From Hysterium pulicare CBS 123377 (lineage: Eukaryota > Ascomycota > Dothideomycetes > Hysteriales > Hysteriaceae): 43,175 nt of DNA. The notes under the pieces were generated by a model that did no database searches, had not been told where the DNA came from, and saw only the letters and a list, made by a program, of their open reading frames with translations. The stretch lies in NCBI GenBank assembly GCA_000467715.1, contig AJFK01000893.1, forward strand, positions 1-43,175, in the 5' to 3' direction. This document shows positions 1 to 43,175 of this stretch, in pieces. A program made the position numbers and the translations under genes. The number at the start of each line of letters is the position of its first letter. Positions within the stretch are counted from its first letter, which is position 1.

Positions 1-676
1 TTTTATGAACTACTAAATATAAGATCTGACTGGGTCCCCTCATTCACGATAAAACATCATAATATCTATATGAATTATAGTAGAAAAACTGAAAGATTCA
101 GTGTTGAATTATGTAGATAAACTACTATGATTGATCGTACTAAAATAACCTTGATTTATCGTGAAGCAAAACCCGTAGGGATAATATCCCCCGTTAATCT
201 TTTCAGCATCTGGAGATGTGAAGGTAACAGCCTGGAATGATGAATATCACTTACGAGATTGCTCAATGCCAGCGAGACCGCGTGGAACTTTGGCGCATTC
301 AAAGGATCAAGTTTTGCAAGACCATAATTACGCGGTCGTAAGAGCGACATCTCCTCTGCTTTCTTTACAATGAATGCAACAGGCTCACGTTGCAACAGGC
401 TTACGTGGGAGCGTTTATGTTCTGCATCGATTGCGTCGCCTCGCCACCGACTAACATAACTCAACAAGAGGTTCTACTTCTATCGATGTTGTGAAGCCTG
501 ATTGATGAACCCCTCATGCAAGGTCGGATACCGCACCTAACCTTACCCGAAGTCCCCAACCTTCCCCACCATGTCGATGCGCACCCCGCACGGGGCTTTT
601 CCCCAATATTCTAATATATGGATAACCACAAAGACTTGATTGTGCATCAACGACACATCTCGTGCAATTTCTCGCC
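1..676. other. Left-end non-coding stretch
   Basis: I see no convincing gene here. A minus-strand open frame at 156-467 has no upstream ATG and no family resemblance. The region directly upstream of the P450 start at 677 probably contains that gene's promoter, but I recognise no specific element. Confidence 0.5.
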
Positions 677-2313
677 ATGCTCGCCGATATTAAGGTTCCC
701 TCCTGCTTTCGATCCAATGGCGTTGAAGGTGTCGCGCTCAATAGTAGCTTCACCATATTCGTAATATTCTTCCTCGGGTCTCTCGCCTACATACTCCTTT
801 CATGCCTCTACAACATCTACTTCCACCCGCTTCGTAGAATCCCCGGACCCCTACTGGCGCGCATCTCAAGATCATGGAGCCGCATCGGCAACCTGCACGG
901 CCAAAAGTCGCAGCGCATCCACGCTGCACACGCTCAATATGGCCCTATCGTCCGCATAGGCCCCAATGAAATCTCTTTCTCGTCCCCTGCTGCCGTTCGT
1001 GCCATCTACACCTCCGACGCCTTCGTCAAGGAGGAGTCTTTCTACCGCGCCAAGCGCATCTTCCACGAGAACCACCTCATGAGTTTTCGTGACCCGGAAG
1101 CCCATAAGCAGCGGAAGAAGTTGCTACAACGTGGATTCTCGCAAGCCGCCATGCTGGATTTCGAGCCGCATATGGGGAGTAAGATCCAGGCAATGCTAGA
1201 TCAGTGGGCAGAGATGTCCGCTGGACAGCAGTCAATTGATGTATACCCATGGGCACATTGGTTGGGTTTTGATACCGTGTATCATCTGATGTTTGACGAG
1301 GATCCGGGATCAGTGAGGAACGGCGAGCCCCACTGGATTATGAAGTATATGCGATCGTGGAGACCGACATTCATATACAAGGAGTTTGTGCCGCAGCTTG
1401 AGCGGTGGGGTCCATACGTACCAGGACACGTGGGAGGCTATTTCCGTGATGTGCAGACCTGGAAGAAGTTTGCTGTTAAGGTTATTGAACGCTGCCGTAG
1501 CACGGGGACGAGGACACCCTTTTTACAGAATGCGTTGGGTGGCAAGGATGGCTCCCTCGGTAGACCTCTCACTGATTCAGAATTGGCCGAAGAGTGCATG
1601 GGCGGAATGTTTGGCGGGAGCGGTACAACAGCCAATACATTCGTCTATTCGCTTTGGGGCGCTCTACGAAAACGTTCAGTCGCAGATCGTCTTAGTGAGG
1701 AGTTGCGAGAGAAATTCGAGGACAGAAAGGCCGTTCCATCTGCTACAGAATGCGCGAAGTTACCGTATCTCCAAGCCGTTATTAACGAGACGTTGAGGTG
1801 TTATCCCACGATCATCGCCACGCTCCCGAGGGCGGCAGTTCGTGACACTGTGATTGAAGAGATTCTCGTCCCCAGGGGAGTGAGTTAGATCCTCTAGCCC
1901 TGCCTTATCGGAATGTAGGCTGATATGTTGGATCCTAGACAATTGTAGGAACGCAGAACTACACCATGCACCGTAATGCTGCGGCCTTTCCTAACCCCGA
2001 CGACTTCGTGCCGGAGCGATGGCTCGAGAAGGAAGGTGAGGAGCTGAGGAAGGAATCGTTTACTCCTTTTTCAGTCGGCCAGAGATCATGCATAGGTATC
2101 AAGTGAGTCTTATAGCTGATGCTTTTGTTTCCGCTTCAATTGACCATGCAAAGCCTAGCAAAAATGGAGCTGAGCAAGCTTGTTGCTGCATTTTTTCTTC
2201 GGTTCGACACCGATGTCGATAGCAGCATGACAGAGGCTGATATGAGAATGTACGACGTGTTCAGCGCCAGTCCGGCTGGAGCAAAGTTGCTGCTTCGTCT
2301 GAAGGAGGCTTAG
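677..2313 (+). CDS. Cytochrome P450 monooxygenase, microsomal fungal type
   Basis: This is a haem-thiolate monooxygenase, probably anchored in the ER membrane by the hydrophobic N-terminal helix around residues 25-45. Three exons join in phase: 677-1879, 1939-2102 and 2154-2313, giving 508 residues. The first in-frame ATG is 677; the open frame extends 15 nt further upstream but only to a GTG. Visible landmarks are the Pro-rich hinge (HPLRRIPGP), the I-helix motif GGSGTTANT near residues 313-321, the K-helix ETLR near 371-374, PERW, and the haem loop FSVGQRSCIG with the ligand Cys near residue 452. The length is normal for the family. The substrate cannot be read from sequence. It lies about 11 kb from the PKS on the other strand, with a cell-wall gene and a ligase between, so a tailoring role is inference. 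Confidence 0.93.
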
Positions 2314-3317
2314 GAAAAGCTCGAGTATGAGCTTCGCGGGCCAGCTCATCAACCTAAATGCGCTCGTGTGGCATTCGAGGATCGAGTTTGGCATCTTCGC
2401 CAACTGCATCGTGTTTACTGACGTTCAGGGTTGAAGAGAGGCATAACAGCAAATGCTGCTCAAGTTAGATGTAGTCCATGAGCTGCGCAATGTCAAAGAT
2501 ACCTAGGTAGATGTAAAGGAAGTTCAGACCGTTTCGGAAAGCGTAGAGCAACAGCAATACGACAGTGTGATAGCAGTCCAGGTGAAGACATCACGAGGTC
2601 AAGCAAGAACGAAGGATCTGATATCTCCCTTTTATGGCCGCCAGGCGAAGAAGATCCGAGTTCCGGGTAAGTGGTTCGTTGGCGGGATCAGCGGCAGGGC
2701 CCAGATTCACATATCCGACCCCTGACTGTCATGACCAATTGTTTGGCCCACAAAACGTGGAGATTCGGTATGGCAGGCGCATGTGGCGTTATAGGCCTGC
2801 AGCTGAAGGTTGCGCCGCATCGGCCTTTGCGAGCCTTTATGGGCCAGAGTTCTTTTTTTGCTAATGCCAAGCTTTCACTGGCTTGAAGCTAATCTTTGTT
2901 GGGATTTCACTTGGCACTCAAGCCCTAGCGAGAAAAACACCCTCACCCCTTTAACCACGACAAGGACATCATCGACTCGAAACGGTCCCACCTCGCAATA
3001 GTGCGGCTGAGACGGCTGAGGCTATCTCGCTCGCTTGAAGACGTGATGACTTTCTCTACGCCTTTTGCACTGGTGCGCGATCGTGGCGTTCATCGGCAGA
3101 CATCCATCCATCTAGCGTCTGCCTTGAGAATTCTATAGAAACATGTCTGCACCCGAATTGTGGTGATCAACCGCCTTGCTTTCTATCAGGCTTCATTTCT
3201 GTTGGCCAAAGGTGCCAGGACTTCTCTTTCTACGCATTTTTGTTGTCAATCGTTTGGATGCCTATTGTTACTTGATCAGACATCACTTTTTTCCGCTTTT
3301 CATAATTTAGGTTCATA
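2314..3317. other. Intergenic region, P450 to chitin-binding gene
   Basis: About 1 kb with only short overlapping open frames on both strands, none with splice support or family resemblance. It should hold the P450 terminator and the promoter of the chitin-binding gene. Confidence 0.5.
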
Positions 3318-6277
3318 ATGAAGTTCACTGCAACTCTCAGCATATCGCTTTTGGCCATTTGGACACAGACAGTGACTGCATCCCCGCGTCCAGCCAGAAT
3401 TGATCCCGAGCAATGTGGTTCTAATGCAAACAACCAAAAGTGTCCGGGAAGCGAATGTTGTTCTCAGTATGGGTGGTGTGGTACGACGGATGCATATTGT
3501 GGAACAGTACGTCTATATCTCTGCTAAATGGTCTTTGTCTGACATATTCTATAGGGCTGTCAATCCGGATTCGGAACTTGTAAAGGCAAATCCTTGAGTG
3601 TATCCTCCTCCGCGACCAAAACCTCCTCGGCTGCGGTGGGCACTTCGACCGAGCAATGTGGGCCTCAAAATGGAAATCTAGTATGTGTGTCAGGGATGTG
3701 CTGCTCTCAATATGGATGGTGTGGAACATCAAAGGCATATTGCGGTACAGGGTGCCAGGCTGGATTCGGATCTTGCAATGCCGCAAGTTCATCGGTCTCT
3801 TCCGTTCGCGCATCTTCTTCTGCCTCTACATTGTCTTCTTCAACGATAAAGTCTTCATCTTCTACGTTTCGGTCCTCCACGTCATCAGCGCGGCCTTCGT
3901 CGGTATCTATTTCCACTCGCTCTAGCCAATTTTCGAGCACTCAGACCTCCATTACTCGGATTTCGAGCACACAAACCTCAAGCGTCCGAAGCTCCAGCAC
4001 GAGAATCTCAAGCACTCGGCTCTCAAGCACCCGAACCTCGAGCAGCCAAACCTCGAGCGTGCGAAGCTCTAGCTCACGGAGCTCCAATACACGATCCTCA
4101 AGCACTCAATCATCTAGCAACAACCGAATTTCTAGCAGTAGCACTCGAGTTTCCAGCTCCAGCAGCAATCGAGCCAGTCAGACTTCAAGCTCATCAATCC
4201 TAAGCAGCCCGATTCCAAGTACCCAAAGCTCTCAGACATTAAGTTCTTTGCAATCAAGCTCTACGCTCTCTATCTCAAGTGCCGCGGTCACACCCAGCAT
4301 GAGCACCAGCACGGTGTCTTCCTCGTCTTACCTTTCGCCATCGTCTTCCGTATCAGCTTTGCAGCCAGCATCATCGACAGCTCCATTTTCTGAAGATCCC
4401 ATGGAAAACCCTAATAATTTCGTAATAACGAAGTCTTCCGATCTTATTCAGGGCAATTACATCACCGCCAGTGACGCCCACTATGGCAACAGCTACTTGA
4501 GGGTTACTTCGACAGATACAAACGGTGCCACACTCAAAAGCAGTGCCAAGATCACCGTCAACAGCGGCGACCGATACAGCGTTACTTTGTGGGTCAGATC
4601 GACAGCTTCGGGAGGTAGATGCACTGCGTCGGTGGTCATCAACGATGTGGTCGTTGCAACGAGTAGCAGTAATGTCGGCACGACTTGGACAGAAATTCAG
4701 GGTTACTACACTACTGATCCTGCTGTTACATCTCCAACAATCTCGGTAGTTGTGACATGTCCAGCCACTGCCGTTGGCCGGAAAAGACAGGCTGAGGAGG
4801 ATGGCATGGATGTGGACGATCTGGGCATGAATGAAGACAACAGTGACATCACTACAACCTCAGGTGCCGCCGCAAGCAGTGCTTCTGTTTCCTCTTCGAT
4901 TTCCATCTCCTCCACGATCACTCCTACGAACACACCACCATCTTCGGACGATACCTCATCTTCCGTAGCAAGCTCAAGCTCTGGCTTCCAAGTTTCGAGT
5001 ACGTCAGTCAACTCGGTAGCCGCTTCGACCACCAGCAATTCTATTTCTATTACCACGTCGACGATCTTCTCATCGGCGTCCTCGACTTCAGCGTTGAATT
5101 GTGCTCCCACTTTGATTGATGGCGGCTTCGAGATTTCAGGTCCTGTGGGTACTTCATCCGACTGGAGCACCATCAATGAAGATAGAACTGGTGCTGGGGA
5201 TTACTGGTTTGCAGGTCCCCTTTACGAGGGAGCTGTTGCATATGATGGTGGGTATGGGTACAGTGGCTACACAAACAACACCGTTGCAACGAGCTACGAT
5301 ATCCAATACCTCCACAATCTCTCGCTTTGCCAAGGCACCACCTACCAAGTGGGAGCATGGATTCGCAACCACAGACGCGGTTCTTCTTGGTCCGAGGGCT
5401 GCAGGATCACCGGGTATCTTGATGGACAGCAGGCCTTCTATGACAGAGTGGGCTACTATGATCAAAGCTATCGATACGTAGGCGGTACGGTGACTATCAC
5501 AGCCGACACCTCAACAGCAGATTTCCACATCACTGTAAGCTGTCTTGATGCTCAAATTAGCGTAACCCTCCGTCCGAGAGGCGTCAAGTAAGTTCTTTCT
5601 CGGATCTCTTTCACACGTCCTTGTCTGACTCTCTTAGGTTTGACGATATCGCCATTGTTCCATTATCACAATACGTTGCTCCCGCAGTCACAGCCACGAC
5701 ATCCGCAACCATGTACTCTACAGACACGGCTTCGTTCTTCCCCTACTCAACTTCCTGCCTTGCCACCGATATTTCAGGATATCAGAGGAACTGCCTCATG
5801 GACGGCAACCAGATCTACAACCCCGGGTTCGAAGATTGTTCCAGGGATGATTGGGATTTCAATATTGGGGATGGCGCAGATCAAACTCTAAGCGGCATTA
5901 CTACCGATCAACCGCATACGGGTCTCCAGAGCTTCAGGTTTGTCATGGCCAGCGGAGGCGGCACCCTAGGTATCATCAAGAACAACGTCAGGGCTTGCGC
6001 GGAGAGAAGTTATCAGTTTTCGTTCTACTCCAAGCAAGTTACCGCCGGAGCCTGCACCGTGGGCGTGTTCTGGGGACCCCTAACGCCTCCCAGTGCACAG
6101 TTTGGCAACTTTACTCCGCCGGCTGATGGATCCTGGATGTATACTGAGCAGCAAATCATAACTCCAGGTGCCTCTGCAATGTTCTACGGCGGGTACTATG
6201 AGTTACGAGTTATCTGTACTCAAGGGGGCGTGGAGTCAGCTGTCTACATTGACGATGTTTCGTTCACCCAAATTTGA
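3318..6277 (+). CDS. Secreted chitin-binding (ChtBD1) multi-module cell-wall protein
   Basis: A secreted protein expected to bind chitin in the fungal wall or extracellularly. Exons 3318-3506, 3555-5587 and 5638-6277 join in phase to 953 residues. It has a signal peptide ([21 protein letters not shown]). Two hevein-like ChtBD1 modules follow near residues 31-70 and 96-138, each with the Cys pattern around [11 protein letters not shown] Ser/Thr-rich stalk runs over about 139-338, and three beta-rich CenC-like modules follow (about 347-470, a second after another Ser-rich linker, a third at the C-terminus). The last two show a GGFE or NPGFE start and a FDDIA or IDDVSF end. A GRKRQ sequence near 471-475 would suit Kex2-type cleavage. 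No catalytic domain is seen. ChtBD1 assignment is firm; the CenC-like naming is inferred from module shape. Nothing ties it to the polyketide genes except position. Confidence 0.9.
3780..4390 (+). repeat. Ser/Thr-rich degenerate coding repeat (stalk)
   Basis: The DNA encoding the Ser-rich stalk is made of short degenerate repeats of the kind TCAAGCACTCG/CTCGAGC. The protein repeats are variants of [14 protein letters not shown] and SSTQTSS. Such stretches are usually heavily O-mannosylated and prone to length change by slippage. Confidence 0.8.
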
Positions 6278-6395
6278 TCGATGAATCTACCCGCAATTCA
6301 TGTCTCGAATTCTCCGCCGCATGTAAATATTCCTGAGATATCCCTAATTGAATCTTGAGACTTGTTCCGATTTCCAGTACGTATCCGAAACCGCA

Positions 6396-6416
6396 CACGT
6401 GAGAGGCAGCCACGTG
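6396..6416. promoter_or_regulatory. Paired CACGTG boxes upstream of the acyl-CoA ligase
   Basis: Two CACGTG palindromes lie at 6396-6401 and 6411-6416, about 80-100 bp before the ligase ATG at 6496; the second is extended to CACGTGACGT. CACGTG is the core bound by bHLH factors, and the ACGT extension suits bZIP factors. A regulatory role is inference from spacing and position. Confidence 0.4.
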
Positions 6417-6495
6417 ACGTAAGACCTACTAGCGGGGTTTGTATGAGAGGAACATATTCGATCATTGCAGTAATTCTCCAACTCATAGCTCAAAC

Positions 6496-8349
6496 ATGCA
6501 CTACAAATCCGACTTAGACGTTCCGGTGCCGAATATCGATGTGTGCTCATTCCTACTGGATGGAATACCCGATGAGGAAGCCCAAGATGCCGCCGACTCG
6601 TTTTCCAAGCCGTTCATGTTCTCCGCCGAGGAACCTGACCTCCATAACCTATCCCTCATCAAATTCAAACGCCTCGTCAAGAAATTCGCTGCGGGATTGA
6701 AATACGGTCTGAGTCTACAGCCCGGAGAGCGAGTGATGCTTGTCTCTCCAAACTACATTTACGCCATTGTCGTTTGCCTGGGCGTAATTGCTGCGGGAGG
6801 TATTTTCTGCACCTCACAGCCCGACTTCAAACCGCGAGAGTACATCGATCAGTTCAAGCTCGACAAACCTAGATACTTGCTGCTTTGCGACGAAGAGCCA
6901 CTCAAATCACAGTATGAAAATGTGTGTCGTAATTTCAAGACCTGTCTGACAACTTGCAGTGTATTGACAGCCTGGAAAACCGTAAATGGCGATGCCACAA
7001 ATGTATGGCTGTTCGATCAGAGGTTGAGACATGAGGAAACTCGAAAGAAACATTGGTCTCGAATCTTCGATCAGGACAGAGGCCGTACCTTTGCTTGGGA
7101 TAGGTTGGAGACCGAGGACGAGTGCTGCAGACCATGCCAACTCTTCTACACATCCGGGACAACCGGTCCTCGCAAAGCAGCGGTTATTACCCATCGTGGT
7201 TTAGTGGCGGCCTTTACTTCGGTGGGATATCGCAAAATGAAAGACATTCAGCTCGCCACCCAGATATTTGGTCCCAGAATGATCCCAAAATCGACGAAAA
7301 TCCTACACACAATTACCATTGCACGGGGGTTCGGATCTTCACTTCCTCTGTCCATCATCAGAGCACGCCAGCAGCGACCAGTGCAGCTATACTTCATGAG
7401 CAAAACTTGGGTGGACATGAAGTCGTATTGGAGCATCGCCGAGAGACTCGAGATTACCGAGTGGTCGGTTGCGCCGTTTACCCTGAGGAAACTCGTCGAA
7501 GCGTTGAAAGATATTCGTTCTTCAGCTGGCTCTGTGAGCCTGGAGTCAATCTCATCCATCACTGTCACGGGAGCGCCATGCTCGCAGCGCACGATTAACG
7601 AGATGCGCGACCTACTCATCGAATTTGGTGCTTCGTCAACGCTCCGAGTAGGTAGAGCATATGCTGTGACTGAAGCCGGGTCGATGGTGACGTCCTGGCG
7701 GTTGTCAGAGCCCCCAAATCATGAAGAAGGATGTCAAGGCCGACTTGAACCCAACATGGAAGTGAAGATTATCGGACCGGCAACAAGAGACTTCGCGAAC
7801 GAACTACGAGAAGGAGAGGTCGGTGAATTGTTGGTACGAAGTCCATCTTGCGTAACATCGTACTACAACGATCCGGATGCCACACGAACAGCGTTCTCCG
7901 AAGATGGATGGTATCATACGGGAGATCTGGGTTACTTCAAATATGGCAATCTATATCTCGTCGACAGAAAGAAAGATATCTTGAAAACGCCAGACAATGT
8001 TCCTCCGACATTGATTGAGGATGGCATCATGGAGCATCCTGATATTGTAGATGCTGGCGTGGTGGGAATTTATCAGACGTCCCTAGAATATCAACTCGTC
8101 CGAGCGTACGTGGTAAAGCGCTCATCATCCACTCTTGATGAATCTGCATTGCAGGATTGGATGGCGGCTCGAAGCGCTGCGACGTCGCATTTGACGGGAG
8201 GCGTCGTGTTTATGGATGAATTGCCGAGAACACAAGAAGGGAAATTGAGGCGACATGCTCTACAAGAGCTGGTGAAAACAGAAATGGATATCACCAGTAC
8301 TGCGGAAATGACGTTAGCGCAAGGAAATGAGTTGAAGCATCGTACATGA
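6496..8349 (+). CDS. AMP-binding acyl-CoA ligase, 4-coumarate-CoA-ligase-like
   Basis: An ANL-superfamily enzyme that would adenylate a carboxylic acid and transfer it to CoA. It is a single exon of 617 residues. The start at 6496 is the first in-frame ATG; the open frame runs further upstream without one. The phosphate-binding loop YTSGTTGPRKAA is at about residues 218-229. YAVTEAG, GWYHTGDLG followed by VDRKKDILK, and the C-terminal PRTQEGKLRR with the catalytic Lys are all present, so the enzyme looks intact. It is somewhat longer than plain 4CLs (about 550). No peroxisomal -SKL end is present (it ends KHRT). Its end lies 44 bp from the convergent gene at 8394. The nearby PKS lacks a release domain, so a ligase handling the polyketide acid is attractive but inferred. 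Confidence 0.92.
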   Translation: MHYKSDLDVPVPNIDVCSFLLDGIPDEEAQDAADSFSKPFMFSAEEPDLHNLSLIKFKRLVKKFAAGLKYGLSLQPGERVMLVSPNYIYAIVVCLGVIAAGGIFCTSQPDFKPREYIDQFKLDKPRYLLLCDEEPLKSQYENVCRNFKTCLTTCSVLTAWKTVNGDATNVWLFDQRLRHEETRKKHWSRIFDQDRGRTFAWDRLETEDECCRPCQLFYTSGTTGPRKAAVITHRGLVAAFTSVGYRKMKDIQLATQIFGPRMIPKSTKILHTITIARGFGSSLPLSIIRARQQRPVQLYFMSKTWVDMKSYWSIAERLEITEWSVAPFTLRKLVEALKDIRSSAGSVSLESISSITVTGAPCSQRTINEMRDLLIEFGASSTLRVGRAYAVTEAGSMVTSWRLSEPPNHEEGCQGRLEPNMEVKIIGPATRDFANELREGEVGELLVRSPSCVTSYYNDPDATRTAFSEDGWYHTGDLGYFKYGNLYLVDRKKDILKTPDNVPPTLIEDGIMEHPDIVDAGVVGIYQTSLEYQLVRAYVVKRSSSTLDESALQDWMAARSAATSHLTGGVVFMDELPRTQEGKLRRHALQELVKTEMDITSTAEMTLAQGNELKHRT

Positions 8350-8393
8350 AGCAATTTGTCCGGAAGGTATGAGTGAGTCCGATCCCCTCAATT

Positions 8394-9974
8394 TCAGTTC
8401 ACCAACAGTTCCATCGGAAAATTATCATACATTTGATAATCAAGTTCCATCGACCACTCCACAATGAAGAATTTGATGAGAGCGATCACGGTATCAGATG
8501 ACAATGGCTCATCCAAATTAATGTCAACCACAACGTCTCCGTCTATGTTACATGCATCAGTCATGCGTCTCCAGAACGTTGTTTCATCCAAATCTTCCAT
8601 TGTGTCGTCCCGTAGAAGGAGTGCAGCATCTGTGTATATCCGGACCAAGTCACCGCTGTTTCCACCACCCGACATGATGGCTGAGTGCGCCATATCGGCC
8701 ATACCGTCCAGAACGAAATTCTTTTCCCAGCCCCTAGAGACAAGAATATGCGGCTTGGTTTTGATGGCATCGACTAGGGCGTCTGCGAGTATTTGGCGGT
8801 ACGCATTCGCGATTGGCAAGCCATACGCCACAAGTATGTCCTTCATCCCACGATGCATGCTCCAACTCAGTGGGCTCCATGGAAGTAGGTCCAACGATTT
8901 TGCAATGATCCCACTTTCGCACTTCGGTACGTAGATCATCGAATAGGCATTCTTCTCTGTGCTCTTAACGATCAGTCTCCTAGCCATATCTTCAACCGCT
9001 GGCTCCGACTTTTGCCTCCGTCGGAACAGCAAATCGACTTCGTGGACTTTTCCTTGCAACATGTTATATAGATGCCTGCTCCCATGAATGCCGCCGAATC
9101 CACGGCTTCGCAACTCCAGTATGCAGAACCCAGGTTTCTTCCGTCCTGGGAAGGCAACTTTAAAGGAACCTCTGGAAACAATCCCAACGAGCATTTCCAT
9201 ACATTTGTTGACCCTTCGGGGAAATGAGGGAGGATAAATGTCTGCGGCCCGGTGGCTATCGTGTGGTGTAAAATGTACAACTGCCGGTCCACCGATGGGC
9301 CATTCGATGGTCCAAAGGCCGTTGTAGCCACCATATGCTGAGCGATGTCCGGCGGAACCAGAATGACAGTAGACGGTGTTGCAATTACACACTGCAATGA
9401 GAACAAGCAGAGCGGTCCTAGAAATCGTGATGCATGCTGAGTCGCGATATTTTACTAGTGGTGTTGTGTTGACAATCTCCCACGCTGGTAAGGGACGCTT
9501 CGAAACATCATCACCTTCTTTATCAATGTCGATAATTAAGTCGCCATCTCTCTTCTTCCTCTCGGTCTCCTCTGGAAACTTGTTTCGCTTTCCAGGGGTG
9601 CTCGGATGGATCACAGTGAGAATGGCAGCCCACGCTGCTTTTGCAACGGTTCCAATTGGCTTCCTCGTGATATACACTATCATGTTTCCGCATATTCCTT
9701 CTTCGATTGAAGCAGACAGGACTGGTCCGACGGGAGGCGGTTTTGCGAGCCTCAACCAGCTGTGAGCCGGCTGTCGCTTGGCCCACACACCAAGATACTC
9801 ATTCCCTCGCTTCCCATGAAATGAGTCGAGCTGGTTGCGGATGGCGCTGCTCTGAATGAGCAATGATCCAAGACCAACGGTCGTAACAACGGCAGAGATC
9901 CACGAAGCGGCTAAGTTAGCTTGGTCCATGGTGGGCTTGTTGGATTCGAGCGAGCGACGGCGGAGAACTGGCAT
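8394..9974 (-). CDS. Uncharacterised fungal protein with N-terminal membrane segment
   Basis: An intronless 526-residue protein starting at an ATG at 9974; a second in-frame ATG at residue 16 (9929) is equally possible. I recognise it only as a member of an unnamed fungal family with sequences such as YLGVWAKRQPAHSW and AKPPPVGPV after a hydrophobic helix (residues about 23-42, VVTTVGLGSLL). A second hydrophobic stretch (TALLVLIAVCNC) lies mid-protein. The C-terminal half has no catalytic motif I can name. Its 3' end faces the ligase gene 44 bp away. The frameshifted gene upstream on the same strand (10520-11360) belongs to another unnamed fungal family; as I recall, these two families are often neighbours, but that needs checking. 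Confidence 0.75.
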   Translation of the reverse strand: MPVLRRRSLESNKPTMDQANLAASWISAVVTTVGLGSLLIQSSAIRNQLDSFHGKRGNEYLGVWAKRQPAHSWLRLAKPPPVGPVLSASIEEGICGNMIVYITRKPIGTVAKAAWAAILTVIHPSTPGKRNKFPEETERKKRDGDLIIDIDKEGDDVSKRPLPAWEIVNTTPLVKYRDSACITISRTALLVLIAVCNCNTVYCHSGSAGHRSAYGGYNGLWTIEWPIGGPAVVHFTPHDSHRAADIYPPSFPRRVNKCMEMLVGIVSRGSFKVAFPGRKKPGFCILELRSRGFGGIHGSRHLYNMLQGKVHEVDLLFRRRQKSEPAVEDMARRLIVKSTEKNAYSMIYVPKCESGIIAKSLDLLPWSPLSWSMHRGMKDILVAYGLPIANAYRQILADALVDAIKTKPHILVSRGWEKNFVLDGMADMAHSAIMSGGGNSGDLVRIYTDAALLLRDDTMEDLDETTFWRRMTDACNIDGDVVVDINLDEPLSSDTVIALIKFFIVEWSMELDYQMYDNFPMELLVN

Positions 9975-10519
9975 GATAAGGCTTCAAATTAGGCAAGAAG
10001 GCAGCCATGCGAGACCACCTGATCAAAGCCTAGAACAACATCAGAGCCGGAATGGGGCTAGGATCTGCGTTCAATTAGAGCGTCAAGTCGGTAAAGTGAG
10101 GCTGTGGTTGCGGGAAGACGAAAGGTCATAGGACGCTTACTCCTGCGCAACGCCTTCATTGGTCAGCCTTGTCTACCGTCGGCAATAATCTTGGTGGCAG
10201 TGCCGATCATCAATCACGCAGGATAGAGCAAGAGGTATGCAATTATGCTTAATGCTTTGTTGCTGGAGATAGGCTGAGCCCATACGACTGAAATAGGCGG
10301 CGTACGTCTAACCCGCAGTGACCCGTGGCTGATATTACCATAATCTTAGATTGAATGAAGTTGTCTGTGAGAGGTTGAGTGATAGCCCATTAAGTTTAAG
10401 TTCAAAGTATGTAGACAATATTGCGATGGAGACGATAATCCTCTCATTCCTTGCCATGACCGTTGCGACGATCTGACTCCGGTTGCGCTTCACCGGACAG
10501 ATCAAGCTCGTAATCCATC
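9975..10519. other. Spacer between two minus-strand genes
   Basis: 545 bp with no supported gene. It probably holds the promoter of the gene at 8394-9974 and perhaps eroded 3' sequence of the broken gene upstream, since that protein ends earlier than I expect for its family. Confidence 0.4.
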
Positions 10520-11360
10520 TCATCGATCTCGCTTTACATCTTTCACATCTTTATCTTTTCCAAAGACAACCATATCGGGATAGAGGTACCAGGATGCGAG
10601 GCCAAGCAGTGGCGCGCCAGTCTGTACACTTTGCGGTGCCCCGGAGATCAATCTCTCTACTGTAATCATTGCACTCCTCCAAGCGTCAATAACACTGTCG
10701 CTGAGGCCAATCCTACCACTGGCAGGTATTCCTAAATGGTCGATAATTAGTAGGAGCTGTTTATGACGGTGCTCATTGGCCTGGTCTGCGGTTTGACGCC
10801 ACGCATATGCACTTGCTTGCCAATTAGCGATCTCGTCTCGTGTTAAGGACATTCTAGAAATGGCGAAATCCATAGGTTTTTTGGACGACTCCAGTGTATG
10901 TTCGCGGATAGCTATCAACTCCATCCATAGTCCACATCCTCGCAAGCATACATGCCAGGAGATGAATGGCAATCGCGGAGTGGCCAGACGTTGCAGCCGC
11001 CCATATTGTTGTGCCATCAGCGCCGACGTCGTGGGCAAAGAGTCCGTGCTTGAAGGTACCTTTCGGGTTGAGAGAGGGCGATCTTGCAATTTCGCTGCAT
11101 CGTAGGCCATATGCCCGGATTAGATGTGGCGTGGTTGGGACGAGACCCTCGAAGAGTACACCAAGTTTCGATGCAGTTGCGTGAGATTGACCGGACTCAG
11201 CTTCTTTATTTCGTCGTGATGACAACGATTGGCCGAGATCGCGATATTCAGCTGGCGGCTGAACTTTGATCAGCGAGAAGTCAAGCTGAATACTCGCTGA
11301 AGATACATGTGTCTCAAGTTGAGTTGAGAGCGCTGAGGCGTTGATCTGAGGCAGCGCCAT
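10520..11360 (-). pseudogene. Frameshifted, short copy of an uncharacterised fungal protein
   Basis: The N-terminal part runs from an ATG at 11360 and contains GLGQSLSSRRNKEAESG-like sequence, LIRAYGLRCSEIA and GADGTTIWAAATSGHSAIA. Near 10925-10945 the coherent reading jumps by one base to another frame with WMELIAIREHTLESSKKP, AWRQTADQANEHRHKQ and LASWYLYPDMVVFG, ending at 10520. No GT-AG intron fits the jump (the only candidate would be about 22 nt and out of phase), so I read it as an indel. The protein also stops soon after YPDMVV, where I would expect more sequence. A sequencing error could mimic the frameshift. Function of the family is unknown to me. Confidence 0.6.
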
Positions 11361-12248
11361 AGGAGTTCTGATCCCAAAAATATGTACACATGTGAATTCT
11401 TCTTGTCTCGACCTTTGATGCGATAGTAGGACAAGGTTACACTTCGAATTTGAAACATGGGAGGGAAGGCTGTGTACAACGAGGCTGAAGAAAACTTGGA
11501 AAAAGGCGCGTCGCCAGGCAACTCATTGCCAAGTTGCCTTCTTCTTCCGCCTATTGAAAGAATGCATTGCATATGCACCAGCGTGCATGCATATGCAGTG
11601 TCCTTTGGAATCTCTTCCCCATGCTTTCTGCTGCGGGTCAGCCTTTCGGTTGAGATGGATGCCACAGCGCAAGTGAGAAGCTTAAGTAAATAATGCAGAA
11701 ACCTTATTCGAATGTCAGATTTAATCCTCGACGGTCCCGAAAATATGGGATTGTGTGGCGTAGAGGCTGATCTTTCTTCTGCAGAAGACTGGCGGTAAGG
11801 TCATTTGTCAGCCTTCTCCCTCTCGATAGCGCGGAATGTAAAGCCATGTAGGGTCAACTCATGACCTGAACAGTGCTCAAACACCGTTGTCGGTGCTTTC
11901 TCCTTGACATAAGATGGATGAAATGTTGTTTGTGTAAAGACTGGAGGTCGCGGGTTTACTAGCGATATTACGTCATACATCAATCACCTGTTGAACCTCG
12001 ACTTCAACTATCCACACAACCACCCAAACATAAAGCATACTCTCAACACCTCCCAATTCACTTAGCTTCCGCCCAGTTACATCTGCCCAAACACCAGTAA
12101 CTCTAGATCTCTCATCTCCCCGCAATTCATGATCAACAGCTCTTGCTCAGCCCATAACCTCATCAGAAACGTTACCAGACAGCTATCGCGGAGCAAACCT
12201 CCTCTTTTAACCAAGTTTTACCCTTTGAAATTTCATTTTCAAGTCAGT
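11361..12248. other. Divergent intergenic region
   Basis: Separates the minus-strand broken gene from the plus-strand Cys4 gene. I see no further gene. If the Cys4 protein starts at the upstream ATG (12129), the last 120 bp are coding. Confidence 0.45.
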
Positions 12249-13124
12249 ATGAGTTGGATGGACTCCTGGTCTCGACCAGCAAAAAGCTCGGCCGTTCCGC
12301 CACCTCTCTATCTCTTAAAAGATGGAGACTCCGTGCCATACTGTCAGAGTTGTGGACGAGTGATAGGTTCTCGCAAAGCTCAAGGCAACCAGGAAGTAAA
12401 ATACTGCTCTTCGCGCTGCCGGAGCCACAAGCCCGGCCCAACTGACCGAAAGATCGAATCCTTCTTTGTGGCACTACTAAACGGCGAGGATCCAGCAGCA
12501 CTCAAAGATGCACCCCCGGATTTGCCAGCGACGCCAACTAAGCCACACAGCGAGAAACGCAGATCGAAGGGAGATCCGCGCATCATCATTCAATGCAGCG
12601 ACGTCGAAACGCTATTCTTCGGCGCACGCGTAGATCCAGAAAAAGCATTTGGACGAAAGAAGAATCGAGCCGCTCGCGGATTGCCTGACCCAGTGGAATG
12701 GAGAAGTGTGGATATGGAAGACGAAGCACCAGACGAGAACATCCCCGAACCGGAAAGCTCGCATCAAGACTACGGCGCGGGCAAGATACGGCCCGCGCAG
12801 TCAAAACGAGAAGTAAACGGTAGTGTAGGCGGCGAGAAGGGCTGGGCAGAGCGGGAGGAGGAAACCGAGGAGATGAAGAGGAAGAGGATTGAGGGCCAGC
12901 AGCGAACGGAAGAGAAAGAAATAGTTCGTCGTGCAGCGAGGAGGCTTTGTGTCTTTGGAGTCGACGTTGGAGATCAACAAACGCCGAAACCGAAGAAGGC
13001 GCGCGAGTCAACGCAGGGGCAATATACCATCGCCAAAAGGAAATGCGAAGCTGTTATGCAGGGTCAAGTTGTTGAGCCCAGTTTTGCCAAAGGAGAATGG
13101 GGTATTCGATGGAGAGAAGAATGA
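12249..13124 (+). CDS. Conserved fungal protein with Cys4 zinc site
   Basis: A single-exon gene; from this start it gives 291 residues. The N-terminal MSWMDSWSRP region leads into YCQSCGRVIG, then VKYCSSRCRSHKPGPTDRKIE: a CxxC...CxxxC pair that should bind one zinc. The remainder is charged and probably disordered, with a Glu/Arg-rich segment (REEETEEMKRKRIE) and a short conserved-looking C-terminus ending GIRWREE. I chose the ATG at 12249 because the conserved part begins there. An in-frame ATG at 12129 would add 40 basic, Ser-rich residues that could act as a mitochondrial presequence. I do not know its function. It lies 153 bp from the convergent 3' end of the PKS gene and looks like a housekeeping gene beside the cluster rather than part of it. 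Confidence 0.82.
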   Translation: MSWMDSWSRPAKSSAVPPPLYLLKDGDSVPYCQSCGRVIGSRKAQGNQEVKYCSSRCRSHKPGPTDRKIESFFVALLNGEDPAALKDAPPDLPATPTKPHSEKRRSKGDPRIIIQCSDVETLFFGARVDPEKAFGRKKNRAARGLPDPVEWRSVDMEDEAPDENIPEPESSHQDYGAGKIRPAQSKREVNGSVGGEKGWAEREEETEEMKRKRIEGQQRTEEKEIVRRAARRLCVFGVDVGDQQTPKPKKARESTQGQYTIAKRKCEAVMQGQVVEPSFAKGEWGIRWREE

Positions 13125-13277
13125 GAACTTCTAGTCACAAATAGCACACAAGGTGGCCGCGATGGAAGTTTGTGGAAAACAACAAAAGTGGATATCTTCA
13201 ATTCCCAAACGCCTCTAACCATACGAAAAGGTATCATCCCTCATAGAAAACTAAAAAAATCCGGCCGTATAATCAAA

Positions 13278-16200
13278 TCATCCCTCCAACTTCTCCTTCC
13301 TTTCCTTAACAATCCAGTCACCCAAATCCTTGATACTGACCCTCTCATCTAAAATCTTCAAAAGCGGAATAGCACTCTCAAACAGCAAAACAAACCAATT
13401 CCTCAACTCCACCGCAATCAGACTATCAACACCATACTCAGCGACCGACTTGCTCGCCTCAATGCCTTCTAACGGAATGAACAGTAATCCTGCTGTACGC
13501 TCCATGATAGCTTTTGTAACACTCTTCGACGCATCTTCAACATTCCCCGCTTTAATCGCAGTATCAACTGAAGCAGTGACTGCTGAAGTCACCGTCTTAG
13601 CACGTTGCGGCTGTTCTTCCGAAGTAAGATAATCCTCCATCGCCTGCACAAGATGAGAGAACTTCTTATCCGTCGCCCAGCGCGGAGGAGGTGCTCCAAC
13701 ATTTCCCTCCTTCTGTGCCATCTTCGCCAGTCTGGACGGTTCCAAGCAGGTCGTGATTTGTGACTCAGCTAAGGGATCGTAACCGTGCCAGCTCATAGTC
13801 GAGCTTGGTGGAGTGACAAATGCTGCTTCTAGTAATCTTAGGAAGGCCAACTCGCCGGTACCATACAAGCCGTTTCTGTAGATCATATTTCGTGTGATCG
13901 CCCTTTGACCGAATTCGCCAATCTCTGTGATCAGACCGAACGCAATGGCACTTGCGGGAAGGCCTCGTGCTCTGCGATACCGTGCGAAGGCATCTTGGAA
14001 GCTGTTGGCTGCACAGTAAGCGGCCTGTGTTGGCAGCGCTACCACTGCTTCAAACGAGCTGGTCATAATGAAGAATTCCAGTGGGAGTTCCTGTTCGAGA
14101 GTGACTTCGTGGAGGTTGATCGTGCCCTGGACCTTTGCCGAGAGACCGTTCTTCCACATATCGTAGGGAAGCGTATCGAATACTCGATCTTGAAGAACCA
14201 CCGCGGCGTGCAGTATCCCTTTGACAGGCCTGTGAGCCGACGCAGCTCGAATGGTATTGGAGACATCTTCCTTCACGCTGATATCGCATTGCGCGATTTC
14301 AACCCGAACACCACGGGATGCGAGGTCGTTGATGAGAGCGGCAGCTTCTGCGCTTCGAGAACTGGAGGCACTGGAGCGGGAGAAGACTGTTACGTTTCTT
14401 GCACCGCGGTCGACCATCCACTGGAGGATACTCCGACCCAACCCTCCTAATCCACCGACAATAATGTACTCGGCCTCGGGATCAAAGGTAGCCTGGGGTA
14501 AAGGAGGAATCATCTGGAAACGTTAGATCGGCTAGGCCGGACATCACGCATATTCACACATACCTTCACCATCGAAGCCTGGTCCTCATACGAGACGACA
14601 ACCTTGCCGACATGCTTCCCCTTAGAAAAGTAAAGAAGCGCTTGCTCGAGTTCCGAGACATCAAATGTCTTGATTGGAGCGATCGGATGAATCACACCTT
14701 CCCGGAGCATACCGCCAACCTCTTGCATTAACCTAAAATAATCAGCACATTACCTATCATAAACGAGGAGGTACTTACTGTGCACAGAAGTCTAAATCCT
14801 GAACGGCCAAGGTACTAAGATCAAATGACGAGAAAGTGGCATTCCGTGTAAAAATCTCCATGGCCATGGTATTATGATTCTGCACATCAACACGACCAAC
14901 ATCGATGAATCGTCCTCTGGGAGCAATGCATCGCCAAGTTTCATGCATCATGTCGCCGTTGGAACTACTGAGTATAACATTGAATCCTTTATTGGCCGTC
15001 GCCGACATCAATTTCGGAATGTCAGTTGTATCGCGAGACGAAAATATTCGCTCTCTTGGGATACAGCAGTTCTCGACGAGGTATTGAGCTTTCTCTTCCG
15101 TGCCTACAGTGGCGAATATCTCACTACCAATGCTTTGGGCAATTTGGATTGCGGCAAGGCCTACTCCTCCAGTTGCGGATTGTATGAGGACTCTTTCGCC
15201 CTTTCGAATGTTGGCAAGGTGTTTCAGGGCGTATGTTGCTGTGCAGAAAACCATTGGCATCGATGCCATGTCAGAAAACTTAGCAGTCGGCGCCATTCGC
15301 TGGGCCATGGATGCGGGAAGTCTGTAGGAATTACCGAACTTGCCCCATGCAAGGGCAAACACTCGATCACCAGGGCTATATCCAGTGACAGATTTCCCGC
15401 ACTTTGTGACGACTCCCGAGCACTCGGCGCTGAACTCATTCATGTCGATTCTTCCAGCTGACACGGCAAGATCTTTCCAGTTGAGTCCAATCGCCGCAGT
15501 CTTGATCTCGATCCAGTCATCTTTCAAGGGATTCGAAAACGATTCGTCTTTTTTGAAGTATAGTGAGCTCAAGAGTCCAGGCGTTTCGAAATCAACGATC
15601 ATTGGACCTTGATCATGGAGTGGCATTTTCATCATGGCGGGGGTCGGACTGTGCAGAGCTCGGTAGCGATCATTGAGATCCGAATCTAGTACTAGTCGAC
15701 TGATATTAACGACACCATCGCGCATTGCCAATTCACGCTCGAAGTCGCCTTCATGGAGACGAGATTCTCGATGCACGATCTGCTGTGCGGTCTTAGCATC
15801 CGAATGACCAAAATTAGGTTCAAGGTGGAAAACTCCGTAGGATGCTAGAGGATTCTCGGTGGTGAGCATTCGGATCAGACCGGTTCCAACTGCTGCCTTG
15901 GGATCATGACCTTGCAGTAGCCCGCCGTCAGTAAGCCATAGTAAGGATGATGCTCTCCGGATCACTTCTTTGACTCGAATGTATTCGTTCTCGCCGCCGT
16001 CGACTAAGGTGTGAGATTCGAGATTTGCTGCTAGTATCACCCTACAGCCATGTGGGAGATCGCAGTCATCCAGTGTGGTCAAGACTGGCGTAATGCTCTG
16101 GTTTCGGAGCTCTGACGCCAAGGTTTCGTGGAACTGCCCAGTCTTGAGGTGATAGATGATGTGGACAGTCTCTTGCCGCGATTCCTCGGCTGGTGGGTCC

Positions 16201-19200
16201 ACTGCGGTGGTGACAATGGTCGAAACCACTTTAAGAGGAGCTTCGTAATCATCGAGGTCCACATCGATTCCCGAAAAGCCCGAGACTTCCAGGTTTTGCT
16301 GCCACTGCTCAGTACTGAGGAACGGCGAATCTTTATCCTCTTCCTCACTCCAGTAATCAGGGAATGTTCCGTAAGCGAGACCAAGTCCAAGGAGTGGACG
16401 TGTTGTCTCTAATAAGATCATCTTGCCCCCAGCCTTCAACAGTTTACGCGCGTTCTTCAACGTCGTGGATATGTCCTTGGTCGCATGTAGACATTCAGAA
16501 GCGATGACAATATCGTACTCTGATTCGAATCCTTGCTCGATAGGACTCCGGTTTATATCCAATGTTCGGTATGTGACGCGTTTGCAGTTCGAAAACTCTA
16601 CTTGGGCGGGTTGGAAGTATGCGCTGGAGACATCAGTGAATGTGTAATTGCTGTATCGCTTACTGTCCGTCTCGGCACCGAGTGTTCGCATCGCAATTCG
16701 CGTGGCAGCTCCAGTGCCAGCACCTATTTCGAGGACCTTCATTTTGGGATCTTTGTGACCGGCCAAGTCTAAGAGTCGATCAAGTTGAGGATATGCACCA
16801 CTGATTCCAATGCCGGAAGCGTAGATTTCGGTCAGAGTGTTGTCTTGGCGTGCGATTTCGACTCCGGTCTTCAACCCATTTAGGATATCGGAGATGTTAT
16901 CGAAGATGCGCTTCGTGTGCTTTATGTCAATCACATCTTGCATCGTGGAGCAGATTGCGTCAATAGCAGCTACGCGGTTCTCGCTGGGCATGACGCGTGC
17001 TTCTTCAGCATATGGCAAGTCCTTGACTGCCGCTCGTTGTACCCAGACCATGAACCTGCGTAGTGTGGGGTCCTGGGGGATTATGGTGCCATATGTTTGC
17101 GCGATCTCGGTGATCATATACATCGACACCTTCTCCATCTTGTCGAATGTCGACTGGACAACATCCAGAGACACTGTTGGAGGAAAGAGCTTCTTGGCTT
17201 GGTCGAAACGCAGGGTAGAAATATCGGGCTTCCAGACGAGCCTTGTGTATGGATCCGGGCGTGGGACTCCGACATTCTCTCCCTTTCCTCCATAGTAAGC
17301 CACACATCGAATCTTGGCGATCTCAACAATAGGTTCTCCAGCTTGAGTGAGGAGTTGTACGCTTGCATGAGCTCCTCGAAGACCTTTGAACTCGCCAACT
17401 GCAAGACCTTGGCCGAACTCCCCTTTATTGGCACGCGGCCACACGGTCATCTCGTCAATGAATACAGGAATGAATGCATTCTTGACCTTTCCAGTTTGAC
17501 CTCCATAACAAGCAATGAGCGCAAGTTGATGGCAGAGGTCCAAAGAAGCTGGATGAATGGCATAGGAAGATTCGGGGCCTTTGAAGAAACCTTTTGTTGT
17601 ATTCAGCCCCACCTTAGCCGTCGAAATGTTCTTGCTTGGGTCGGACAGAAGCTCTGACAAGCCTTGGAATGACTTGCCATAACCCAGACCAATCTCGGTG
17701 AACTTCTCGTACCAGTCTTCGATATCAATCACTCGCGGATCCATCTTTTCGTCGAGGCGCTTTAATTTTCGATCAGATCCAGCTGTCTTCGAGATAAGCC
17801 CCGAACAGTGCTCCGTCCATGTATCGGTTCCTTGGGTGACGGAGGCAATCTTGAACTCAAACCAGCTTGTGGAAGAGGCAGCCGCTTGCATATTGACCAC
17901 TATTTCGAGACCGAGGTCGTCTTCTGGTATACGCATTGCCGACTTAATAGAGACATTCCGCAGCTTGAAGCTGGTGCCTTTGGGATTTTCACCGCTCGCG
18001 CTGAGGAATTGCGAAGCAGCTTCGATAGCTATGCAAACGTATCCCGACGCTGGCAATACTGGGTGCGGGATCAACTGTTTTCAAGTCAACGACCACCCAC
18101 TCACATGTTCTATGGCTATTCCGAACTTACCTTATGATCCTTCAGCCACGGTACGTCTTTCAGCCGTAGGATGTTTCGCCATGCAGGTCTTTCTTTTGCG
18201 CAGCCCGCCTGAAGCACACCTAGGATATCGTGTCGAAGATGTCGTCTCTGTTTGATTTCTCGGCTGATCCTATTCTCATGGTATATCATAGGTCCAGAAT
18301 AGTTATAACGATATGTCGGGAGATCCACGCATGTGGTACCATGCACATAGCGTATTAAGTTGTTCTCGACACTCTCGACCGCGTTGACCATTGCCAAATC
18401 GACGGACGAGTTCAAGCAGAATAACGATCCGCAAAGGCTAAGAACATTCCTCATATCGTCACTGTTTCGTTTGAGAGTCGATAGATAGACGGGAGGCTTG
18501 ATTCCATGTTCGGCCTCAACTTTGGCGAGAATCTGCTTCAGTGGGCTTTGTAGTGCTCCATGTGGACCAATCTCAATCAGGATATCGACCTGCGTATCCT
18601 TGCCAGCGACAAGCACTTCTGCAGCTTGTGAGAATTGCACAGTAGATTCAAGGTTCTTGCGCCAATATGCTGGAGTGGCGTGTCTCTTTTCCAACTTCTT
18701 GTGCGGCGTGACAGAGGAGACCCATCGAATGAGAGAATTTCGTTTCGAGCTGTCGAGCTTTCCGGATGCATCGAGTTCATGAAGCCCTTGTTCCAGTAGA
18801 GTGGCGTAGTCATCACCAATTGCAACCATATGGTGCGAATGGTAGGCATTTCCACCGGTATGAAGTAATCTCACGAATACGCCGTCCGCCTTCAGCCGCT
18901 GGTGTAGTTCGTTGATGCGCTCGACATCCCCGGACAGAGTAACACTTCCTGGAGAGTTGACAGCAGCAACCTTAGCTTCAGACTCGATACCGATCAAAAG
19001 CGGGAGGACATCCTCGGCTGAGAGTCCAACGGCCAACATCAGACCTTCTCGGGCATTCTTTGCGACAGATTTGCCACGGCAATAAGCGGTGGTTATAGCC
19101 TCGGCGACGGACAGGTAGCCAGCTCCATATGCAGCTGCAATCTCCCCAGAGGAGTGTCCAACCGTCACTTCTGGAATGATGTTCCATGATCGAAGGAGGT

Positions 19201-21457
19201 CGATGAGTGCAACTTGCAGAGCCGTGCAAATCGTCTGGGAGATCTCGGGTTCTTGTACGGAGATATTCGAAGCGCCGGTTAGGATTTCCTCGAGGGTCCA
19301 GGATGGTGAGAACGAGAGGCTTCCAAGTATGAAATCTTGATATCTAATCGAATCCTTGAAAATCCCATATTCGAAAAGTTTGGAGCCCATGTTTTGCCAC
19401 TGTGCGCCTTGTCCTGTGAAAACAAAGCCGATACGAGCTGACTGGGTGTTCAGTGACTTCATCGATGTGATTCCACTTGCGTCCAAAGCATGTGCTGGGC
19501 GTGCGGAGTCGGTTATGCAGAACGTCTTGTAAAGGAACTTGGATCGTCTTCTCGATAAGGTGTATGCTAGATCAGCTAGTGAGTACTGTGGGACAGCTTC
19601 TCTTATTACAGAGATGTTGCCCTTGAGAGAATGCTCGTCGTGAGCAGAGAAGGGAAGTACAACTAGACGGCGCGTCTTTGGGGAACTTGTTCCATTCGAG
19701 AACGGAGTCAAGGAGTTGTGATGCTCGTTCGGTGTTGCATAGTTGACAGCGGTTGGGGCCCTGCCATTGGTGATTGGAGAAAAGCAGGAGTCTTTTCTCG
19801 ACCAATTCTCTACAGAAGGGTGATCCAGAATACAATGTGCATTCGCTCCTCCATATCCGAATGAGTTGACACTGGCTCGTCTGGGTAGGTCCTGCGGCCA
19901 TGGAGTCATTTCCGTGACAACCTGGGCCCTGGCAGCATCAAAATCAACTTTAATCAATCAGCAAGCGGATATTTCCCCATGTTCTCTTAAAACACTTACT
20001 ACTAGGATTCAGATGCTCTACACCCACGGTGGCTGGGATCATTCCCTTCTCGAGAGCTAGGATTGTTTTCAGCACACCGATGACACCGCTAGCAGGTTCG
20101 GCATGGCCTAGATTTGTCTTGATCTGAAAGTATCGACATTAGTTTTAGCAGGAAACATTTGTGTCGAAGCAATACGTACTGATCCAATGAGGAGCGGCGT
20201 ATCCGTACGATCTGGCCCAAAAACCCTTCCAATTGCGGACACTTCTACAGGATCGCCCACCGGTGTTCCGGTACCATGACATTCGAAATATCCCGTCAAG
20301 TGGGTGGGAAGTCCGGCAAGCTTGTATGCCTGACGAATTAGACCTTCTTGGCCTTCCACACTTGGATGTGAGATACCAGCAGTTCGACCATTGCTAGGAT
20401 TAAGTCAGTAAACGTTGTATGTGTTAATGAGGGGCGACAAACGCGTTCACCGCCGTGCCTCTGATGAGTGCACGGATTGGGTAGTCGCCTGCAACAGCCT
20501 CTGAATATTTTTTCAGATACAGAGCACCAAAACCTTCGCCACGACCGTAGCCATCAGCGGATGAGTCGAATGTATGGCAAGTAGACGATCCCGATAAAGC
20601 ACCCAGTTTGACCGTTAATAATTGCATCTCAGGCGATAAGATTAGATTGCTGCCACCGACGATGGCGGATTCACAGTCCCCATTCCTGATGGCGCTGACG
20701 GCGGAGTGAAGAGCATACATAGATGATGAACATGCCGTATCGATCGTCATACTACAATTTGTTAGTAGTGAATCTAAGTGCACTAAGCTACAGAGATGAG
20801 AATCATGCTCTTCAAATGAACGTACCTTGGACCCCTCAAGTTGAACAAATGATTGATCCGGTTGCTGATGGCACTCACGCTACCTCCAGTCGATGAGTAT
20901 GGTAACGGAAAGTCGATATCATACATCTGCATGATACTGTGATCTGAATTGAAGTTGCCAATAAAAACGCCGGTATCGGAACCAGAAAACTTCTCCCATG
21001 GTTCACCGGCATTCTCAAAGGCCTCATATGCTACTTCTAGCATCTTTCGCTGTAACGGATCCATAGTCATTACCTCTGTGGCATTCATGTTAAAGAAGGT
21101 GTGGTCGAATAGTCTCGGATCCTCTTCGAGAAGACATGCGCCTTCAGTATGAATGCTTCCGGGCCTTTGATGGTCGGGATGATAGTAGCCATCGAGATTG
21201 AGTCTATCATGGCCAAATTTTCGAAATCCCGTCTTCTTTTTGCTTAACAGATCCCATAAATCTGATGGATTTGAGATGCCTCCGGGTAATCGACAACCTG
21301 TGAAGTCAGTATAAAGTTCGACTTAGTGTTGAGGAGATTTACCCATCCCAACAACAGCTATGGGCTCGGGACATTCTGATGACGCGCATTGGGACCAATG
21401 CGGCTCCCACGTAGCGTCTTGGAACCCATTTTCGTTAGAATGAACGGACGCAGGCAT
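13278..21457 (-). CDS. Highly reducing type I polyketide synthase (KS-AT-DH-cMT-ER-KR-ACP)
   Basis: An iterative megasynthase of 2583 residues. Nine exons join in phase: 21343-21457, 20826-21297, 20443-20751, 20180-20393, 20000-20123, 18131-19947, 14779-18074, 14564-14732 and 13278-14513. KS has the triad C203 (DTACSSS), H338 (HGTGT) and H377 (NLGH). AT has GHSSG with Ser near 677. DH has H1016 (LKDHK) and D1196 (SLDLCHQ). The methyltransferase motif VLEIGAGTGAAT is near 1463, ER has SATGGVGLAA near 1983-1992, KR has GGLGGLG near 2192 with Tyr 2338 (AAYCAANS), and the ACP carries Ser 2536 (GVDSL). All domains look intact. It ends just after the ACP, with no thioesterase, condensation or reductase domain. 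It should make a reduced, C-methylated chain from malonyl-CoA, NADPH and SAM in the cytosol; the product cannot be predicted. Confidence 0.96.
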
Positions 21458-23433
21458 AGTGACAAGAGATGACTAAGGAATGGAGCTTTGCAGAGCTCTG
21501 TTCATATGTGCGAAAAGCGATGGGGGAGTATAAGAAACGAACTTCGAAGAAACAAACCTCCACACCAAAGTGATTAAGATTCCGGAGACATCCTGACAAC
21601 TGATATGAAATAGTCCGGAAATAGAAGAAGGCAAGACCAGGATGCACGCGGTGAAGTCATCATATTTGATTTGTGCAAGTTCCAGATTTGGCGGAGTACT
21701 CCATGCTTCCATGCTGATACACCTCAGCCGTTGAAGAATCTAATTAAACCAGTCGTTTTCTGTGGATGGGACCGCGATCAGCACCAAGCTATCGTTGTTA
21801 ATACCCGATGCCAACTGTTCTGGGATTAGATACGAGACAGTGCTAAGCGCTTGCAAGGCGGATTTCCTAGTGCAGTAACCATGCCGACCGTTTTGAAGTC
21901 CGAGATGGAGGGCCTTCCAGGCGCAGTAAATTCACTTCATGAGGTCTAGTTGAAGCTCTAGCTGATAGACTGTATGTGTAACAGCCCTGAAGGGGACTAT
22001 TTGACCCAATAGGCGTCGACAGCCTGGTGTCATCAACGGGATAGGTACCTTTTGTGGTAGTTGGGCGAGGATCTCCCAAGGCGTGTCGCACCGCATTTGA
22101 TGCAAGATTGTGAACTGTATCGGTGCTGGCAGAGGCTGGGGCAGATGAAACCTGGATATCACCTTGCGATCGGCATGGGCTGGGTAAGTAAGACGGGAGT
22201 TGAGGGTGGTAAGGCCGACCCGAGCTGAAGAAGAACCTCACGGTTGTGCAGGTGGTTGGACGGATAATTTACCGGGAGCCAGGGCTTGGCAATTGGGGGC
22301 CAAAATACACAGGCAACCTTTTGGTGGTAATCAATCAGGATAAACCAGAATGGCCCCAATCCGGGATTGTGAGACTTCTCCTATAAAGGACCGGGTCGTT
22401 GGACAAAATGCCAGCAATATCCACCGGACACTGGCCGAACTCGTGCAACGGGGCGGAGCTGTCAAATCCAGCCCCCAAAGCGCAGGAATGTTCACCAACT
22501 CCGGGTTGTTCTTGCGACTGGCAGGAACGTGAAACGGTCGGCTTCCAATCGAACATGTTTGAGCCGAGGGAAATTCAGCCCGCGTTGTTTGTAACACGAG
22601 CCGATTGAGGGAAATGCCGCCCTTGACATTCCTCATGAAGGGACTCATCGCTGGAGCCTATGGTGCGACATGGACGGCCCGACAGCCAGGCAGCTTCCCA
22701 GCAGATGTTCTCCACCGCTACAGCGCCGTATGTGACTGCGGTCATCATCATGACACGGAGGTGACCGGATCGCAAGGGAGGTTCGGCTTAGGAGGAATAT
22801 ATGGCCACCAGACCGAGATACGAAAACCGAGCATGTGTAGCCGAGAATCTACGCGTCGCGTTTCCACATTGCGCCAAATATAGCACAGCTCAGCGATTCT
22901 GCATGCAATAATATGGATGAGTGCTTTATATTGCGAATTACAAATCTCAAACGGCGTTCGGAAGATAAGATCTTGCCGATTCGTATCCAAATATGAGGTC
23001 AGTAATGTAATGCTGTATAACAATAACCGCGAATTAGGTGCGACCTTGTATTGCTCTTTCACGTGACTCACCCATGGATATGTTCCAGATGACGGAGACT
23101 GGGAGTCATATTTTCCTCAGAAGGATGCGTGTTTGTGCTCAAAGTGTAACCTGTCATTCTGGCTTGCTCTCTGGATCATTTCAGTACCACGTGATCCGCA
23201 AAGCTTAGTTACGAGTGTCCATTTTTGTTGATGGAACGACAATTGATCGGAAAGTAACCGTCGAGTACTTTTTAACATAAGCCATATAATCCCTACTCCA
23301 AATTCTAGCCCGACTCCCCTAAATGTGAGACTATCCTGTAGATTTCCACGTGACACCTGGGTATAATGACCGTCTATTTCCCCCAAACCCAAACGCCGAT
23401 TCCATTTCACCTCGAAGCCCCAGAACAAAATTG
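21458..23433. other. Large intergenic region upstream of the PKS
   Basis: Nearly 2 kb between the PKS start and the end of the rhodopsin-like gene. Many short frames overlap between 21.9 and 22.9 kb on both strands, but none shows splice support or family resemblance. It should carry the PKS promoter. Its left-of-gene part (23.0-23.4 kb) holds three CACGTG boxes, listed separately. Confidence 0.5.
23060..23352. promoter_or_regulatory. Three CACGTG boxes in the PKS-side intergenic region
   Basis: CACGTG occurs at 23060-23065, 23188-23193 and 23347-23352, each followed by A (CACGTGA). Three six-base palindromes within 293 bp is more than expected by chance (about 0.07 per 290 bp for random sequence). 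They are bHLH/bZIP-type cores. They lie 1.6-1.9 kb upstream of the PKS ATG and directly 3' of the rhodopsin-like gene, so the target gene is uncertain. Confidence 0.35.
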
Positions 23434-24707
23434 TTAATTCCTGTTTTCGCTGCTGTGCAATCCCCATTGACTCCCTAGTTTGATGTTATCCTCTTGTAAC
23501 ACATCGTCCCATCCCCTTTCCACCCCCTGCGGTTCACCAATGATCGCCTCTTCGTCACTCCGTTTCGAAGCTGCATAATGTGTCGAGGGAAATTTCTCCC
23601 TAGTCCCTTCCTCCTGTCTCCATCCTTCCATGTGAACGTGGCCATAATTAGTGATGGATCCTTTTGAATCGCCCTTCGAAGACGCCCGACTTGAAACGAG
23701 ATAGCTGAAGAGGCTGGACTGTGATACAGAGTCTCTAATTTGGACGATGGAAGGCGAGATCAAAGGCAAGCAGGCGGATATCATGCCGAGGTAGACTTCC
23801 AGAGATATTAGAATGCCCGGCTTTTCGCCGTCGTGAATGAAATCGGCTTGGTTTTCTTCCTCGAGCATTTTGAAGCGGAACCCTACGATGACGAGAATCC
23901 TACGCCCACCATTAGCAACTAATCTCTAGTGGAGGCCCTCATTCTCCGTAAGAAGGGAAATAGGACGGAGAAGACCTACAAAATACCAAGGCCGAACATG
24001 GCACTAACACCAGCCTTCTTGAGTTTGCTGACCTTAAGATCCCAGACTACCGGCAATGGCAAAAGCACAAGTACCACATCCAGAAACAGATTCAGCGCTC
24101 CACTGATATAGAACCCATTTGCTCTCGACAGTCCACAGTGTCCCCCAGGCACGGTAACATAATTCATTTCGAACGGAGTGCAACTGAAACACAATCCGAC
24201 AATGAATCCGACGAAGAACAGAAGGCAGAGAGCCATTGCGACGCGCACGCACCAAATAAACCAAGTGATGCAAAAGAAGAGGTCGTTGTAGAGAAATAAG
24301 ATAGACATCTTGATGCAGGTGATGGCGACAACCCATATGAAGAAACCGGCGTAGGTGATTCTGGCAGCGTCCATGAGATGTGTTGGGTTTGTGGCGAGGA
24401 TTTGGCTCATATGGAGGCCGACGCCCCAGTGGACCGCTGGTAACGATCAAAATTTGATGTCTTGAGTTGAACAATTCGAATTCGACTCACCAACAATCTT
24501 TCTGATGAAATCTGCGGTAGCGAACAGCCATGCGGCGATGATAAGATAATCACAGGTAACCAACTTCTTCTTCTTCAGCCGTCTCGCCCATAACCTCAAC
24601 CCAATGACGATGGCATCGACGAAGACTCCAGCTGCAGAGGCTGCGATGACTTGGATCCCAATTTGGTTATGGGGGAGAGGTTTCAAAGCCATTGTACCTT
24701 CCGACAT
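23434..24707 (-). CDS. Fungal rhodopsin-fold seven-helix membrane protein
   Basis: A polytopic membrane protein of the fungal rhodopsin-domain family, common in filamentous ascomycetes and often loosely called PTH11-like. Exons 24491-24707, 23980-24436 and 23434-23899 join in phase to 379 residues. Hydrophobic helices are visible from VIAASAAGVFVDAIVIGL through DYLIIAAWLFATA, YAGFFIWVVAITCIK, ALCLLFFVGFIVGLCFSC, LNLFLDVVLVLLPLPVVWDL, AMFGLGILILVIVGF and LEVYLGMISACLPLI, followed by a polar cytoplasmic tail of about 90 residues. Family landmarks include the CIKMSILFLY stretch and VEVxxGxxxACLP-like LEVYLGMISACLP. I see no CFEM domain. The helix TTG/GT boundary of intron 2 was chosen because it preserves the hydrophobic helix. 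It sits upstream of the PKS on the same strand; role in the cluster is unknown. Confidence 0.85.
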
Positions 24708-25705
24708 TCTGCTTTCTGTGGGAAATATTCTCTCAAGCTGCGTAGAGATACAAGAGGAGTCAACGTTGAGCAGCTATTTTATCGAATTGGCTGAGGCTGG
24801 CGGAGTGGAAATTCAGCCTGCTTTTCCTGGATCATTTGACCTTCGAAAGAGTGGTAGGATATGAAACAACATATGCAGCTGAACCTAAATCAAATCAGGG
24901 AGCACCAAACACAGCCTTCCATTATATTCTTGAAAAAGAGGTCGGCGAGGACAACCCCATGCCTTACATAACATCTCATCTTTCTCCGTGCGGCCTTCAA
25001 CAAAGGATGGCCGGAAGGAAATTGGCGAATCTGACCGCATTGCGCCTATACGGACTATGTAGGTAGCCTTGAGGAAATGGCGTTAATCCTCTAGGCAGCA
25101 ACGCTCATATTTGGGCTACGGATTGGAGTTATCGTGAACTTTGGCTGCAATATTGCTGCAACGATGGATTACCGGGCTGGCTGCTTAGGCCATGGTAATT
25201 TTGTCGATTGGTTGCTTGATGCCCGGTGTGGCTTTTTGAACCCCTACCCAGTTCCCCGAAAACCAGTCATATCCCTGTTGGCTTGCTGACATGCAGGATG
25301 CAGATACCAGAGCTCATGCAGGCTGACTTTAATTTGAGCACACGCAATGGTAGGCACTAACTTGCAGGGTCCTTTCAAAAGATCTACCGCTATGGATTGA
25401 TAGGCAATCGCCTGCAGAGACAACATGAGGGGTAACGTGAAGAAGAACTTGCTCCGTGGATCTGCATTTGCAACCACATTTCTGGTGAATTGTCATGACT
25501 GGACTTTGGTCGGGGTTGGGCACTTCCTACAAGGTTCCTATTTGCGAGGAGAAATAGAATTATTGGGATCAGAAACGATGGGATAACGAACCGCAGCTCG
25601 TCAACACATGCGACTCACAGCTAGCTTGTGTCGGAATGTTCCAGAAATATCGTCAAGGGAAGCCGTTGCCTAGCTTTGCTTGACCAAGCCATGCATCTTC
25701 TTATG
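24708..25705. other. Intergenic region, rhodopsin-like gene to SDR
   Basis: About 1 kb with only short unsupported frames on both strands. It contains the promoter side of the rhodopsin-like gene and the 3' flank of the SDR gene. No repeat or RNA gene recognised. Confidence 0.5.
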
Positions 25706-26736
25706 TCAAATGTCAAAGGCTGAAATGTCCGCTCCCGGCGCCTCTTTCTTCAACAAACCAATCGTCTCGATCCATATTTGCTTTTGCTTTGCATGGCCTT
25801 CTTCAGAGACGACAAAGCTCGATGGTCTTGTGGCTAAACGTTAGCGATGCCAGATAAGATGTAGGTAGAAACCTACGGAGTTGGTTGTTGTTCACTCAGA
25901 TATTTCCCGTGTGAATCATCATGCTCTACAAGTGCATCTGCCAGACAATGCCCACCCTGAGCGGTTGTCCAAGCCAGACACCATAGCACCACCTTGAGAA
26001 TGCCAGTGGAGTCATCCCGATGGAGACCACTGTAGCAGAATCCTGGATTCACAGTGTTTATGATAACTTCATCCTTGCTGATCCTACTAGCCAACTCCCG
26101 TGTCCATAAGACGTTCAACAGCTTTGTGGTATAGTATCTCTGCATTTGTTGCCCGAAGGTGTCCTTCTCGTCCATTTTCGCGAGGATGTTGGATGCTGAA
26201 CGCTCATGGAACGGTATCCAAAAATGACCTTCTGAGGAGACTATTGTCAGACGTGAAGGTGTACCGGCTGCTTTGGCGGTCTTTTGCAAGGTTGGTAGGA
26301 TGAGGAGTGAGATGAGCGAGGTGCCCAGGTGGTTTGTTTGAACATTCTGTTCGTGGCCGGTGGGGGAGGTTGTGTATGATAGCTTCTTCAAGCCGGCGTT
26401 GAGCAGTGCATAGTCGAGGCGATCAAGAGATGCGACCTTTTCGCCGAAAGCAATGATACTGTCGTAGGAGTCGTAGTCGAGCTTCCAAACCAGGATCTCG
26501 CAATCAGGATTCACCTTCTGGATAGCATCTTTGGCTGTATCTCCCTTTGCTGGATCTCGAACAGCGATGATCAGGCGTGACAGTTTGTGTGAAGTGAGTT
26601 CGCGTGCTGTTTCGAGACCTAGTCCGATGTTGGCGCCGGTGATGAGGACGGTTTTCCCTTGTAACAAGGTGTTTGACGGTATTGGTTTGGGGGTAAATGT
26701 GAGCTGACGCCACATGAAACCGAAGAAACCACCCAT
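25706..26736 (-). CDS. Short-chain dehydrogenase/reductase, retinol-dehydrogenase-like
   Basis: An NAD(P)-dependent oxidoreductase. Exons 25877-26736 and 25706-25826 join in phase to 326 residues. The second exon restores the C-terminal sequence PSSFVVSEEGHAKQKQIW and IETIGLLKKEAPG that fungal members of this group normally have; without it the protein would stop 40 residues early. Visible motifs are the cofactor loop TGANIGLG, LDYALLNAGL, the catalytic Ser region TIVSSEGH and Tyr-Lys in YYTTK. A hydrophobic N-terminus (GGFFGFMWRQL) could associate with membrane. Substrate unknown; a carbonyl or alcohol tailoring step on the polyketide is possible. The gene is on the PKS strand, between the rhodopsin-like gene and the FAD oxidase. 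Confidence 0.9.
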
Positions 26737-27177
26737 AATGACGACGGAGACGGTACAGCTGGAGAGTGAAGTGTCGTGGTAGCGGATGAGAGGATCTCAA
26801 TGTGGCGTGGAGGGGAGATGAGCGGGTTGAAGCTCTGGCATTCCTGCAGGTCCTCAATATCGGGACGGGGAGCTATGACCCTGGCACCTGCCCTGGCTGG
26901 AAACATTCAGCCCCCAGACATAATGGAAATGCATGTGAAACGCAAATCAATCTGGTGTTGCGCACAAACGTCGATGGATGACAACCGATGGTGATCCTAA
27001 CTTTTACGCTGCGAAGCTTAGCCCGCCGCGGTTCGGCCCGGCTAGGTCACCGCCATTAAATCCATCGTGAGCACGAGCAGCACATCCTCAGACCCAGTCT
27101 TTTATAACTTGGAGCATCTATACGAAGTTGATATTACAGTACATATGCCATTTCCCTCGACCATGAAGGAATCTCGT
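26737..27177. other. Intergenic region, SDR to FAD oxidase
   Basis: 441 bp holding the SDR promoter and the 3' flank of the FAD oxidase. No feature recognised. Confidence 0.45.
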
Positions 27178-28901
27178 TTACAAGCCCAGCTTGAACCCTC
27201 CTGGCACATTCCGCTGAAACACTCTCATCGGATCTGTACTTCTACTGATGGCCTTCAACTTCCTAAACGTATTCGTACCATAGCTCTGGAGCGCTTTCTG
27301 GGACAGATATGCATCGTTCGGAAACAAAAACTGATGATATAACCCCCTAGACTTCGTAAGTTTATCTATGTCGTCGATCAAGTCAAGAAGAATCTGCCCC
27401 ATTTTCTCATCATCTGAGGGTGAAATCCAACCCATGTCGATACACAGCCACAACTGCGCCGTCTCATTCAGATTCGTGACCATGGGGTTTGCTCCGAGCG
27501 CTCGCGATGCTGAGATCATCGAAGCGGAGATCGGTTGAGGCTGAAGAACTAATGATCCTCCATTGATCGTGGCGAACTTGGTCGTCGCATCTTGGGCAAT
27601 GCGGGCAACGTCAACATATGTGGCTTCATCGAGATAGAACGTTGTGGCACCATATGTCCACCTTGGTACAACTCTATCCACTTGCTGGCTGATGAGGTCG
27701 GTGAAGTTATCGTGCATCCGTGTCCCGTCGAACTCTGCTGTTATATTGTAGAATGGTTCGAAGGCTGAAGGGCGTTCAGTCTCGTTGAGATAGGCCAGAA
27801 TGACGTAAAGGGTATTGTTGTTGATCCCCATGTAGCTCAAGAGAGCCGAGTTGGTGTCGAGTTGCCCAGATCGCTGGTACGCTGCAAAGGCTTGCATGAT
27901 CTGATCACGCTTATCGTCCGTGTAGATGAGAGCGCCGCCCCAGACCTTACAGACTGGATATGTCCGCATCATGACATGTGTTACGATTCCTTCAAGACCC
28001 GTTCATGTCAGTTCCCCAGTTTGTGTGATGTTACATGGTTTGGTCTTACCGAAGTTATTCGACCCTGCTTTGAGGGCATAATACACGTCAGAATTGGACG
28101 TTGCACTCGCGTTAATGAAGGTGCCATTAGCGGTCAAAAGTTCGAACGAAACAACACTATCCGAGGCGAAGCCATATTTGCTTGACAGATGAGACAGACC
28201 GCCTGAATCACGTCAGCGAAGGAAGCTTGTCATCGTAGATGACAGCGCTTACCTCCTAGAATTGTTGCTAGCCCAACGGGCGGAGCTCTTGCGCCCACCA
28301 CAAGACGATCAAAGGTTTCCAGATAGGAATAAACATCTCCCCACCTGTTGCCAAACCCGGCTCGAACGGTCTCAGATCCACTGTCGTACTCCAGGTCGTT
28401 GATGTCGCTCATGGAAATCAGAACTCCATTGTCAATGCCCGCCCAGCCTGGCATCGGTGAGTGACCGCCGCCACGAATTGCAAAGGTGGAGTTTGTGGAG
28501 ATCAAGATCTTGAGTGCACCAGCAAGGGCATCCGTGGATTCGGGAGTGTAGATACACAAAGGTGAGTTCCATGCGGTCTGGTAACTGAGGAGCTGTCAGT
28601 GCTGTGACGTTGAACGGTAGGCTCGACCAGTAGCTCACGCATATGCCTCTCGTAAAGCTGTATACTCGCTGCCATTTCCCGCTGTCACAACTTGATTTGG
28701 GCTCGCTGAAGCCAACATCGAGCAAGCCGCACCGTCTCCTCCATAAGCACGGGCATGATAGACATGAGAAGCGTCACCTCCCAGGTCAAGGTTGGTCCGC
28801 GAGTATAAGCGGTTCGAGTTTCCGGGCGTAGATGCCCGCGTTAAGTGCAACCATGCTAGAGCAAATAGAACAATAATATTGAAACCCCATAGACGTGCCA
28901 T
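27178..28901 (-). CDS. Secreted FAD-linked oxidase, berberine-bridge (BBE/PCMH) type
   Basis: A flavin oxidase that would use O2 and release H2O2. Exons 28639-28901, 28253-28584, 28050-28202 and 27178-27989 join in phase to 519 residues. The N-terminus is a signal sequence (MARLWGFNIIVLFALAWLHL). The PCMH FAD-binding domain shows FAIRGGGHSPMPGWAG, whose His is the usual covalent FAD attachment site, and later ASDSVVSFELLTANG and ALKAGSNNFGIVT. Several NxT/NxS sequons fit secretion. The C-terminal BBE segment is short and lacks an obvious second flavin-linking Cys, so mono-covalent attachment is likely. Fungal members often carry out oxidative cyclisation, dehydrogenation or dimerisation in secondary metabolism. 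It is the last minus-strand gene in line with the PKS; participation is inference. Confidence 0.92.
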
Positions 28902-30354
28902 GGTTCCCTGTCACGGTTCCTTGTTGATGGGTCTAGGTAACGCAGTAGCGAAGTTGAAAAGTGTAGTGAGCTGCTTGAAGTTCTATTTGTTATCAACCCA
29001 AATCCAATCTCTAGGTACGCAGCAGGCTATTCACGGAGTATTAGTGAAACGCTGTTGCCCTTTGGAGAAGGTATAAACGTGAAGGAGGGTTTTGGAAGGA
29101 GCATACCGCCAAACCTCGAAGGGCTTAGTGAAAGTGAGACACAGACATCACTGTTCCTGGATTCCAGACTCATTTTGAATACGACCACAAATAAATCGAT
29201 TGAAAGGAGCACAATCCGAAAACGCCTTCGTGAAAAGCTTCGTGATGATAGATGAGTGTGCACAGACCAATGTGTGGAAATGGCGGAAGCTCCACCAACA
29301 GCCTGGTAAAGGGCTGATGGGCGCTAGGATTTATTTTGGGTATGCGAATGGTACTCAAGAATCATGTGCATGAGAAACCTTTTCGTTCCGTCGTCTTATC
29401 GTTGATCGGCGCTGCAAGATTTCTGCGGTCAGCTCAGCTCCGTGTTTGTAGGCTGAATCCTGGCAATCATCATTAGGCAAGGCAGAAAACCGCCCCAAAG
29501 TGCAATATGCAGCGGGTTCCGCCGGAACGCCCAGTTTCTTTCGAGCTGATCTGTTAATGCAACAATTGAGCTGAAGTCCGTCAATCTGATGAAGCGATCT
29601 TGTTGGCACCGTACTGTAAACGATCGTCAGCCACGGAGAAGGTGGCATCGCAAATCCTAAGACGTACAACTTCCATCCAGTCGGCGATATGCACTTTGCT
29701 TGAGCCAATCGTCAGTCAATTGAGTGCCCTTAGTACTAGGATTCAGAGTTGGAAAGTGAACATAACGAAGACGGTGTCGCGGTGCACTATCTCTGCGTTT
29801 ATTATGATAGATTGCGAAGGCACCTGGGACGGCTACTTTGTAAACATGTTTGTCTTTTCGCATACTCTATAAGACGGGTCGTGGGCAAGCAACACGTGGT
29901 GAATAATTGTTTCCGGGTCGATATTATAGGACCTTTGATGAAGATGACAAGGAACATGAATGTAAACTGCTTGGGTCAACGAGAAACATCACGCTTCTTC
30001 TGGAAACCGAAGTCGAGCACAATCAGCCTGATTCATATCCTCCGTCCTTCTCTTAGTCGCCCTTCAAGTCCCCAAACTCTTCTGAAGGCTGTTGAAAGAG
30101 CTGGACCGCATTCAGACGCCTGAAACGCTAGTCATAATGTTCATGGAAGAGGGTGCGCAAGTTGCTTGTAAATTTATAACAGAGCGTGCAGGTAACAATG
30201 GAGTATCAACCAAGAGATTCGCGAAAGTGGTAATGTGTAGCTCTAGTGTGAGTCTGGCCCTATCACCGGAGCTGAGCGAGGCCTACCTAGATCATTTGAG
30301 CTCAGCGAAGGCCATAAAAGCCAGTTGCCCTCATCAAGCGAATGCAGAAGGTGC
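28902..30354. other. Intergenic region with no supported gene
   Basis: About 1.45 kb upstream of the FAD oxidase. Open frames on both strands are short, overlap each other, and have no splice sites joining them into a coherent product. The sequence beside the decayed gene at 30355 may itself be old, eroded coding sequence. Confidence 0.4.
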
Positions 30355-30990
30355 CTAAATATACATAGCCTGTGCACATGTTGTTCCGAAAAGTTTTACT
30401 TTTACAAGCAACATACACGTACCCAACGGAGGTATAGGATCTGGCGGGAGAAAGAGTTTAGTTGCCAGCGAGACAGCATTCGAGTTTGTTGGGATGCCAG
30501 GAAGGCAAATAGATGCAATGTCCCCGGCCAGGCAGTCGGACAGCTCATACAACACTCCTGCATCCTCCCCTGTATGATCGGAACTGAAGCTCGTGAAGGC
30601 CATTTTAGGCGTATATTCCGATGTCGTGTATGTCGTTGCGAGGTCGTAAAGATATTGAGATCGAAAGACCAGGAGCTGCATCTAGTTGAAAGCGCTGCCA
30701 GCAAGTTCGACCTATCTATTGCGTAGTGAGAGCTCACCGGCTTGCAACTCGTTTTCGTACATCTTTGCTTCGAGGCCGATGTTCTGAGAGAAGCTCGGGA
30801 GGTCATGGATGAGGTCCGCGTCAGTCACGGCGCTGAAGTTCTGCTCTTCTCGATGATATCGCGCGCTTTGAACCGTTGATATCGGTAGATATGTTCCAGT
30901 CCTTCCATTCCAGGCGTTGGATCGAATGCTACGTCGTTCTTCGTCTCACGCTGGTGGCTGGGATATCTTGTGCTGTCGCGGAGCTCTGCT
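30355..30990 (-). pseudogene. Decayed gene of unknown family with two in-frame TAG codons
   Basis: Coherent coding sequence is split by lesions. A first segment at about 30850-30990 reads AELRDSTRYPSHQRETK then GMEGLEHIYRYQRFKARDII. Near 30850 the frame shifts, and the next segment reads FSAVTDADLIHDLPSFSQNI and MYENELQAGELSLRNR. The same frame then meets TAG at 30712-30714 and again at 30682-30684, and continues without a break as MQLLVFRSQYLYDLATTYTT, EDAGVLYELSDCLAGDIAS and GIPTNSNAVSLATKLFLP to a stop at 30355. A GT-AG intron removing both TAGs would end out of phase. Both TAGs could come from CAG by C-to-T change. I do not recognise the family. Confidence 0.5.
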
Positions 30991-31216
30991 CTTCAAGTAA
31001 TTTCGGAGTCCATACTGTCAAGTTTCACTTGCCGATTGATGCTTTCATGAGTTTGACAAGAGGATAGGATAGGTTGTGGCTGGCGTATTTTACGATGCTC
31101 AGCTCAGGTTTACTAACTCCGCCGCCAAGCCTCTGTCTTGGCGATTCTTGTGGGGCTGAAATAAGCCCACTCTCATCTCTCCCTCTTCAAACCTCCACGG
31201 GAGACTTCCCATACAA

Positions 31217-33525
31217 ATGGAGCATCGGACGCAGTCTAACGACACCTCTTATCCCTCTGACCAAAGTTTCGAGCATCGTCACATGGAAGACCAGATCCAA
31301 AATGATGCTCAACGGCTTTTGCTGCCAACGAAAGGCTTCGACATCGCAGATCTACGAAAATGGTATGAAGAATACAGAGCTATTGATGGCAATATTCTGT
31401 CCCCAGAGTCTGCAGTCATACAGAACGTCAACGCCGATGAGCTCGATGTAGAATTTATAGAAAAACGCATTCATGAGTGGGCTTCGAAAAGCCACATCAC
31501 CGATGGATTCTGCTCCCAATGCCAGAGTCTGTTCGTGAACTGGCCACAATTAGTGGAACCAGGCCAGAAGCCGAATTGGGAGCATGAGGTTGGGCGCCTC
31601 TGCCATACTATTGAGCTAGAAGCGGCGGCGCGCAGTGGGTGTAGATTCTGTGCTTTTCTAATGCAATCACTAAGAGATAGCGACCTGCTCGACACATTTC
31701 GCAAGATTGAGACACGTATAGGCCATCTCAATGAGGCTGCAACGACGTCTTTGTCAATTGAAGCTTGGGGAATTGGAGGAAGCTTACTATTGTGGCTGAA
31801 CTTCCCGCTCAAGGTATGCAAGGATTGCAACAGTGGTATTGCTCAGTACAGCAAGTTTGAGTCAAGCATCATGCCCGCCCACGGTATGTGAATCAGAAAA
31901 AGCATCTTGAACATGGTTGACGCCCCAAAGTCAGTTGCTACAGTAAGCAGCGGGACGTACTCGATATTGCGAGCGATTGGCTGCATAAATGTTCCGAAAG
32001 CCATGAAGTGTGCAACAGCAACGAGCAAAGTACATTACCCACGAGATTGATATCGATTGCAAGCAATCCCGTCCGGTTAGTTCTCACCGATGGATGGGAC
32101 GCAAAGCCTCGATATGCTACTCTTAGTCATCGGTGGGGAGATCCTGAGTTTATTAAGCTCACTTCGAAGAGATTGGATGCGTTTCTCACAAATCTACCGA
32201 CCGAAACGCTTCCTAGAACCTTTCGTGAAGCGATTGAGGTTACTCGCAGACTCGGCTTACAGTATGTATGGATTGACTCCCTGTGTATCATACAAGACGA
32301 CAACAAGGATTGGCAGAAGGAGGCCGCACTGATGGCTTCGGTCTATGGTGGCTCATGGATCAACATAGCAGCCTCCTCTGCGACTAATGCTGACGAGGGG
32401 CTTTTCCTAAAACCACCTCACTTCAGTGGTGGACTTCGTGCGCGGGTCACGGTGAATGGCACTCAAATCGTACGAGACTTTCGAAGCCGGCATGTTTATG
32501 AGGAATCCGTAAATGAAACGCATTTAGCTACAAGGGCTTGGGCGCTTCAGGAGAGAATTTTGCCGCCCCGGACGATTCATTTGGGCAACCGAGGCGCCTT
32601 TTGGGAATGCAGAACTATGACTGCAAACGAATTTTTACCAGATGGGTTTCCGGGCCAACATGCTAGACCTATGGTTTCTGGGGCTACGAATACCCAACAC
32701 AAGAGTTTTTGGTGGGCAGGTATAGTACGGCTATATTCTGGTGCCCACTTAACCTTCAGTAAAGACAAATTGCCCGCCCTGTCCGGAATCGCGAGGCTGG
32801 TGTATACCCACACTGGTGACCAATACTTGGCGGGTATGTGGAAGGCAGATTTTGAAGAACAGCTATGTTGGAGACCTCGTATTCCAGGAAAGCGACCATC
32901 GTCATGGCGCGCCCCCAGTTGGTCTTGGGCATCTCTCGACGGGGATGTATTCTATGCTCCGGCCGAGTTCCCGAATCCCGACGTCTTCACAGACCACTAT
33001 ACTCATCTACTGGATGCCAGCGTAACGTTACTTGGGCATGATCCGTTTGGTCAACTCAGTGCCGGAATGATTCGTCTTGGTTGCTCCTCGCTACTGGCCG
33101 GCCGGTTCTCTAGTTCAGAGACTATTATGATAACGTACGGCGCGGAGGTACTGAGTATCAATGTGCGAAAAGACGCTTTGGACGATGGAGAATATGGAAG
33201 CGCCGACGTAATTTATCTTCTGCCTCTTCTTGGCGGGAAAACTGGTAACGGGTCCTATACTGAAGAAGGTAAACTCAATGACGAATATTCGCTGCGTGGA
33301 ATCCTCCTTCGAAAAGATAATGCCGCTATAGGCCGTTTCTATCGCCTAGGAAGTTTTGAGGTCTATAAGCACCCTCTGTGGCACAACAAAGAAGAGGGGG
33401 AATACTATCAGCCCATGGTTCGACTACTTGAAAAAGAGGGCCGGAAAGAGGCAAAGGCTGTTTGCGTGGAGGTCATTAAGAATTCTGAAAATCCGGAGGA
33501 GCCGTTTGTTATACACGTTTTCTAG
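31217..33525 (+). CDS. HET-domain (heterokaryon incompatibility) protein
   Basis: A HET-domain protein, the family that triggers incompatibility cell death or immune-like responses in filamentous ascomycetes. Exons 31217-31883 and 31931-33525 join in phase to 753 residues. An N-terminal region with CSQCQSLF and SGCRFCAFLMQSL is the Cys-containing leader often found before HET. LDIASDWLHKCSESHEVC follows, and the HET domain runs from about residue 284 with YATLSHRWGD, YVWIDSLCIIQDD, and the later TRAWALQERILPPRTI. The C-terminal half (about 200 residues, starting APSWSWASLDG) is normal for this subgroup. No NACHT, ankyrin or WD partner domain is fused. All landmarks look intact. It is unrelated to the polyketide genes in function and marks accessory sequence to its right. 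Confidence 0.93.
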
Positions 33526-34046
33526 TATCAACAGTGAGGAAGTGAGGAGGGAGAGATGTGCCACTCACTTACATCAATCCGGAATCAACTGCGCCATGAA
33601 GAAGCAGTTTATTTAGCCTACGTAACTTCTTTGCTCTATGTCTTTGCTTTTCCTCTTCTACGACTAACAAGCTCATCCTTACAATGTTCGTCGGTGGGGT
33701 CGAAGTCCTTTCTTGTATAATCTACGCTAATTCTTTATGTGTGAGGACATCGAATCTCTTGGTGCGCGTAATTAAATCGGGCGAAGGGGTATCGTGGGAA
33801 TGGTAAGCGTGTAGTTATGCAAACCCTGTCTAAGTATTACGGCCGTTATTTAATTCGAATCCGATCCAGAGAGACGCGCAGTTACTGATAAGTATTAATG
33901 CCGACCATAGATGGAGATCCTCTGATGGAACACTGGACCGGAGAGATGCGACGAGAGTATATTCTACCTTGACAAGACTCCTCGCTTAAGATCCAGCATA
34001 GAAAGATGGGATCAGGGCTAGACGATGGCTGGAAAAGTGCTGAATC
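33526..34046. other. Intergenic region 3' of the HET gene
   Basis: About 520 bp with no supported gene. One TTCGAATCC string near 33855 resembles a tRNA B-box but has no matching arms. Confidence 0.45.
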
Positions 34047-34298
34047 TCATACTGTAGATGGGATACGAACTGACGGTAGCGTAGGGTATGGTTGCTGGTG
34101 TTGGATCAACTGAGGCTGTGGGTAATATGACTGCGGACAAGGTGCTATCATGTTGAGATTAGCAGTGTTGACAAGTACAAGGGGTGCAGAATATTACTGT
34201 TGAACTTGAGGCATATAGCCTTGAGGTGCCTCGTGAAATGGCGGCTGGCGCGAAGGCGGAGGGTTGCCTCCAAAAAGTGGAGGCTGATTAGGGTTCAT
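34047..34298 (-). CDS. Possible small Pro/Gln-rich protein
   Basis: An ATG at 34298 opens MNPNQPPLFGGNPPPSRQPP and continues to QGYMPQVQ. A donor-like GTAATA near 34198 and a TAG acceptor near 34151 would lead to QSYYPQPQLIQHQQPYP and a stop at 34047. The composition matches the Pro/Gln-rich zinc-knuckle protein 2.4 kb away. However, the phase of this donor and acceptor does not match by one base, so the model is unproven or broken. No function can be given. Confidence 0.25.
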
Positions 34299-34600
34299 TT
34301 TTGAAATGTGTGGAGAGTTTTGGGAAGCAAAGAGAAGTTGGATAGATTTCGTACCGCTTGGGCAATGTTGAGCCATCACATAATATCGCCTCACAGCCGA
34401 GGCCACCAGATTAGGAAAGATCAAGGTGAATGGCTCATTTCGCTTTAACACCACCACTACGCTTCTATCACTCGAAGTAACTTCCGTCATTAAGCTTGGC
34501 GAGGTATAAATGAGCCAGCATTCAAGTCTACGAGGCCCCTTGGTCATGCTAGCCCACCAAATTTCTCGCCCCACACCTAACTACACCTTAGCTGCGTCCC

Positions 34601-35250
34601 ATGGAGACGTCGAAACTCAGCAAGACAAAGGCCACGCAAAGGGACTTCGAAGAAACCAACCAGCCTCCAGGGAAACCTACTAAGATTCGAAGTCGGGACG
34701 AGAACCCTTCCACCTGCGTACCTGCTGAGATTCAGAACGGGAAGGGAGAGAAACCACAATGGGTGTAGTAATACGTGATGTTAAACCTTCAATTGTCCAG
34801 CACACCCAACAATACAAGGATATGCGGACGATAACTTCGACATCCGCTCAGGGCTAGATACTCCTCTAAAAACATATTACCCAGCTCAACCGGTATACAC
34901 AGACGGGAAGAAGAGGCGTCACAAAGGTCATCCGGAGGCTAGAGTCTTGTGAATCATCTTTTCGTCTACCTGCTAGATTTGAAAAGAGTGGTAATAGAAA
35001 CCTTCTCGGCCTCTCTGCTGAGATTTAGAAGAATCCCCTTCGCCTACCAGCTGAGATTTGGAAGGGAACTCAGAAGAACTATGTGACAATTTTGATGATT
35101 GTGAATGGTGTTATTATCTAATCATAGGCGCAGAACGTGCCTGGCTCCAAGCAGTCAGTCCAATAGTCTTGGCTCACATGGATAAATGCTTCAACAATAA
35201 GAGACGCCCACGGCCAGCGCATGCCACTGGATACACGGTTGGCCCAGAGG
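34601..35250 (+). other. Coding-like segments, exon structure unresolved
   Basis: An ATG at 34601 opens 54 codons reading METSKLSKTKATQRDFEETN and on to GEKPQW before a stop at 34766. A second open segment at 34821-34949 reads ADDNFDIRSGLDTPLKTYY and KKRRHKGHPEARV. A third, about 35127-35250, reads AERAWLQAVSPIVLAHMDKC. Each looks coding by composition, but no set of GT-AG joins I tried keeps phase. They may be exons of one gene with unusual splice sites, or a decayed gene. Hairpin array I lies among them. Confidence 0.3.
34643..35066 (+). repeat. Hairpin array I: changing stems around a conserved loop
   Basis: Five inverted repeats. GACTTCGAA at 34643-34651 pairs with 34686-34694. CCCTTCC at 34705-34711 pairs with 34740-34746. 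TCTTTTC at 34957-34963 pairs with 34981-34987. CTTCT at 35002-35006 pairs with 35027-35031. CCCTTC at 35036-35041 pairs with 35061-35066. The last four enclose variants of one core, CTACCTGCTGAGATTT, while their stems differ in sequence but stay paired. In one frame the core reads LPAEI repeatedly, so an eroded coding repeat is an alternative explanation. Confidence 0.5.
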
Positions 35251-35254
35251 GCCG

Positions 35255-36012
35255 ATGGAGCAAAGGTCAACTCTTCGACACATTCACTCCAAGCGCAACA
35301 GGCATAATGGGCATGACTCAAGAGTCATCCCTTCTCGGCTTCGCGAAAGCCAATACATCAAGCACAAATCCAAGCTCACCTCCTCCGAATATGAGTCAAG
35401 CAATCTCCCAAGCGAACTCAGTACCGCAGGCGATGAAAATCTCGGGGTTTACAAAGAAAATTCAGGTCCAAGACCTTCAGAAAGCAAACCGGCAGGTACT
35501 CAAAAGGGAATATCAGCACTAACATGATACCAAAACCAGGTGCTGCCGGCGCCTCTGCACCATCAAGCAATACGCCCACACCAAGTACAGCTGATGCCGC
35601 TCAAGTCCAGAGCGGCTCAGCCATTCCAACTCCAAGCACAATCGATGCTGCTCTAGCACAGGGCACTCCATCTACAGGAGCCCAGGGCACTCCATCTGCC
35701 ACCAATCCAGATAAGGCGTTAACATGGTGAGGTATTTGAGATAAGTTGTCGCAAATGTCGGTAAACCATGCCGTCAAGGGCATTTCTGATCTTCGATACA
35801 CTTTACCGTAGGTACTAAACTGGATCGTAAAAACTCTTCAAACGACATATTTAGGGTTCGCAGTTGCAAAAACCGGTCGGAGCATTTGGAGTCATTTCAA
35901 CATATTCAAGATCACGCTCTTTCTAGTTGCTATAATGATATCCAGCTTGCTAAGCTCTAGCACTTTCCCACTGCTGAGCTCAGCCTATTCGGTCTATGGG
36001 AAACGGTCTTAG
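35255..36012 (+). CDS. Putative small Ser/Thr/Ala-rich protein with C-terminal membrane helix
   Basis: A four-exon model joins in phase to 204 residues: 35255-35495, 35540-35726, 35779-35807 and 35855-36012, with introns of 44-52 nt and standard GT/AG ends. It begins at an ATG at 35255. The N-terminal part is polar and includes SKLTSSEYESSNLPSELS. A low-complexity segment follows with imperfect repeats TPSTADAAQVQ and TPSTIDAALAQ. The C-terminus has one hydrophobic helix (FKITLFLVAIMISSLLSS) and a short polar tail, suggesting a tail-anchored or single-pass membrane protein. Support is the consistent phase over three introns. Against it, another frame over 35127-35522 also looks coding. No family recognised. 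Confidence 0.42.
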
Positions 36013-36135
36013 AGGCGGAAGGGACGTACACTCAAAGGAAGAGAAGTAGTTTCTCAACCCTTCATATTGGCTCTCCTCTCAATTGCATTTTATCGATTTG
36101 ATGACCCTGTTTAGACCTCTACAGCAAACAGTATA

Positions 36136-36360
36136 ATGGGCCTAAGACTGGCAAAATCAGGGACAAAACAGCGAGTGAAAGAACTTGAGAGGGAGGCAGA
36201 GGCATCGTTTGCCCAGCGAGAGCTTGGAGGATGGAACGGGATGAGACCCTATCTCATCACGAGTGAAGAATGGGGGAACAAGATGAGACCCCATCTCATC
36301 ACGAGTGAAGGATGGAACAAGTTGAGAGATTTTCTCATCGCGCACTTGCTAGCACAGTGA
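36136..36360 (+). CDS. Possible small protein with three short tandem repeats
   Basis: An ATG at 36136 opens 74 codons. The first half is charged and helical (KQRVKELEREAEASFAQREL). The second half carries repeats MRPYLITSEEW, MRPHLITSEGW and LRDFLIAHLLA. The repeats coincide exactly with the hairpins of array II, so the open frame may be a by-product of DNA repeats. It could instead be a 3' exon of the preceding gene, since a good CAG acceptor (TCTACAG) precedes it. No function assigned. Confidence 0.3.
   Translation: MGLRLAKSGTKQRVKELEREAEASFAQRELGGWNGMRPYLITSEEWGNKMRPHLITSEGWNKLRDFLIAHLLAQ
36240..36339. repeat. Hairpin array II: three 7-5-7 hairpins
   Basis: GATGAGA at 36240-36246 and TCTCATC at 36252-36258 form a perfect 7-bp stem around CCCTA. 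The same arms at 36282-36288 and 36294-36300 enclose CCCCA. GTTGAGA at 36321-36327 and TCTCATC at 36333-36339 enclose GATTT with one mismatch. Units are about 40 bp apart and share ACGAGTGAAG between the first two. Confidence 0.7.
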
Positions 36361-36746
36361 GACTTTTCTACTCACTATGACAACGTCTTCCTTTGCTCCC
36401 TCCCTAGCAAATCTAGAAGTACCAGGGGCTGAAATATGGGCGTTTTTCAATGTATTCTGCGCATTGATGTCTTGAACTCATTGCGACTTATATGGTTTTT
36501 TACCAGCATGTAGCGCTTATAATCTCCACGGAATCGATTCGATCCTCTACTTCGACACTACGGTTGCGAAGAAAAGATAACAAGATCTCGGTTAAACATG
36601 GTGATATGAAAAAACCCATATGCGTGAACGCGATGTTTGCGTCATCGGTGAAACTGTGATCACGTGCAAAGTTAATTTTATGTCTATGCAGCGAAGGTTC
36701 CCTTCTGCTTTTCTCCCACAACATCACACACAAAATATATCAATAA
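36361..36746. promoter_or_regulatory. Upstream region of the zinc-knuckle gene
   Basis: 386 bp directly before the ATG at 36747. A CACGTG box sits at 36661-36666, and an AT-rich stretch with ATATATCAATAA immediately precedes the start. The promoter assignment rests on position only. Confidence 0.35.
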
Positions 36747-38467
36747 ATGTCTAACCAACCAACTAATCATTCCAATCAAAATATCCAACAAAGCAACCAA
36801 GCATTCGCCCAAACCAATCCTCAACCAGGCACTCCCCAGCAGGCTTTCCACCAACAAGCTGCTCAAGCTCAGGGAGCTCAAACTCAACAAATCCCCTATG
36901 CAAACTACCAAGCGCTACCTTTTCAAGGGGTACATAATTACCCCCAACAAGCTTCTTATCAATCTCCACCTCCTGGAGGAGCCCTCACCCAAATACAAAA
37001 CAATCAACCATATCAAACATATGGGCAAGACTTCACCCAGGGAATGCCTCAACAGCAAGCAGCCCCTGCACCTCAAACACAGAGCACACCAGTGACACCA
37101 CTGGCAACAAGCAACCCAGAGGATGCCATCCTTCCAGGCATGACCTATTCTGTTCGACAGTATAGGCCCCCTCGAGGCACCTATACAACCCAAGAAGATC
37201 TGTCCGCCAAGGGCATCAAAATAGGTCCAAAAAAGGACTGTGTGCGCTGCGTAACTTCCGGCCACAACCACTACTGGAAACAATGCAGGAACAGATGTCG
37301 TTGGTGCGGGATATTTGGGCATTTAGGAAAAGTTAGTGCAATACATCTTATCTGTAGGCTATCAAGATTCTAACACACGATTTCCAGGTCTGTCCCCAGC
37401 TTTACTGCAGTGAGAGTTGGCACCACAAGCATCTGAAAACCTCAGATCTCTCAGACTTGGGTGTCACCCAATTCAAACCAACACCAACAGAAGCCCAAAT
37501 TCTGCAAACTCATGGATTCGGGCATTTCACCCACCTAGCCACCGGTGCAGTGTTATTCCACTGGAATAATCCACCTTCATACTTACCCCAACAAGCAACT
37601 ACACAAGCAGCTCCTCCTCAACAGATGGCATCATATGCACCCCAATATGCATCACCACAAAACCCGGCATCTACAATGGGATTCTCTGCGCCACCGTCCC
37701 GTTACACCCTACCCTCATCACCATACCCACAAACGCAATCTCCCTATACGGTACCCCCTTCGCCGTACCCACAGGCGCAATCTCCCTATACGCAGCCACC
37801 TCAACCAAGCAACCAAGCGGTGTCATTCCACTCCCAAATACAAAGCACGCAATCAGGGGTACAAGCATTGCAATCGGGAATGCAGGCATTGCAACATGCC
37901 ACACCAATTGCTCCTGCGGCGTCATCATTTGGCCAGCTGGCCACTTCGAGCAGCCAGGGTATGCCGATGCCTTCCAAAGCTCACCAGGAAGGGTATGAAC
38001 TCGGGTGGAGACATAGGGACCTGCTTTCTGAGCAGGAGCAACTAACATATGATGTTCTGGGGTGGAGGAATACCGGTGGAGGACATTTGCTCAATCCAAA
38101 CCCTCCCATGCAAACGCAACAAGCACTACATCCACTTGGGCCATTCATCCCTCAGCAAAATCTACCAACAGGGTTACCCGCATCTAAATCAATGCAGTAC
38201 CAGCCTGGGTTAATGCTTCCACCCCACAATGTACCCTCATTCACACCGGTGCAGAATCTACCGCCTGCATATGGGCTGCAGCCACCTCCTTTCAATGCGC
38301 TGCCATCCCCATCAATGCAAATCCAACCTCCTCAATCTAGCTTGATGCTCCCTTCCTCCAACGCATCTACATCCACCCAAATGCAACAACCAGGCATCCT
38401 TGCTCCACCAGATCAAACTCAGGGGCAAGATGCGCGGGGAAGCAGTTACCAGCGGCGTCATGCCTAG
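36747..38467 (+). CDS. Pro/Gln-rich protein with two zinc knuckles
   Basis: Two exons, 36747-37331 and 37388-38467, join in phase 0 to 554 residues. About 135 residues of Gln/Pro/Asn-rich sequence come first (QPTNHSNQNIQQSNQAF). Two adjacent Cys/His modules follow near residues 167-201. The first is a variant (C-x2-C-x4-H-x6-C in CVRCVTSGHNHYWKQC). The second, formed across the intron, is a canonical CCHC knuckle C-x2-C-x4-H-x4-C (CRWCGIFGHLGKVC). The long C-terminus is again Pro/Gln/Ser-rich with repeats such as SPYPQTQSPYTVPP. Zinc knuckles usually bind single-stranded RNA or DNA, and the flanks are prion-like in composition. An RNA-binding, condensate-forming protein is a reasonable inference. 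No reverse transcriptase, integrase or protease lies nearby, so a Gag protein is not supported. Confidence 0.75.
37718..37801 (+). repeat. Two-copy 42-bp coding repeat
   Basis: Two adjacent 42-bp units within the zinc-knuckle gene encode SPYPQTQSPYTVPP and SPYPQAQSPYTQPP. The unit length is a multiple of three, so the frame is kept. Confidence 0.8.
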
Positions 38468-38515
38468 GATGAAGACTTGGGGGATCAATAACGGAGCGGA
38501 GTGGCCAGGTATCAG

Positions 38516-38898
38516 CTCATGAATACACTATATTCTTGAGATTTCACATTCTATGGATATACCTTATCCATATCATTCAACGTTCTCGTGGATATACCTT
38601 ATCCATATCATTCAACGTTCTCGTGGATATACCTTATCCACCCATGGATCCACTCTATCCATGCACATGTTTACCTCAAGATTTTTCTTCTTGTTTCACA
38701 GCTCATGGACATCCCTTTTCCCTGAGTACTCAAGATTCGTTATTGTCCAAATGTACAGTCATGGATACAGGGTATCTATCGGTTCGTGTTCTTCATTTTC
38801 AGCTTTATTTTACCTATCAGCTCATGAATGTGTCTTATTCTTGAGATTACATTTTTGTATTGTTTTGCATTGTACGCATGGATACACCATATCCATTG
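38516..38898. repeat. Hairpin array III: nine short hairpins 3' of the zinc-knuckle gene
   Basis: Two alternating hairpin types begin 49 bp after the zinc-knuckle stop codon. Type 1 is a stem RTGGATA/TATCCAY around 5 nt: 38552-38572, 38588-38607, 38623-38641, 38761-38779 and 38878-38896, plus CATGGAT/ATCCATG at 38643-38663 with 7 nt. Type 2 is CTCATGRA/TYYTTGAG-like with one constant internal mismatch: 38516-38540, 38702-38726 and 38821-38845. Types 1 and 2 alternate with a combined period near 117-119 bp in the right half. Pair-preserving changes include A-T to G-C (first versus third type 1 unit) and G-C to G-T (38763/38777). Confidence 0.75.
38554..38640 (+). repeat. 35-bp perfect tandem repeat, about 2.5 copies
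   Basis: A 35-bp unit starting TGGATATACCTTATCCAT begins at 38554, 38589 and 38624; the third copy matches for 17 bp. The near-identity implies recent expansion by slippage or unequal exchange. Confidence 0.9.
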
Positions 38899-39275
38899 AA
38901 ATCGTAGGTGGCACCTGGGGACTACGCATAGCGAGTCGTTGGCGATTCGTACCATATCTATGAACTAAGAAAACCCTCATTGAAACTTGCGGCATCTTCA
39001 TCTTCGTGAACAATGTGTGCTCCGCACTTTTCAGCATACAGGAATTAACGATGCGCCCAGGGCCGGGTGATTCGTCCCGTCATGGCTGCACAATCAAAAA
39101 CATCAAAGCTCACATACCAGGAACATAGAATCCTATTAACCTTAAAGTTTCTTATAGCGATGGGGACCATCATTGCTACACCTCTGTCCTCCTGTCATGA
39201 TTTAACCCCAGTCGCATGCATCGTCATACAAAAGGTTCCGAAGCGCAGCACTTAACCTTCTTCCACTCATACTGC
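38899..39275. other. Spacer between convergent genes
   Basis: 377 bp between the hairpin array and the 3' end of the coiled-coil gene. No gene or repeat recognised. Confidence 0.45.
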
Positions 39276-40621
39276 TCAGTCCCGTTCCAACCAGAAATCC
39301 AACTCTGTCCAGTGCTTTTGACCTCTGAGCTTGTCTGGTATCGGCAGGATACCCATCTTGATTATCCTTTGCCCGTCAAGTTGGGCCAATAAAGCACAGA
39401 GCCTCTTACGGTTTAGACACAAGGCGCAGGTCCGTCTCTGGCCATCATCCCACCTCTCGTTTCTTCCAGTATAAATCAAGCTTCCGATACACCGAGGTTT
39501 TTTGAAATAAGTCTTAGTGTTCTTGGCGATCTTATTAAACCTTTCGAGGTGCTTTTCGTCTTTGTAACTTTTGGTGATGCAGGCTTGCAGTGCTTGAAGA
39601 GTCTTCGGGGGTATGGAGCCGCTGTCTTTCCACTCTCCACGCTCATCATTATTCTTGCTTTCGCTTGAGGGTACGAAAAGCATAATTTCGAACTCAAAAT
39701 CACCTGGTACCTTGAGTGCTTCTGATGTATTCGGCCCCCCGTGGCCGCTGCGCTGGGCTTCAGCAATTGGTAAATCAACTTGGTCGGGCTCAAGGTTCCG
39801 GTCATTGCGTGGCGGCACTGAACCATACAATTCCGGGAAGCTGTCTGGAGTCTGTCTGCGGAAGTCCACTGGTAGAGGAGAGAGCTCTGGGGAGGGCCTC
39901 GGTGTCCCGATGGATCTGATCGCTGAATTTCGTGGGTTCGCCCTTGGTAATTCGATAGCACTCGATATCGATGACAATCCTCTCTTTCTACTTGACGACT
40001 CTCGTGACCCTGCCTCACCGGCTTCAAGCTGTTTCTTCAAATCGTCATACTTTTCTTTGAGATTTCTGAATGCCACCTTCTTACTCTCAATCTCTTTATG
40101 ACTTCTATCGAGGGCATGTGTGAGAGTCTCAATGGTTTGGTCCTTCCTCGCGATCTTATCTTTCAAGTCGGTGTACTTTTTCTGAGCCTTTTCGGAGGAT
40201 GCCTTGAGATTCTCGATTTCTGCTGTGCACAGAATAGAGCGTTAGCTATCTGAAAGTCCTATTCGAGGTGGTGGGTTTGGTAAGAAGGCTGAACGTTCAA
40301 GGGCGAACACTGAGAAGGTGCGAGCTAAAGGGTGACAATTCCAAAGGTACCTGTGTGAATGCTCTCGAACATTGGCCCGCTTCTTCCACCTTGTTGGTTC
40401 AATTTCATTCCTAGTTGTATCTGCTCGGTCAACCGCTTAGATTTCTCGCGTGTCTCTCGCAATGGACTTGCGTCCGTTTGTATGTGAGATTCTGTCAGTC
40501 TGGGATCGATAGGTACATGTCGTTGGTTCTGGGATACAAGATGAAATGTGTCATGCGGTGGAGAGTTCTGGCTTTGCTGGTCTGTAGAGGATGGTGGACT
40601 TTCGGACCGAGATTGAGACAT
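39276..40621 (-). CDS. Coiled-coil protein with Cys-containing C-terminal domain
   Basis: Exons 40351-40621 and 39276-40222 join in phase to 405 residues. The ATG at 40621 is the first one in frame. Residues 1-60 are polar and disordered. A coiled coil follows over about 90-160 (EIENLKASSEKAQKKYTDLK, IARKDQTIETLTHALDRSHK). A Ser/Pro-rich linker comes next, then a C-terminal domain with RRTCALCLNRKRLCALL, MGILPIPDKLRG and HWTELDFWLERD. This C-terminal pattern (CxxCxxxxRxC followed by a Pro-Leu-Pro-like segment) occurs in unnamed fungal proteins I recall, with no function known to me. The intron of 128 nt is the longest in the window. It may be nuclear, but no localisation signal is clear. Confidence 0.78.
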
Positions 40622-41152
40622 TGTCGGCAATAAGCGCTAAACGGTCAATGAGTAGGGAAATATGTAATTTAGTGCCGGTGGGAAGTGGATAGGCGAAGGT
40701 GAAGAGAAAAAATAGTGCAGGAGTGAAGATGTTGACGTATCGAATCCTTGCGGGCCCATCACGTGATTCTACGTAGGCACATGTCGGCTGGCAATTTGCA
40801 GGTGGTCTTGACGAATGATCATGTGAGGTTATTTTTCTGGTTGAAGAAATTCACTTGTGTAGAAATTGAAAAGGAACGTGCTTCGCAATGGGCGAAGTGT
40901 CCCTGAAGGAATAAATCATATACAATAACACTTCCTCACTGAAGGACTCGTTTGCAGATGGGGTGAAGGACGACTAGAAAAGTATGAGAAATGCAAGAGA
41001 AGATACCACGTCTCGCCTGTCTGAACATTCGAAGTGTTGGTGTATCATCTAGAAGTCAAAGTCGCCGATCTGAATCAGATTAATGTGCCTACCCGTTACT
41101 CCTCCCAATGAACGTTCAAGACTGGTCGCACGCACGTCGTACAAAGGCCCGT
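40622..41152. promoter_or_regulatory. Upstream region of the coiled-coil gene with CACGTG palindrome
   Basis: 531 bp between the coiled-coil gene start and the cupin gene end. A ten-base palindrome ATCACGTGAT lies at 40758-40767, 137 bp before the ATG, a suitable distance for a bHLH/bZIP site. No gene is supported here. Confidence 0.4.
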
Positions 41153-41759
41153 CTAATGGTCTGCCTCCATCCACAATTTCGGCAGAGGACCAGCATCACC
41201 ATAAACGGGATCGACATCAGGAACTGGCACGTTGTAGCATTCAGCAGCCTTCTTTCTCGTCTCTTCTGGCAGGTCTTTGCAATAATTCATATCCCATTTC
41301 GGGGATCCCTATCATAATCATCAGTACCTCGTGACTATTTGAAGAGGGGGCGCAAACCTCAGGATAGAAGCCAATGAACTCGTAATCTCCCTCGGAGTCG
41401 ACAGAAGCATGACTAACACCTGCTGGCAGAACGAAAACATCTCCTTCCGCTACCTCAAGTTTCATTCCATTCTCTTTCCCTTCCTCATTCCGATCTTCGT
41501 CAATCGGCGACTTTCCCAACGAATACGTACTTTTGCCCTTCAATACCGCGTAACACTCATGCGTGTTCGAATGGAAGTGAGCTACTGGATACGTCTTCCA
41601 TTGCCCGCCTTTTAGCCATCTATTTTCTTCGATTCGCTTCAAGATGCTTTCGGGATCAAGGCCTTGGACTGCCCCACGATAGACGAGAATTGGGAGCTTG
41701 GAATTAGGCACGTGGGGAGTCGCAGAGATGAAATATTTCTCGGGCTCGGAGACTGTCAT
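41153..41759 (-). CDS. Small single-domain cupin protein (YjlB-like)
   Basis: Exons 41358-41759 and 41153-41308 join in phase 0 to 185 residues. The cupin motif 1 is seen as AHFHSNTHECYAVLKGKSTYSLG (two His and Glu as metal ligands), and motif 2 as GDVFVLPAGVSHASVDS with the third His. The second exon completes GSPKWDMNYC and ends in a conserved-looking VPVPDVDPVYGDAGPL tail, typical of this small fungal and bacterial group. It should be a metal-binding beta-barrel in the cytosol. Its substrate is not known for the family. The fold assignment is firm, the activity is not. It shares a divergent or tandem arrangement with no obvious pathway partner. Confidence 0.88.
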
Positions 41760-41951
41760 ATTCGATATACATCCTTCAAATGTTCAGGGGCAGAGGGCAA
41801 TATAAGGGGAATTGAAAGCGCACGGGAAAGGATTTCCCTACTTGGGATTTTCCAGACCAGGCTGACGTCATCACAATGCAAGCCTTTGCACTAATGGGAT
41901 ACATTCGGAAACCTCACTAAAATCACTGTGAAACCTCCTCATTATTAGGCC

Positions 41952-42817
41952 TCATTGTCTCTCTCCCTTGACTAAGACCAAACATTCGTGTCCTTCTGGT
42001 AAATCGCCAAAAGGCCACACCACTCCCCTTCGCTTCAGATCCTCAATTGCCGCAAGAGGTTCGCCATGGTGGACGTAGAATCCCGAATCGGCACACGACA
42101 CTGCTCCGTTCTGGGTGCTATCATTGAATAGCGTCCCATGCTCCTTCGCAGTTCGTACATATCGGACTGGAGACGATGACATGACCTTTTGCGCATATTC
42201 CCGGGTGAAGTCGAGATTTCAAGCCTCAAGCCCGTCGCCAAACGCGCGAAGAAATGCCATGAGGGCAGCGGGATGGCTACTTAGAATGCCGAAGATTGGT
42301 CTTGTACCATTTGTTGTGATATTTACGAGTAATTGACGAAGGAGCTAATGAAATTCAATCAGGCGCTGGTCAGAGACACGCATACGTACGAGTATCCGCT
42401 CACTCACCTTCGTTGCCAACCCTTGACGTCGGTACTGTGGCCTAACGCACAGCTGTGCGATCCAGCAGATGTCGTGCTCTTTGTCTTTCCATCGACTCGC
42501 AAAAACATGGCCCACGAATTCCTCCCCTTTATACGCCCTGCCGCAGATGTTGGCCGCATCCCTCGGCATGCATTCTCCGCGAAGACCGTTCGCGGTCATT
42601 CTTACTCGGTTGCCTGTTGGAGATTACTAGAAAAAGCGTCAAGATGCGACGAACAATGCTTACCCTCCTTCGCGAAAGCACCCATGCGCTCTTCAGCGAG
42701 TTTGCCCCTGACGCCGTATGCCTCTGAAAAAATTGTCGCGGATTGCTGTAGCATGTCATCGGTCGCGTCCCCCTCGGTGTGCATCTCTAGACGAAATCTA
42801 GAGGTCGACGTCTCCAT
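41952..42817 (-). pseudogene. GNAT-family N-acetyltransferase interrupted by one in-frame TGA
   Basis: Exons 42664-42817, 42408-42613 and from 42344 downward join in phase. They read AYGVRGKLAEERMGAFAKEG, then NRVRMTANGLRGECMP and CWIAQLCVRPQYRRQGLATK (the acetyl-CoA loop QxxGxA type), then FGILSSHPAALMAFLRAFGDG. The frame then meets TGA at 42219-42221 (codon 162). It continues in the same frame as DFTREYAQKVMSSSPVRYVR, DSGFYVHHGEPLAAIEDL and GHECLVLVKGERQ to the stop at 41952. The post-stop 88 codons are well preserved and match the usual end of this fungal GNAT group, so the full length would be about 250. If TGA terminates, a 161-residue protein with the acetyl-CoA site but no C-terminal part remains. 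Recent nonsense mutation is the simplest reading. Confidence 0.7.
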
Positions 42818-43175
42818 ATCGAAATCCAGGTCTTACGACGTTTAGAAACCGCCTGCGGGTTACTGAGAGGTCGGGTAAGGACGTTGAACATTGCACAGAA
42901 CGAAGCTCACTTGGAATGAGTCAAAGGTAGATTTTATCGAAGGTAAGCTTCCGGGCGACCCACTCAATGATCCACTTCCTTACCATGGGAGTAGCGTGCG
43001 AATCGAATACATTATGCTTAGAGGATGAATTCAAGAAGTTATACGTACTCCATGCTCTACCCAAAGCCACCTAAGTCTAGGTAGATCCTATTGCATAAGC
43101 TTCTTTTAAATGATCTCAAAGATGGCAACTTGCTTTAACGCCATATACAGAGATTGAATCAGCTTTACAGGCTGG
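42818..43175. other. Right-end non-coding stretch
   Basis: 358 bp upstream of the GNAT gene; probably its promoter. No other feature seen. Confidence 0.45.

Follow-up and report, generated by a model that had tools for sequence, protein, structure and literature searches.

The locus and its nine stem-loops

The host genome comprises 37.2 Mb in 596 contigs, and the window, by which we mean the whole stretch of DNA analysed (43,175 bases), covers bases 1-43175 of one of them. The gene at 36747-38467 (Table 1) appears to be of the 'zinc knuckle' type, as judged from a CxxCxxxxHxxxxC motif that was spotted by eye and is complete only across the putative splice. Since the zinc-knuckle part had no convincing match in Pfam (best E 0.17) or in the PDB (best match terminal uridylyltransferase 7, E 0.02), we infer the label from this motif and call the gene zinc-knuckle-like. 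No paralogues were detected in the genome, where exon 2 has a single match, and no relatives were found in the viral contigs searched. The next ORFs, for which Pfam gave only matches below the cut-off, lie on the opposite strand, so that the array described here is probably located 3' of both neighbours, between convergent genes. Upstream of the zinc-knuckle-like gene, the window also carries a HET-domain (heterokaryon incompatibility) ORF at 32008-33525 (+) and three diverged 25-nt direct repeats with GCTGAGATT at 34716-35066, and two neighbouring ORFs at 13278-18074 (-) carry reducing polyketide synthase domains, with DH, methyltransferase and ER followed by KR and ACP. The HET and polyketide synthase domains suggest that the host is a filamentous ascomycete.

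Table 1. Coordinates of the features at the locus (window positions); gene structures are predictions from the DNA.
Feature	Position	Strand	Description
Second repeat	36233..36342	+	three 7-5-7 hairpins, ~400 bp upstream of the ATG
Exon 1, zinc-knuckle-like gene	36747..37331	+	Q/P-rich translation
Probable intron	37332..37387	+	56 bp, GT...ctaac...AG
Exon 2, zinc-knuckle-like gene	37388..38467	+	stop codon TAG at 38465-38467
Hairpin 1, type 2	38516..38540	+	CTCA-T-GAATA/CACTA/TATTC-T-TGAG
Hairpin 2, type 1	38550..38574	+	ATGGATA/TACCT/TATCCAT, 8 bp with outer T-A
Hairpin 3, type 1	38585..38609	+	outer pair G-T
Hairpin 4, type 1	38620..38644	+	outer pair G-C
Hairpin 5, type 1	38641..38665	+	7-nt loop when folded
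Hairpin 6, type 2	38702..38726	+	two mismatches, weak
Hairpin 7, type 1	38758..38782	+	one G-T pair; CAGGG at loop; 3-nt loop when folded
Hairpin 8, type 2	38821..38845	+	near copy of hairpin 1, loop replaced
Hairpin 9, type 1	38875..38899	+	ATGGATA/CACCA/TATCCAT
Probable convergent gene	39276..40630	-	predicted from ORFs

The nine hairpins described in an earlier note are present where it placed them, spanning 38516-38899 on a T-rich stretch of the + strand. The starting point given there was correct, and hairpin 1 begins 48 bases past the stop codon. Two types had been distinguished, which start at 38553, 38588, 38623, 38644, 38761 and 38878 (type 1, 7-bp frame) and at 38516, 38702 and 38821 (type 2); they were said to alternate, but their order is 2,1,1,1,1,2,1,2,1. 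As described, type 1 loops are mostly of 5 nt (four of six in single folds, hairpins 5 and 7 being the exceptions), the outermost type 1 pair varies (A-T in four of six copies, G-T at 38588 and G-C at 38623), and one type 1 copy, at 38761, has G-T in place of G-C. Each of the type 2 copies has a mismatch with four further pairs on its outer side, and the claim that they keep the same mismatch holds for two of them, which have T-T in common, but not for the copy at 38702, with T-C plus a C-T mismatch.

When the sequence around each loop is taken as a 25-nt unit, all nine units align gap-free as 10-5-10, and types 1 and 2 are therefore one family, whose members share a common descent. One inner pair is A-T in hairpins 1 and 8 and G-C in the other seven. 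Tandem Repeats Finder (TRF) identified a 35-bp tandem repeat of 2.5 copies with 100% identity at 38554-38640, and because the three type 1 copies inside it belong to one recent repeat, the array amounts to approximately seven independent units.

Copy number, abundance and coding potential

The array DNA has one match, itself, in the 37.2 Mb of the genome (the search skips very common words). Identical dispersed copies, which the earlier note had raised as evidence against its own reading, were sought in the genome and none was found among the matches listed. Within the window, no further copy with E below 1 lies outside the array, where six weak ones have E 1.5-7. The pattern TGGATA-N5-TATCCA occurs at nine genome sites, four of them in the array, compared with one for a control pattern. 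Allowing three mismatches, 170 matches per strand were obtained versus 64 for the reversed control, an excess that word composition may explain, and those outside the window formed no cluster among the matches listed. Rfam 15 gave no match at gathering score in the window; with E up to 5, the two matches in 36100-39300 both missed the array and scored far short of the gathering thresholds. Among the matches listed by a literature search, none described a comparable fungal array.

Defining a strict hairpin as at least six of seven Watson-Crick pairs around a 5-nt loop, we counted seven in region 38506-38910 (405 bp), whereas 500 dinucleotide shuffles gave 0.53 on average and 3 at most. Counts of this kind overstate independence, since the units arose by copying from each other, and what they preserved during divergence is more telling. 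In 200 kb from elsewhere in the genome, a non-random sample since it consists of contigs with pattern matches, the best of 1,920 overlapping tiles contained four by the strict count with any loop of 3-10 nt. The contrast is gone when G-T pairs are allowed (nine, versus 3.97 on average and 9 at most in the shuffles), and counts of 10 (at 15001) and 9 (at 34001) then occur in other window tiles. Hairpin families of at least four similar members were absent elsewhere in the 200 kb, and five families of three were seen in 200 kb, somewhat above the shuffles, which averaged 2.25 for 243 kb.

The second repeat, upstream of the same gene, has a 42/39-bp unit with arms GATGAGA/TCTCATC, is unrelated to the main array, and has a single match in the genome (36233-36342). 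Its hairpins at 36240 and 36282 are perfect, and the one at 36321 has one mismatch. Units 2 and 3 differ at all five loop bases and at 1/14 arm bases, and units 1 and 2 at one of five loop bases, with flanks that differ more. The presence of two hairpin arrays on either side of one gene may be a coincidence. An excess of 5-nt loops was not found genome-wide, as assessed in the 200 kb (11 observed versus 10.0 expected); the window holds eight such loops versus 2.2 expected, five of which sit in the two arrays. Two other perfect 7-5-7 hairpins, with unrelated arms, are located ~190 bp apart at 42577-42595 and 42785-42803, and another contig (L028, 1397-1525; C91) has a 39-bp tandem repeat of 3.3 copies with a 5-bp stem and an 11-nt loop.

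Two + strand ORFs are open through the array (38553-38963, 136 codons, and 38536-38844, 102 codons). Stops on this strand number 7 versus 15.1 in shuffles (2/500 as low), and the longest open run is of 129 codons (7/500 shuffles as long). A coding repeat was rejected, and the array judged non-coding, because the perfect 35-bp copies lie in different frames.

Arm conservation, base pairing and predicted folding

Divergence was measured on the seven independent units, leaving out hairpins 2 and 4 as near-identical tandem copies of hairpin 3. On average, two units differed by 0.235 across the 14 columns of the inner arms and by 0.619 across the loop (P = 0.0018 for arms versus loop by exact column permutation); for the three outer columns of either side the value was 0.5. 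The 15-nt flanks were 39% and 31% identical over 21 pairs, mostly near-random, compared with ~76% for the arms, a contrast biased in its own favour because the units are recognised by their arms; hairpins 2-4, and 1 with 8, are exceptions in having similar flanks. The arms are thus more alike than either loops or flanks, and the hairpin is the part common to most copies, whose flanks and spacing differ. Hairpins 1 and 8 differ at 7/37 positions, six of which are contiguous at the loop, and only at 1/31 elsewhere. No loop was clearly inverted between hairpins, the mean identity being 1.24/5 reversed versus 1.90 forward.

Among the inner cells, 58/63 are paired, and the cells that are not Watson-Crick are G-T (three), T-T (two), C-T (two) and T-C (one), A-C being absent. 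The inner seven pairs show two double changes only, both between near copies and both preserving pairing: one from G-C to A-T, common to hairpins 1 and 8, and one, across hairpins 3 and 4, that passes stepwise from A-T through G-T to G-C. In an event simulation, which rests on an assumed ancestry of the units, the amount of pairing had P = 0.006, 0.022 and 0.116 at transition bias 1, 2 and 6, and the occurrence of at least three compensated cells had P = 0.009-0.024. Column shuffles (500) were not significant for the covariation score (48), the cells paired (58) or the both-side pair changes (152), in tests that compare units of one locus in one genome. The earlier note had proposed that pairing is kept over sequence; it is true that most arm changes keep pairs, but the arms are conserved in sequence as well as in pairing, and the column shuffles lend the proposal no significance. 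Preservation of pairing beyond expectation is therefore suggestive under some models, and not convincing.

As a whole, the region is predicted to fold with z -4.03 on the + strand, -3.72 on the - strand and -3.61 as DNA, with 0/100 shuffles as good in each case. Folded singly, eight of the nine hairpins have z of -2.5 or lower, and hairpin 6 folds poorly (z -1.44, 19/200 shuffles as good). In the whole + strand fold, hairpins 1-4 form, with mean pair probabilities of 0.59-0.99, and hairpins 5-9 have values of 0.02-0.15, five of the nine being predicted to pair otherwise because arms of different hairpins compete to pair. Folding during transcription might favour the local hairpins. In the minimum-energy fold of the - strand, hairpins 1, 2, 4 and 5 form. 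Model scores were higher on the + strand for eight of nine hairpins, and these were discarded as evidence since the model had been made from the + strand.

Possible explanations, as folded RNA or replication by-product, and known systems

Our main reading, to which we assign a probability of roughly 35%, is that the array, some nine homologous stem-loops at a single locus, acts as folded RNA in a putative 3' UTR. Hairpin-sized units, for the most part, would have been duplicated into an array 3' of the zinc-knuckle-like gene, and this array would be transcribed on the + strand in the 3' UTR of that gene; the stem-loops would form locally in the RNA, selection would maintain their pairing beyond what mutation does, and they would affect, for example, mRNA stability, 3'-end formation or translation, presumably through a binder. 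Autoregulation by the putative RNA-binding protein of the neighbouring gene is possible. Proximity to the stop codon (48 bp), the T-rich + strand and the presence of G-T without A-C all point to RNA, but the folds of the - strand and of the DNA come close to that of the + strand, three G-T versus zero A-C are too few to mean much, and an ORF of 136 codons crosses the array. In addition, most RNA hairpins that are read by proteins show the reverse of the pattern in this array, where the arm sequence is kept and the loops vary. As a long shot, the two unrelated arrays on either side of the gene, each with unchanging arms and exchanged loops, would be its private autoregulatory set of folded sites, which its putative RNA-binding protein would recognise by shape plus stem and which lineages would re-invent using new sequences.

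On level terms with folded RNA, we place the explanation that the array is a functionless by-product of mutation, in which a chance hairpin was copied locally by slippage and short-range template switching, and switching between the arms kept them complementary. The 35-bp tandem repeat is perfect and recent, the loop block that separates hairpins 1 and 8 (6/6 contiguous loop-side bases) resembles a multinucleotide change, and a similar loop replacement (5/5 loop bases, 1/14 arm bases) is present in the unrelated upstream repeat. In a yeast study, template switching is reported to lead to arm homogenisation and spacer inversion, and arms longer than 9 bp were needed for inversions (PMC8604942); a second paper proposes template switching as both creator and maintainer of RNA hairpins (PMC8794818). 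This process can yield the pattern of the double changes without selection (PMC8604942, PMC8794818). However, no loop in the array is clearly inverted relative to another, and mutation by itself leaves unexplained the likeness of arms among hairpins that for the most part have unrelated flanks.

It is unlikely, though better placed than the explanation that follows it, that the units form a cluster of inverted repeats acting at the DNA level, in which half-sites ATGGATA, set apart by a 5-bp spacer, would be bound by a dimeric protein. Such sites would account for the conservation of both arm sequences and of spacer length with a free spacer sequence, but counts of exact half-sites outside the array for TGGATA-N2..9-TATCCA were 4, 3, 6, 5, 3, 4, 1 and 3, so that N5 makes up 5/29, and GGATA-N5-TATCC occurs 32 times versus 29 for N6. 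A dispersed DNA site is disfavoured because the 5-nt spacer is thus not preferred outside the array; moreover, the array is putatively 3' of both neighbouring genes, and symmetric double changes would be unexpected. Homology of most copies ends at the hairpin limits, as would suit a mobile-element fragment or relic, but one match in 37.2 Mb, pattern matches elsewhere that are unclustered among those listed, and no terminal repeats within 38300-39200 make this origin very improbable.

If selection maintains the stems, the locus would represent a compact array of stem-loops in the 3' UTR of a filamentous-fungal gene and would offer a ready test for autoregulation by a zinc-knuckle-like protein. 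If it does not, the array would be a natural case of replication errors alone preserving hairpin pairing, and a caution against equating pairing with function.

The array shares features with several known systems. As in template-switched inverted repeats, the arms are alike and the spacers are changed blockwise, but compared with the reported cases (PMC8604942, PMC8794818), the array shows no clear spacer inversion and has many copies together. A minisatellite with a quasi-palindromic unit is similar in its confinement to a single locus and in the 35-bp head-to-tail repeat, and differs in that most units of the array have only the hairpin in common, with flanks and spacing that vary. The recognition hairpins of Smaug/Vts1 carry a CNGG loop; the array resembles them in its short stems, its mostly 5-nt loops and its possible location in a 3' UTR, but CNGG is found in only one of its nine loops (CAGGG, hairpin 7). 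Multi-hairpin regulatory elements in 3' UTRs, of which yeast mRNA localisation elements are an example, likewise place several stem-loops by one gene, and the array is set apart from them by keeping the sequence of its stems while leaving the loops free.
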